Shown here: one piece after another, positions 1-53,576 of the stretch
How positions within the stretch are numbered: position 1 is the stretch's first letter
Layout: each line of letters starts with the position of its first letter
Assembly: GCA_003138895.1 (NCBI GenBank)
Contig: PLHJ01000018.1
Span: 512 to 54,087 of the forward strand
Length of the DNA stretch: 53,576 bases
Direction of reading: 5' to 3'
Origin: Acidimicrobiaceae bacterium
GTDB lineage: Bacteria; Actinomycetota; Acidimicrobiia; Acidimicrobiales; RAAP-2
Notes under the pieces: model-generated
Database searches by the model: none
What the model was told of the DNA's origin: nothing
The model's input: only the letters and a program-made list of their open reading frames with translations
Program-made: the position numbers and the translations under genes

Positions 1-4
1 CATG

Positions 5-30
5 GAGTAATCCTCTCAGAGGAATTACTC
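5..30. repeat. Imperfect inverted repeat (possible hairpin or terminator)
   Basis: The arms GAGTAATCCT (5-14) and AGGAATTACTC (20-30) pair around a 5-base loop with one bulged A. No T-run follows on the + strand, so a terminator role is not shown; it could also be the end of a feature that lies outside the window. Confidence 0.4.
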
Positions 31-120
31 TCCAACTTTCCCGGGGCGAATCAATTGTCAGCGTCCCGTTTGTAGTGCTGACAAATTCAGCCGGAATCAG
101 CCAGTCAACTCGCACCCTAT

Positions 121-237
121 CTACTTTTTACTATTTGTCGATGCAATTCGGGATGAATCTACCGGGGCGGGCCGCATCAACGGGACGTTCGGTGCCTCCA
201 CCTGGCGCTTGATGAAATCGAAAACGATTGGGCTCAT
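121..237 (-). CDS. Possible 38-residue small protein
   Basis: I do not recognise this ORF. It starts with ATG at 235-237 and begins MSPIVFDFIKRQ, with a mixed hydrophobic and charged N-terminus and a polar, lysine-ended tail. Its support is the promoter spacing: TAGGAT lies exactly 6 bases before the ATG, the same leaderless layout seen before many larger genes here. The hexamer also resembles a Shine-Dalgarno site, so either reading favours translation. No homologue is known to me and chance cannot be excluded. Confidence 0.35.
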   Translation of the reverse strand: MSPIVFDFIKRQVEAPNVPLMRPAPVDSSRIASTNSKK

Positions 238-243
238 GTGTTA

Positions 244-249
244 ATCCTA
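244..249 (-). promoter_or_regulatory. Putative -10 hexamer of the 38-residue ORF
   Basis: TAGGAT on the - strand ends 6 bases before the ATG at 237, fitting a leaderless start. It could instead act as a weak ribosome binding site. Confidence 0.35.
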
Positions 250-297
250 TATACCTCCGGCTAATTGCGTCCGGTCAACAAAAAGTTGCAGAAACGG

Positions 298-303
298 TAG
301 AAT
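298..303 (+). promoter_or_regulatory. Putative leaderless -10 hexamer before the 42-residue ORF
   Basis: TAGAAT ends 6 bases before the ATG at 310, the same hexamer and spacing as before leuS. No clear -35 is seen. Confidence 0.5.
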
Positions 304-309
304 TGGTTC

Positions 310-438
310 ATGCCCCGCGACGCCTTTGAAGGCTACGACGAGCCAGTCAACATAGACATGGAGCCAGAAGAGGCGCTGAAACTATTGCTCGCCACGGAGC
401 CGAGTGCCGACGCTATTGAACCCGTACTAGACGCCTAG
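310..438 (+). CDS. Small acidic protein of 42 residues
   Basis: The short ORF starts MPRDAFEGYDEPVNIDMEPE and continues with a leucine-rich stretch and an acidic tail. It reminds me of small actinobacterial hypothetical proteins with a GYDEP...EEAL core, but this is recollection, not a search. Two layout features support it. TAGAAT lies exactly 6 bases before its ATG. Its TAG stop shares the tetranucleotide CTAG (435-438) with the stop of the convergent gene, as other convergent pairs here do. The function is unknown. Confidence 0.55.
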   Translation: MPRDAFEGYDEPVNIDMEPEEALKLLLATEPSADAIEPVLDA

Positions 439-1031
439 TGCGCTTCGTTTTCATCTTGGGGAAGCGGTATTTCCCAATAAGTAATCCATATTGGGGGAGG
501 GTCAGCAACTGGGTTGAACCCCTCTTTGATGGGGAGCATCCTGCAACGCTCAATCAACCGTGTCAACAATTCTGTTGTCTCTCGAAACCCCCCAATAACT
601 GAAACGAGATGGTTTGGAGGCATCAGTACGATGCTCTGATCTAAGCCCCAGGTCTCTTGGACAAACTCAAACACCGCACCGGCCCAAGCTTCGTATTGCT
701 CCTGCGATGACGTTCCATCAAGAGACATCCGGGCACCCCGCAAATGAAATCGAGCGAGCATAGCCTCGGCAGTTTCGCGCAAATGCCTTCTTTTCAATTG
801 TGCTCGACGACCGGGCAGGGGGAGCCGCTCATTTGACACCGCGATGAGCGCGTAAACACCCAAGATCATCATTACGAGTGCCCCTGCCCAGGGCCACCAC
901 AGCGCGGTCAAATCCCGAGAGGGCGGTGCTGCGACAGCGATGAAGGTCCAATCGCTTAACACGACAATCCCCGAGATGAGAAGGGCGACCCCGAGAGCGC
1001 CCCATAAGGCTCTGTGCTCGGAATCTTCCAT
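435..1031 (-). CDS. Membrane protein of unknown function, two N-terminal helices
   Basis: This 198-residue protein has two hydrophobic segments, roughly residues 9-34 and 44-66. A soluble, probably cytoplasmic region of about 130 residues with a basic start (RRAQLKRRHLRE) follows. I recognise no family. The ATG at 1031 is supported by TATGGT ending 6 bases upstream. The gene converges on the 42-residue ORF with overlapping stops. Its leaderless layout matches the core genes to the right and not the operon that starts at 1322. Confidence 0.75.
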   Translation of the reverse strand: MEDSEHRALWGALGVALLISGIVVLSDWTFIAVAAPPSRDLTALWWPWAGALVMMILGVYALIAVSNERLPLPGRRAQLKRRHLRETAEAMLARFHLRGARMSLDGTSSQEQYEAWAGAVFEFVQETWGLDQSIVLMPPNHLVSVIGGFRETTELLTRLIERCRMLPIKEGFNPVADPPPIWITYWEIPLPQDENEAH

Positions 1032-1037
1032 AGCAAA

Positions 1038-1043
1038 ACCATA
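1038..1043 (-). promoter_or_regulatory. Putative leaderless -10 hexamer
   Basis: TATGGT on the - strand ends 6 bases before the ATG at 1031. The rest of 1044-1321 shows no other feature I can defend. Confidence 0.5.
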
Positions 1044-1321
1044 CTCCGTATTGGGTTTGTCATGTTACACGTCGCCACGAAACCTCATCGAGTGGGTCAC
1101 GCGATGGTGGTGTGCGATAAGGTGACACCAGTTGGGACCAATGTTCCAACAGTCGCTCTGGACCTCGGCGGCGGATGCCAAAAATGGCGATTACGTGCCC
1201 GAGGAGATTCAGTGAGACGTTTGTCGCACCCCAACGCTGAAGTGTTCAATCCGTTCGTCCGCGATGCCATTCGCGAAGACGGCCCGTTACCTCGAACCGT
1301 AGTCTCGAACATCAACCGGTA

Positions 1322-2734
1322 ATGGACGTCACCGCACAGGACGCGACCGGCGTAGCGGGCGCGGGACGCGCGAAGAAGGTCGGTCTCGTCTCGGCACTGG
1401 CGTTCGCGGTGGGGGCGATGATCGGCGGCGGGGTGTTCACCCTATCGGGTACCGCGATTGACCGGGCCGGATCGGGTGCGCTCATCAGTTACGCGCTTGC
1501 CGGAGTGATCATGCTGTTCTCAGCGTTGTCGTTCGTCGCGATCGCCGCGCGTGCGAAGCCCGACGAGTCTGGCTACGGCGCCATCACCGTCCTGCTGGGG
1601 CGTCCGTGGCGCTTCTTGGTGATGTGGGGCTTCTACCTGAACGCCCTAGCCGCGGTGGCGTTCCTGGCGGACTCCTTTGGTTCCTATCTGCATGGTTACT
1701 TTCTGCACTCCTTCACCACTATCGAAGCCGGAACTGTGTGTATCGCGCTGCTCGTCGGGCTCAACCTGGGACCGGCCGTGTGGGTCGGGCGCGCCGAGAC
1801 GTGGGTCGTCGCTATCAAGCTCGGGTTGCTGCTCGTGTTCATTGGCTGGGGGTTGTCGTCCTTCTCACCCGCGCACTTCTCGCCCTTCGCCCCGCACGGC
1901 TCGACGTCGATCCTCACCACGAGTGCCCTGTTGTTCACCGCGTACACCGGCTTCAACGTCGTCACCAACATCGCGCCCTCGCTGCGCGACCCTGAAAAAA
2001 CGGTGCCCCGGGCGGTCCTGGGAGCGGTGTTGATCTCGGTGGCGATGTACATGCTCGTGGTCGTCGCGATGCTCCAGAGTGGCATCTCGCACTTCGGCCT
2101 CGCCGGCGTCAGTCAAGCGGCGAACCACCTGATGGGCTCGTGGGGTGGTCAACTCGTCGCCTTCGCCGCGTGCTTGTCAACCCTGTCGGGCGCCAACGCG
2201 GTGATGCTCGGCGGCAGTGAGATCGCCTTGCGTCTGGTGGTTGACGCGGACATTCCGGCATTCTTCGGCAAGACCACGAAGAACGGCTTCCCCTGGATGA
2301 GCGTCGGTCTGATCGGCGTCATTGCTCTCGTGCTCGTGCGGTTCACGAGCATCATCGACGTCATCGTCCTGTGCAACATCGTCGCGCTGGCCGCGATGGT
2401 GATCGTCAACGCGTCCGCGGCCGTGCTCGCTCACCGGGGCTTTCCTGGTTCCGGGTACCGCATTCCCGGTGGACCAGTGATCCCGATTGTCGCCGGGATC
2501 GCCTGCGTCGTCCAATTCTTCTCCTACAGCCTCGTCCAACTCGGAGCCGCTGCGCTGGCGATGCTGGTTGGCTTCGCGCTCTACGCCTTTCGCGGTTACG
2601 GACGCAATCTCTCCACCGAAGAGGCTCGCGAGAAGTTGCGCGAGTCGATTCGCGACCTCGAGACGCCGCTGGGTCGAGCCCTGCTGCACCCATTTCTTCA
2701 CCGCCACATCCCCGCCCTAGATAGGAGCAATTAA
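1322..2734 (+). CDS. APC-superfamily amino-acid permease
   Basis: This 470-residue protein should sit in the inner membrane and move amino acids, probably as a proton symporter or exchanger. About 12 hydrophobic segments are visible. The N-terminal segment carries the APC signature GAMIGGGVFT (residues 31-40), the unwound helix-1 region that binds the substrate backbone in this superfamily. Family length is usually 430-500, so it is complete. The ATG at 1322 has no good ribosome binding site and no TANNNT at leaderless distance, and it overlaps the stop of a doubtful upstream ORF. It is the first large gene of a GC-richer operon. The substrate cannot be told from sequence. Confidence 0.85.
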   Translation: MDVTAQDATGVAGAGRAKKVGLVSALAFAVGAMIGGGVFTLSGTAIDRAGSGALISYALAGVIMLFSALSFVAIAARAKPDESGYGAITVLLGRPWRFLVMWGFYLNALAAVAFLADSFGSYLHGYFLHSFTTIEAGTVCIALLVGLNLGPAVWVGRAETWVVAIKLGLLLVFIGWGLSSFSPAHFSPFAPHGSTSILTTSALLFTAYTGFNVVTNIAPSLRDPEKTVPRAVLGAVLISVAMYMLVVVAMLQSGISHFGLAGVSQAANHLMGSWGGQLVAFAACLSTLSGANAVMLGGSEIALRLVVDADIPAFFGKTTKNGFPWMSVGLIGVIALVLVRFTSIIDVIVLCNIVALAAMVIVNASAAVLAHRGFPGSGYRIPGGPVIPIVAGIACVVQFFSYSLVQLGAAALAMLVGFALYAFRGYGRNLSTEEAREKLRESIRDLETPLGRALLHPFLHRHIPALDRSN

Positions 2735-2785
2735 ATGTCAGGCAAGACCACCACGCTTCACTCACACACTGGCGCTACGACATGA
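2735..2785 (+). CDS. Possible 16-residue coupling mini-ORF
   Basis: An ATG at 2735 directly follows the permease stop and is preceded by TAGGAG at good ribosome-binding distance. The ORF encodes MSGKTTTLHSHTGATT. Its stop overlaps the ATG of the next permease as ATGA. It may serve to deliver ribosomes to the second permease. It is too short to judge by composition. Confidence 0.35.
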   Translation: MSGKTTTLHSHTGATT

Positions 2786-4278
2786 GCGTCGCCGCGACGA
2801 ATCCCTCTGAGGCGGCGGGCACGTTGGCCGCGCCGCTGCGCATCGTGGCCAAGCGCAACGTCATCTCCTGGAAGACGATGACGTTCATGACCGTCTCGGT
2901 GGTGTGCAGCCTGCGCGCCGCCCCGACCATGGCGGTCTTCGGCTTGGGCTCGATCCTCCTCTACGCCATACCTGCAGTGTTGTTCTTCGTGCCCGAGACT
3001 CTGATCTCGGCCGAACTCGCATCGGCCTGGCCGGGTGGCATCTACCGATGGGTCACCGAGGCGTTCGGTCCCAAGATCGGACTCTTGGCGGTGTGGTGCC
3101 AGTACGCGCAGACAATTTTCTACTACCCGGCGTTGCTCGCCTACGTGGCGAGCACCCTCGCCTACGTCGTCGATCCGAGACTGGCCAGCAGCGGGATGTT
3201 CACCGCAATCGTGATCATCGGGGTCTACTGGGCCGCGGCGATCATCTCGGGTCGAGGGATGAAGGCGGTCTCGGGACTGTCGAGCGCCGGCAGCATCATC
3301 GGAACGATCATTCCGGGCATCGTGCTCGTCGGACTGGGCATTGCCTACCTCGCCGGAGGGCACGCGTCGGCCGCTCCGATGCACGTGCACGACTTGTTGC
3401 CCGCCTGGGCCGGGATCGCGAGTCTCGTGCTCGTGGTGAACAACGTCCTCTCCTTTGATGGGATGGAGGTCAACGCGGTGCACGTGTCGGAGTTGAAGGA
3501 CCCCAAGCGCGAATTCCCCAGGGTGATGTTCTGGTCCATCGGCATCTGCATGCTGGTCTTCATCCTCTCGGCCCTGGCGGTCGCCTGGGTAGTTCCCAAC
3601 AGCACGGTCAGCCTGACGGCCGGCGTGATGCAGGCCTTCAGCAACTTGTTCGGCGTGTTCCACCTCGGTTTCATGACACCGGTCGTGGGAGTGATGATTA
3701 TCCTCGCGATGTTGAGCGGAATGATCGCCTGGCTGGCCGGTCCCTCGACGGGGTTGCTCCTGATCGGTCGCGAGGAGGGGTTCATACCTCCTTACTTCCA
3801 GAAGCTCAACAAGCAGGGCATGCAGATGAACATCTTCATCTGGCAAGGGATCATCACGTCGATCATCGCGTGTCTCTACGCGTTCATTCCCGTCGTCTCT
3901 GACGCGTACTGGATCTTCGAGGTGATGACCATCCAGATATATCTCGTCATGTACTTGTTGATGTATCTCTCGGCCATGAAGTTGCGCAAGTCACAACCCG
4001 ATCGTCCGCGCGGATACCGCACTCCGGCGCTCAGGACGATGTGTGGTATGGGGATCTTCACGACGGTGGCGGCGTTCTTCTTGGGCTTCGACCCACCATC
4101 ACAGTTCCACAGTGGTGGCACGCTCGTCTACATATTGATCGTGGCGGGCGGCGTCGGGATCATGGGTCCCGGGGCGGCACTGCTGCTCGACAAGATCAAG
4201 AAGCCCCACTGGAAGACCTTCCAGTCCAGTACCGGAATGAGCGCGTTCGCCACCAGTTCCACGGACGCAAAGGAGTAG
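2782..4278 (+). CDS. Glutamate:GABA-antiporter-like permease (APC superfamily)
   Basis: This 498-residue multi-helix transporter has the N-terminal pattern of the GadC/glutamate:GABA antiporter branch: SLRAAPTMAVFGLGS (from residue 43), then SAELASAWPGGIYRWVTEAF. Members exchange an amino acid for its decarboxylated or related product, or import amino acids. No decarboxylase lies beside it, so GABA exchange is unlikely to be its role here. Its neighbours are another permease and a dipeptidase, which points to uptake or export of amino acids released from peptides. The start ATG at 2782 overlaps the mini-ORF stop. Length is normal for the family. Confidence 0.85.
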   Translation: MSVAATNPSEAAGTLAAPLRIVAKRNVISWKTMTFMTVSVVCSLRAAPTMAVFGLGSILLYAIPAVLFFVPETLISAELASAWPGGIYRWVTEAFGPKIGLLAVWCQYAQTIFYYPALLAYVASTLAYVVDPRLASSGMFTAIVIIGVYWAAAIISGRGMKAVSGLSSAGSIIGTIIPGIVLVGLGIAYLAGGHASAAPMHVHDLLPAWAGIASLVLVVNNVLSFDGMEVNAVHVSELKDPKREFPRVMFWSIGICMLVFILSALAVAWVVPNSTVSLTAGVMQAFSNLFGVFHLGFMTPVVGVMIILAMLSGMIAWLAGPSTGLLLIGREEGFIPPYFQKLNKQGMQMNIFIWQGIITSIIACLYAFIPVVSDAYWIFEVMTIQIYLVMYLLMYLSAMKLRKSQPDRPRGYRTPALRTMCGMGIFTTVAAFFLGFDPPSQFHSGGTLVYILIVAGGVGIMGPGAALLLDKIKKPHWKTFQSSTGMSAFATSSTDAKE

Positions 4279-4281
4279 GTG

Positions 4282-4764
4282 ATGATTCAAGAACTCGACA
4301 TTTCGTCACCCGTCGGCGAGCACCCCATCCCCGAGCGACACGCTTACACCCATAACAACCGCTCGCTCTACGCATTTACTGCGGTCTTCATCGCCGTGCT
4401 CATCATCGTCAGTTTCGTGACCTTCACTCGACCGACGAACAACGCGACGGCGACCACGAAGGCGGTCGCGTTGGAGACTCTCTTAAAGAAGGAGGGATTG
4501 CCGCTGCCCACGAGTTTGAGTGAGATCTCGAACTCACTGGGCACGAGTGCCGCGGGAGTCTGCGACACCTCGGGCTACAACTTGACCGACGCGATCTTCA
4601 ACCAGCAATTCAGTGTCGGGGCGACCGCGGGACGCACGCTACCGGTCGAACGAGAGGTCCTCGATGGTCAGTTGGCGATCCTCGACACGTACTGCCCCGG
4701 TCGGGTGAGCGCCTTCGTGCGGCATTTTCACGCCTACGACCTCTATCAGTTGAGCCGACCATGA
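4282..4764 (+). CDS. Small membrane-anchored protein of unknown function
   Basis: The protein has 160 residues: a polar N-terminus of about 28 residues, one strong hydrophobic helix (about residues 29-47, LYAFTAVFIAVLIIVSFVTF) and an outer domain with two cysteines that could form a disulfide. AGGAG lies at good distance from the ATG at 4282; the overlapping GTG at 4279 is a poorer choice. It sits between a permease and a dipeptidase in the same operon, so an accessory role in peptide or amino-acid handling is possible. I recognise no domain. Confidence 0.7.
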   Translation: MIQELDISSPVGEHPIPERHAYTHNNRSLYAFTAVFIAVLIIVSFVTFTRPTNNATATTKAVALETLLKKEGLPLPTSLSEISNSLGTSAAGVCDTSGYNLTDAIFNQQFSVGATAGRTLPVEREVLDGQLAILDTYCPGRVSAFVRHFHAYDLYQLSRP

Positions 4765-4895
4765 CCGTTCGTTCACTTCAGAATGATTCCACCAGGGCGC
4801 ACGACCACGCTCGAGAGTGGCCCCGAGGGTCGGCATCATTAACGAAGTATCCATCGCTGCTCGAACCTTCGAGTCGCCACGACCTAAAGAGGTAG
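4761..4895 (+). CDS. Possible 44-residue ORF overlapping its neighbour as ATGA
   Basis: The ATG at 4761 overlaps the stop of the anchored protein (ATGA), and the ORF ends 5 bases before the dipeptidase start. It encodes a basic, low-hydrophobicity peptide with no recognisable motif. In GC-rich DNA this could be chance. The main argument for it is its position in a chain of overlapping starts and stops. Confidence 0.2.
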   Translation: MTVRSLQNDSTRAHDHAREWPRGSASLTKYPSLLEPSSRHDLKR

Positions 4896-4900
4896 GACCC

Positions 4901-6628
4901 ATGTGCACAACACTCATCATCACCAAGGGAGCGATGGCCGACGGTTCAATGGTCGTCACCCACTCTGACGACGACGAACTCGGCGACCAGACGCTCATCC
5001 GGGTCCCGGCGCAGGATCACGCGCCCGGCGCCACCCGCGACATCTTGCGCGAGCACTACCTGCACCCTCGGATCGTCTCGTCTGAGCGCGGTCCCGGGTA
5101 TCAACCAGCGCCGGGCACGGTCCCCTCGTGGGCCCTGCCGCTCGGGAGTATTGCCCAACCTGCGCACACCTACGCGTACTTCGACGGCAATTACGCAATC
5201 ATGAACGAGCACAACCTGATGATCGGTGAGTGCACGAATGGCACGAAGTACGAGCCCGAAGCGGTCTCGGTCGCCGAGGCGCAGGAGCGTGGAATCCACG
5301 TGCGTCTGCTCTATAGCCAAGAACTCTCTCGCATCGCTCTCGAGCGCTGTGTCTCGGCCCGCGACGCGGTGGTGATGATGGGGGAGCTCATCGAGGAGTA
5401 CGGACTCTATTCGACCGGTGAGACGCTCCTGGTCGCCGACGAGGACGAGGCGTGGGTCTTTGAGATGTGCGCGCTGCCCGATGACATCTATCACTCCGCC
5501 TGGGTGGCCCAGCAAGTCCCCGACGGTGAGATCTTCGTGGCGGCGAACGAGTTCCGCATCCGTGGGGTGTGGCCGACCGACGCGGACCTCCCGGTTCCCC
5601 CGGGCAAGCCACCTGTTCAGCTGTACTCGAAATTCCTCTTCCCGGGTCTCGAGAGACTCGGCTGGTGGGACCAGTCGTCGACCCCGGGTTTCTTGGACTG
5701 GCTCCCGGCCGTCAGCGCGGGTGAATACAACCACCCCTATTATTCGCTGCGACGGGTGTGGCGCGTGCTCGACCGGGTCAATCCCGACCTGGCGCTCAGC
5801 CCGTGGGTGACGCGCGGCTACTCCGACCCGGCCGATGGTGGGTACGCCACCGATTATCCCTTCTCCATCCGTCCCGCTCGTCCCCTGCAACTCGAAGAGG
5901 TCTTCGACCTCTACCGGGACCATTACGAGGGGACGCAGTTCGACCTCACCAGGGGCATCGCCGCGGGTCCCTACGGCGATCCCCACCGGTTCGCGGGTCC
6001 CTACGACGGTGCGCAGAACGATGTCGGTGGTCAGTTGCACCGATCGGGCGCGTGGGAGCGGCCGGTCTCGGTGTTCTACCAGGGTTACACCTACGTCAAC
6101 CAGATCCGTCCGGGCGTACCCGAAGCGAACAAGGGACTCTGCTGGTTCGGACCCGACGTCTCCAAGACCACGTGCTTCGTTCCATTCTCATCCAAGATGG
6201 CGAGTCTGCCGGTCGAGTATCAAAAAGGCAACCCGCAGTCCTACGACCGCACCTCGGCGTGGTGGGCTTTCGATTTCGTTGCCAATTGGGCCCGACTGAA
6301 TTACGAACGAATGACCCGAGTGGACATCACCCCACTGCAGCGCCACCTAGAACGCGAAGGCGCTCGCCTCGTCACATCGTGCGACGCGGCCTGCGCGGGG
6401 ACCGGGGACGCGACGGACCTCGTGCACGTCACCAAGTCATATAGCGAACACGCCCAGTCCGTCCTCGAGTCCTGGCACGACCTCGGGGACCGGCTGATCG
6501 CCAAGTACTCCGATGGCTACAGCAATCCCGACGACGGAGTGTCTCCGCACGCCGTGGGCTACAGCGCCGAGTGGCTGGCGCTCACTGACTATCGTGACGG
6601 ACCCGTTTCGTACGGGATGCGCCTATGA
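4901..6628 (+). CDS. Peptidase family C69 dipeptidase (PepD-like)
   Basis: The 575-residue N-terminal-nucleophile hydrolase cleaves dipeptides in known family members. The start at 4901 is chosen because MCTTLIITKG places the predicted nucleophile at Cys2, exposed when Met is removed, and because AAGAGGT lies at good distance upstream. Further family features are HSDDDELGD near residue 22 and NEHNLMIGECTNGTK, the family's NEH/GE region. The upstream in-frame extension to 4817 would bury the catalytic cysteine and is rejected. Together with the two permeases it suggests cleavage of peptides and transport of the resulting amino acids. Length is slightly above the usual 460-550. Confidence 0.88.
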   Translation: MCTTLIITKGAMADGSMVVTHSDDDELGDQTLIRVPAQDHAPGATRDILREHYLHPRIVSSERGPGYQPAPGTVPSWALPLGSIAQPAHTYAYFDGNYAIMNEHNLMIGECTNGTKYEPEAVSVAEAQERGIHVRLLYSQELSRIALERCVSARDAVVMMGELIEEYGLYSTGETLLVADEDEAWVFEMCALPDDIYHSAWVAQQVPDGEIFVAANEFRIRGVWPTDADLPVPPGKPPVQLYSKFLFPGLERLGWWDQSSTPGFLDWLPAVSAGEYNHPYYSLRRVWRVLDRVNPDLALSPWVTRGYSDPADGGYATDYPFSIRPARPLQLEEVFDLYRDHYEGTQFDLTRGIAAGPYGDPHRFAGPYDGAQNDVGGQLHRSGAWERPVSVFYQGYTYVNQIRPGVPEANKGLCWFGPDVSKTTCFVPFSSKMASLPVEYQKGNPQSYDRTSAWWAFDFVANWARLNYERMTRVDITPLQRHLEREGARLVTSCDAACAGTGDATDLVHVTKSYSEHAQSVLESWHDLGDRLIAKYSDGYSNPDDGVSPHAVGYSAEWLALTDYRDGPVSYGMRL

Positions 6629-6859
6629 CGGCTCGGGTTCGTGATCGGTGTCGACGGCTGTCGAAGGGACCGGGCGAGATTGCCTGTACGCACTCCGCGG
6701 ACGGGTGCCCTCTGTCGGCGCCGATCCAAAGCGACCGAGGTCGTGTCGAACGAAAGATTCTCTTTGGACGAGAGAAGCGAAGCGAGAGCGCAGAACAGTT
6801 CGCCTCTCGCCACGCCGTCATGCGTGGATTCTCGCCAGTGTCGCGGGCAGGAGTGCGTC

Positions 6860-8275
6860 GTGGCGATTAGAGGGTCCCCAGAACCGACGTCGAAGGATCC
6901 TTCTGCGGCCCGTGTCTCAGACGCTCACGATAGCCAGGATCTCAAGACCCTGCCTCTCGCCGAGGTCGAGAAACAGCTCGCCTCCTCGCCCCAGGGACTC
7001 ACCCAGTCGGAGGCGGCCCGGCGCCTTGACCAGTACGGGGCCAATGAGATCGTCGCGAAGAAGGTCAATCAATTCCTCAAGTTCCTCGGCTACTTCTGGG
7101 GGCCGATCCCGTGGATGATCGAGGTGGCGGTCGTTCTCTCGGGAGTGTTGGGCCACTGGCCAGATTTCGCCATCATCTTCGTGCTCCTCGTCGCGAACGC
7201 CGGTATTGGTTTCTCTGAGGAGCATCAGGCCGGTAAGGCGATCGACGCGCTGAAGGCGCAACTGGCGATGAAGGCACGTGTGATGCGCGACGGCGTGTGG
7301 ACGAACCCGCCAGCGAGGGAGCTCGTCCCCGGCGACGTCATCCGACTGCGTCTGGGTGACATCGTCCCCGCGGACGCCCGTCTCCTCGATGGCGACCCGG
7401 TCGAGGTCGACCAGTCGGCGCTGACCGGTGAGTCCCTGCCCGCCACGCGAGGTCCGGGGGACGCGGTGTTCTCCGCCTCCATTATTCGCCAAGGAGAGAT
7501 CGGTGCCCTGGTGTACGCCACCGGCGCGAACACGTTCTTCGGCGAGACGGCAGAACTCGTCCAGGACAGCGTGACCGTGAGTCACTTCCAACGCGCGGTG
7601 CTGAAGATCGGCACGTACCTCATCATCCTGGCGGTGGCGATGGTGGCCGTCATCATCATCGTTTCGACGGTTCGCGGCGACCCCTTCTTCACGACGCTGC
7701 AATTCGCCCTCGTACTCACCGTGGCTGCTATTCCCGTGGCTATGCCAACGGTGCTCTCTGTGACCATGGCAGTCGGTGCGCGCCTACTGGCGAAGAAGCA
7801 GGCCATCGTCAGTCGACTCGTCGCGATCGAAGAACTCGCCGGAGTGGACGTGCTCTGCACGGACAAGACCGGCACCTTGACCCAGAACAAGTTGACCCTC
7901 GGCGACCCCTTCACCGTCCAGGGGGTCTCGCCCGACGACGTTATTTTGTACGCGGCGCTGGCTTCGCGCGCCGACGACAACGACACCATCGATCTCGCGG
8001 TGCTCGGTGGCCTCGCCAGCGAGAGCGCGTTGAGTGGGTACCACGTGGAGCACTTCCAGCCGTTCGAGGCGGTCGGCAAGCGCACCGAGGCCACCGTCAA
8101 GAGCGCTGACGGTTCCACCTTCAAGGTGACCAAGGGCGCCCCCCAAGTCATTCTCGCGCTCTCGAGCCTCACTGGCGAGGTGAAGGCGAATGCCGACGTT
8201 TCAATTACCTTGAAAACTCGCTTAAACCAAGGACTTTCAGTGGAGATGATGGGACTCGAACCCACGACCTCTTGA
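6860..8275 (+). pseudogene. Truncated P-type H+-ATPase (PMA-like), 3' half missing
   Basis: The sequence reads as a type III plasma-membrane proton ATPase: actuator motif LTGES (nt 7421-7435), phosphorylation motif DKTGTLT (Asp codon at 7862) and N-domain KGAPQVIL. Homology stops near nt 8200, in the nucleotide-binding domain. The GDGVNDAP hinge and helices 5-10 of an 800-odd-residue enzyme are absent. The last 24 codons read through foreign sequence and antisense to tRNA-Ala. The likely start is GTG 6860, preceded by CAGGAG; the ATG-initiated extension to 6641 is arginine-rich and unlike the family. It cannot be a working pump. The cause is either integration or deletion beside the tRNA, or an assembly join. 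Confidence 0.88.
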
Positions 8276-8313
8276 CTGCCAGTCAAGCGCTCTACCAGCT
8301 GAGCTACACCCCC
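8241..8313 (-). tRNA. tRNA-Ala(GGC)
   Basis: The 73-base gene folds as a full cloverleaf: a 7-bp acceptor stem, D arm GCTC/GAGC, anticodon stem CTTGA/TCAAG with loop CTGGCAG (anticodon GGC) and T loop TTCGAGT. The acceptor contains the G3-U70 pair that marks alanine tRNAs, and the discriminator is A73. CCA is not encoded. The 3' end faces the truncated ATPase, the usual side for integrase-mediated insertion. Confidence 0.96.
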
Positions 8314-8326
8314 AAAGGGCGTACCG

Positions 8327-8354
8327 ATGCTATCAGTCACCTTCACTGAGTTAA
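8327..8354 (-). promoter_or_regulatory. Putative promoter of tRNA-Ala
   Basis: On the - strand TTAACT (8349-8354) and TAGCAT (8327-8332) are separated by 16 bases, and the tRNA begins 13 bases after the -10. The tRNA therefore keeps its own promoter despite the disrupted sequence on its 3' side. Confidence 0.4.
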
Positions 8355-8406
8355 AAACATCAGCAAACTTCTCGCGATGGGGTCGCTGGGTCTCCAGTTT
8401 GATTAC

Positions 8407-9060
8407 TTATGCAAACGAGAGATTGTTCAACGCTTGTATTTCATCAATGAGAGGTCGTGAATTGACGACAATGCTTCCTTCTGGCGCAGAAATTGAAGCG
8501 TCGTTCCACGAGACCACGAGATGATCCCATCGGCGATCATCGCCAATGATTGTTCCCTCAACGCGGAAGAGGGCCTGTCCCTTCGTTAAAACCGGAGCAT
8601 CGGCGCCAGCGGGAATCAGCGCGAATGTCACCGTTCGGGAGCCTTCCAGATCAAACTCGAATCTGTTCGTTGGCAGGCAGCAGGCAATAATCGTGAATTC
8701 CATCCCCGCTTCTTTGTGAATCATTCGGGGTATGAAATCTGCTCGATTTTGCATATCGATAAACGATCGACGAGTGGGATATCGGACAATGCCCATTCGG
8801 TGCCAATACGGGGTTGCAGCATTGACCTCGGACGTTACGTCGCCGAAATACGCAACGTTGGCCCCCAGTTTTTGGAGAACGTCTACAGGAGCGTAAATAT
8901 CGTCAGCCTCGCGTCCAGAGATATCGCTTTCGCGACCATCGGGATAGACCGCTTTTTCCCGGTAGCGCATGAAGTTGACCATCCAAATGGGGCCGTCAAG
9001 ATTTTCGTTAATGGTCGAGAGATGCGCTCCGTACTCAAAATCAATGGTTCCAAAGTCCAT
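8407..9060 (-). CDS. DUF1330-like dimeric alpha-beta barrel protein
   Basis: The 217-residue cytoplasmic protein contains a segment typical of DUF1330 and related small dimeric-barrel domains: PIWMVNFMRYREKA (about residue 24), VAYFGDV, and W..MGIVRYPTRRSFIDM with MIHKEAGME, the usual order of this fold. The C-terminal 70 residues are unassigned. The substrate is unknown; relatives include monooxygenase-like and stress proteins without proven activity. The start ATG at 9060 is backed by TATCGT 6 bases upstream. It stands alone between tRNA-Ala and leuS. Confidence 0.7.
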   Translation of the reverse strand: MDFGTIDFEYGAHLSTINENLDGPIWMVNFMRYREKAVYPDGRESDISGREADDIYAPVDVLQKLGANVAYFGDVTSEVNAATPYWHRMGIVRYPTRRSFIDMQNRADFIPRMIHKEAGMEFTIIACCLPTNRFEFDLEGSRTVTFALIPAGADAPVLTKGQALFRVEGTIIGDDRRWDHLVVSWNDASISAPEGSIVVNSRPLIDEIQALNNLSFA

Positions 9061-9066
9061 GGGCGA

Positions 9067-9072
9067 ACGATA
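9067..9072 (-). promoter_or_regulatory. Putative leaderless -10 hexamer
   Basis: TATCGT on the - strand ends 6 bases before the ATG at 9060. Confidence 0.5.
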
Positions 9073-9164
9073 ACACCGCTCAAATACGAGTGATCACGAC
9101 GCGCCGCGCAAAAACGATTTCGATTGATCAAGGATGTCGTACGAGGTTTCCAATCGGGTTTCCC

Positions 9165-9170
9165 TAGAAT
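9165..9170 (+). promoter_or_regulatory. Putative leaderless -10 hexamer of leuS
   Basis: TAGAAT ends 6 bases before the leuS ATG at 9177. The space between the two divergent genes is only 116 bases and holds no T-box leader. Confidence 0.6.
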
Positions 9171-9176
9171 GGTCAA

Positions 9177-11645
9177 ATGGCTCGCCCCTACGACGTTGTA
9201 GAAATTGAACGAAAGTGGCAGGATCGTTGGCGCGACGAAGGCACGTACAACGTTGACAATGATGACCCTCGTGAGCGTTTCTACGCGTTGTGCATGTATC
9301 CGTACCCGTCGGGCAAAGCGCACCAGGGACACGTTCGTAATTACACCTTCGGCGATTTAGTTGTCCGCTATCAAACGATGCTTGGAAAAGCAGTGCTTTC
9401 GCCTCTGGGGTTTGACTCCTTTGGTTTGCCAGCTGAAAACGCCGCAATTAAAGATGGCAGCCATCCGAGGACGTACACGGAGGCCCGTATACATGAACTG
9501 AAGACGTCAATTCAGCGCCTTGGCGCGGTTCATGATTGGCGCCGTGAGGTTCGTTCACACGATCCCGAGTACATCAAGTACTCACAATTGATTTTCCTAC
9601 GTTTTCTCGAAAATGATTTGGCCTACCGAGCAGAAGCCCCCGTTAATTGGTGCCCAGGCTGCGGGACGGTTCTCGCGAACGAACAAGTACACGCCGATGG
9701 TACGTGCGACCGCTCGGGCGATCTTGTCGAGCGAAAAAACCTCGAGCAATGGTTTTTTCGCATCACAAAGTACGCCGATGAGTTGCTTCAAGACATCGAC
9801 ACCTTGGAGTGGCCTGAGCGCGTAAAGACGATGCAGCGAAATTGGATCGGTCGGTCAGAAGGTGTTGAATTCGATCTCGTTTTCGCGGACAACGATGCAC
9901 TGGCGCTTCGTGTGTTCACGACTCGACCCGACACTGGATTTGGCGTGACGTACGCGGTGGTCGCACCCGAGCACCCTTTGCTCGACGTGCTTACGCTTCC
10001 TGAGCATGACGAAGCAGTGCGAGAACTCGTTGAACGTGCGGGTTCCGCCAGTGAGGTGGAACGGTCCTCATCATCGGAGTCGGGCATTGGTCTGGAAAAA
10101 CGCGGTGCCTTTACTGGCAGTTACGTCATCAATCCGTTTAATCAACAAAAAGTGCCGGTCTTCGTTGCTGACTACGTCCTTGGTACCTACGGCACGGGCG
10201 CCATAATGGCGGTGCCCGGTGAAGACGAACGCGACTACGCCTTTGCTCAGGCCTACGGCTTGCCAATTATTCGTACCGTGGAGCGCCCAGCTGATTTTGA
10301 AGGCGGCTCCTACAACGGCGATGGCCCTCACATCAATTCAGATTTCTTGGACGGACTGCAGATTACGGAAGCGAAGAGAGAGGCCACGACGTTTTTGGAA
10401 GCGAATGCCGCTGGCATTGCCAAGGTCAACTTTCGACTCCGCGATTGGTTGGTATCACGTCAGCGTTTTTGGGGATGCCCGATACCGATCATCTACTGCG
10501 ATAACTGCGGCATTGTGCCCGTTCCCATCGAGGACCTACCAGTTCTGGCACCCGACGATGTGACCATGACGAGCACGGGACAGTCGCCATTGGCAACACA
10601 CGAAGGTTTTCGAAACGTCACGTGTCCCAAGTGTGGCGGAAAAGGAAAACGTGAAGCCGACACGATGGATACCTTTACGGACTCGTCGTGGTATTTCTTG
10701 CGTTTCGCCGATCCTTTTACACCGGGTGTGCCCTTTGATCCCAAGGAAGTTGCCAAGTGGATGCCCGTCGATCAGTACATCGGAGGAATCGAACACGCGA
10801 TCTTGCACCTTTTATACGCGCGTTTCTATATGAAGGCTCTCGTGGACATTGGTTTGGCGCCGGGCTTACCTCGCGAACCGTTCAAGCGTTTGTTTACGCA
10901 AGGGATGATTCGCATGGGCGGATCAAAGATGTCCAAGTCCAAAGGGAATTTGATTGCCCCTGAGATGTACTTCGATACTGTCGGAGCAGACAGTCTGCGT
11001 TTGTTCCACCTCTTTCTTGGACCGCCGGCGGACGATTCCGACTGGACGGAACAATCCGACGAACTGATTGACGGCTGCGCGCGCTTTCTCGACCGTTTGT
11101 ATCGACTAGCCATGCTGGAAGAAGTGAATTTTCATGACACGTTTGACGCTGAGGACTTGGCGGTCGTTCGATCAGTCCATCGAACGATTGTGCGCGTCAC
11201 TGAAGGACTCGATCGCTGGAGTTACAACACGTCCGTGGCTGCACTGATGGAACTTTTAAATACCACCAGCAAATGGGCGAGAAGTGAGGGCGGCGCGCAT
11301 CAAGCGACGCTGGACGATGCCGTTGACACGATGTTGAAGCTGCTCGCTCCCATGGCTCCGCACATGCCAGCAGAACTTTGGGAGATTCGACATGGCGTTT
11401 CGTCGTCGTTACATGCCCAGAGTTGGCCCGTTGCCGACGAGGCGATGTTGGTAAACGAAACGGTGGTGATGGCGGTCCAGATAAACGGCAAGGTTCGTGC
11501 TCGTTTGGACGTTGATCCAGAGATTTCCGAAGATGATGCCGCCCGCGCCGCTCAGGATTCGCCCGAGATTCAGCGCGCTCTTGAAGGAGCGACCGTGCAG
11601 CGAGTTATTGCTCGTCCGCCACGTCTCGTCAATATTATTTCGTGA
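9177..11645 (+). CDS. leuS: Leucyl-tRNA synthetase
   Basis: The 822-residue class I synthetase charges tRNA-Leu in the cytoplasm. Visible are the HIGH-region variant [18 protein letters not shown] (near residue 41), the editing-domain segment [14 protein letters not shown], zinc-type cysteine pairs ([17 protein letters not shown]) and the KMSKS loop [11 protein letters not shown]. The C-terminal anticodon-binding part ends with VNGKVRAR-like [12 protein letters not shown]. Length is typical of the bacterial type. It is probably leaderless from TAGAAT at 9165. The next gene starts inside its stop codon (GTGA), so the two form an operon. Confidence 0.97.
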
Positions 11646-12241
11646 GCGCCAAGCGAGGACGTTCCTCGTCACCACAGTTACAAATAATCGTCGAGCCGCC
11701 GCGATTTGATCGCCCTGAAATTGAAATTCGCGCTTCTTCGAAACGTACAAAAACTGGTAATGCCCACTGGTCGGGTAGCCGAATCATCGTGCAGATACCC
11801 TCGCGCCTTCGCGGCACTGAGCGCCAATTGTTCGTGGACGAATTGGTCGAGCGACTTTTGCAACAGCGTCCTGAATCTGTTGGGACCGACGCCTCTCTCG
11901 ACGAACGCGCGAGGGCACTTGCTGCGACTTACAACGACGGTTTTCAAGCGTCGACGGTCCGATGGGTCAACAACCAGCAGTCGCGGTGGGCGTCGTGTTC
12001 ACCGGCCACGAAGGAGATTCGTGTTTCTTCGCGACTTCGACAGTGCCCCGATTGGGTGATTGACGCAGTCTTGGTTCACGAACTTGCACACTTGCAAGAA
12101 ATTGATCATTCACCCGCGTTCTACGAAATTGCCAATCGCTTCCCACGCCAAGAAGAGAGCGCTCATTTCTTGGAGGGTTACGCCCTCGGACTGGGTCTAC
12201 GTATTGAAACCGAAGATATCGACGAAGGATCCGACCTTTAG
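11642..12241 (+). CDS. YgjP-like (M48/SprT-type) metallopeptidase domain protein
   Basis: The 199-residue protein ends in a zinc-metallopeptidase domain: HELAH (His146, Glu147, His150) followed by [13 protein letters not shown], matching the YgjP pattern HELAHL...NHSP.F. Before it is [12 protein letters not shown], the family's RWGSC-like segment. Family members are cytoplasmic, small and mostly unproven as proteases. The GTG start at 11642 overlaps the leuS stop. Its own stop shares the tetranucleotide TTAG (12238-12241) with the convergent small gene. Confidence 0.82.
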
Positions 12242-12411
12242 AGACCGAAACTGCGGAGCGTCTTTGAGAGTTTGCCGTTGGTCTTGGCGTACACCTTGCG
12301 GCGCACCACTCGCTTACCGTACGAAAGAGGTCCCGCTTCGGCTGCTTGGATGTTGCCGAGGAGTCGAGCGCCTTTGTACATTTCGGAACGGATAGTTCGA
12401 CGGCGAGCCAT
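12238..12411 (-). CDS. Small basic protein of 57 residues
   Basis: This gene was read directly from the sequence. The product begins MARRRTIRSEMYKGARLLGN and ends in a basic [15 protein letters not shown]. It is rich in Arg and Lys. Actinobacteria often carry a small basic protein of this type (MxRxRR..YRTARxxGDxxA pattern) of unknown function; the match is from memory. Translation is well supported by a perfect AGGAGG 8 bases before the ATG at 12411. Nucleic-acid or ribosome association is a guess from charge alone. Confidence 0.75.
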   Translation of the reverse strand: MARRRTIRSEMYKGARLLGNIQAAEAGPLSYGKRVVRRKVYAKTNGKLSKTLRSFGL

Positions 12412-12490
12412 GTTGTTTTCCTCCTACGTGAGTGTTGAGCGTAGGCAATTTTGGCGAGCGTGGCAAGGAAGTAACCAATTTGTTGGTGAG

Positions 12491-12556
12491 GTGAGTATGT
12501 TTCGAATTACCAAGTTCTTAGAGATTGCTTTCGTTTTCTTAGCGTTGGCGATTTAG
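12491..12556 (+). CDS. Possible 21-residue hydrophobic mini-ORF
   Basis: GTG at 12491 (or ATG at 12497) opens a peptide with sequence MSMFRITKFLEIAFVFLALAI, a single short hydrophobic helix with a basic start. GGTGAGG lies just upstream. Its TAG overlaps the putative -10 hexamer of the next gene, which argues that the two are not made from one mRNA. It could be a tiny membrane peptide or chance. Confidence 0.2.
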   Translation: MSMFRITKFLEIAFVFLALAI

Positions 12557-12559
12557 TGT
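12554..12559 (+). promoter_or_regulatory. Putative leaderless -10 hexamer
   Basis: TAGTGT ends 7 bases before the ATG at 12567. Confidence 0.45.
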
Positions 12560-12566
12560 CCTCGCC

Positions 12567-14012
12567 ATGATTACTACCGACGACCTCAGCATCCAACGGC
12601 CGACCGAGCACCGAACTCTATTGCGCGAGATTGGCGTGGCCGTCGCGGGATTCATTGCCATGTGCCTCGTCATCTTGTTCAAAGCACCTCAATTGCTTGA
12701 GCCCGATGACTACGCCTACCGGGCTTCGATTGTGGCGCTCTCTGAAGGGCACGTGCTACTTACGAATGCGCAGTACCTAGCCCTAAAGGCGCAACTGACG
12801 GCGTCAGGTGGAATAAGTCAATGGGTGCACCTCGCCAGTGGAAAGTGGATTAGCGAAAAGAATCCGGGCTATCCATTCTTCGCCGTTGTATTTCAGTGGT
12901 TCCACGCACTTCGCGGCGCACCGCTTCTCTATGGCGCCTTTGCTAGTGGTGGTCTTTTTTATGGAGCTCGACGCTGGCTCGGCAAGTGGGGCGGTACGTT
13001 CGCGGTTCTTCTTTATTGTTCGTCCGGCGCGGCCCTCACCTTCGCTTGGCGTTCCACGATGCCCACGTTTACCGACGCCTCGTTTATCGCCGCGGGCGCC
13101 GGAATTCTTCTTGGTGCATTGCTCTCGCACGACGTTGCCACGAGGCGACGTCTCTGGCTGGGCGTGCTGGCGTTCTTAAGTTTTGATGCCGCTGTCTTTA
13201 TTCGCTACACGAACATGTTTGCGTTGGCCGTTGGGTTAGTGGCCGTGGTTGTTTGCTACAAGGCAGCGTCCCTGAAGCGCTCGATGCTCATTGCCTGGGT
13301 CGGTAGTGTCGTGGCGTTCGGTGTCTTTGATTTGATTTTCAACAAACTCGTGTACGGAGGTTTCCTTAAGACGGGTTACTCGGCTGGCGAAATTACCTTT
13401 AACATTGCTTCGATACTTCCGAACCTCGAACGAATGCCCAAGTACCTCATTGAGAGCACGCCCATGCTGGTCCTCTCACTCGCCACAATCATTTGGGTGG
13501 TTGTTCGTCTCGTGCAGAGTCGCTCTGCCAACGTGAAACCGCTAAAGCGCGATAGGGCTCGCCGCGATGGCCTCGTGGCACTGTTCTTGATGCTCGGTTG
13601 GTTCGCGATGTGGGGCTTGTATTCGATGTACTCCTGGACCGTCAATCAGACACTGGGCAACGTGAACTCGGTGCACGTCATTCGTTTTTACCTTCCGGCA
13701 CTGGGCATGATTGCGCTGCTAGCCGCTTGGTTTCTCAAGCAACTGCCCAAATGGACGGCGCCAATTCTTCTCGTGATCATTGGAGCCTTGGGTGTGGTGT
13801 CGTTTCATTCACTTACTGGCGCACAAGGCGGACCGGGAGGCGGACCGGGTGGTGGCCCCGGTGGGGGATTTGGCGGACCGGGTGGAGCTCCATCAGGCCA
13901 ACTTGGGAAACCATCGAAGGGATCAACGCCGCCGAGCGGTGGGCCTGGAGGACTGGGTGGCCCGGGCACCAACGGTGGACCTCCGGGGGCGTCGAGTGGC
14001 AACGCAAATTAA
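12567..14012 (+). CDS. Multi-pass membrane protein, glycosyltransferase-like, with Gly/Pro-rich tail
   Basis: The 481-residue protein has about nine or ten hydrophobic segments. After the first helix it carries LLEPDDYAYRASIVAL (from about residue 45), an acidic loop resembling the D-D/E motif of GT-C lipid-linked sugar transferases (PMT/ArnT type). About 65 C-terminal residues are low complexity, with GGPGGGPGG-type repeats and no hydrophobic segment. Function as a membrane glycosyltransferase is inferred from topology and the first-loop acid pair only. Its stop overlaps the stop of the convergent PAC2 gene as TTAA. Confidence 0.65.
   Translation: MITTDDLSIQRPTEHRTLLREIGVAVAGFIAMCLVILFKAPQLLEPDDYAYRASIVALSEGHVLLTNAQYLALKAQLTASGGISQWVHLASGKWISEKNPGYPFFAVVFQWFHALRGAPLLYGAFASGGLFYGARRWLGKWGGTFAVLLYCSSGAALTFAWRSTMPTFTDASFIAAGAGILLGALLSHDVATRRRLWLGVLAFLSFDAAVFIRYTNMFALAVGLVAVVVCYKAASLKRSMLIAWVGSVVAFGVFDLIFNKLVYGGFLKTGYSAGEITFNIASILPNLERMPKYLIESTPMLVLSLATIIWVVVRLVQSRSANVKPLKRDRARRDGLVALFLMLGWFAMWGLYSMYSWTVNQTLGNVNSVHVIRFYLPALGMIALLAAWFLKQLPKWTAPILLVIIGALGVVSFHSLTGAQGGPGGGPGGGPGGGFGGPGGAPSGQLGKPSKGSTPPSGGPGGLGGPGTNGGPPGASSGNAN
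13825..14009 (+). repeat. Low-complexity Gly/Pro-coding repeat
   Basis: Imperfect repeats of GGCGGACCGGGAGGC-like units encode a GGPGGG-rich tail at the end of the membrane protein. Such runs are prone to slippage, so tail length may vary between strains. Confidence 0.7.
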
Positions 14013-14893
14013 GAGTTTTCGCCTCGAAGAAAACGTTCGAGTTCCGCCGCCAACTCCTCGCCACTGGGCAACGCATCACCGAGTGACGTGCCTTCGGTTT
14101 CGTCGGCACTGAGTTCAAGATTCTGCACCATGCTCGCGTGCTCGGGGTTATTCGTCACCAAATCATCGACACGTTGGCGAGCCTGGTCGGCTGATTCGCG
14201 AAGTGAACCAGCGTCAATCGTGAGTCCGGCAATCTTGGCGAGTCCGTCGAGTAATGCAGCGGAAGCCTGGGGGTACGGCATTGACGCCACGTAGTGGGGT
14301 ACACGAGCCCACAGCGTCACCATGTCAATAGAAGCTTCGGCGAAACCTAACTCCAATGCCGCAGAGATGCCGGCCGGTACTTCGATTTCTCCTTCGACCG
14401 TACCAACGACGGACAATAGGTGTGCGCTGGCAGCCGACGCGGTACCAATGACGCGCACGGGTCGAGTGTGCGGCGTCGGAGCCGGAAACGCGCCCAGCCC
14501 AACAGCCAGTCGAACGTCGAAACGAGCAGCGACGTCGGTAACGAGATCAATGAAGTCGCTCCAGTGGAAATCTGGTTCGGGCCCTATGAGAAAGAGCACC
14601 TGGGCCCCGTCGCCGTCGACGCCGTAGCGAAGTTGAATCTCTGGCCACGTCAGTTCGGTCGTGATGCCATCAACAATGCGGGCAATGGGTCGACGAGCTC
14701 GTTGGTCAATGAAAAACTCGGTGTCGAAGGTGGCGAGAATTTCGGTGTGCATTGTGTCGAGAAGCGTGCTCATGGCGGCCCCTGCACCCAAGCCCGCGTC
14801 AATCCAACCTTCCATGGCAATTACCAAGACGGGCTCGACGAGATCAGGATCTGCCAAAAACAGCACTCGTTCGTAGGAGTCGTCGTCCATCAT
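14009..14893 (-). CDS. PAC2-family protein (proteasome-assembly-chaperone-like)
   Basis: The 294-residue protein matches the actinobacterial PAC2 family: VLVIAMEGWIDAGLGAGAA near residue 22, DGITTELTWPEIQLRYG, VLFLIGPEPDFHW, and GLGAFPAPTPHTRPVRVIGTA in the middle. PAC2 proteins share a fold with eukaryotic proteasome assembly chaperones; in actinobacteria their role is unproven, though many of these bacteria have proteasomes. It overlaps the upstream kinase-like gene by ATGA (14890-14893), so the two are co-translated. The last 60 residues are acidic and helical. Confidence 0.85.
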   Translation of the reverse strand: MMDDDSYERVLFLADPDLVEPVLVIAMEGWIDAGLGAGAAMSTLLDTMHTEILATFDTEFFIDQRARRPIARIVDGITTELTWPEIQLRYGVDGDGAQVLFLIGPEPDFHWSDFIDLVTDVAARFDVRLAVGLGAFPAPTPHTRPVRVIGTASAASAHLLSVVGTVEGEIEVPAGISAALELGFAEASIDMVTLWARVPHYVASMPYPQASAALLDGLAKIAGLTIDAGSLRESADQARQRVDDLVTNNPEHASMVQNLELSADETEGTSLGDALPSGEELAAELERFLRGENS

Positions 14894-15930
14894 TTTCTCT
14901 CTAACGTATTCTTAGCCGTTTGCGCGAGTAGCAAAATGTGCTTGGGAAATTCAGTGACGCTTCCCTGATCACCGGCAGTTGCTCCCGCGCTGTAGCGAGC
15001 AAAGACACCTTGCAAGATGCACGCGAGTTTCCAGTAGCCGAAGGCTTGATAGAACGCCACGTCACTGACGTCGAGTGTCGAGTGCGTGCTGTACGCCGCG
15101 AGCACTTGTTCACGCGTGTAGAAACCTTCAGCGGTAGTGGGCGAAGCTCCAAGTAGCGCCGCGGCGGGGTCACCTGGTTCCGCCCAGTACACGAGCAAAA
15201 GTCCGAGGTCGGCCATGGGGTCGCCGAGCGTGCAAATTTCCCAATCCAAAATCGCGCGTACCTCACCATCCGCGTTGAGCACCGTGTTGTCGAGTCGGTA
15301 ATCACCATGCACCACTGCCACGCGTTGTTGCGTCGGTATAGCGGCGGCCAGTTCGTCTCCCACGGCTTCCACTAAGCCACCGTGATTAACGCCGGGTACC
15401 GACATTTGTTCGTACTGCGATCGCCAACGTCGAAGTTGTCGCTCGATGTAACCATCGTGGCGAGCGAGCTCGCCGAGACCAGCTTTGTTGACATCAACGT
15501 CGTGCAGTTGCGCCAACGTGGCGGCCAGGTTTTCTCCAATGGGTCCGCGTTGCTCCACGCTGAAGGCTTCTTCGGCCTGTGCACGGTCACGCAAAATCGC
15601 GCCGTTGACAAATTCCATGACGTAGAAGGGGCGCTCGTTCACTATTTCGTCCGTGCAAAGTCCCAGCGGGCGTGGAACGGGAATGCCCTGCGGATAGAGC
15701 GCCTTAATGATGGTGTGTTCGCGCACCATGTCGTGCGCCGTAGCGAGGACGTGGCTCGTGGGTGGTCGGCGAAGCGCGAATTCTTGACCGTTCGCGTCCA
15801 CTACTCGGAACGTCAGATTCGAGCGTCCGCCGGCGATGAGTTGAAAGTCGAGTGGCGCGGTCGCTCCGACGTGCTCGGTTATCCACGCCGTCACCGAAGC
15901 GACATCAATACCTACGACCCCACCATTCAT
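14890..15930 (-). CDS. APH-family phosphotransferase (ACAD10/11 kinase-domain-like)
   Basis: The 346-residue protein has an aminoglycoside-phosphotransferase/choline-kinase-like fold. An N-terminal glycine-rich segment (LIAGGRSNLTFRV) and the lysine position replaced by FALRRPP are followed by the catalytic loop VVHGDYRLDNTVLN and the metal-binding ILDWEICTLGDPMADLG. This sequence style matches the kinase domain fused to or beside acyl-CoA dehydrogenases (ACAD10/11), which phosphorylates 4-hydroxyacyl groups in animals. No dehydrogenase is adjacent here. The ATG at 15930 is preferred to the ORF limit at 15972 because TAGCCT lies 8 bases before it. Confidence 0.82.
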   Translation of the reverse strand: MNGGVVGIDVASVTAWITEHVGATAPLDFQLIAGGRSNLTFRVVDANGQEFALRRPPTSHVLATAHDMVREHTIIKALYPQGIPVPRPLGLCTDEIVNERPFYVMEFVNGAILRDRAQAEEAFSVEQRGPIGENLAATLAQLHDVDVNKAGLGELARHDGYIERQLRRWRSQYEQMSVPGVNHGGLVEAVGDELAAAIPTQQRVAVVHGDYRLDNTVLNADGEVRAILDWEICTLGDPMADLGLLLVYWAEPGDPAAALLGASPTTAEGFYTREQVLAAYSTHSTLDVSDVAFYQAFGYWKLACILQGVFARYSAGATAGDQGSVTEFPKHILLLAQTAKNTLERK

Positions 15931-15938
15931 AGATAGCG

Positions 15939-15944
15939 AGGCTA
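15939..15944 (-). promoter_or_regulatory. Putative leaderless -10 hexamer
   Basis: TAGCCT on the - strand ends 8 bases before the ATG at 15930 and supports that start. Confidence 0.4.
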
Positions 15945-15986
15945 ACAGCGAACCACGCGGCGCCAGACTCACGCGGGGCTCACCGT

Positions 15987-15992
15987 TAGGCT
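15987..15992 (+). promoter_or_regulatory. Putative leaderless -10 hexamer
   Basis: TAGGCT ends 7 bases before the GTG at 16000. It lies 43 bases from the oppositely oriented -10 at 15939-15944, so the two divergent promoters nearly overlap. Confidence 0.5.
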
Positions 15993-15999
15993 TAGAAAC

Positions 16000-16704
16000 G
16001 TGATTGACGTAACTGATGCCACCTTTTCGACCGAGGTAATTGAACGTTCAAAAACCGTGCCGGTCGTTGTTGATTTGTGGGCGGAGTGGTGCGGCCCTTG
16101 CAAGACGCTGGGCCCTATTTTGGAAAAAGTTGTTAATGAAACGGACGGTGCCGTTGTTTTGGCGAAGGTTGACGTTGACGCGAACCCGCAGGTTTCACAA
16201 GCCTTCGCGGTTCAGTCCATTCCGGCTGTTTTTGCTCTGAAGGGTGGACAAATTGTCGACTCGTTCGTAGGGGCGTTGCCTGAACATGAGGTGCGGGCGT
16301 TCATAGAACGACTCGCGCCGGGTGCTTCGGTCGTCGATCAGTTGCTTGACCAAGGTGACGAAACGTCGCTTCGCGAGGCACTCGCTCTCGATGCACAGAA
16401 CCTTGACGCAGCAGTGGCTCTAGGTGAACTGCTCGTAAACAGTGACCGCAGTGATGAAGCCATCACGTTGCTCGAACCGTTGTCGCAGCATCTCGCAGCG
16501 AAGACGACGCTCGCGCGAGCTCGTCTGCAAAAGTCCGGTGTGACGTTGTCGGGTGATCTTGATTTGACGCTCGAGCATCTTTTGGAACAAGCCACCGGAG
16601 ACGAAGCGGCCCGACAACGTTTTTTGGAAGTACTTGACGCCCTTGGACCGAGTGATCCTCGTTACGTTTCGTATCGACGACAATTGGCCAGTCGGCTGTA
16701 CTAG
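16000..16704 (+). CDS. Thioredoxin-domain protein with TPR-like tail (CnoX/YbbN type)
   Basis: Residues 1-105 form a thioredoxin domain with the active site WAEWCGPCK (Cys31, Cys34) and cis-proline region SIPAVFALKGG. Residues 110-234 are helical with ALALDAQNLDAAVALGELL, a TPR-like repeat. This architecture is that of CnoX/YbbN, a cytoplasmic redox chaperone; the E. coli form has SXXC, whereas this one retains CXXC and may be a true oxidoreductase. GTG 16000 is the start, backed by TAGGCT. The next gene overlaps its stop (TAGTG), making an operon with the folP2-like gene and holA. Confidence 0.87.
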   Translation: MIDVTDATFSTEVIERSKTVPVVVDLWAEWCGPCKTLGPILEKVVNETDGAVVLAKVDVDANPQVSQAFAVQSIPAVFALKGGQIVDSFVGALPEHEVRAFIERLAPGASVVDQLLDQGDETSLREALALDAQNLDAAVALGELLVNSDRSDEAITLLEPLSQHLAAKTTLARARLQKSGVTLSGDLDLTLEHLLEQATGDEAARQRFLEVLDALGPSDPRYVSYRRQLASRLY

Positions 16705-17576
16705 TGCAGCCGTATGTACCAAGCGCCCCCCTGCTGTTGCGACTCGGGGAAAACACGTACGACCTGACGCACCGGGCGCTAGTGATGGGCATTCTTAATC
16801 GAACAAAAGACTCGTTCTTTTCGCCGGCAGCTACTTACGACCTTGACGATTGTTTTCGACGCGCTGAACAGTTAGTCAACGACGGTGCCGACATCTTGGA
16901 TGTAGGTGGCGTCAAAGCAGGACCGGGCGACGACGTGAGCGAGTCCGAAGAGCTCGATCGCGTGGTACCCGTGATTGAAGAATTGCGCAGGCGTTTCGAG
17001 CTGCCCCTCAGCATCGACACGTGGCGAGCGCCGGTGGCGCAGGCCTGTTTCTTAGTTGGAGCACAAATTGGCAACGACATCAGCGGCTTTGCTGACGAGC
17101 AGTATCTCGCCGTCGCGGCCAACGCCGGGGCAGCGGTTGTGGCGACCCACATTCGTCTTCGACCGCGAGTTGCCGATCCCTCACCCCACTACGACAACGT
17201 CACGGCGACAGTCGTGGCGTTTTTGAAGGAACGACGCCAACGAGCCCTTGGTGCCGGTTTATCGCATGAACAGATCATTATTGACGCTGGACTCGATTTG
17301 GGAAAAACGTCGGGACAATCATTGCAATTGCTTCGGGATTCGTCGGTCTTGGCGGCCGTCGGCTCGCCACTGCTGCTTTCGGCGTCTAACAAAACGTTCC
17401 TTGGTACATTATTTTCCTTAGAGGTGACCGACCGACGAGAAGCTTCTCTAGCCGCCGCCGCCCTTGGCGTCACCGGCGGATGTCGAATACTGCGGGTCCA
17501 CGACGTACGAGGAACGGTGCGCGTGCGTGACGTGCTGCTTCGTCTTTCCGAGGCTCGAACGGGTGCGCACTCGTGA
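16704..17576 (+). CDS. FolP2-like dihydropteroate synthase homologue
   Basis: The 290-residue TIM-barrel protein has the pterin-binding signatures MGILNRTKDSFF (canonical NVTPDSFSDGG), ILDVGGVKAGPG, NDISGF, LLLSASNKTFLG (canonical GxSRKxF) and RVHDV. The NRT, GGVKAGPG and SNK variants are those I know from mycobacterial FolP2, which is reported to lack dihydropteroate synthase activity. It is therefore uncertain that this protein makes dihydropteroate. It sits between a thioredoxin-TPR gene and holA with overlapping ends, away from other folate genes. GTG 16704 is the start. A true folP elsewhere in the genome is expected but not seen here. Confidence 0.8.
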   Translation: MQPYVPSAPLLLRLGENTYDLTHRALVMGILNRTKDSFFSPAATYDLDDCFRRAEQLVNDGADILDVGGVKAGPGDDVSESEELDRVVPVIEELRRRFELPLSIDTWRAPVAQACFLVGAQIGNDISGFADEQYLAVAANAGAAVVATHIRLRPRVADPSPHYDNVTATVVAFLKERRQRALGAGLSHEQIIIDAGLDLGKTSGQSLQLLRDSSVLAAVGSPLLLSASNKTFLGTLFSLEVTDRREASLAAAALGVTGGCRILRVHDVRGTVRVRDVLLRLSEARTGAHS

Positions 17577-18580
17577 TTTGTGTCGTTGGTACCGACGCGA
17601 CCATCGTCAACGATGCTTTACACAACGTCATTGCCCAACAACTCGGTGACGTCGATCCGGCGATTGGTCTTGAAGATTTCACCGTAAAAGACGTCACTGC
17701 GCGCGACGACGCCGCCAGCGTGACCCAACGTGTTCTCGAAGCACTCAACACGCCGCCGTTCCTGGTCGAGCGACGGGTCGTGGTGTTGCGAGACGCGCAC
17801 GGACTGAACGCGAGTGACATCGAGCCGTTACTCGCCTGGCAAAAAAATCCGATGGCCGATGTCTGTTTCGTCGTGTCCGTCGTTGGATCAAAAACCAACA
17901 AACTTGTGAAAGCAGCTGAAGAGGTCATAGACGTGGCCGTAGGGTCGCGACCGAAGGACCGGCTGGCATTCGTAACCGAACGGTTCGACGAATACGGCAT
18001 TAAGACATCCGCGGGCGTTGTCCAAATGGTGGCCGAGCGACTCGGCGACGACGTGGCTCGAGCAGACTCCTTGGCTCGAACCTTACAAACGGTGTACGGG
18101 ACGGCACCACTGAAGATGGATCACATCACGCCGTATCTAGGTGATGCGGGTGACGTACCGGAATGGGACTTGACCGACGCGATTGATCGCGGCGACGTTT
18201 CTAACGCCGTTGGTTACGCGCGTCGGATGCTCGATTCGAAAGCTCGTTCGGGATTACAAATTGTCAACATGTTGCAGCGCCATTATCTGCGTATGGCTCA
18301 ACTTGACGGTTCGGGCGCGCAGTCTGCGGATCAGGCGGCCGAACTACTCGGCATCCACCGTTTCCCAGCGGAGAAGTCCTTGAAGACTATGCGCGTACTG
18401 GGATCGGATCGGATTTCCAATGCTGTGCATATGTTGACAAAGGCGGACACCGATCTGAAGGGCGGAGTCTCCTTTGGGGGGCGAGACGAAAATTCTGACG
18501 TGGACGTGACTGGTCTCACCGTTATTGAGATTTTGGTAGCGCGATTGGCGAAGATGACCGAAAGCGCGCGTCGGCGCTAG
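17573..18580 (+). CDS. holA: DNA polymerase III delta subunit
   Basis: The 335-residue clamp-loader subunit opens the beta clamp. The sequence shows the divergent delta layout: an N-terminal domain with LVERRVVVLRDA, LLAWQKNP and VVSVVGSKTNKLVKA, then a helical lid (VQMVAERLGDDVARADSLARTL) and a C-terminal collar region (RSGLQIVNMLQRHYLRMAQL). No intact P-loop is present, as expected for delta. The position beside convergent rpsT and upstream of lepA is the usual holA-rpsT-lepA arrangement and supports the call. GTG at 17573 overlaps the folP2-like stop. Confidence 0.88.
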   Translation: MICVVGTDATIVNDALHNVIAQQLGDVDPAIGLEDFTVKDVTARDDAASVTQRVLEALNTPPFLVERRVVVLRDAHGLNASDIEPLLAWQKNPMADVCFVVSVVGSKTNKLVKAAEEVIDVAVGSRPKDRLAFVTERFDEYGIKTSAGVVQMVAERLGDDVARADSLARTLQTVYGTAPLKMDHITPYLGDAGDVPEWDLTDAIDRGDVSNAVGYARRMLDSKARSGLQIVNMLQRHYLRMAQLDGSGAQSADQAAELLGIHRFPAEKSLKTMRVLGSDRISNAVHMLTKADTDLKGGVSFGGRDENSDVDVTGLTVIEILVARLAKMTESARRR

Positions 18581-18583
18581 AAG

Positions 18584-18847
18584 TTACGCGTTTTCGCGAA
18601 GAGAGTTGATGCGACGCATCAAGCCACTCTTGCGGTTCGCGGCTTGGTTCTTGTGAATGACTCCCTTTTGAGCAGCCTTGTCAATGCGCTTGACGGCGAG
18701 GCGTAACGCCTCAACCTCGTTCTCACTGCCGGCGGCGGTAACGGCGTTCTTGGTTCGAGTGCGCAGTTCTGACTTCACGGCCTTATTGCGCACACGACGA
18801 ACTTCGTTCTGCTTATTGCGCTTAATTTGGCTTTTAATATTTGCCAC
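18584..18847 (-). CDS. rpsT: 30S ribosomal protein S20
   Basis: The 87-residue basic helical protein starts [18 protein letters not shown] and contains [17 protein letters not shown] and [14 protein letters not shown], as S20 does. The longer reading to 18937 is rejected: GTG 18847 is preceded by AGAGGA and matches the universal S20 start. S20 binds 16S rRNA in the body of the small subunit. It converges on holA with only 3 bases between the stops. Confidence 0.95.
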
Positions 18848-18951
18848 GAAAAAATCCTCTGCGATCGACGCCGATCTCCCGGCGGGCTTAGAAAGGCTAG
18901 CAGAGTAAGGGTCTTTCACTCCAACCGCGTGGATCAAGAACGAACGGCGGG

Positions 18952-18957
18952 TAGCCT
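18952..18957 (+). promoter_or_regulatory. Putative -10 hexamer of lepA
   Basis: TAGCCT ends 9 bases before the GTG at 18967, giving an mRNA with at most a few leader bases. The same GGTAGCCT octamer precedes glyS. Confidence 0.4.
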
Positions 18958-18966
18958 TAGAGGACC

Positions 18967-20772
18967 GTGGCTACTCCTGCAGCATCAATTGACCCCTCAA
19001 AAATTCGGAATTTTTCGATTATTTCTCACGTCGATCACGGTAAATCGACGCTCTCGGACCGCATTCTTGAGATAACGGGAGCGGTTGACCCCCGACTGAT
19101 GCGTGAACAGTACCTCGATTCCATGGACATTGAACGCGAACGGGGTATCACGATTAAGGCCCAGAATGTTCGCGTCTACTTTGAAGATCACATTCTTCAA
19201 TTGATCGACACACCTGGCCACGTTGACTTTGGTTACGAGGTCTCACGGTCATTGGCTGCCTGTGAGGGCGCTGTTTTGTTGGTCGATGCGAGTCAGGGTA
19301 TCCAGGCGCAGACGTTGGCCAATTGTTACCAAGCATTGGAGAACAACCTCGAAATCGTGGCGGTCCTCAACAAGATTGATCTGCCAGCCGCGGAGCCCGA
19401 GCGCTACGCCGAAGAGTTAGAACGAGTGCTTGGCCTTCCCGCCTCAGAGGTCTTGGCCATTTCTGCAAAGACGGGTGAAGGAGTGCGCGAGTTGCTTCGC
19501 GCCGTGATTGAGCGAATACCCGCACCAGTTGGTGACCCCGACGCTCCGCTTCGTGCGCTTATTTTTGACTCCTACTACGACCAGTACCGCGGAGTCGTGA
19601 GTTCTATTCGTATCAAGGACGGCACACTGCGATCCAACACGAAAGTGCGCATGATGCAAGCCGGAGCCAATCACGAATTGGAGCAAATTGGCATCCGAAC
19701 ACCCGATATCATTCCGACGGCGCAACTCGGACCGGGAGAAGTTGGTTACTTGATTGCTGGCATCAAAGACGTGGCGTCGGCTCGCTCGGGTGAAACGGTG
19801 ACGGAAGCGTCGCGACCGGCAAAAGAAGCGCTTGATGGTTATCGCGACCCCAAGCCCATGGTCTTTTGTGGGATATATCCGATTGACGGCGACGACTTGC
19901 CGGTTCTTCGTGACGCACTCGACAAGTTAAAACTGAACGACGCGAGCATCACCTACGAGCCAGAGTCCTCGCACGCTTTGGGATTTGGTTTTCGCTGTGG
20001 TTTCTTGGGTCTGTTGCACATGGAGATTGTCCGCGAACGTTTAGAGCGCGAATTCAACCTGTCACTTATAGCCACCGCTCCCTCGGTGGTGTATCGAGCG
20101 TTTCTTACTGACGGCACCGAAATAGACATCGATAACCCGACGGATCTTCCCGATCCTTCGCGACTTGATCACATCGACGAGCCACTGCTCGATATTTCAA
20201 TTCTTACGCCCGCCGAGTATCTGGGCACCGTGATGGAACTATGTCAGTCACGCAGGGCCGAGATGATCAAGATGGACTATCTCTCAACGGAGCGCGTCGA
20301 ACTTCGCTACACCATTCCGCTCGCTGAAGTCGTTATCGACTTCTTTGATGCTCTAAAGAGTCGTACCAAGGGCTACGCCAGCCTCGACTACGAACAAAGT
20401 GGCTACATCACGTCGAAACTGGTTCGCGTTGACCTTCTTATTAACCATGCACCGGTGGACGCCTTTTCCACAATTGTGCACGCTTCGAACGCCGACTTTT
20501 ACGGACGACGCATGGCCGAACGGTTAAAGGAACTCATCCCTCGACAGATGTTTGACGTTCCTATTCAGGCCGCCGTTGGTGGCCGCATCATTTCGCGAGA
20601 GACCGTGAAGGCTCGAAGAAAGGACGTTCTCGCCAAGTGTTACGGCGGTGACATCACCCGAAAGCGAAAATTGCTGGAAAAGCAGAAGGAGGGAAAGAAG
20701 CGCATGAAGAACATCGGTCGCGTGGAAGTTCCTCAGGAAGCCTTCGTCGCCGCTCTAAAGCTTGAAGACTGA
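18967..20772 (+). CDS. lepA: Elongation factor 4 (LepA)
   Basis: The 601-residue translational GTPase binds ribosomes and acts in back-translocation or ribosome biogenesis. It shows G1 HVDHGKST (residues 21-28), [26 protein letters not shown] and NKIDLPAA, then the LepA-specific C-terminal domain with [36 protein letters not shown] (motif near residues 545-580). Length is typical. The start is GTG 18967. It lies 51 bases before the hrcA operon but the CIRCE element separates the two units. Confidence 0.97.
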
Positions 20773-20785
20773 GTCCACGTCGCCG

Positions 20786-20812
20786 TTGGCACTCATTAGA
20801 ATCGAGTGCTAA
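20786..20812 (+). promoter_or_regulatory. CIRCE operator for HrcA
   Basis: TTGGCACTC - 9 bases - GAGTGCTAA matches the CIRCE consensus (TTAGCACTC-N9-GAGTGCTAA) with one mismatch. The spacer contains TAGAAT (20797-20802), a good -10, so bound HrcA would cover the promoter. It lies 11 bases before the hrcA ATG. Confidence 0.95.
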
Positions 20813-20823
20813 CGAGGAGGACC

Positions 20824-21882
20824 ATGGCTCGAGTCGCTAAACAGCCCACACCATTGCCCACGAGTGACCTCGATGCACGCAAAGCCGCGATCTTGGAAGC
20901 GGTCGTGGCCGAGCACATCGATACCGCCCAGCCCGTGGGTTCAACGAGCGTGGCGCACCGCGACGAAGTGCACGTTTCTTCAGCGACGATTCGCAGTGAA
21001 ATGGTGGCCCTCGAGCGAGACGGCTACCTCATGCAGCCCCACACCTCGGCGGGGCGCGTCCCGACTGACAAGGGCTATCGCTACTTTGTCGACCATTTGT
21101 CCTCGGGCGTTCTCGGACCGACGCAGCAGCACGAGGTCAGCGACTTTTTTACGTCAGTTCGTGGCGAGATGGAAGATATATTGGAGCAAACGTCGGGATT
21201 GCTTTCCAATCTCACGAGTCTTACCTCGGTGGTTGTGGGACCAAGTCACGCGCGCGCTTCGATTCGTACGGTGCAACTCGTTGATCTCTCACCACGGCGG
21301 GTTCTCGTCGTAGCGGTGTTGTCCGACGGTTCAATTGAAAAGAGAACACTCGAACTCGATACTGAAGTTTCTGCTCTCGACGTGGTCGAAGCGTCAAGTC
21401 AATTGGATGCTCTGTTACTTGGTACGACGCTAGAACAACGTCTCGAGGTTCCCTCGAGAGACACGTCGATTGCCACGTTGGTGCGTGAGGCAGTGAGTGC
21501 TCTTCATACCTCTACTCCTACGGCCGACGGTGATCAGGTTTTCATCGGGGGATCTTCCAAAGTCGCGGGTTCGTTTGATCAAGTGGAGACCGTACGAAAG
21601 GTGCTGGGAATTCTTGAGCAAGGCCTGGTCGTCGTCTCGTTGCTACAAGACATCATGAATCGGGGGCTCTCGGTGGCGATTGGCTCTGAGCACGGATTTG
21701 CTCCTCTGTCGTCGTGTGCAGTGATTGTCGCGCCGGTGCTCGTAGAAAACGAAAGTACCGGAGCCATTGCGCTACTCGGCCCCACGAGAATGAATTACCC
21801 CGAAGCCATGGCCGCAGCTGAGGTGGTTTCTCGCCAACTCACCAAACGACTCTCGAGCGCTTCAAAGGATGACCGTGGCTAA
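20824..21882 (+). CDS. hrcA: Heat-inducible transcription repressor HrcA
   Basis: The 352-residue repressor binds CIRCE at low temperature and depends on GroEL for folding in studied species. An N-terminal winged helix carries LDARKAAILEAVVAEHIDTAQPVGS and VSSATIRSEMVALERDGYL, then HTSAGRVPTDKGYRYFVD, a hallmark of the family. The C-terminal part has FIGGSS..AGSFDQVE and IGSEHGF. ATG 20824 with AGGAGG is chosen over an upstream TTG. The CIRCE just before it implies self-repression of the whole downstream operon. No groEL or dnaK is in the window. Confidence 0.96.
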   Translation: MARVAKQPTPLPTSDLDARKAAILEAVVAEHIDTAQPVGSTSVAHRDEVHVSSATIRSEMVALERDGYLMQPHTSAGRVPTDKGYRYFVDHLSSGVLGPTQQHEVSDFFTSVRGEMEDILEQTSGLLSNLTSLTSVVVGPSHARASIRTVQLVDLSPRRVLVVAVLSDGSIEKRTLELDTEVSALDVVEASSQLDALLLGTTLEQRLEVPSRDTSIATLVREAVSALHTSTPTADGDQVFIGGSSKVAGSFDQVETVRKVLGILEQGLVVVSLLQDIMNRGLSVAIGSEHGFAPLSSCAVIVAPVLVENESTGAIALLGPTRMNYPEAMAAAEVVSRQLTKRLSSASKDDRG

Positions 21883-22978
21883 CGTCGATCTTTACGCGTT
21901 ACTTGAAGTTTCACCGAACGCTTCACCGGATGAGTTAAAAAAGTCTTACCGTCGACTAGCTCGCGAATTACACCCGGACGCCAATCCTGGAAACGAACAA
22001 GCCGAAGCGCGCTTTAAAGAAGTTTCCCAGGCCTATGAAATTCTCTCGGACCCCGAACGTAGAGCGAACTACGACCGATTTGGATCGGACGTAGGTGCTA
22101 GCGGTGGATTCAACCCCGGATCGGTGCAAGACATTTTTGACATGTTCTTTGGCGCCATGGGGGGACAAGGTGGCGGTCGTCGTCGCGGACCCCAGGTGGG
22201 TCCTGACGCGGAAGTGAGCGTCAGTATTTCTCTCGACGATGCCGCCTTTGGTGTTACCCACGAGGTGTCCTTGACGATGCCTCTTCGTTGTATGACGTGT
22301 GATGGAAGTGGCGCAGAGCCGGGCACTTCACCAGTGACCTGCGTCGAGTGCGCTGGCCTTGGTGAGGTGCGTCGAGTTCGTAACTCGATTCTTGGTCAAA
22401 TGGTGACCAGTTCCATGTGTCCGCGCTGTCAGGGTACCGGTCAACGAATTGAGCACCCGTGCAAAGAATGTCGCGGTGACGGACGAACGAATCAAGAACA
22501 GTCCTTAACGATTGACATTCCCGCTGGCGTCGAAAACGGTTCGACTATGCGTCTCATAAATCGTGGTCCCGCGGGCCCCCGCGGAGGCCCCGCGGGCACG
22601 CTCTACGTTCATCTTCTCGTCAAAGACGACGAACGCTTCGAGCGCATTAATGATGATCTTCACCACGAAGCGCGCATCGCATTTACCCAAGCCACGCTCG
22701 GCGCCACCATTGAGGTGCCGACACTTCGTGGCACTGCCATCGTCGACGTCGCACCGGGCAGCGCTAACGGGACAGTCGTGCGGGTTCGTGATGAAGGAAT
22801 GACGCATCTGCGCGGACGTGGTCGCGGTGATCTTTTCGTGCATTTAGTGGTCGATGTTCCGACGGACCTTGACGAAACATCCATTGAGCTGCTTCGACAA
22901 CTCGCCGAACACCGAGGAGAGGCGCTGAGCGAACACCACCACGGACTTCTTTCGCGCCTTCGCGGTGCGAAACGATGA
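21875..22978 (+). CDS. dnaJ: Chaperone DnaJ
   Basis: The 367-residue type I J-protein stimulates DnaK. Visible in order are the J domain with the HPD motif (ELHPDANPGN), a short Gly-rich linker (GGQGGGRRRG), four zinc repeats (CMTCDGSG, CVECAGLG, CPRCQGTG, CKECRGDG) and the C-terminal substrate domains. GTG 21875 is preferred because AAAGG lies at proper distance, whereas the ATG at 21869 abuts it. The start lies inside the hrcA end, a hrcA-dnaJ arrangement common in actinobacteria, and puts it under CIRCE control. Confidence 0.95.
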   Translation: MANVDLYALLEVSPNASPDELKKSYRRLARELHPDANPGNEQAEARFKEVSQAYEILSDPERRANYDRFGSDVGASGGFNPGSVQDIFDMFFGAMGGQGGGRRRGPQVGPDAEVSVSISLDDAAFGVTHEVSLTMPLRCMTCDGSGAEPGTSPVTCVECAGLGEVRRVRNSILGQMVTSSMCPRCQGTGQRIEHPCKECRGDGRTNQEQSLTIDIPAGVENGSTMRLINRGPAGPRGGPAGTLYVHLLVKDDERFERINDDLHHEARIAFTQATLGATIEVPTLRGTAIVDVAPGSANGTVVRVRDEGMTHLRGRGRGDLFVHLVVDVPTDLDETSIELLRQLAEHRGEALSEHHHGLLSRLRGAKR

Positions 22979-23706
22979 CGCTCACGGCATTCAGTCGCCG
23001 AGTGCGAGCGCTCGGTCAGTTCCACGTAGACGATCCGTTAAATCCTCGACTCAGCGACACGGACGAACACCACCTTCGCAAAGTTCTTCGCGCCAAGGTT
23101 GGAGAAGAGATTGTCGTGACCAACGGTGCGGGGGCGTGGACTTTTGCTGAAGTTGAAACAGGTGGCCTGCGTCGAGTGTTTGATCTTTGCGTTGATAGGG
23201 CGAAGCCAGAAACAACCCTGTACCTCGCTCCCTTAAAGGGTGACCGAAGCGAGTGGGCAGTCGCGAAAGCTACGGAACTTGGCATAACTCGTATTGTGCC
23301 GCTGCTCAGCGAACGAGTGGTGGTGAAATTTAAAGGCGAGGCGAAGGAAAAGACACTTCGCCGCTGGCAGCGCATCGCGCTGGAAAGCGCTGGGCAGTGT
23401 CGTCGGACCTACGACCTCGTGATTGAACCTCCGTTACGAGTAGCTGACGTTCCTTTGAACGTCGCGGTGGCTGACGTGGAAGTAACCGGCACGTGGGACG
23501 GCTTGACGGCAGTGGCGATTGGCCCCGAAGGTGGCTGGGCACCTCACGAATGGGAAAGCAGTCGCCGTTTCGTGGGGCTCGGCCAAACGGTGCTTCGCTC
23601 GGAAACGGCCGCATTGGCGGTAGCGACGTTGCTGGCGCAAGCGCAGCACGAGGGGGCTGTCACCCCACGGATGAACGAATTGGGTAATGATGAAGGAATT
23701 GCATGA
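22975..23706 (+). CDS. rsmE: 16S rRNA m3U1498 methyltransferase RsmE
   Basis: The 243-residue SPOUT methyltransferase methylates U1498 of 16S rRNA. The N-terminal PUA-like part has DEHHLRKVLRAKVGEEIVV; the C-terminal knot has YLAPLKGDRSEWAVAKATELG, RIALESAGQCRR and the SAM-binding AIGPEGGW and LRSETAALA. ATG 22975 overlaps the dnaJ stop as ATGA, continuing the coupled operon. The last 15 residues are a non-conserved tail. Confidence 0.94.
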   Translation: MTLTAFSRRVRALGQFHVDDPLNPRLSDTDEHHLRKVLRAKVGEEIVVTNGAGAWTFAEVETGGLRRVFDLCVDRAKPETTLYLAPLKGDRSEWAVAKATELGITRIVPLLSERVVVKFKGEAKEKTLRRWQRIALESAGQCRRTYDLVIEPPLRVADVPLNVAVADVEVTGTWDGLTAVAIGPEGGWAPHEWESSRRFVGLGQTVLRSETAALAVATLLAQAQHEGAVTPRMNELGNDEGIA

Positions 23707-24047
23707 GTGATTGCCTTTTCTGTCAAATAGTTGCGGGATCAATTCCCGCGGAGATTCTCGGTGAGAGCGACACCGCTCTAGCCTTTCGAGACATTGCGCC
23801 CCAGGCCCCGGTTCATTTCTTGGTCGTTCCAAAGATCCACGTGACGAGCGCTGACCATCTGGCCGATGGCGAGGCAAGCGTCGTCGACGGTTTGATTCTC
23901 CTCGCCCAAGAGGTGGCACAAGGCGAAGGCGTTCGTGAAAGTGGCTACCGACTAGTGATGAATGTCGGTAAGGACGCTCAGATGACGGTGCCGCATCTTC
24001 ATCTGCACGTGCTCGGGGGACGACTCTTGGAGTGGCCGCCCGGATGA
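23703..24047 (+). CDS. HIT-family nucleotide hydrolase or transferase
   Basis: The 114-residue histidine-triad protein starts CLFCQIVAGSIPAE, includes FRDIAPQAPVHFLVVPK, and carries the triad HLHLHVLGG near residue 98. Such HINT-type enzymes hydrolyse nucleoside phosphoramidates. It overlaps rsmE and phoH at both ends (ATGA), a typical neighbourhood for this family. The physiological substrate is not known. Confidence 0.93.
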   Translation: MSDCLFCQIVAGSIPAEILGESDTALAFRDIAPQAPVHFLVVPKIHVTSADHLADGEASVVDGLILLAQEVAQGEGVRESGYRLVMNVGKDAQMTVPHLHLHVLGGRLLEWPPG

Positions 24048-25009
24048 GCGTTGATTCGAGCGCCGGCGACGCCACGCTGGTCACAACGTACGTCTCAAAC
24101 ACGCATCTCATGTCCGGACTCCTTGGGCCCCGCGATGAGCACTTGCGTGTCGTGGAACGGGCGTACCCGGAATCAAAAATTCGTGTGCAGGGAAACCAGA
24201 TCAGCGTGGCGGGACCCGACGCCGCTCGCGTACTTCGTCTCTTTGACGAACTCGTTCTCGTATTGGAAAGTGGACAGTCCCTTGACGTCGCGAAGGTTTC
24301 TCGCACCATTGACATGGTGAGCGACAACGTTCGACCCAGCGAAGTCTTAAAACACGAAGTCGTACGAAGCGCCAAGGGCAAGACCATTCGACCTTCAACC
24401 GCGGGACAAAAGCGCTACACCGACGCCATTGATGAATCCATCATCACATTTGGCATTGGACCGGCCGGAACGGGTAAGAGCTACCTCGCGGTGGCTGCAG
24501 CGGTTCACGCCCTGCAACGTCGACAAGTGCAACGCATCGTGTTGACGCGTCCGGCGGTAGAAGCGGGTGAGCGCCTCGGGTTCTTGCCAGGCGATCTAAT
24601 GGCGAAGGTCGATCCGTATCTTCGCCCTCTGTATGACGCATTGTTTGAGATGGTGGGGCCTGAGGGAACCTCACGGCTCATTGAAAAAGGCACTATTGAA
24701 GTGGCCCCCTTAGCGTTCATGCGCGGACGTACGCTCAACGAGTCCTTCATCATTTTGGACGAAGCACAAAACACCACGCCGGAGCAAATGAAAATGTTTC
24801 TGACGCGCATTGGTTTTAACTCCAAGGCCGTCATTACCGGAGACGTCACACAAATTGACCTCAATGGTGGACGAAGTGGCCTGGTGACGATTGAGAACAT
24901 TTTGAAGAAGGTCGAAGGCATTTCATTTGTGCACCTCAACGCCCGCGACGTTGTACGACACCAAATCGTGGCCGACATTGTTGCCGCCTACGACGAACAC
25001 GCCACATGA
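24044..25009 (+). CDS. phoH: PhoH-like ATPase
   Basis: The 321-residue P-loop ATPase has an N-terminal KH-like region (ESKIRVQGNQISVAG), Walker A FGIGPAGTGKSYLA, RIVLTRPAVEAGERLGFLPGDL, Walker B FIILDEAQNTTPEQMKMFLTR and ITGDVTQIDL. PhoH with YbeY and CorC forms a conserved set linked to RNA processing. ATG 24044 (ATGA with the HIT stop) is chosen over 24032. Confidence 0.94.
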   Translation: MSVDSSAGDATLVTTYVSNTHLMSGLLGPRDEHLRVVERAYPESKIRVQGNQISVAGPDAARVLRLFDELVLVLESGQSLDVAKVSRTIDMVSDNVRPSEVLKHEVVRSAKGKTIRPSTAGQKRYTDAIDESIITFGIGPAGTGKSYLAVAAAVHALQRRQVQRIVLTRPAVEAGERLGFLPGDLMAKVDPYLRPLYDALFEMVGPEGTSRLIEKGTIEVAPLAFMRGRTLNESFIILDEAQNTTPEQMKMFLTRIGFNSKAVITGDVTQIDLNGGRSGLVTIENILKKVEGISFVHLNARDVVRHQIVADIVAAYDEHAT

Positions 25010-25512
25010 GTATTGACATCTTCGCTGCGGACGAGCAGAGTGACGAAAAAATTGACCTCGACCGTTGGGTGGCGCTCGCCACCAAAGCGCTTGAGGAAGA
25101 GGGCGTGCGCGGGGCGGCAGAGGTTGCATTGATCTTTGCCGACGAGCCCACCATGGCCGAACTCAACGAGCGCTTTATGGGCAAGGTTGGACCCACCGAC
25201 GTCTTGAGCTTTCCCATTGATGACGAACCCGTTTTTTCAGGTCGCGTACCTGACGCTGGTTCGCCGGGACCGGTTGATCGACCCGATCCGGAAATGCCTC
25301 AGCTCGTTGGTGATATTGTGATTTGCCCAGTGATCGCTGCCCAAAACGCTGTCGAACACGAATGCAGTTTCGATGACGAAGTGGCGTTACTCGTAGTTCA
25401 TGGCGTACTGCATCTCCTGGGTTGGGATCACGTCGTTGACGCCGAGGCAGAGCGCATGGAGGCTCGTGAACGCGAACTGCTCGCTCGTCACTACCAAACG
25501 AGTTCATCGTGA
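25006..25512 (+). CDS. ybeY: Endoribonuclease YbeY
   Basis: The 168-residue zinc-dependent RNase acts in 16S rRNA 3'-end maturation and quality control. The metal motif HGVLHLLGWDH gives His132, His136 and His142. TDVLSFPID is the second conserved block. An insertion of about 20 residues with DAGSPGPVDRPDPEMPQ before LVGDIVIC is typical of actinobacterial forms. The start overlaps phoH as ATGA. Confidence 0.95.
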   Translation: MSIDIFAADEQSDEKIDLDRWVALATKALEEEGVRGAAEVALIFADEPTMAELNERFMGKVGPTDVLSFPIDDEPVFSGRVPDAGSPGPVDRPDPEMPQLVGDIVICPVIAAQNAVEHECSFDDEVALLVVHGVLHLLGWDHVVDAEAERMEARERELLARHYQTSSS

Positions 25513-26792
25513 TTGCCGTCTCGTGGACCGTGTCGGATACGGCACTACTCATCAGTGTCGCGATTTTATTAATCTTCTCGGGATTTTTTGCCCTTGCGGA
25601 AACCTCCCTGGTACGAACAAGTAAGTCGCGCGCGCGCTCGCTTCGCGACCAAGGACTTCGTGGTTCGGCGGCGTTGGCGGATCTCGCCGAGGATCCGGAC
25701 AGCTTCCTTAATCCTTTGCTGTTGCTCGTGCTGATTTGCCAACTGGTGTCAGCCACGCTCGTGGGTGTGCTGGCGGGCCGCATCTTTGGAGCCGCAGGCG
25801 TACTTATTGCCACCGTGGCTGAAGTCGTTGTCATCTTCGTGGTGTTTGAGGCCATTCCAAAGAATTTTGCCGTGCAACATCTCGACCAGTCGGCGTTGAT
25901 TGCCGCGCCCGTCGTGTCGCGAATTCTGAAATTCTGGCCCGTTCGATGGATTGCCGCACTGCTCCTTTCGATTTCGCACGCCGCGATTCGTCTTTTGGGG
26001 GGAGCGAGCGAATCCCAAACCATGACCGACGCCGAAATCATGGCGATGGCGGACGTGGCGCACGAAGAAAAAACAATTGCTGTTGAAGAGCGCGACTTCA
26101 TTCACTCCGTCATTGAATTTGGTGACACGATTGTTCGCGAAGTGATGGTGCCTCGTATCGACATGGTGAGTGTTGAGTCCGATGAAACCGTGGCCGTGGC
26201 CTTTGAGCGAGCAGTCGAGTCTGGTCGTTCACGCCTGCCCGTTCTCGGCGAAGGCGTGGATGATGTTCTAGGTGTTGTGAATCTTCGCTACTTGGCCAAA
26301 TTAATCGCCGAAGGTCGAAGTGACGAGCACGTGGGGAATCATTTCCTGGACGTGTTCTTCGTTCCAGAAACGAAGAAAGTCGCGTCATTGCTAGCGGAAT
26401 TCAAAAAAGAGAAGAGCCATCTCTTTATCGTCATCGACGAATTTGGTGGCACGGCGGGCCTCATCACGTTGGAAGATGTCCTTGAGGAACTCGTCGGCGA
26501 AATTGCCGATGAATCCGACGATGAGGTCGTTGACGAAGATGACGACAAAAAGAGCGTCGACGGTGTCGTTACGATCAGCGGTCGACTCAATATTGATGAC
26601 GTCAATGACGAATATGACCTTGCACTACCAAAGGATGGTTGGGACACCGTAGGAGGTTTGGTCCTCGACCTCGCCGGTGGGGTGCCCGTCGTCGGTCAAC
26701 ACTTTGAAGCAGACGAGTATCGATTGACCGTTGTTCGAATGGAAGGTCGTCGTATTGAAGAGGTTCGTATAGAACCGTTGCGACACTCATGA
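25509..26792 (+). CDS. CNNM/CorC-type transporter with CBS domains
   Basis: The 427-residue protein carries an N-terminal CNNM membrane domain (about residues 8-150, three or four helices, GFFALAETSLVRTSKSRARSL), a tandem CBS module (VMVPRIDMVSV, LPVLGEGVDDVLGVVNLRYL, FIVIDEFGGTAGLITLEDVLEELVGEI) and a C-terminal CorC/HlyC domain. Relatives export Mg2+ or are required for its homeostasis. An acidic linker with DDEVVDEDDDKK precedes the last domain. GTG 25509 overlaps the ybeY stop. Confidence 0.92.
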   Translation: MIAVSWTVSDTALLISVAILLIFSGFFALAETSLVRTSKSRARSLRDQGLRGSAALADLAEDPDSFLNPLLLLVLICQLVSATLVGVLAGRIFGAAGVLIATVAEVVVIFVVFEAIPKNFAVQHLDQSALIAAPVVSRILKFWPVRWIAALLLSISHAAIRLLGGASESQTMTDAEIMAMADVAHEEKTIAVEERDFIHSVIEFGDTIVREVMVPRIDMVSVESDETVAVAFERAVESGRSRLPVLGEGVDDVLGVVNLRYLAKLIAEGRSDEHVGNHFLDVFFVPETKKVASLLAEFKKEKSHLFIVIDEFGGTAGLITLEDVLEELVGEIADESDDEVVDEDDDKKSVDGVVTISGRLNIDDVNDEYDLALPKDGWDTVGGLVLDLAGGVPVVGQHFEADEYRLTVVRMEGRRIEEVRIEPLRHS

Positions 26793-27694
26793 CCCGCGCC
26801 GGTTTCGTAACCATTCTGGGCCGCCCCAACGTGGGCAAGTCCACCTTTGTTAACCAAGTGTTGGGCGCCAAAGTTTCCATCACATCTTCGTCGCCGAACA
26901 CGACGCGCAGCGCCATCCGAGGTATTCACACCGTCGATGGCGTGCAGATCATTTTCGTTGATACTCCGGGACTGCATCGACCAAAGACGTCGCTGGGTGG
27001 ACGACTCAACGAAACGGCCCGTACGGCGACCGACGACGTGGACGTCGTCATTGCGATGATTGAGGCGGGTAGCGCCATAGGGCCTGGTGATCGACTCGTG
27101 CTGTCCACGATGCTCAAGGTGTGCAAGAACGATGGCGGACCGCTACCCATTGTGGCCGTGAACAAGATTGATCGAACATCAAGAGCCACCATTGCGGCGC
27201 AGTTAATGGCGGCGTCACTGGCCGTGCAGGAATGTGCCGAAGAAATGCTGCGGCCGAACGTAGTGGCGCGAGTGGAGTATTTCCCGTTGTCGGCAAAGAC
27301 CGGCGAAGGTGTTGAAGAACTTGTTGCTTTCATTCAAGACGCCATGCCCGAATCACCATTTCTTTATCCGGAAGACGAGATCTCCGACGTGCCCGAGGCT
27401 GTTCATATTGCCGAACTAGTGCGCGAACAACTGGTGCGAAAGACCAAACAAGAGTTGCCGCACTCTATTCACTGTCGCGTCACCGAATACGAATGGCCAC
27501 ACATCACCGTCGAGATTCTGGTGGAACGAGAGAGTCAAAAGGGAATGGTCATTGGCAAGGGGGGTGCGCTTTTAAAGGACGTTGGCATCGCCGCGCGTCG
27601 TCAACTTCCCGAGGGATGTTTTCTCGAACTGCGCGTTTCAGTTGAGCCGTCGTGGCAAAAACGCGAAGACATCCTCGATAGATTGGGGTACTAA
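26789..27694 (+). CDS. era: GTPase Era
   Basis: The 301-residue GTPase assists 30S assembly by binding the 16S rRNA 3' end. Motifs: G1 GRPNVGKS (residues 11-18), NTTRSAIRGIH, G3 DTPGLHRPK, G4 NKIDR, SAK, and a C-terminal KH domain with ERESQKGMVIGKGGALLKDVG. It overlaps the CorC-type gene as ATGA. With rsmE and ybeY it makes this operon a 16S 3'-end maturation cluster under CIRCE control. Confidence 0.96.
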   Translation: MTRAGFVTILGRPNVGKSTFVNQVLGAKVSITSSSPNTTRSAIRGIHTVDGVQIIFVDTPGLHRPKTSLGGRLNETARTATDDVDVVIAMIEAGSAIGPGDRLVLSTMLKVCKNDGGPLPIVAVNKIDRTSRATIAAQLMAASLAVQECAEEMLRPNVVARVEYFPLSAKTGEGVEELVAFIQDAMPESPFLYPEDEISDVPEAVHIAELVREQLVRKTKQELPHSIHCRVTEYEWPHITVEILVERESQKGMVIGKGGALLKDVGIAARRQLPEGCFLELRVSVEPSWQKREDILDRLGY

Positions 27695-28152
27695 TGACCT
27701 TTCAACTTCGACCCGTTGCCTTCATTCGAAATGACCGAAGTGAAGCGCTTGATGACAACTGGGACGAGATTGAAAGTACCGTCGAACTCGCTAAAGACGT
27801 CCCGAGTGAGTCGCTTCGAGGACTCGAAACCTTTTCGCACGTAGAAATCATCTTCTTTGCCGACTGGGCTGAAGACGTTCCGCCTGGTCCCTGGCATCGT
27901 CATCCTCGCGGCAACCCCGACTGGCCCGACGTTGGAATTTTTGCCCAGCGCAATAAGGATCGTCCGAATCGATTGCTGCTGAGTACGGTCCAAATCATCG
28001 ACGTGGCGGAGCGCAGTTTTCGGGTGCGGGCTTTGGACGGCATTGACGGTACGCCCGTTGTCGATATCAAACCGGTTTTTAGTTGGACGCAACCGCGCGG
28101 TGAATTAAAGGTGCCGACGTGGAGTGAACAACTTGGGTTGAATTACTTCTAG
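27694..28152 (+). CDS. TrmO/TsaA-like tRNA methyltransferase
   Basis: The 152-residue protein matches the TsaA/TrmO fold: an N-terminal PVAFIRND, WPDVGIFAQRNKDRPNRL (family pattern R.P.RPN..) and ALDGIDGTPVVDIKPVF (family L.GTPVLDIKPY). TrmO uses SAM to methylate N6 of t6A37 in tRNA. This is the short form without the extra C-terminal domain of E. coli TrmO. ATG overlaps the era stop by one base; the stop shares CTAG with the convergent dinG. Confidence 0.88.
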   Translation: MTFQLRPVAFIRNDRSEALDDNWDEIESTVELAKDVPSESLRGLETFSHVEIIFFADWAEDVPPGPWHRHPRGNPDWPDVGIFAQRNKDRPNRLLLSTVQIIDVAERSFRVRALDGIDGTPVVDIKPVFSWTQPRGELKVPTWSEQLGLNYF

Positions 28153-30119
28153 TTTGCGATTGCTCGCAGGAACGCCAACACCTCTTCTTTGTTACGTGTT
28201 CGTCGCATGGGCGGCAATTTCTTTAACATTCGTCCCCGGTAATTGGCCGTCGCTAGGCGAGTGTCCAAAACAGCGACGACTCCTCGATCAGTTTCGCTTC
28301 GAATGAGGCGCCCCACACCTTGAGCCAACAACATCGTGGCGTGGGGAAGATCTACTTTGGAGAATGCTTGATCGCCTGCGCGGTCGCGTCGAGCGACACT
28401 GAGCGGATCATCCGGCCGTCGAAACGGTAACCGGTCGATGGTGACGAGACTTAGCGATGTCCCTGGCACGTCGATGCCTTGCCAGTAACTCGTGACGGCA
28501 AAGAGACTTGCTGATTCTTCGTCTCGAAAGCGTTCGATGAGGCGTTTTCTCGAGAGCGTGTCCTGGACGAGTATCGGCGTGTCAATACGTTGGCTAACTT
28601 CGTCGGCCACTCGTTTCATTACGGTGCGGTTGGTAAACAGCGCGAGCGTCCGTCCACCCGCGGCGACAATGAGATCAACCAGTTCGAGAGCAATTGCTTC
28701 TTCGGCGTCGTCGGAAGTTCGAGCGGGGAGGTGTTCGGGAACATACAGCAGAGAATGCTCGGCGTAGTTGAATGGACTAGCTACTCGCAGTTCATCACTG
28801 ATGCCACCGAGACCGAGCGATTCCACCAACGTCTCGGGAATGGTGGCACTCGTGAGTATGCCAGTGACCGCGGGCCAGAGTTCGTCTCGTAGTCGTGGAC
28901 CAATGTCGATGAGCGAAAGTTCGATATCGATTTCTCGGTCTCGTCGATTGAGCCACGTCAGTTCGTCATCACTTACCGCACCGAGGCGCGCCAAGTCGTT
29001 CGTCAGATGAACGGCTGGACCTTGCGTACGGATGCGACGTATTTCATCAGTTTGTGAACCAGTCTCTGTTGCTCGCAGCAACTCCGTCACTTGAATGGTC
29101 AGTTGCGTGCCTTCGGCGAGTAGTGCGTTCACGTCGTCGCTCAAACCTTTCAGCTCATTGGTGTCGAATTGTTCTTCGAGCGCCCTCTCGAACCGGTCGG
29201 CGAACTGCGTGAGATCCGTACAGAGGCTCGCGTGTTCGGCTCCCAAGACGGAGCGAGCCATTGTTGCGAGTGCTCGAAAACGATTTGCGTTCAGCGACGT
29301 GCCGAGCAATTGGCTGAATATGTCGACGACTTCGTGGGCCTCGTCAAACACCACAATGTCGTGCGCGGGAAGAATCGTCGATCCAGCGGCTAAGTGAGCT
29401 CCATAAAGGTGGGAGTTAACAATCACGATGTCACTCGAGGCCGCCTGGTCTTTGGCGAGTTCGGCAAAACAGGACTGACCCTGGGGGCACTGCACACGAC
29501 CAAGACACTCTTGAGGGCTCACCGACAACGTTCGCCACGCTCTTCCATCGACTTCAAAACTGAGTTCGTCGCGGTCACCCGACGACGTCGTGTTCGACCA
29601 TTCAAGGATCCGACGAACTTGGTCGACCACGGTTGCGGGGACATCGTCACCCGCGTCAAAACTCATTTGGGCAGGCGCGCCGACCTCTTGCGCCTTTAAT
29701 CGACAGAGGTAATTAGCTCTGCCCTTTAAGACCGCAACTTTCAAGGGTGCAACGTGTTCTGCGACTGTCGGAGCGTCCTTGCTCGCGAGTTGATCTTGCA
29801 AGTTCTTCGTTGCCGTGGCAATGACGACGCGTCTTCTCGATAAAGCCGCGGGAACGAGGTACGCGAGCGATTTTCCAACACCGGTGCCCGCTTCGACGAT
29901 GGTGTGACGCTTTCGGCTGATGCCCGCAGCAACTGCTCGGACCATGTCTCTTTGACCCTCGCGGCGTTCACCACCTCCGGGAAGATCCTCGGTAATTCGG
30001 TCGAGCAGTTCTAACGCGCGATCCTCATCAATTTGCACAATGTCGTCGTCGAGGGCGATACCGCCTTCTTCGGAGGGCTCAACGTAAGGTTCCTCAGCGT
30101 CGGGATCGTAGGAACGCAC
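28149..30119 (-). CDS. dinG: DinG-family ATP-dependent helicase
   Basis: The 656-residue XPD-like superfamily 2 helicase has Walker A EAGTGVGKSLAYLVPA (near residue 76), an iron-sulfur-type cysteine set (NYLCRL, then C..VQCPQGQSC), the DEAH box VVFDEAHEVVD and C-terminal motifs SYWQGIDVPG and QGVGRLIRSETDRG. DinG/YoaA enzymes unwind D-loops, R-loops or G-quadruplexes. GTG 30119 has TAATGT 6 bases upstream. The last helicase motif QGVGRLIR confirms a full-length enzyme. Confidence 0.93.
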   Translation of the reverse strand: MRSYDPDAEEPYVEPSEEGGIALDDDIVQIDEDRALELLDRITEDLPGGGERREGQRDMVRAVAAGISRKRHTIVEAGTGVGKSLAYLVPAALSRRRVVIATATKNLQDQLASKDAPTVAEHVAPLKVAVLKGRANYLCRLKAQEVGAPAQMSFDAGDDVPATVVDQVRRILEWSNTTSSGDRDELSFEVDGRAWRTLSVSPQECLGRVQCPQGQSCFAELAKDQAASSDIVIVNSHLYGAHLAAGSTILPAHDIVVFDEAHEVVDIFSQLLGTSLNANRFRALATMARSVLGAEHASLCTDLTQFADRFERALEEQFDTNELKGLSDDVNALLAEGTQLTIQVTELLRATETGSQTDEIRRIRTQGPAVHLTNDLARLGAVSDDELTWLNRRDREIDIELSLIDIGPRLRDELWPAVTGILTSATIPETLVESLGLGGISDELRVASPFNYAEHSLLYVPEHLPARTSDDAEEAIALELVDLIVAAGGRTLALFTNRTVMKRVADEVSQRIDTPILVQDTLSRKRLIERFRDEESASLFAVTSYWQGIDVPGTSLSLVTIDRLPFRRPDDPLSVARRDRAGDQAFSKVDLPHATMLLAQGVGRLIRSETDRGVVAVLDTRLATANYRGRMLKKLPPMRRTRNKEEVLAFLRAIAN

Positions 30120-30125
30120 GCCACG

Positions 30126-30131
30126 ACATTA
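30126..30131 (-). promoter_or_regulatory. Putative leaderless -10 hexamer of dinG
   Basis: TAATGT on the - strand ends 6 bases before the GTG at 30119. Confidence 0.5.
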
Positions 30132-30169
30132 GGGGTCGTGGCTACTCTCAACGAGCAAGGACCACCCAC

Positions 30170-30175
30170 TAGTTT
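30170..30175 (+). promoter_or_regulatory. Putative leaderless -10 hexamer of uppS
   Basis: TAGTTT ends 6 bases before the GTG at 30182. It is only 38 bases from the divergent dinG -10. Confidence 0.5.
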
Positions 30176-30181
30176 TGATTC

Positions 30182-30922
30182 GTGCCTGATCCGCGTCCCA
30201 CCCCGCTTCCGGCGTCGCTCGATAAGGCGTCCATTCCGCGCCACGTCGCCATTGTCATGGACGGCAACGGTCGCTGGGCCCAGCGCCAGAACCTGCCACG
30301 AACCGACGGTCACGCCGCGGGCGAAGAGGCCCTCATTGACACCGCCTACGGCGCACTGGCCGCTGGCATTCGTTATCTCACGGTCTACGCATTTTCCACT
30401 GAGAACTGGCGCCGACCGATTGACGAAGTTCGCTTTCTTATGAACTTCAACGAGTCATTGTTAAAGCGTCGCCAACACGAACTCCACGCCGAAGGCGTTC
30501 GCATCGTCTTTTCGGGACGTCGCACAGGTCGGGTGCCAAAGCGAGTCCTAAAGAATATGGACGAAGCACAAGAGTTGACGAAGAAAAACAAGGCAATGAC
30601 CTTTAACATGGCGTTTAACTACGGTGGTCGTGCGGAGATAGTGGACGCGGTCGCTCAACTCGTACGTGACAAGGTACCCGTGAACAAAATCAGCGAAAAA
30701 GAGATTCGTACTCGGTTGTATCACCCGGAAATTCCCGACCCCGATTTGGTTGTGCGAACATCGGGAGAATTTCGAATTTCCAACTTTCTTCTTTGGGAAC
30801 TGGCCTACTCTGAACTCGTCTTTACTGACGTGCTGTGGCCAGATTTTCGTCGCGAAGATCTTTACGAAGCAATTGGCGAATACCAACGTCGTGAACGTCG
30901 CTTCGGGGGTCTCGAATCATGA
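30182..30922 (+). CDS. uppS: Isoprenyl transferase (undecaprenyl diphosphate synthase type)
   Basis: The 246-residue cis-prenyltransferase makes the polyprenyl diphosphate carrier for cell-wall synthesis. Motifs: HVAIVMDGNGRWA (catalytic Asp27), GHAAGEEAL, YAFSTENWRRP, NMAFNYGGRAEI and DLVVRTSGEFRISNFLLWELAYSE with the final box WPDFR. Product length cannot be told from sequence. Followed by a small membrane gene and recO with overlapping ends, so probably one operon. Confidence 0.95.
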   Translation: MPDPRPTPLPASLDKASIPRHVAIVMDGNGRWAQRQNLPRTDGHAAGEEALIDTAYGALAAGIRYLTVYAFSTENWRRPIDEVRFLMNFNESLLKRRQHELHAEGVRIVFSGRRTGRVPKRVLKNMDEAQELTKKNKAMTFNMAFNYGGRAEIVDAVAQLVRDKVPVNKISEKEIRTRLYHPEIPDPDLVVRTSGEFRISNFLLWELAYSELVFTDVLWPDFRREDLYEAIGEYQRRERRFGGLES

Positions 30923-31134
30923 AGGTCACGAAGGCAACAATTGTTGTCGGCGTGTTGCTCTATGTTTTTTTGTTGATCTTGGCGTTTAACGGAGCGACCA
31001 TTTTGCTGGAGCCATTGCTTATTCCTCTTATTCTGGTCGTCATGGTGGCGGGGGGCAATTGGTTATCGCACTACATGGGTATGCCCGGTCGCTCGCAAAA
31101 ATTCCGAGATCGCGATAACAAGCCCGAATCGTGA
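30919..31134 (+). CDS. Small two-helix membrane protein
   Basis: The 71-residue protein has two hydrophobic helices (about 7-27 and 30-49) and a charged, cytoplasmic-looking tail (RSQKFRDRDNKPES). It overlaps uppS (ATGA) and recO (GTGA), strong evidence that it is translated. I recognise no family; a link to lipid-carrier metabolism is suggested only by its neighbour. Confidence 0.75.
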   Translation: MKVTKATIVVGVLLYVFLLILAFNGATILLEPLLIPLILVVMVAGGNWLSHYMGMPGRSQKFRDRDNKPES

Positions 31135-31859
31135 ACGAAATCCACGACGACGCGGTAGTGCTGCGTACCTATAAGTCGGGCGAGTCCGATCGCGTTGTCG
31201 TGTTGTGGACCAAAGAGCACGGCAAAATGCGGGCGATCGCGAAGGGTGTGCGAAAGCAAGGCTCTAGGCTCGGCGGCGGTTTAGAGCCCCTCGCGTACGT
31301 CGAGATGAATATGGCGCGCGGCCGAGGCAATCTCAACATAGTTCGCCAAGTACTGCACCGCGAGCGCTTCACGAATCTGCGCTCTTCCTACGAACGCATT
31401 GTCGCGGGCATGGCCATGGTTGAAGTTGTCGACGCCATTCCACTGGACGACGTGGCCGATGAGGACATTTTCACGATGCTCGTGCGTGCGCTCGCGACGT
31501 TGGATGATCTGCAGTACCAACCCGCACTTGTGCCGGCGTCGTTCTTTTTCAAAATAATGGTGCACGACGGTTCCGAGCCGGTGCTTGATTCGTGCGTTAG
31601 TTGTGGTCGAGAAGGTCCGCTAGTTAGCTTTGACGCCGAGGTCGGCGGGACCCTGTGCGCATCGTGTCGCTCGGGTCGGGCGCTTTCACCTGACGCGTTG
31701 GAACTGTTACGAAGAATTCTCGGTGGTGACTTAGCCAAGGTGTTGCGAGAAACGTCGCCGGCCGGTTCTTTTGAAGTGATTACACTCGCCCAAGAAACCA
31801 TCGAACAACACCTCGGTAAACGCTTGAAGGTCGCTCGTTCCTCGCCGCCACTGAGTTGA
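31131..31859 (+). CDS. recO: DNA repair protein RecO
   Basis: The 242-residue protein loads RecA in the RecFOR pathway. It has an OB-fold N-terminus (DDAVVLRTYKSGESDRVVVLWTKEHGK, GVRKQGSRLGGGLEP) and a helical part with a zinc site (Cys155, Cys158, Cys176, Cys179). Length is typical. GTG 31131 overlaps the small membrane gene. Confidence 0.94.
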   Translation: MNEIHDDAVVLRTYKSGESDRVVVLWTKEHGKMRAIAKGVRKQGSRLGGGLEPLAYVEMNMARGRGNLNIVRQVLHRERFTNLRSSYERIVAGMAMVEVVDAIPLDDVADEDIFTMLVRALATLDDLQYQPALVPASFFFKIMVHDGSEPVLDSCVSCGREGPLVSFDAEVGGTLCASCRSGRALSPDALELLRRILGGDLAKVLRETSPAGSFEVITLAQETIEQHLGKRLKVARSSPPLS

Positions 31860-31884
31860 GTGACGCTGTGGTTACAAGGCAAAA

Positions 31885-33324
31885 GTGCCGGACTCGATAA
31901 TCATGAGCAGCGCACCCACGATTTTTTGGTTTCGACGTGACCTTCGTCTGAGGGATAATCCCGCGTTGCTCGAAGCAGTCGACCGCGCCAGCGGATCGGG
32001 CGTGCTTCCAGTTTTCATTCTCGACAGTGAGTTATTAAGTTTCGCTGGACCTTCGAGGGCGTCGTATCTGTCGATGACCCTTCAGGCGCTCAACGAAAGT
32101 TTGTCTGGGGCATTGATTCTTCGCGCGGGCGATCCGACCGCGGTGCTCGTGGATCTCGCGAGAGAATACGGTGTCACGGAAATCTTTGCGACAGCTGACT
32201 TTGCTCCCGTTGGTCGACGACGCGACGAACGAACATCGTCCCAGATCGCGACTTCGGGCATAAGTCTTCAATTCTTCGATTCACCGTATGCGGTTGCTCC
32301 CGGCACTGTTGTGTCACAGAGCGGTGATCCGTTAAAAGTTTTTGGCGCCTTTCATCGAAGGTGGCTGGATCGAGTCTTTGATGCCCCCTTTGATCTACCA
32401 TTGTCTCCTCGGTGGATCGCGGCGTCATCATTATCGTTCGACGAAATTCTCGAGCGCTGTGCCCATCATCGCCCCGCGTACTTTGGCGACCTTCCCGACG
32501 ACGTGGCGAGTCGTGTGCCCAGCGCCGGCGAAACGGCCGCGCTGAAACGTCTCGCCGACTTCGCCGAGATTGTTGACGATTACGCCACCACGAGGAATCT
32601 TCCCGGCTCCGACGCTACGAGTCGTTTAAGTCCCGATTTACACTTCGGCACGATTCATCCACGCCAGATACTGCAAACCGTAAACGGCTCATCGACGGGT
32701 CGTGCGACGTTCGTGGCGGAGTTGTGTTGGAGAGACTTCTACGCTGATGTTTTGTTTCATCATCCGTTGTCGGTGAAAGAGGCGCTGCGAAGCAATATGA
32801 CCAAGCTTCGCGTGGACACTGATGACCGCGCGCGTGAACGATTCCGCGCCTGGGCGCGAGGTGAAACGGGTTATCCCTTGGTGGACGCAGGAATGCGCCA
32901 GCTCTTGGAAGAAGGCTGGATGCACAACCGGGTTCGAATGGTCACGGCGTCGTTCTTGGTGAAGCATTTGCACCTCGATTGGCGATGGGGTGCGCGGTGG
33001 TTTATGTGGCGACTGATTGATGGCGACGTGGCGTCCAACCAACACGGTTGGCAATGGACCGCCGGAACGGGAACGGACGCCGCACCGTATTACCGCATTT
33101 TTAATCCCACGACGCAAGCGGAACGTTTTGATCCCAGTGGCGATTTCGTTCACCGTTTCATCCCAGAACTGCGTAACGTCACGGCGCCACAGTGTTTACA
33201 GCCAGGTGCTGGTGATGGATTGTTGTCACTCTCGAGCTACCCGACGCCCATCGTGGATGCGGCGACCGAGCGCATTGAAGCACTTGCTCGTTACGAGGAG
33301 ATAAAAAATACGGTGAGCGCGTGA
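31885..33324 (+). CDS. phr: Deoxyribodipyrimidine photolyase (cryptochrome/photolyase family)
   Basis: The 479-residue flavoprotein repairs pyrimidine dimers using light. An N-terminal antenna domain starts IFWFRRDLRLRDNPAL; the C-terminal FAD domain has ELCWRDFYADVLFHHP, GYPLVDAGMRQLLEEGWMHNRVRM, HLDWRWGARWFMWRLIDGD and GWQWTAGTGTDAAPYYRIFNP, the class I CPD-photolyase set. GTG 31885 follows AAGG; ATG 31903, just before the conserved domain, is an equally possible start. The hemW start overlaps its stop (GTGA). Confidence 0.93.
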   Translation: MPDSIIMSSAPTIFWFRRDLRLRDNPALLEAVDRASGSGVLPVFILDSELLSFAGPSRASYLSMTLQALNESLSGALILRAGDPTAVLVDLAREYGVTEIFATADFAPVGRRRDERTSSQIATSGISLQFFDSPYAVAPGTVVSQSGDPLKVFGAFHRRWLDRVFDAPFDLPLSPRWIAASSLSFDEILERCAHHRPAYFGDLPDDVASRVPSAGETAALKRLADFAEIVDDYATTRNLPGSDATSRLSPDLHFGTIHPRQILQTVNGSSTGRATFVAELCWRDFYADVLFHHPLSVKEALRSNMTKLRVDTDDRARERFRAWARGETGYPLVDAGMRQLLEEGWMHNRVRMVTASFLVKHLHLDWRWGARWFMWRLIDGDVASNQHGWQWTAGTGTDAAPYYRIFNPTTQAERFDPSGDFVHRFIPELRNVTAPQCLQPGAGDGLLSLSSYPTPIVDAATERIEALARYEEIKNTVSA

Positions 33325-34418
33325 GCACTTCCTCCAAGGAATTTGGCGTCTACGTGCACGTGCCCTTTTGTGCGCATCGCTGCGACTACTGTGCCTTCGC
33401 CACCTATAGCGACCGCGATTTTTTGATGGACTCGTACGTTGAGTCCGTTGTCAAGGAAATCAACTGGCAACGAGCCGATGGTCTCCCTCTCGCAACGTCA
33501 ATATTCTTTGGGGGTGGAACGCCTTCTCGTTTAACGGTTGAGCAACTCCTACGGATTCTCGACGCCATCCCTCGCTCCGACGACGCGGAAGTGACCGTCG
33601 AGTGCAATCCAGAAGACGCCTCGTTTGAGCGACTGCGGGCCTACAAGAACGGTGGGGTCACGCGTATGAGTTTTGGCGTGCAGTCAACACAGCCCGCCGT
33701 GCTCGCCGATCTCGGCAGACGCCACGGCATCATGGCGCACGAAGAAGTATCGCAAGCCGTGCACGACGCGGGTTTTGCGACGTGGAACATGGATTTGATT
33801 ATCGGTTCGAGAGCGGAGACGTTGTCCGACGTCAAGCGGACGTTGGCTGACTTGTTGGGACTTGCGTATCCACCACCGCATATCAGTTGCTACGCATTGA
33901 CGCCCGAGCCGTCAACGCCACTGGGTAAAGACCTCTCGCGCCACCCCGACGAGGATGAAACCGCCGACGCGTATGAGCTCGTCGCAAAAACGCTGGAAGA
34001 CGCCGGGTACCAGTGGGAAGAGATATCGAATTGGGCGAAGCCCGGCCACGAATGTCGGCACAATCACGTGTACTGGGATCAAGGGAACTACGTGGGCTTT
34101 GGTTCTGCGGCCCATTCGCACGTTGATGGTCGTCGTTACTGGAACGTGCGAACCCCCGATCGGTACATCGCCATGGTCGAAAATGGCGAACGGCCCCTCG
34201 GCGGTGAAGAGGTGCTCGACGACGCGACGCGCAACTTCGAACGCGACTCCTTGGCCCTTCGCACGCGACGCGGCGTGCCGGTCGAGGCGTTTGAGTCTTT
34301 GGACGAGATTGCCCATTTAGTGAACGTCGAGCGAGGCCAGGTGACCCTTACGACGTCTGGACGATTACTGGCAAACCAGGCCATTGTGCGGCTTCGCTCT
34401 TCGGAAGAGGTGAACTAG
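33321..34418 (+). CDS. hemW: HemW-like radical SAM heme chaperone
   Basis: The 365-residue radical SAM protein begins GVYVHVPFCAHRCDYCAFA, with cluster cysteines Cys17, Cys21 and Cys24 (CX3CX2C). FFGGGTPS, VECNPE, MSFGVQS and WNMDLIIG follow. The HemW branch inserts or transfers heme and is often misnamed coproporphyrinogen oxidase. The C-terminal HemN-like domain is present (RGVPVEAFESL). GTG overlaps the photolyase stop. Confidence 0.9.
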   Translation: MSTSSKEFGVYVHVPFCAHRCDYCAFATYSDRDFLMDSYVESVVKEINWQRADGLPLATSIFFGGGTPSRLTVEQLLRILDAIPRSDDAEVTVECNPEDASFERLRAYKNGGVTRMSFGVQSTQPAVLADLGRRHGIMAHEEVSQAVHDAGFATWNMDLIIGSRAETLSDVKRTLADLLGLAYPPPHISCYALTPEPSTPLGKDLSRHPDEDETADAYELVAKTLEDAGYQWEEISNWAKPGHECRHNHVYWDQGNYVGFGSAAHSHVDGRRYWNVRTPDRYIAMVENGERPLGGEEVLDDATRNFERDSLALRTRRGVPVEAFESLDEIAHLVNVERGQVTLTTSGRLLANQAIVRLRSSEEVN

Positions 34419-34423
34419 TCCGG

Positions 34424-34429
34424 TAGCCT
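34424..34429 (+). promoter_or_regulatory. Putative leaderless -10 hexamer of glyS
   Basis: TAGCCT, in the same GGTAGCCT context as before lepA, ends 6 bases before the glyS ATG. No T-box leader fits in the 17 bases after hemW. Confidence 0.55.
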
Positions 34430-34435
34430 TGCGCC

Positions 34436-35761
34436 ATGAGTTCCAGCCCCGATACCACCACTTCGGACCTCCTTGACAAGGTCATAAATCTCTGCAAGCG
34501 ACGAGGATTCATCTTCCCGTCCGCCGAGATTTATGGGGGATTTCGCTCGGCCTACGACTACGGTCCGTTGGGCGTGTTGATGTTGCGCAACGTAAAGAAC
34601 GCCTGGTGGCACTCAATGGTGCAAATGCGCGAGGACGTGGTGGGAATTGACGCGGCCATTCTTGGCCCGCCCGCCGTGTGGGCGGCCTCTGGTCACCTCG
34701 AGACCTTTACTGATCCGCTCGTTGACTGCAAGAAGTGTCACGAGCGCTGGCGCGAAGACAAGATTGACGGCAAGTGTCCGAACTGTGGTGGAACCGACTT
34801 CACGGAACCGCGCGCTTTCAACCTGATGTTCAAGACCTCGGCCGGTCCCGTCGAAGGCGAAGGTTCGACCGCATACTTACGTCCCGAAACCGCACAAGGC
34901 ATGTTCGTGAACTTCGCCAACGTTCTTTCAACGTCACGAAAGAAGCCGCCGTTCGGTATTGCCCAAATTGGTAAGAGTTTCCGAAACGAAATCACGCCCC
35001 AGAACTTTGTGTTCCGCACGCGCGAATTCGAACAGATGGAGATGGAATATTTCGTTCCTCCGGCGGACGCCGTGCAGTGGCACGAGCACTGGATTGAAGA
35101 GCGCTTCAACTGGTATCTCGCCTTGGGTATCCCCGAAGAATCGCTTCGACGTTACGTGCACGCTCCCGAGGATCTGTCGCACTACTCCAAGGGAACGACT
35201 GACATCGAATTCAAGTTCCCTTGGGGATTTGACGAGCTCGAGGGCATTGCGAATCGTGGCGACTATGACTTGGGCGCTCACTCAAAAGCGTCAGGGGAGA
35301 AGCTCGAATACTTTGATCAAGCAACGAACGAGCGTTACACGCCATACGTCATTGAACCAGCGGCCGGTGTGACACGGGCGATGATGGCCTTTCTGTTGTC
35401 GGCGTATCACGAAGATGAAGTCGAAGGCGAAACTCGAACGGTGCTGCAATTGGACTGGCGCCTAGCGCCGTATCAAATTGCCGTGTTGCCGCTATCTAAG
35501 AAGCCCGAACTTGAAGGAGTGGCGAAAGAAGTGCTCTCGAAGTTGCAACCCCACTTCATGTGCGACTTTGACGTTACCCAGTCCATTGGACGTCGCTACC
35601 GACGACAAGACGAAGTTGGAACGCCTCTTTGCATCACGGTGGACTTTGACACGCTGGAGGACCGAGCCGTGACGGTACGGGACCGCGACACGACGGTGCA
35701 AACCAGAGTCAAAATTGACGATCTCTTGCACCACATCTGGGAAGCGATGGCGCCAGCGTAA
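34436..35761 (+). CDS. glyS: Glycyl-tRNA synthetase, dimeric single-chain type
   Basis: The 441-residue class II synthetase charges tRNA-Gly. It starts with [32 protein letters not shown] and carries a zinc site ([14 protein letters not shown]), motif 2 region [25 protein letters not shown], and motif 3 [14 protein letters not shown]. The anticodon-binding domain closes the protein ([19 protein letters not shown]). This is the eukaryote-like alpha2 form used by actinobacteria and some Firmicutes, not the GlyQ/GlyS tetramer. Its stop is one base from that of the convergent thioesterase. Confidence 0.96.
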
Positions 35762-35762
35762 T

Positions 35763-36200
35763 TTATTTGGTCAGATTTTCCGGCGGTATGGAGTACGTCA
35801 CCTGGGCCTTGGCGACGACGTCGAGGCTGTCGAGCGAATGCAGAGTCACGTCAACGACGGCTAATCGTGAACCGAGTTTCAAAATCTGTGCGTCCGCCAC
35901 GAGGTCACTCAGTTCTGGTTTTCGAAGAAAGTCAATGTGCAAGCTGGTGGTGACCGCGAGCACGACCGGTCCAATGCGCGACAAAATCGCCATCCACGCA
36001 CCAGTGTCGGCGAGGGACATCATCGTCGGGCCCGATACAGTGCCCCCAGGTCGACCGTGACGGTCGCTAATGGGTTGGCGAACTTGGACGCCACCGTCGG
36101 TTACGGCATCAACAATGGGAACGTTCGCGTCGGGAAATGCCCCGCGCATGATTTCGTTTAATTCGCCTGCCGACAGCATCGGTTGCGTTGAACGCGCCAT
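35763..36200 (-). CDS. PaaI-like hotdog thioesterase
   Basis: The 145-residue protein has the hotdog segment GRPGGTVSGPTMMSLADTGAWMAIL, with the HGG.. loop of PaaI thioesterases replaced by RPGGTVSG, then LAVTTSLHIDFLRKP and LAVVDVTLHS. Acyl-CoA thioesterase activity is likely, but the substrate is unknown. It follows the ABC permease on the same strand with 9 bases between. Confidence 0.8.
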   Translation of the reverse strand: MARSTQPMLSAGELNEIMRGAFPDANVPIVDAVTDGGVQVRQPISDRHGRPGGTVSGPTMMSLADTGAWMAILSRIGPVVLAVTTSLHIDFLRKPELSDLVADAQILKLGSRLAVVDVTLHSLDSLDVVAKAQVTYSIPPENLTK

Positions 36201-36209
36201 AACGACGAC

Positions 36210-36995
36210 TCAGGCAGCTTGACGATAACGACGCGTTGCCAAAGGCGCTAAGAGAATCAATGCGCCGGCTGCCCACAACAACGTGACCCAAACCGAATTA
36301 CCAACGGGATAGCCAAGCATCAATGCTCGCACCGCGTTGGCCGCCTGGGACACGGGCTGGTTGCGAGCAAAGACTTGCAGCCATCCGGGCATGTTATTAA
36401 TCGCAACGAAGATGCTGGAGGCAAACGTGAGTGGGAAAATAAGTGGAAACGTCATGGCCTGTGCCGTTTCGGAATTGGGAGCGGCGAGGCCAATGAAGGC
36501 AAAACCCCATGAGAGGCAGTACGCGAACAACAGCATTAAGAGGCACGCTTCGATATAGGGAAAGAAACCGCCATGGGGACGAAAGCCAACGGCGAATCCC
36601 ACGCCAGTGATTACTACCACAATCATGATGTTTCGCAACACGTCCGAAATTGTTCGTCCCGCGAGTACGGCACTGCGGGCCATCGGGAGTGCGCGAAAAC
36701 GTTCAATGAGTCCCCGCTGCAAGTCTTCGGCGAGCCCAATGGCGGTGCCAACGGCACCGAAGATTGTTGTCTGCACCAAGATGCCGGGGATGAGGTAATT
36801 GACATAGGTACCCGCAGGAATATTGATTGACCCACTGAAGACGTAACGGAAAAGCAGCACAAACATGATGGGTTGAATAATCGCGAACACGAGTGACGTG
36901 GGAATGCGAACCAGCGTCAGGATGTTTCGTCGAGCGATGGTGGCGATATCGCTGAGGGTCCAGCGAAGTTCTGAGACATAGTTTTCGGTGGTCAC
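36210..36995 (-). CDS. ABC-2-type exporter permease (DrrB-like)
   Basis: The 261-residue protein has six hydrophobic segments and the ABC-2 signature region near the end (FPLTFASSIFVAINNMPGWLQVFARNQPVSQAANAVRAL). The start RRNILTLVRIPTSLVFAIIQPIMFVLLF is typical of the DrrB group. It pairs with the ATPase gene 2 bases upstream. The exported compound (drug or lipid) is unknown. Confidence 0.9.
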   Translation of the reverse strand: MTTENYVSELRWTLSDIATIARRNILTLVRIPTSLVFAIIQPIMFVLLFRYVFSGSINIPAGTYVNYLIPGILVQTTIFGAVGTAIGLAEDLQRGLIERFRALPMARSAVLAGRTISDVLRNIMIVVVITGVGFAVGFRPHGGFFPYIEACLLMLLFAYCLSWGFAFIGLAAPNSETAQAMTFPLIFPLTFASSIFVAINNMPGWLQVFARNQPVSQAANAVRALMLGYPVGNSVWVTLLWAAGALILLAPLATRRYRQAA

Positions 36996-36997
36996 AA

Positions 36998-37990
36998 TTA
37001 CCCCTTGCTCACTTGGCTAGTTGACGCAGCAAGATTCACGTCGCCTACTTCGGTGGTGTGTCCGGTCAAGCTCAAGAACACGTCATCCAAACTTGGTTCG
37101 CGAAGTGCGAGCCCCTTCAGTTTGATTGTGGCGGCGTCGATACGACGGATGGCCTCAGCCGCGGTCGCGGGGCCGGAGTCGACGGTCAACTCCACCGTCG
37201 AACCTTCAGTGTGAATTGGCTTGTCAGAAAGACTCTTTACAATGTCGCCGCCCTTTTGGGCGTCTTCGAGCGATTCAAACGTGAGTGCGAGCACGGTCGT
37301 TCCCAGTTGTGCTTTCAGTTCTGGCGGTGTTCCTTCGGCGATGATTTTGCCGTGATCAAGAACAACGAGTTGTGAAGCCAGGCGGTCGGCTTCTTCGAGG
37401 TATTGCGTTGTCAACAGCACTGTGGTGCCACCTTCGATTAACTGTTCAATGACGCCCCAGAGGTCTTGGCGACTTTGGGGATCGAGACCCGTCGTTGGTT
37501 CGTCAAGGAAGAGCAAAGGCGGTTGTGAGACGAGGGACGCGCCTAGGTCGAGTCGTCGACGCATACCACCGGAGTAGGTCTTGACTGATCGGTTCCCTGC
37601 GTCAGTGAGCCCGAACTGTTCCAAGAGTTCGTTCGCGCGACGTCGAGCCACCTTTTTTGTCAAATGCGTAAGTCGTCCAATCATGACGATATTTTCAAAT
37701 CCAGTGAGATTCTCATCGACCGTGGCGTACTGTCCGGCCATGCCAATGGTCTTTCGAACGCTTTCGGCATCTTTGACCACGTCGAAACCCATGACCTTGG
37801 CGGTGCCGCTGTTGGGCTTCAAAATGGTCGAAAGAATGCGGACCATCGTTGTTTTTCCTGAACCGTTGGGACCCAATAGGCCAAAGACTTGGCCCTTGGG
37901 CACTCGAAGCGAAACACCGTCGAGGGCACGGACTTCGCCGACTCGAAACGTGCGAACGATGTTGTCACATTCAACGGCGAAATCAGTCAT
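36998..37990 (-). CDS. ABC exporter ATP-binding protein (DrrA-like)
   Basis: The 330-residue ATPase has Walker A GLLGPNGSGKTTMVRIL (about residue 36), signature SGGMRRRLDLGASLV, Walker B LLFLDEPTTGLDP and the H-loop TTQYLEEAD. The C-terminal extension (LREPSLDDVFLSLTGHTTE) is the DrrA-type domain. It works with the following permease. ATG 37990 is preceded by TAAACT 6 bases upstream. Confidence 0.94.
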   Translation of the reverse strand: MTDFAVECDNIVRTFRVGEVRALDGVSLRVPKGQVFGLLGPNGSGKTTMVRILSTILKPNSGTAKVMGFDVVKDAESVRKTIGMAGQYATVDENLTGFENIVMIGRLTHLTKKVARRRANELLEQFGLTDAGNRSVKTYSGGMRRRLDLGASLVSQPPLLFLDEPTTGLDPQSRQDLWGVIEQLIEGGTTVLLTTQYLEEADRLASQLVVLDHGKIIAEGTPPELKAQLGTTVLALTFESLEDAQKGGDIVKSLSDKPIHTEGSTVELTVDSGPATAAEAIRRIDAATIKLKGLALREPSLDDVFLSLTGHTTEVGDVNLAASTSQVSKG

Positions 37991-37996
37991 TGGAGC

Positions 37997-38002
37997 AGTT
38001 TA
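37997..38002 (-). promoter_or_regulatory. Putative leaderless -10 hexamer
   Basis: TAAACT on the - strand ends 6 bases before the ATG at 37990. Confidence 0.5.
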
Positions 38003-38046
38003 GAGAATGTGGCAATAACTATGGTTGCTTGCTCAGGGTCAGAGGG

Positions 38047-38052
38047 TACTTT
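38047..38052 (+). promoter_or_regulatory. Putative leaderless -10 hexamer of dnaG
   Basis: TACTTT ends 6 bases before the ATG at 38059; this supports the short start of dnaG. Confidence 0.55.
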
Positions 38053-38058
38053 CTATTT

Positions 38059-39894
38059 ATGGCATTAGCGGAGGGTGAGATTGCCCAAGTTCGGGCGGCG
38101 ACGGATATTGTTGCCCTTATTGGTGAGCAAGTAGCCCTCAAGAAGACGGGACGGCGCTGGACCGGTCTTTGTCCTTTTCACGGCGAACAGACCGCGTCGT
38201 TTTCGGTGAACGCTGAAGAAGGCGTGTACTACTGCTTCGGATGTCGAGCCAGTGGTGACGCCATAACGTTCGTTCGAGAAACACAACATCTCGATTTCAT
38301 GGATGCGGTGCGTTTGCTCGCCGACCGAGCCAACATCACGTTGCACGAGGACGCCAACGCGGGACCCGCCATGAAGGACCGCCACGAATTTTTGTCGGCA
38401 ATGGAACGTGCTATTGAGTATTACCACCAGCAATTGCTCGACAGTCCCAGCGCGCGACCAGCGCGCGAGTATTTGAAGTCGCGAGGTATTAATGGCGACG
38501 TCGCCCGTCAATTTCATCTTGGATGGTCGCCCGACGACTGGGACGCCCTCATGAAGGCTGTGCCAATGAGCGACAAGGTACTGACGGGCACCGGACTTGG
38601 TTTCACCAACAGTCGAGGTCGTAAGCAGGATTTTCTGCGAGCTCGAATTGTCTTTCCGATCTATGACGTGTCCGGTCGAGCAATTGCCGTAGGTGGACGC
38701 ATTCTTCCTGAAGCAGCAGCCAATTTTCGAGGCGATGGTCGCGTTGAACCAAAATATAAAAACTCCTCGGAGACGGCTATTTATTCAAAGCGACGTACGC
38801 TTTACGCCCTTAACTGGGCGAAGGACAATATCGTAAAGACCGACGAGATCATTGTTTGCGAGGGCTATACCGACGTCATTGCGTTCTTTATGGCGGGAAT
38901 GCCGCGCGCTGTGGCCACCTGCGGCACGGCTCTCGGTGAAGATCACTTTCGAACAATGAAAAATTTTGCTAAGCGAATTGTCTTGGCCTACGACGCTGAC
39001 CAAGCGGGCCAGAGTGCCGCCGCTTCGGTGTATCAGTGGGAAAAGCAGTACGAGATCGACGTGGCGGTGGCGAAGTTACCGAAGGGCACTGATCCAGCCG
39101 AGCTTGCCCAGCGTGACCCCGAAGCGTTGCGTGAAGCGATAGCTCAGGCCGTTCCTTTTCTTGAATTTCGATTAAGTCGAGTTCTTGATGCGGCGAATCT
39201 CGCAACTCCCGAAGGAAGAGCTCGCGCCGCGGAACTCGCCGTAGCGGTGATCAGTGAACACCCGAGTGACTTGGTTCGTGATCAGTACGTCATGAACATC
39301 GCGGACACGCTGAAACTTGATTCCGCCGTACTTCGTCCTCGCGTAACAGATGCACTTCGAAGAGGTCCACGATCTGAAGTCTCCTCGCCGGAGACGCCTC
39401 GCGTCCCACCAGCACAACGCGAAGCACTTTCTCGTCCTGGCGTGGCGGCACTAAAGCTTACGATTGACTATCGAACTCTGGCCCTGGCTCGACTTGTGCC
39501 CGAGTATTTTGTGGACACCGTGCAGCGAGATGCTTTTGAGGCTCTTCTCGTCAATGAGTCCGTCTCGCAGGCCGCCAATGAATTGCTGACTCGCGGTGAC
39601 GCTGAAGCTGCCGAATTATTACAACAACTCGCGACGCAAGAGCCCCTCGAACTCTCTAGCGAGTCGCAGTACATCTCCGACGTCACGGCGCAACTCGTCC
39701 GTTCGGCTTCGAGAAGTGCTCTCCTTGATCTAGAAAGGAACTTGCGAAGTGGCGAGTCTTCGGCCGAGAACGTGATGACGACCATCCGTGACGTCCGTGA
39801 TCGTCTGGAAAAGCTTGATAGTGACGAAGCAGAAATTGCAGAGAACGAACTTCGCGAATGGCTGCAAAGTCTTGAAACCGTTAGCGAGTCGTGA
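38059..39894 (+). CDS. dnaG: DNA primase
   Basis: The 611-residue primase makes RNA primers at the fork. The zinc domain has CPFH and CFGC (Cys38, His41, Cys59, Cys62); the catalytic core shows RIVFPIYDVSGRAIAVGGRIL, the Toprim EGYTDVIAF, and LAYDADQAG. The C-terminal helical DnaB-binding region is divergent. ATG 38059 begins exactly at the family start (ALAEGEIAQVRAATDIVALI); the in-frame upstream extension to 37849 runs through the divergent ABC gene and is rejected. The sigma-like gene begins inside its stop codon. Confidence 0.96.
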   Translation: MALAEGEIAQVRAATDIVALIGEQVALKKTGRRWTGLCPFHGEQTASFSVNAEEGVYYCFGCRASGDAITFVRETQHLDFMDAVRLLADRANITLHEDANAGPAMKDRHEFLSAMERAIEYYHQQLLDSPSARPAREYLKSRGINGDVARQFHLGWSPDDWDALMKAVPMSDKVLTGTGLGFTNSRGRKQDFLRARIVFPIYDVSGRAIAVGGRILPEAAANFRGDGRVEPKYKNSSETAIYSKRRTLYALNWAKDNIVKTDEIIVCEGYTDVIAFFMAGMPRAVATCGTALGEDHFRTMKNFAKRIVLAYDADQAGQSAAASVYQWEKQYEIDVAVAKLPKGTDPAELAQRDPEALREAIAQAVPFLEFRLSRVLDAANLATPEGRARAAELAVAVISEHPSDLVRDQYVMNIADTLKLDSAVLRPRVTDALRRGPRSEVSSPETPRVPPAQREALSRPGVAALKLTIDYRTLALARLVPEYFVDTVQRDAFEALLVNESVSQAANELLTRGDAEAAELLQQLATQEPLELSSESQYISDVTAQLVRSASRSALLDLERNLRSGESSAENVMTTIRDVRDRLEKLDSDEAEIAENELREWLQSLETVSES

Positions 39895-40745
39895 GTAGCG
39901 TCCAGCACCGGCAATCACGGGCCGTTGGCAACGTGACGATCATGGCAACGCTGTCAAAAGAAGAAGAAACCGCTTTGCTGCACGACATTGAGAAAGGTCG
40001 AAGAGCGAGTGATGCACTGGCCAACATCGACGTTTCATCAGACGACGACGTCAATACGTTGCGTTTGCTGGTTCGCAGTGGGCGAAGGGCTGAAGAGCAC
40101 CTACTTTCTTCCACGTGCGCCATTGTCAAAAAGCGAGTCAATGAACTTGGACTTCCCTTTGACCATGATGAATTGGAAGCGGCTGGTCTCGAGGGTCTAG
40201 TGAACGCACTTCGTCGCTTTGATTCGTCGCGAGGTCTCCGATTCTCAACGTACGCCAATTACTGGATCGAGAAGATGGTGCTCGCTGCGGTGTCCAACCG
40301 AGTGCCGTATCCTGACGCGGACCTGCGACTCGTTATTCGCTTTCGCAAATTGCAACGAAGCGCTGGCGACAAGTCACTTCACGCCAATGAAGTGGCACGT
40401 GAACTGAGTACAGATCGCAAGAATGCCGCGCGAATAATGCAAATTTCGGAGCACATTGCGAGTGGGATGGACGACGTCAATTCACCGAACCACCCAATGG
40501 TCGAACAATTCGATGGCGGCGAGTGGCGTGAAGCCGAATGGGTGATTGACGCTCTTCGAGAAGCACTCGGAGACGACTTTCGTGACTTTTGGATGCTGGT
40601 CGGGCGAGTGATGTCGCTTGACGAATTGGGGAAGGAGCACGGGATTTCCAAACAAGCAATGGCGAAGAGAAAACTCAAATGGCAAAAGAAGGTAGAACAC
40701 AGTCCTCACGCTGATCGACTCTTAACGTGGCTACGTGAACAATAG
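39891..40745 (+). CDS. Divergent sigma-70-family factor
   Basis: The 284-residue protein contains a recognisable region 2 (EAAGLEGLVNALRRF, then SSRGLRFSTYANYWIEKMV, about residues 98-132) and a weak region 4 helix-turn-helix (LDELGKEHGISKQAMAKRKL, near residue 248). It sits directly after dnaG with a GTGA overlap, where rpoD lies in the classic macromolecular synthesis operon. It departs from a housekeeping sigma: the W-W-I-R-Q promoter-melting string is YWIEKM, and the region 4 end lacks the RERIRQI pattern. It may be an alternative sigma factor or a degenerate paralogue. GTG 39891 or ATG 39942 could start it. Confidence 0.75.
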   Translation: MSSVQHRQSRAVGNVTIMATLSKEEETALLHDIEKGRRASDALANIDVSSDDDVNTLRLLVRSGRRAEEHLLSSTCAIVKKRVNELGLPFDHDELEAAGLEGLVNALRRFDSSRGLRFSTYANYWIEKMVLAAVSNRVPYPDADLRLVIRFRKLQRSAGDKSLHANEVARELSTDRKNAARIMQISEHIASGMDDVNSPNHPMVEQFDGGEWREAEWVIDALREALGDDFRDFWMLVGRVMSLDELGKEHGISKQAMAKRKLKWQKKVEHSPHADRLLTWLREQ

Positions 40746-40762
40746 GGACTCAGTATGTTTGG

Positions 40763-40768
40763 TACTGT
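40763..40768 (+). promoter_or_regulatory. Possible -10 of the tRNA pair
   Basis: TACTGT lies 21 bases before tRNA-Asn. No convincing -35 is seen, so the tRNAs might also be read from the sigma-gene transcript. Confidence 0.25.
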
Positions 40769-40789
40769 TTCTTTGCCCTCGGGCGACAT

Positions 40790-40862
40790 TCCCAGATAGC
40801 TCAATTGGCAGAGCAAGCGACTGTTAATCGCTAGGTTGCAGGTTCGAGTCCTGCTCTGGGAG
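40790..40862 (+). tRNA. tRNA-Asn(GTT)
   Basis: The 73-base cloverleaf has a perfect acceptor stem TCCCAGA/TCTGGGA, anticodon stem AGCGA/TCGCT with loop CTGTTAA (anticodon GTT), T loop TTCGAGT and discriminator G73. CCA is not encoded. Confidence 0.96.
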
Positions 40863-40889
40863 CTCGGATTCGTTGTTTCTTCGCTTCAG

Positions 40890-40962
40890 AGGGCCGTAGC
40901 TCAGTGGTTAGAGCAGGGGACTCATAATCCCTCGGTCGTGGGTTCGATCCCCACCGGCCCTA
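40890..40962 (+). tRNA. tRNA with CAT anticodon, probably tRNA-Ile2 (lysidine type)
   Basis: The acceptor AGGGCCG/CGGCCCT, D arm GCTC/GAGC, loop CTCATAA and T loop TTCGATC form a full cloverleaf with A73; CCA is not encoded. CAT fits elongator Met or the Ile2 tRNA whose C34 is changed to lysidine by TilS. The A1-U72 pair and the AGTGGTTAGAGCAGG...CTCATAAT body resemble Ile2 more. It is not the initiator, which lacks the 1-72 pair. Confidence 0.9.
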
Positions 40963-41003
40963 CCGAATCGTGTGATGTTTCGGTTCATACTTGTCGACAC
41001 AGT

Positions 41004-41032
41004 TCCGGGAGATCCTTTACACAGCTCCCGGA
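41004..41032. repeat. Perfect 8-bp inverted repeat, possible hairpin
   Basis: TCCGGGAG (41004-41011) and CTCCCGGA (41025-41032) flank a 13-base loop, downstream of the two tRNAs and the convergent secreted-protein gene. No T-run follows, so an intrinsic terminator is doubtful. The rest of 40963-41120 shows nothing I can name. Confidence 0.5.
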
Positions 41033-41120
41033 CGTGTTGCAGAGTTCCACAAACTACCTGACACTTAAGTCGCCATTGACCTTTGCTCACCAAAAGAGAG
41101 ACGACTCCCTGTGAGCAGGC

Positions 41121-41993
41121 CTACCGCTTCAAGTAACCGTGCAGCCGAAGAAATTTTTGCAACGCAATGACAAATTTCTCACCTTCTAAGTTGATAGAAC
41201 TTAAAGCGCTATTGAGATGCCCCGCCTTGACTTGTGCTGCGAGAAACTTCGACACGGCAGCGGAGTGACCGAGCATGTCTTCGTCCGCAGCCCATGCAGC
41301 AACGACGCCGACTGAGTCTTCATAGTGGGAACTTGCCCGCGATTTGAAAACGTTGATCCAAACCTTTGCGTCCTTTGCGATCAGATTGGGAAACGAGCGC
41401 GTGATGTTATGGAAGGTCGAGCCAGAAAAACTAAGTATCTCGATTGGCAATCCGGAAGCTGCAAAATCCGTAAATTCATAGGCGAAATGATCGTCGGCGC
41501 TTAGTAAGTCGTAACTATGGTTTTGACCTATTTGCACTAACTGTTCGCCGGGGTCGCCGAAGTTGTGCTCGAATTTATGGACGGTTGTTGAATTTAGTTT
41601 GAACGTGTACACCTGTTCTATGGAGCAACAATGAGCTCCACCGCTATAGAGATCGAGAACAACACTCGGAGTGCCATTGCGCTGCAACTTGACGACGTGG
41701 ATGACCTTTTTTCCTTCTGTGATGAAGTCGGGCCAACACACTTTGCCGCACCACACCGAACTGACAACTTGGTTGTAGACCACCTTGCCGCTCTGAATAA
41801 TTTTCAAATTCGAATGCTGCGAGAAGGGGGGATTTGGGTTGTACGTATAGGAAGCTGTTATGTTTCCCGCTGACGCCGTTTGTGTCGTCGTTTTTGTGGC
41901 CGCGCCGGCAATTGAACTAGTGGCGAACAAAGAAAAGGCGACGGCGAGGGCCCCTGCAGCTAGCCGTCTCTTTGAAGAAGTTGGGTCTTGCAC
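41121..41993 (-). CDS. Secreted protein of unknown family
   Basis: The 290-residue protein starts with a clear signal peptide (SSKRRLAAGALAVAFSLFATSSIAGAA; cleavage likely after AGA). GTG 41993 is preferred because AAAAAGG precedes it; the 26-residue extension to 42071 would put the signal too far inside. The mature part has four cysteines in two groups, WCGKVCWPDF and GGAHCCSIEQ, probably disulfides. The C-terminus has FLAAQVKAGHLNSALSSINLEGEKFVIALQKFLRLHGYL, helical. DNA here looks AT-richer than its neighbours. No function assigned. Confidence 0.75.
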   Translation of the reverse strand: MQDPTSSKRRLAAGALAVAFSLFATSSIAGAATKTTTQTASAGNITASYTYNPNPPFSQHSNLKIIQSGKVVYNQVVSSVWCGKVCWPDFITEGKKVIHVVKLQRNGTPSVVLDLYSGGAHCCSIEQVYTFKLNSTTVHKFEHNFGDPGEQLVQIGQNHSYDLLSADDHFAYEFTDFAASGLPIEILSFSGSTFHNITRSFPNLIAKDAKVWINVFKSRASSHYEDSVGVVAAWAADEDMLGHSAAVSKFLAAQVKAGHLNSALSSINLEGEKFVIALQKFLRLHGYLKR

Positions 41994-42129
41994 GGTTACC
42001 TTTTTACTCGCTGGACTCGGCTTTTTGGCATCGGTCTGTCTCGTTCGATAATTTCGTTCGTTGTGGTGCACCTGTAACGAAACTGCTCGAGGTGAGAACT
42101 TTTGAAAATCTCATTTGCACGTAAGGTGA

Positions 42130-42417
42130 GTGAAGTTCCGAGAAAGTGGGTCGCACTCAGTGTCGTGGGAATATTCCTCCTCAAGCGGAAGGTGGCCACG
42201 TCTGCCGGGAAAGGGCTATTGGTCAAATCCACTGTGGCGTCGATTGCGCATTGCCTCATTTATTTCCGCGGCAATGGTCCTCATAGTTTTGGCGGTTTTT
42301 CTTCTGGGTGTTCATTCATTTCTTGTTCCTCTGGCGGTATTAGTCATTGCCAATGTCTTCGTCCAAAGTGCAGTGGCGTTGCAAACGTTCGTCATTTGGC
42401 ACGAACACAAGAAATAA
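42130..42417 (+). CDS. Possible small membrane protein of 95 residues
   Basis: From GTG 42130 (AAGG four bases upstream) the ORF encodes a polar N-terminal 38 residues, then two hydrophobic segments (about 42-60 and 65-85) and a charged end, WHEHKK. The hydrophobic pattern is hard to obtain by chance in this composition, but no family is recognised and the start is uncertain. Confidence 0.5.
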   Translation: MKFRESGSHSVSWEYSSSSGRWPRLPGKGYWSNPLWRRLRIASFISAAMVLIVLAVFLLGVHSFLVPLAVLVIANVFVQSAVALQTFVIWHEHKK

Positions 42418-42495
42418 CTTCGAAGTTTCGAGTAACGCCTCATCATGAACTCCGATGAGAGGTTTTCACCGTCCATGAGTTATTTGAGCTGAACA

Positions 42496-42524
42496 TTGAA
42501 ACTCGCGAAAAGGCACGATACTGT
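42496..42524 (+). promoter_or_regulatory. Sigma-70-type promoter of the esterase gene
   Basis: TTGAAA (42496-42501) and TACTGT (42519-42524) are separated by 17 bases. A start near 42531 leaves a short leader carrying GGAGTGGGGGAA before the GTG at 42554. It is the best classic -35/-10 pair in the window. The rest of 42418-42553 has no gene. Confidence 0.6.
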
Positions 42525-42553
42525 GGCGAGAAACACGGAGTGGGGGAACTGAA

Positions 42554-43585
42554 GTGGCGTATGACCTGGATGCCGACGATCGAATCGATCCGAGAGTAAA
42601 GGGATTTTTAAAACTCTTACCGGATGAACCAGCCAAGGACGTGAAGGACCGAGAACAAATACTTGCTATGGCCTCGTCGCCTTCTGGCCTGCAAAGTGCC
42701 CTCGAAATGGAACAATTAACCGAGGTCTGTGACGACGAGACTATTGCCCCTTCTAAAGGTCTTCGATTCGCTACTCACGAAGTGAAGTCAAAACCAGACG
42801 GCAACACAATCTTGCTGCAAGTCATTCGTCCCGATAATGACGAAACACTTCCGTGCGTCTATTACATCCACGGCGGCGGTATGGCGTCGCTGTCGAGTTT
42901 TTATGGGAACTACCGCGCGTGGGGCCGAGTCATTGCTTCAAAGGGTGTTGCCGTTGTCATGGTGGAGTTTCGAAATTCCGTCATTCCATCGAAGGTCCCC
43001 CAGGTCGCACCCTATCCCGCGGGCCTGAATGACTGCGTTTCTGGTCTCAAGTGGACTCACGACAACGCAGCCTCGTTGAACATTGATCCTAAGAAAATTG
43101 TTGTTGCCGGTGAAAGCGGCGGTGGCAATCTGACTCTGGCTACTGGGCTGAAACTGAAGAGGGAAGGCTCGCTTGATTTGGTAAAAGGTCTGTACGCGCT
43201 TTGCCCATATATCGCAGGACACTGGCCTGATGATCGACTTCCGTCGTCGTACGAGAACGATGGAATTTTTCTGAATCTTCACAGCAACTGGGGAGCCATG
43301 TCCTACGGCATCGACGCCTTCAAGGCAGGTGACCCTTTGGCGTGGCCGCTCTTTGCTACCAAAGAGGACGTCGAAGGATTTCCACCCACGGTGATCAGCG
43401 TGAATGAGTGCGACCCGCTGCGAGACGAGGGCATTGCTTTTTATCGTTTGTTGTTGTCAGCTGGTGTCGCGGCTCGCGGCCGCGTTGTTCTTGGAACGAT
43501 GCACGGAGCAGAAGTAGTGGTCATCGTGACACCGGAGATAAGTCACGACACTGCGCGCGACATCGCCGCATTTGCTCTCTCGTAA
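42554..43585 (+). CDS. HSL-family (lipase/esterase type IV) alpha/beta hydrolase
   Basis: The 343-residue hydrolase shows the oxyanion motif YYIHGGGM (about residue 104), the nucleophile elbow GESGGGN (usual GDSAGG), acid region VNECDPLRDEG and a C-terminal MHGAE histidine. These fit carboxylesterases of the hormone-sensitive-lipase family. The mutated elbow keeps the serine, so activity is likely; the substrate is unknown. GTG 42554 is the start. Cytoplasmic: no signal peptide. Confidence 0.88.
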   Translation: MAYDLDADDRIDPRVKGFLKLLPDEPAKDVKDREQILAMASSPSGLQSALEMEQLTEVCDDETIAPSKGLRFATHEVKSKPDGNTILLQVIRPDNDETLPCVYYIHGGGMASLSSFYGNYRAWGRVIASKGVAVVMVEFRNSVIPSKVPQVAPYPAGLNDCVSGLKWTHDNAASLNIDPKKIVVAGESGGGNLTLATGLKLKREGSLDLVKGLYALCPYIAGHWPDDRLPSSYENDGIFLNLHSNWGAMSYGIDAFKAGDPLAWPLFATKEDVEGFPPTVISVNECDPLRDEGIAFYRLLLSAGVAARGRVVLGTMHGAEVVVIVTPEISHDTARDIAAFALS

Positions 43586-43624
43586 GGGCGAATGCTGAAC
43601 GATTCGTAGCACCACGAACGTCCC

Positions 43625-43630
43625 TACAGT
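43625..43630 (+). promoter_or_regulatory. Putative leaderless -10 hexamer
   Basis: TACAGT ends 6 bases before the GTG at 43637. Confidence 0.5.
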
Positions 43631-43636
43631 GACCAC

Positions 43637-44023
43637 GTGCACAATCGATGGTCATTAGCGGCTCCCGTGCCAATTCTTGATGGACTTACCGTCATGGTGT
43701 TCGTCATCATTGGACGAGCAAATCATCACCACGGCGAAAACGTCGGTGGCGTTCTTTCAACGCTGTGGCCCTTCGCTCTCGGTGTGATTGTCGGATGGAC
43801 CGTGCTTATTGGTAAGAAGCAGTCGGGTCGTTCACTTCGCAACGGAGTTGTCGTGATGTTGAGCACGGTGGCCATTGGCATGGTGCTTCGCGTGGTGTCG
43901 GGACAGGGAACGGCCTTTGCCTTTATTATCGTGGCGCTGTTGTTCTTGGGAGCCGTCATGGTTGGTTGGCGACTCGTGTTGCTGCGCCTCGAGCGGCAAA
44001 AGCGGACTTCGCCGTCTCGCTGA
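43637..44023 (+). CDS. DUF3054 membrane protein
   Basis: The 128-residue protein has four hydrophobic segments and the DUF3054 features: LDGLTVMVFVIIGRANHHH near residue 14, WPFALGVIVGWT and a central GMVLRVVSGQGTAFAFIIVA. The family is common in actinobacteria and haloarchaea and has no known role. GTG 43637 is supported by the leaderless hexamer. Confidence 0.85.
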   Translation: MHNRWSLAAPVPILDGLTVMVFVIIGRANHHHGENVGGVLSTLWPFALGVIVGWTVLIGKKQSGRSLRNGVVVMLSTVAIGMVLRVVSGQGTAFAFIIVALLFLGAVMVGWRLVLLRLERQKRTSPSR

Positions 44024-44134
44024 TCGAATGAGCCTGTTCTTATCATCGCGCCGTTGTCGAACAGGACCGCTCTTGCAAGGATGGATACTGCTGAAGCATT
44101 CTCCGGTGCAGCTGCGCGATAAAGGAGAGTACCG

Positions 44135-44569
44135 ATGAAACGAGCAGAAATTCGAGCACGCTTAAGCAGGGTGCTTCGTTGGTTTGGCGATCAAACGTCG
44201 CGAGCGGGCGTCGCTGCACTCGTAGCCGTAGTGGTAGTGGCCTTCTTAATTGCATTGGCGGTTGAGGGTAATCCACAAAACTGGGATCGAGACTTTGAAG
44301 TAGCCGCCGCAGCGATCACGCTCATCATGCTGTTTGTGATTCAGCACACACAGAGTCACCAACAAATTGCGACTCAGTTGAAACTTGACGAACTCATTCG
44401 TTCTTCGCCTGAGGCTGATGACTTGCTCGTACACATTGAGCGAGCGCCCGACGAAGAAATCAACGAGCGTGAGCAGGATCAAATTGCCCACCACGAAGCG
44501 CTTCGAGACGATGACAGCGACTCAGGGACTGACGCGAACGATGACGCTGTCTCCGGGGACAAGAAGTAA
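44135..44569 (+). CDS. Low-affinity iron permease family protein
   Basis: The 144-residue protein has two helices (about residues 26-43 and 53-70) and the family core ITLIMLFVIQHTQSHQQIATQLKLDELI (usual FVIQNTQNRD..A.QLKLDELI). An acidic, disordered tail (DDDSDSGTDANDDAVSGDKK) follows. The family is named from yeast Fet4, but bacterial short forms are unproven as iron transporters. AAAGGAG supports ATG 44135. Its last 48 bases overlap the end of the convergent GH13 gene. Confidence 0.82.
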   Translation: MKRAEIRARLSRVLRWFGDQTSRAGVAALVAVVVVAFLIALAVEGNPQNWDRDFEVAAAAITLIMLFVIQHTQSHQQIATQLKLDELIRSSPEADDLLVHIERAPDEEINEREQDQIAHHEALRDDDSDSGTDANDDAVSGDKK

Positions 44570-46051
44570 TTGACCCGAGGCCGGAACTTTCACGCCGCTG
44601 CTCGAGAGCAGCCACGTCGAACCCGGTAAAAATGTAATGGGTCGAGGCTCTTTAGCAAAGTTGATATAGACGTCGACAACCTCGTCACTGCTCTCGCGCC
44701 GATAATGCAGAACGCCATTGTCGTCGCGAAGTTCGTTGAGCGAACCTTGTCGAAGGGCCGTCGATGCTTTTCGAATACTAAGCAAACTTCGTACAAAGTT
44801 CAGCATTGACGCCGAGTCGTGCTCTTGGGTTTCCACGGAAAAGTCATTTGGTCGCTCGGCAAAGGGCAACCATGGATCCGAAGGCCAACCGTGCAGTCGT
44901 TCATTTGTCCAAGGAAGCGGGGCGCGACAGGGATCACGAAGACCGGGATCTACCACACGCTCGGGTGGAATGATTGCGTCTTCCAGCCCCAGTTCTTCGC
45001 CGGCGTAGAGAAACGGTGTTCCTCTAAGTGTCAGAACCAAGATGGCCGCCGATCGCGTCTTCATCGGATCACCGTCGAGTCGTGACGCTATTCGTTTGTT
45101 GTCGTGATTAGAAAGCGTCCAGGTCGGCCACGCGCCAACGGCGTTGTGTGACGATTCGGTGCGGGTGATGGTCTCCACCCACGACGCGGCTCGCCATGGC
45201 GTAAACAACGACGCGAAGTTGAAGGACATATGCAGTTCGTCAGCCTGACCGTAATACGTCGCCACGACCTCAGGATCGAGCAAGTACACCTCGCCAACGG
45301 ATGTGCGCTCTCCGTCGAACTCCTCGAGAACTTTTCGAATGCCCTTCAAATACACATGAGCTTCGGGTCGGTCATTTAAGGGCACGTGACCAATGGCGAC
45401 GAGGTCTTCGGGGTCATCGGGCATGGCGGGGTCTTTACCAATGAGGTGCACCACGTCCATGCGAAATCCATCAATACCTCGTCGCAGCCAAAAACGTAGC
45501 GTCTCGGCCATCGCGTCTCGAACATCGATGTTGGCCCAGTTGAGATCAGGCTGCTCAGGCAAAAAGCAATGGAGGTAGAACTGACCTGTTTCGTCGTCGA
45601 GCGTCCAGGCTGGTTGGTCGCTCCACGAACGCAACCAGTTATTTGGGAGTTTGCCGTCGGACGTTGGTTCTTTCCAGACGTACCAGTCCCGCTTGGGATT
45701 TGTCCTTGACGATCGAGCTTCTTGGAACCAAGGGTGATCACTCGACGTGTGGTTGGGCACCCAGTCCAAGATCACGTGGATGCCAGCCTCGTGGGCCTTC
45801 GCAATAATCTGATCGAAGTCGTCAAGCGTGCCAAAGAGCGGGTCAACATCGCAGTAATCCGAAATGTCGTAACTGAAATCGCGCATCGGGGAGGGATATA
45901 TGGGCGTGATCCATAGCGCGTCCACGCCAAGCCAGGCGAGGTACGGCATCTTCTTAAGGATGCCGCCGAGGTCGCCAACGCCATCACCGTCGGTGTCGAG
46001 AAACGAGCGGGGATAAATCTGATAAAAAACGGCGTCGTGCCACCAAGTCAT
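44522..46051 (-). CDS. GH13 alpha-glucosidase (oligo-1,6-glucosidase/trehalose-type family)
   Basis: The 509-residue enzyme hydrolyses alpha-glucosides. Conserved GH13 regions: DWVPNHTSSDHPWF, GFRMDVVHLIGK (nucleophile Asp), TSVGEVYLLDPE (acid Glu) and TLSNHDNKRIAS (Asp). QIYPRSFLDTDGDGVGDLGGI at the N-terminus, with a calcium-like DxDxDG loop, is typical of the oligo-1,6-glucosidase subgroup. ATG 46051 is chosen over GTG 46060 because TAACGT lies 7 bases before it. No signal peptide, so a cytoplasmic substrate such as a maltooligosaccharide or isomaltose is likely. Confidence 0.93.
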   Translation of the reverse strand: MTWWHDAVFYQIYPRSFLDTDGDGVGDLGGILKKMPYLAWLGVDALWITPIYPSPMRDFSYDISDYCDVDPLFGTLDDFDQIIAKAHEAGIHVILDWVPNHTSSDHPWFQEARSSRTNPKRDWYVWKEPTSDGKLPNNWLRSWSDQPAWTLDDETGQFYLHCFLPEQPDLNWANIDVRDAMAETLRFWLRRGIDGFRMDVVHLIGKDPAMPDDPEDLVAIGHVPLNDRPEAHVYLKGIRKVLEEFDGERTSVGEVYLLDPEVVATYYGQADELHMSFNFASLFTPWRAASWVETITRTESSHNAVGAWPTWTLSNHDNKRIASRLDGDPMKTRSAAILVLTLRGTPFLYAGEELGLEDAIIPPERVVDPGLRDPCRAPLPWTNERLHGWPSDPWLPFAERPNDFSVETQEHDSASMLNFVRSLLSIRKASTALRQGSLNELRDDNGVLHYRRESSDEVVDVYINFAKEPRPITFLPGSTWLLSSSGVKVPASGQLLLVPGDSVIVRVSP

Positions 46052-46058
46052 GAAAGAC

Positions 46059-46064
46059 ACGTTA
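46059..46064 (-). promoter_or_regulatory. Putative leaderless -10 hexamer
   Basis: TAACGT on the - strand ends 7 bases before the ATG at 46051. Confidence 0.45.
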
Positions 46065-46102
46065 GTGAGTGGCGACGCGAGAACCCGAACGGTGGGGGAG
46101 CG

Positions 46103-46987
46103 TTAGCTCAGGACGCGTCGCTTGAAATTACGAAGGCCAATCGTTAGAAACGTGACGCAAAAGCCAATCAGCACCGGATAGATGATGTACAGGTGCATGT
46201 GGGGAATGCCCGTGAACGCAGCGCGCATGCCCTCGTTGACGTAAATAAGGGGATTGATGAGCACCAAGGTTTGTAGCCAGTGGAAGCCACCAATCTTTAC
46301 CGGTGCGAGTCTGGTCCACTGGTAGTACGTACCGCCCAGAAAGGTAATTGGCAAGACGACAAAGCTAAACATCAATCCAATGTTGCGCGGCTCAAAGGAC
46401 GTGCCGAGCACGAGCCCGAGCGATGTCATGGCAATGCAGGCGAGGGGGACCATCGTCAAAATGATGAGCCAGTGCAACGACAGTTGCGCCTCGACGCCGC
46501 GAGCGTGCACGAACGACGCAATCGGCAACACAATTGCCGCGGAAATCAGTCCCTGAATTGCACCGCCAATAACTTTCTCAATGGCCACGAGCCAAATAGG
46601 ACACGGTGCTTGCACCCGGTCTTCGATTTCACGCGTGAAGCCAAATTCTTGGGCCATTTGCAGCGCGACGGACTGGACACCTTGGAACATGATGGAAATA
46701 CCAACGACACCTGCCACGAGCACCGTGGCAAAAACGGTTTCGCTTGAACTACCCGCGCCGCCTCCACCAATTGACTGGCCGATTTTGGGAAATACGAAAA
46801 GGAAAACGAAGCAGAGAAGAAACGGTTGCACGACGGTGCGAATGACGAACTCTCGAAAGTTCTTTCCGAGTACGACAAGGTCGCGAAGGAGAAGTGCGGC
46901 GAGCGCCGTGCGGCTTGATTGAAAGGCCGTGCGGGTCGGATGAAGTTCGACGGTGCGAGGTGAGTGGGTAACGGCGTTGGTGCTCAT
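46103..46987 (-). CDS. ABC-2-type exporter permease
   Basis: The 294-residue protein has six hydrophobic segments with a long polar N-terminus. SFVVLPITFLGGTYYQWTRLAPV and VLINPLIYVNEGMRAAF form the usual ABC-2 C-terminal region. The first loop holds GGGGAGSSSETVFATVLVAG. It overlaps the ATPase gene as ATGA and should form a dimeric exporter with it. The substrate is unknown. Confidence 0.9.
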   Translation of the reverse strand: MSTNAVTHSPRTVELHPTRTAFQSSRTALAALLLRDLVVLGKNFREFVIRTVVQPFLLCFVFLFVFPKIGQSIGGGGAGSSSETVFATVLVAGVVGISIMFQGVQSVALQMAQEFGFTREIEDRVQAPCPIWLVAIEKVIGGAIQGLISAAIVLPIASFVHARGVEAQLSLHWLIILTMVPLACIAMTSLGLVLGTSFEPRNIGLMFSFVVLPITFLGGTYYQWTRLAPVKIGGFHWLQTLVLINPLIYVNEGMRAAFTGIPHMHLYIIYPVLIGFCVTFLTIGLRNFKRRVLS

Positions 46988-47985
46988 TCGTCTCGCAGTT
47001 CCTTACCGGTCAAGTTGATAAACACGGTCTCGAGTGACGGCTCTGCGACAGAAATGTCGGCGACTTCAAAATTCTCTCGTTCGGCGGCAGTGACCACGCG
47101 CCCCACGATGCGGTCAGCACTCTTTACATGTAGCTCGACACCGTCATCGGTTTGTCGCACGTTCACGACGCCCGTCACGCCTTGTTCTAAGACGCTCGCT
47201 AGTCGTGCTTGGTCGCCTGTCGCCTTCACGGTTACTACGGTGTCAACGCCCACGCTCTTCGTGAGTTCTTCGGAAGTACCGAGAGCCAGAATTTTTCCGT
47301 GGTCCATGATTGCCACGCGGCCACAGAGTTCTTCGGCTTCTTCCATGTAGTGAGTGGTCAAGAGAATGGTTTGTCCGGCGCCGTTCAGCTCACGAAGCAC
47401 GTCCCACAAGGCGAGTCGACTTTGTGGATCAAGACCGGCGGTGGGTTCATCCATAAAGAGAACGGCTGGTCGATGGAATATGGCGCGGGCGACCATCAGG
47501 CGCTGTGCCATGCCTCCCGAAAGTGCGTAGACGGAGGCCTTGGCCCACTTCGATAACTGGAATTGTTCGAGCAGAGCGTCGGAAATTTCGCGCGACTCAC
47601 TCGCGCCAATGCCAAAGAGGCGCCCATGAAAATAGAGGTTCTCCCAAACGTTCAGTTGTCGGTCCAGCGTGTTGGTCTGGGACACAACGCCAATAAGTTG
47701 TTTGGCGAGAGCCGGGTGTGCCACGACATCGATGCCGGCCACGAACGCGTGACCCGACGTGGGAATAACTCGCGTCGTGAGCATTCCCGCGGTGGTCGTC
47801 TTTCCGGCGCCGTTGGGTCCGAGTAATCCAAAAATCTCTCCCGCGTTCACCGAGAGGTTCAGACCGTCGACGGCTTTCATGTCGACGCCGCCGTAGACCT
47901 TGGTGAGTTCTTCGGTTCGAATAATGGCGTCACCAGCGGTCACGTCACTGCGTGATGCGTCAGTCGTCAGGGAACTTGAGGTCAC
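46984..47985 (-). CDS. ABC exporter ATP-binding protein
   Basis: The ATPase has Walker A GLLGPNGAGKTTTAGML, signature ALSGGMAQRLMVAR, Walker B VLFMDEPTAGLDPQ and TTHYMEEAEELCG, then a C-terminal extension ending EPSLETVFINLTGKELRD. It pairs with the permease that overlaps its end. GTG 47985 (333 residues) is preferred to the longest reading from 48069, because TAGAGT lies 7 bases before it and the upstream extension is non-conserved. Confidence 0.93.
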   Translation of the reverse strand: MTSSSLTTDASRSDVTAGDAIIRTEELTKVYGGVDMKAVDGLNLSVNAGEIFGLLGPNGAGKTTTAGMLTTRVIPTSGHAFVAGIDVVAHPALAKQLIGVVSQTNTLDRQLNVWENLYFHGRLFGIGASESREISDALLEQFQLSKWAKASVYALSGGMAQRLMVARAIFHRPAVLFMDEPTAGLDPQSRLALWDVLRELNGAGQTILLTTHYMEEAEELCGRVAIMDHGKILALGTSEELTKSVGVDTVVTVKATGDQARLASVLEQGVTGVVNVRQTDDGVELHVKSADRIVGRVVTAAERENFEVADISVAEPSLETVFINLTGKELRDE

Positions 47986-47992
47986 GCCTCTT

Positions 47993-47998
47993 ACTCTA
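47993..47998 (-). promoter_or_regulatory. Putative leaderless -10 hexamer
   Basis: TAGAGT on the - strand ends 7 bases before the GTG at 47985. Confidence 0.45.
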
Positions 47999-48089
47999 TT
48001 GGTCGAGTCGTAACCGAGACCATGGCGCATTCGCATTCTGTGAGAACGAACGACGAAACCCGAATGCACGACTGGAGGGTTCCCTGTGC

Positions 48090-48482
48090 TTGACTGAATT
48101 GGTGAAGTTCGTGCGCCTGGCCTTTGTTGCCGCGTTGATCGTTGCGCTTATTCCTATCGCCATTTTGTCGAAGGGTGTTGCGCTCGAGAGCATTTCACCG
48201 GTTCCTTGTACGCCGTCAGCATTGATTGCCGGTTTCAATGCAACGTCGCCACCGTCGTCGACCAACACGGGACTCTTTGGCATCGTGAAATACGACTGCG
48301 TCGACAACTGGGCTTTTATTTGGGGCAACGCGGGTGAGGACATGACGAATTACTTCGGCATCACTGTGTTGTCGCATTTCGACACCGCTCGACAATTGTG
48401 GTTGCCGGCGAATCGGGCGACGTACTGCAAAGCCAACTTGTTGCCTCGGGCAATTTATTTGGGCGCCTGTTTTTCTAATTAA
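48090..48482 (+). CDS. Small secreted or anchored protein of unknown function
   Basis: The product of about 130 residues begins LTELVKFVRLAFVAALIVALIPIAIL, a signal or anchor sequence, followed by an outer domain with four cysteines (PCTPSAL, YDCVDNW, TYCKANL, GACFSN) that could form two disulfides. The start is uncertain: TTG 48090 and GTG 48102 both follow a GGAGGG at 48075-48080. I recognise no family. Its stop overlaps that of the convergent DUF1295 gene as TTAA. Confidence 0.6.
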   Translation: MTELVKFVRLAFVAALIVALIPIAILSKGVALESISPVPCTPSALIAGFNATSPPSSTNTGLFGIVKYDCVDNWAFIWGNAGEDMTNYFGITVLSHFDTARQLWLPANRATYCKANLLPRAIYLGACFSN

Positions 48483-49342
48483 GGTGTCGGTTCGATATTC
48501 GACACGGGCAATTGCTTAGGTGGCCATGGAAAAAAGTCACTGGTTGAAGCAACGTAATCGAGATAGCCTTGGCGCGTTTTTTTCAACTTCGCTTCAAGGA
48601 GGGGTTTGCCCGACACGGACGTCAACAACTTGGTCATGGCGAAGGGGCTCAGTACCATCAGTAACCCCCAACCGCTCGCAGCGGCAATTAGGAAGGCTCC
48701 CCACCAAAAGAGGGCGTCGCCGAAGTAGTTCGGGTGGCGCGAATAGTGCCAGAGGCCGCGGTTCATTGTCTGTGCCTGGGAAGCGCTATCTCGTAAAAAC
48801 CGGCGCAGTTGCCAGTCGCTCAGTGCTTCGATCGAAAGTCCTTTGACGGCGACGACCGCTCCAACAAGGAGAACAAGCAGATTGGCCGAGGGCATAAAGG
48901 CAATCCACTGCAGCGTGAGTGAAACAAACCACAACAGTCCCGCCTGTAGGAGATAGATCCATCGGATGGCGTACCACGTTTGATTTTTGCCCTTCGCGCG
49001 ACGAAGGATCATCACGTAGCGCAGGTCCTCACCGCCCTTACGTTGGCGAAGCGCCAGATGTCCGGAGAGTCGAATACTCCATACCGCAACGATGATGAGC
49101 GTAAGCATGCGAGCAAGCAACACGTGGGGTTGCGATGACCACCACGGCGAAGCGTCCGAATGTGACCACGCGTCTGAGACCAACAAACATTCGGCGTAGA
49201 TAAAGAGGAAGCCAAGCCCCCAGAACACGTCGACGATGGCGTGACGATGCAACAAACGACCAATTGCGAACGCGAGCGCTAGCCAGACAACGGCGCTGAG
49301 CGCGGCGAGAGGCATGTTGAGAAAGAAGGCGGTGGTGTGCAC
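48479..49342 (-). CDS. DUF1295 / steroid 5-alpha-reductase-like membrane protein
   Basis: The 287-residue protein has six or seven helices and the family end motif GLWHYSRHPNYFGDALFWWGAFLIA, with TRQGYLDYVASTSDFFPWPP at the C-terminus. The N-terminal DVFWGLGFLFIY is also typical. Related enzymes reduce steroid or lipid double bonds with NADPH or methylate prenyl cysteines; bacterial DUF1295 proteins have no proven substrate. GTG 49342 is the start. Confidence 0.9.
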   Translation of the reverse strand: MHTTAFFLNMPLAALSAVVWLALAFAIGRLLHRHAIVDVFWGLGFLFIYAECLLVSDAWSHSDASPWWSSQPHVLLARMLTLIIVAVWSIRLSGHLALRQRKGGEDLRYVMILRRAKGKNQTWYAIRWIYLLQAGLLWFVSLTLQWIAFMPSANLLVLLVGAVVAVKGLSIEALSDWQLRRFLRDSASQAQTMNRGLWHYSRHPNYFGDALFWWGAFLIAAASGWGLLMVLSPFAMTKLLTSVSGKPLLEAKLKKTRQGYLDYVASTSDFFPWPPKQLPVSNIEPTP

Positions 49343-49348
49343 GCGGCA

Positions 49349-49354
49349 GTTTTA
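49349..49354 (-). promoter_or_regulatory. Possible -10 of the DUF1295 gene
   Basis: TAAAAC ends 6 bases before the GTG at 49342. It lacks the final T of the usual hexamer, so support is weaker. Confidence 0.3.
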
Positions 49355-49358
49355 GCAC

Positions 49359-50716
49359 TTGGGAATTGATTTCGCTCGTTTGCCAACGAAAATCAAGGTG
49401 CGTGCCGTACGCTTGTCATTTGTGCGACGACGTGGTTTTGGCTCCCTAGCGTGGGCGTCGGCACTGGATCTCTTTGATCAGGCCACCGCCTTTGGCCGTT
49501 TGGCGTTGGTGCACGTCATCATGATGGCCGGCGACACGCTCGTGACCGTTTCTTTGGCGGGTTCACTCTTTTTCTCCGTGTCGCCCACCGAAGCAAAGAC
49601 CAAGGTGCTGTTGTATCTCTTGTTGACGGTCGCCCCCTTCGCGGTGGTGTCGCCGTTACTAGGCCCACTCATTGACCGCTCAACGAACGGACGACGCTTT
49701 CTCGTGGCCACGTCGGCGCTCGCGCGTTGTGCGCTTTGTTTTTCTATGGCCAGTCATCTCAATTCCTGGATTCTCTTTCCCGAAGCGTTCTTCGTACTCG
49801 TGGCGTCGAAGCTGTACGTGGTGACTCGTGGCGCGCTGGTGCCAGAAATGGCGCGCACCGATCAATTCCGGGAACGTTCGGCCACGGTGGACGGATCAGG
49901 ATGGCCGAGCGCCGTGCCCTCAAAAGAACGTGGCTTCGCTGGTTTCAACGCCCAGTTGACGCTACTGGGCACGATATCGGGACTACTCGCCGGTTCTATC
50001 GGGGCCGCCATTTTGAAAAGCATTGGGGCGACGAGCGTCTTGGTGTTTGCTTCGTTCGTCTTCTTGGTGGGCGTCGTGGCCAGTCTTCGCTTGCAACGGC
50101 CCGCTCCGTCGTTGCGCATTGAAGTGACTTCTATGACTGAAGTCGAACGAGACATGCAGATGCTTCGCCCTCTCGGGGACCGCGAAGTGTTATGGGGACT
50201 TTCAGCTTCGGCCATCGTACGTTTCACGGTGGGTTTTACGACGTTCTTGTTGGCCTTCGGACTTCGCCGTGAGCACGCGGCGCTCTCGTGGTACGCCTTC
50301 GCCCTTGGTATGAGCGCGGTGGGCGCCCTGATTGGTCTAGGTCTCGTCACTCGCATTCGAAACGCCGTTCCCGAATCGACATTGTTGACGTTGTCGCTCT
50401 TGGCCATTGGGCTTGGCTCGGGCGCAACGACCCTCCATCCGACGCTCGCCACGCAGGCCCTACTCGCGGGCTGGCTGGGCATTTGTGCTTCGGTGGCGCA
50501 ACCGAGTTTTGACGCCATTACACAGCGTCACGTTCCTCCCGGCGCGCAAGGTCGTACATTCGCAAGATTCGCCGTTCGTCAGCAATTGCTGTGGGTGTTG
50601 GGCGCGTTAATACCCGTCGGCATCGCGATGAGGTTTGGCACCGGTGACGCATTGGTGTCGATAATTGGTCTAGCGACCGGCCTTATTTACGGACTCGGTC
50701 GACGAATGAGTCCGGC

Positions 50717-50720
<4 letters not shown>
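49359..50720 (+). CDS. MFS transporter
   Basis: The 453-residue protein has about 10-12 hydrophobic helices and the MFS loop [23 protein letters not shown] (cf. G...DR.GRR) between helices 2 and 3. A second half begins [20 protein letters not shown]. The substrate is unknown; it resembles the MFS proteins beside lipid genes in actinobacteria. The start is uncertain: TTG 49359 or GTG 49398. Its stop overlaps that of pckG as TTAG. Confidence 0.82.
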
Positions 50721-52507
<1,787 letters not shown>

Positions 52508-52566
52508 GCTGTATTCCTCCGTGGTTGCCTCGGGGTACGACCTTAAATCACTGGCACGCCAGAGCT

Positions 52567-53520
52567 ATGCCCGCGCCTGACAACCCACCCGTTCCCCAAA
52601 GAGAACTCATCCGCCGCGAGGATGCTGTTCTAGAGCGTATCGCCGCCATCGTTGGTCGACACAGCATCCCAAAGGGTGAAGTTCACGTCGGCGACGACGC
52701 TGCCGTACTCGCTCCTTTCGTCGGGGAAACCCTTATTTCTACCGACGTCGCCGTACTCGGTATTCATCTTGATCCGGCGCTATTTCCCCTAGAAGATCTC
52801 GGCTTTAAGGCGCTGGCGTCGGCCGTCTCGGACCTGGCCGCCATGGGCGGGCGACCCCGCGCCGCCGTGGTCGCGGTGAGTTCGCCTCCCGGCACCGACC
52901 TCGAAGAGTTGCACCGGGGCATTGCTGATGCCTCGGCCATCACGCACTGCCCCGTGGTGGGGGGTGATCTCACGCGGTCGAAGGATGTGTCGGTGGCCGC
53001 GACGGTGCTCGGTGAGACACCGGGGCGAGGATCGGTGTTGCGAAGTGGTGCGAAGCCAGGTGACGTCATCTTCGTCACCGCGCCACTGGGACGTTCCTCG
53101 GCGGGACTTCGCCGTCGACGTGAAGGCGCACCACTTGATGACGCGCTCGTCGTCGCACACCGTCGACCATGGCCTCGCATCAACGAGGGTCTGGCGGCTC
53201 GCCACGCCGGCGTGCACGCCATGATGGATCTATCCGATGGGTTGGCTCTTGACTTGCATCGATTGGCGGATGCGTCCAATGTTGGTTTTCGTCTCAGCGA
53301 TATTCCAGTCGCGCCAGGCGCTACGCAAGACGAAGCCCTCAGCGGTGGCGAGGACTACGAGTTGTTAATTACCACCGCCAACATCGAGCGCCTTTATGCG
53401 ATTTATGCAAATAGGGGTTTAACGAAGCCAATCATTATTGGTGAAGTGGTAAGTGACGCGGCTGAACGAACCTGCAATGGCGGTCCGCTCGAACGGTTGG
53501 GCTGGCAACACCAGCTCTAA
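52567..53520 (+). CDS. thiL: Thiamine-monophosphate kinase
   Basis: The 317-residue enzyme phosphorylates thiamine phosphate to thiamine diphosphate. Motifs are VHVGDDAAVL (near residue 45), STDVAVLGIHLD, ALASAVSDLAAMGGRPRAAVVAVSSPP, VVGGDLTRSKDVSV and MMDLSDGLALDLHRLA with the acidic end GGEDYELL. ATG 52567 is preferred to TTG 52525 because the added residues are not conserved. No thiamine riboswitch is visible in the 60 bases before it. Confidence 0.94.
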   Translation: MPAPDNPPVPQRELIRREDAVLERIAAIVGRHSIPKGEVHVGDDAAVLAPFVGETLISTDVAVLGIHLDPALFPLEDLGFKALASAVSDLAAMGGRPRAAVVAVSSPPGTDLEELHRGIADASAITHCPVVGGDLTRSKDVSVAATVLGETPGRGSVLRSGAKPGDVIFVTAPLGRSSAGLRRRREGAPLDDALVVAHRRPWPRINEGLAARHAGVHAMMDLSDGLALDLHRLADASNVGFRLSDIPVAPGATQDEALSGGEDYELLITTANIERLYAIYANRGLTKPIIIGEVVSDAAERTCNGGPLERLGWQHQL

Positions 53521-53531
53521 GAGCGTGTGTT

Positions 53532-53576
53532 CTATTTGGCGAGTGCCCCAAGCGCCACGACCGGCACTATCAAGTC
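53532..53576 (-). CDS. Partial C-terminus of a further gene
   Basis: On the - strand the last 45 bases read ...DLIVPVVALGALAK followed by TAG at 53532-53534. The frame is open to the window edge. It would converge on thiL with 11 bases between the stops, in keeping with the tight layout. The family cannot be told. Confidence 0.4.
   Translation of the reverse strand, partial: DLIVPVVALGALAK

Follow-up and report, generated by a model that had tools for sequence, protein, structure and literature searches.

Integrases often insert at the 3′ ends of tRNA genes and leave the tRNA whole, and tRNA-integrated islands with tyrosine integrases are the described systems to which the locus presented here can be compared most directly. 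Clusters that combine GadC-type amino-acid antiporters with decarboxylases are known as acid-resistance clusters. Actinobacterial integrative conjugative elements (AICEs) also integrate into tRNA 3′ ends, mostly via tyrosine recombinases; the paper on these elements (PMC3218068) describes the use of serine recombinases for entry into tRNA genes as rare and reports no AICEs in the Acidimicrobidae of its sample.

The window, meaning the whole stretch of 53,576 nucleotides that was analysed, covers positions 512-54,087 of contig PLHJ01000018.1 (G000:C16) of an Acidimicrobiaceae genome (G000; 1.74 Mb, 26 contigs, 86% complete). As in tRNA-integrated islands, a tRNA 3′ end is the presumed attachment site, the tRNA is kept whole, and the composition beyond it is foreign; the corresponding loci of relatives share further traits of such islands, namely an integrase 65-225 nt from the tRNA and direct attachment repeats. 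The window differs in that an integrase and a second attachment copy were not found, and in that its tRNA-proximal gene is a truncated ATPase. With AICEs, the locus would share the integration site at a tRNA 3′ end, but no replication or transfer gene was recognised in its segment, which is cut by the contig end (a Pfam scan of the segment genes gave no replication or FtsK/SpoIIIE-type transfer domains). The likeness to GadC-type clusters lies in a GadC-like antiporter in the window and a tyrosine-decarboxylase-like gene adjoining a homologous cluster in a relative; the difference is that no decarboxylase occurs in the window segment. On balance, and with moderate confidence, the window is read here as containing the right edge of an eroded genomic island, with amino-acid and acid-tolerance genes, at a genus-wide tRNA-Ala hotspot. 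As such, it is a further case of a known, ordinary kind.

Gene Content and Composition of the Locus

The features of the locus, in window coordinates, are as follows.

32-8216, plus strand: stretch matched at 100% identity, with no mismatch, by the full length of PLER01000011.1 (8185 bp), a contig of MAG bog_594
435-1031, minus strand: 198-aa protein of unknown family (Pfam scan), encoded in core-like DNA to the left of the GC-rich segment
1322-2734, plus strand: APC-family amino-acid permease (Pfam and profile searches)
2782-4278, plus strand: GadC-like amino-acid antiporter (NF053662 at 606 bits, below the cut-off of 640)
4279-4764, plus strand: protein of 161 aa, family unknown, which is conserved in genome G075, again between the GadC-like and C69 genes
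4817-6628, plus strand: C69-family dipeptidase-like protein (Peptidase_C69; NF033678 at 137 bits, below the cut-off of 250)
6860-8198, plus strand: truncated P-type (TIGR01647-like) proton ATPase, N-terminal ~446 codons (homology and domain searches)
8199-8239, no strand: AT-rich 41-nt spacer between the ATPase break and the tRNA 3′ end (sequence; weak arm similarity)
8240-8313, minus strand: intact tRNA-Ala(GGC) with no encoded CCA, its gene ending in CTCCAC and followed by TGA (ARAGORN and alignment)
9177-11645, plus strand: leuS, the core neighbour conserved on the tRNA 5′ side (Pfam and relatives)

The original prediction described the DNA left of the tRNA, from about 1.3 kb, as GC-richer than that on the right. 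Raised GC and GC3 values were indeed found, with the rich part at 1322-8198 (GC 0.63). The five genes of this segment have GC3 values of 0.77-0.86, compared with 0.53-0.61 in four genes right of the tRNA. Over 1-kb intervals, GC is 0.58-0.66 for 1.0-8.0 kb and drops to 0.52-0.55 for 8.0-11.5 kb, and the DNA from 8200 onward has a core-like composition, as the prediction had described for the right side. Since 32-1321 (GC 0.54) is core-like as well, the GC-rich segment is flanked by core-like DNA on both sides. The proposed comparison of composition was carried out with an order-4 Markov model, in which none of 45 sampled 6.9-kb pieces of the window genome was as extreme as 1322-8198. The segment is thus compositionally foreign to this genome, and it is rare in the genus: the C69 dipeptidase gene was present in only 2 of 98 other genomes, bog_594 (G069) and G075.

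In G075 (L212, G075:C37), the order of permease, antiporter, 161-aa protein, and C69 dipeptidase is retained at 75-87% identity. The tyrosine-decarboxylase-like gene follows C69 in place of the ATPase, and on the opposite side there is an aminotransferase-like gene and then ISL3-type and Mu-transposase-type genes. The GC3 of the cluster (0.77-0.84) exceeds that of the leuS gene of the same genome (0.69). Because this cluster is also GC-rich, composition cannot date or place the arrival of the segment, and it would be the signature of a cluster that travels, not solely of its donor. Lying near transposase genes, the G075 cluster may be a mobile acid-tolerance cluster. Searches of phage records, plasmid records, and viral contigs did not return the cluster. 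No plasmid record covered 80% of the segment (33 matched, and 7 of the 8 listed matched the ATPase alone), phage records gave a single match of 94 bases, and no relatives of the C69 protein were found in viral contigs.

The Truncated ATPase and the tRNA-Ala(GGC) Gene

The ATPase homology had been placed as breaking off near 8200, shortly before the 3′ end of tRNA-Ala(GGC), and this can now be set precisely. Homology to plasma-membrane-type proton ATPases ends at 8198/8199, leaving 41 nt up to the tRNA 3′ end, which points towards the ATPase; the reading frame continues without homology to 8275. In an alignment with a close intact homologue, 15/20 bases are identical at 8180-8199, then 5/20 and 1/20 in the following stretches. 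The listed protein homologues continue beyond the break, mostly in the form VN-F--RGF/Y-SLGVA, with two exceptions: L119, cut off by the end of its contig, and L133, in which N follow. The fragment matches positions 1-402 of the 755 in TIGR01647, where its 532 bits stay under the cut-off (615.5), and contains the Pfam domains E1-E2_ATPase and Cation_ATPase_N. The motifs DKTGT (residue 335) and KGAP (residue 425) are present, while the C-terminal half of a full-length TIGR01647 H+-ATPase is missing, and with it the hinge motif GDGVNDAP, which lies at residue 578 of an intact 970-aa copy. From the established chemistry of P-type ATPases, the fragment is unlikely to be a working pump, because DKTGT is kept but GDGVNDAP is missing. 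It is a truncated relative that is probably not functional.

The window genome also has a second, intact proton ATPase (G000:C21:105802-108156), with a frame of 979 aa that is 76% identical to the fragment and a core-like GC of 0.545 over the half that matches it. When the second half of an ATPase was used as a query, the window genome gave one strong match, at 81%, which belongs to this separate copy, whereas the match in bog_594 was only weak; the missing half was found neither in the window genome nor in bog_594, which are 86% and 70% complete, respectively. ATPases 82-85% identical to the fragment occurred in 4 of 60 relatives searched. None of eight fetched loci with ATPase homologues, one of them the second copy of the window genome, contained tRNA-Ala or leuS. 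The nearest named hits to the fragment, the first five listed, come from palsa and bog MAGs assigned to Acidimicrobiaceae.

The spacer between the break and the tRNA may be an attachment arm or the terminator region of the tRNA. Its similarity to the arms of tyrosine-integrase elements is weak, with 32 of 1000 dinucleotide shuffles scoring as well, and 3 of 54 other loci score as high in arm-likeness (these 54 include G023, G026, and G086, whose tyrosine integrases lie on the other strand). Scored separately, neither half of the spacer stands out (553/1000 and 295/1000 shuffles as good). The spacer had looked stronger as an attachment arm under a mononucleotide shuffle (0/1000 for the mean score and 40/1000 for the best score), and this apparent strength faded under the dinucleotide shuffle. 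Two features of the tRNA itself were also considered. An encoded CCA is absent in 40 of 70 relatives' loci, including 9 of 14 beside tyrosine integrases and 0 of 6 beside serine recombinases, and its absence does not discriminate as a sign of integration. The altered 3′ half of the tRNA is explained more simply by concerted change than by import with an element, because tRNA-Ala(CGC) of the same genome agrees with it throughout the T-stem and the 3′ strand of the acceptor and differs by one T-loop base.

The tRNA-Ala(GGC) Hotspot in the Genus

The tRNA-Ala(GGC) pattern was present in 73 of 99 genomes of the genus, the window genome included, and of its 76 occurrences in relatives, 75 were retrieved. 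The leuS gene lies within about 2 kb on the tRNA 5′ side at 52 of these 75 loci. The hotspot count was made on those with at least 1.5 kb on the tRNA 3′ side, which were likewise 52 of the 75. A comparison with relatives had been recommended in the original prediction. Tyrosine integrases were found at 14 of the 52 loci, with their near ends 65-225 nt from the tRNA (that of G014 is only a 103-aa fragment), and serine recombinases at 6 (four long, two fragments); five of these 20 recombinases were checked and all five were confirmed by Pfam. G034 has a second, perfect copy of the final 43 nt of the tRNA at a distance of 11.3 kb, and in G023, 47 nt of the tRNA 3′ end are repeated perfectly 10.4 kb away. 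These were the only two elements followed to both ends, and both are bounded by tRNA repeats, which correspond to attL and attR of complete elements. In the relatives, tRNA-Ala(GGC) is a true integration site. The 30-nt sequences just past the tRNA are almost all different (65 of 66 distinct), and no conserved native neighbour was seen on the 3′ side, where, apart from the recombinases with their partner genes, each family was limited to three or fewer of the clustered loci.

The genes carried at these loci are varied. The G034 element has an AAA plus Mrr-type nuclease gene between its 43-bp tRNA repeats (L061:10019-11233, G034:C31). At the second locus of G035 (L309:2260-3828, G035:C120), a Wadjet JetA gene (DUF3375) starts at most about 200 nt from the tRNA-Ala(GGC) 3′ end, and JetA homologues are also found at the hotspot loci of G080 and G109. 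Antiphage genes are thus among the cargo of the hotspot. At L062:8287-10113 (G035:C86) and at the loci of G007, G033, and G088, long genes for serine recombinases lie directly against the 3′ end of tRNA-Ala. They are followed by Replication-relaxation-type genes, confirmed in G035 and with homologues in the three others.

Within the window genome, the picture is different. The original prediction noted neither an att repeat copy nor an integrase, which agrees with the searches made here: the 29-nt tRNA 3′ end, with up to 3 mismatches, has no second copy within the window, and profiles built from the hotspot integrases detected no integrase or remnant in the contig left of the tRNA. Elsewhere in the genome, the sequences that match the tRNA 3′ end strongly are other tRNA genes; four weak matches (14-27 nt, E 0.37-2.4) lie outside ordinary tRNA genes, do not reach the acceptor end in their alignments, and look like chance. 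The two PF00589 proteins of the genome are both of Xer-like length (about 300 aa), with housekeeping neighbours by eye. In all, neither an element integrase nor a convincing second att copy was found in this 86%-complete genome. Left of the tRNA, the contig continues for only 8.75 kb, compared with 10.4 and 11.3 kb for the two measured elements of relatives, and the distal att copy could therefore lie outside the assembly.

Origin of the Segment

The edge of the segment close to the 3′ end of an intact tRNA, its foreign composition and patchy distribution, and the use of this tRNA as an attachment site in relatives are what would be expected of a genomic island. A distal direct repeat of the tRNA 3′ end and an integrase gene or remnant, which would also be expected, were not detected. 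The proposed sequence of events is that mobile elements of the genus recombine with the 3′ half of tRNA-Ala(GGC), so that the tRNA stays whole. GC-rich accessory genes (two amino-acid transporters, the C69 dipeptidase, and the proton ATPase), or an element that carried them, would have reached the 3′ side of the tRNA in this way, and later deletion would have removed the integrase, the att copy at the far end, and the C-terminal half of the ATPase. The idea of an integrated segment thus stands as far as a foreign, rare segment beside an integration site used in relatives is concerned. We infer its placement by an integrase, and only infer it, because the element integrase and the second att copy were not found.

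An ordinary rearrangement, for example IS-mediated or illegitimate, followed by a deletion that ended in the 3′ spacer and cut the ATPase, would make the tRNA a bystander. The missing integrase and att copy would fit this course of events, as would the transposase genes near the homologous G075 cluster and the gene order, which departs from that of G075 after C69. A transposase-like fragment with an HTH_21 domain also lies left of the N gap (G000:C16:1-411, L067). However, an edge within 41 nt of a tRNA that is used as an att site by elements of many relatives would then be a coincidence, and this course is regarded as fairly unlikely.

The left end of the window has its own peculiarities. The contig extends 511 bases to the left, and a run of 100 N ends at the base directly before the window. 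Directly after this run, window positions 1-31 form an imperfect palindrome, just beyond which the identical contig PLER01000011.1 begins; a second copy of the palindrome was absent from the parts of the genome fetched as loci.

An Identical Contig in a Second Genome

PLER01000011.1 (G069:C82) belongs to bog_594, a different species from the window genome. Apart from this contig the two genomes are distant, with leuS DNA about 70% identical. It is the only match of at least 95% over at least 60 bp between the sampled parts of both genomes, namely 21 pieces of G069 (two of them all N) and 30 pieces of G000. The contig contains the ATPase break and 18 nt of the AT-rich spacer and stops at window position 8216, 24 nt before the tRNA base 8240. 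The break is therefore present in two assemblies and the link to the tRNA in one, and no independent sequence spanning 8216/8217 was found. Misbinning, recent transfer, or a join in the window contig may explain the twin. Its composition is mixed. The part 32-1321 is ordinary for the window genome in the order-4 Markov comparison, and none of 129 bog_594 pieces reached its score; 1322-8198 lies inside the bog_594 range, at its edge, with 2 of 16 pieces at least as far towards G000. As the first 1.3 kb of the twin contig resembles the window genome and not bog_594, this contig may be misbinned, and the mixed composition would favour misbinning or transfer.

A chimeric join had originally been named as the main alternative, and it is retained at a lower weight. 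In its surviving form, a foreign bog_594 contig would have been joined to the own tRNA-leuS contig at about 8216/8217. The exact end of the identical contig at this position, the lack of any other such match between the sampled parts of the two genomes, and the composition of 1322-8198, which the range of bog_594 includes and that of the window genome does not, all agree with an artefact. The 100-N gap just left of the window shows the same tendency, and contigs also break at this tRNA elsewhere: the leuS contig of bog_594 stops 22 nt into its tRNA-Ala, and 10 of the 75 relatives' loci reach a contig end inside the tRNA or at most 50 nt away. Nevertheless, the twin's left 1.3 kb does not resemble bog_594, several of the best spacer-to-arm alignments (weak) run across 8216/8217, and, since the bog_594 contig already contains the break and part of the spacer, the truncation was not created by the join. 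Such an artefact is considered improbable. A simple, random chimera at the ATPase break itself is unlikely, because the bog_594 contig shows the same break plus 18 nt.

Significance

An identical 8.2-kb contig in the bins of two species is a caution that island DNA may easily be misplaced in metagenome bins. It is also conceivable, although unlikely, that the hotspot beside leuS is a genus-wide exchange site, contested by tyrosine- and serine-recombinase elements of unrelated origin that trade antiphage systems (Wadjet, Mrr) as well as genes for acid tolerance, and that the identity between the two species is a transfer caught within a peat community. A literature search of limited scope returned no report of the hotspot in this genus. 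Exact attachment repeats from two relatives document the hotspot here for a lineage of uncultured actinobacteria that has received little study, and the edges of accessory segments in this lineage can be read from the sequence alone.
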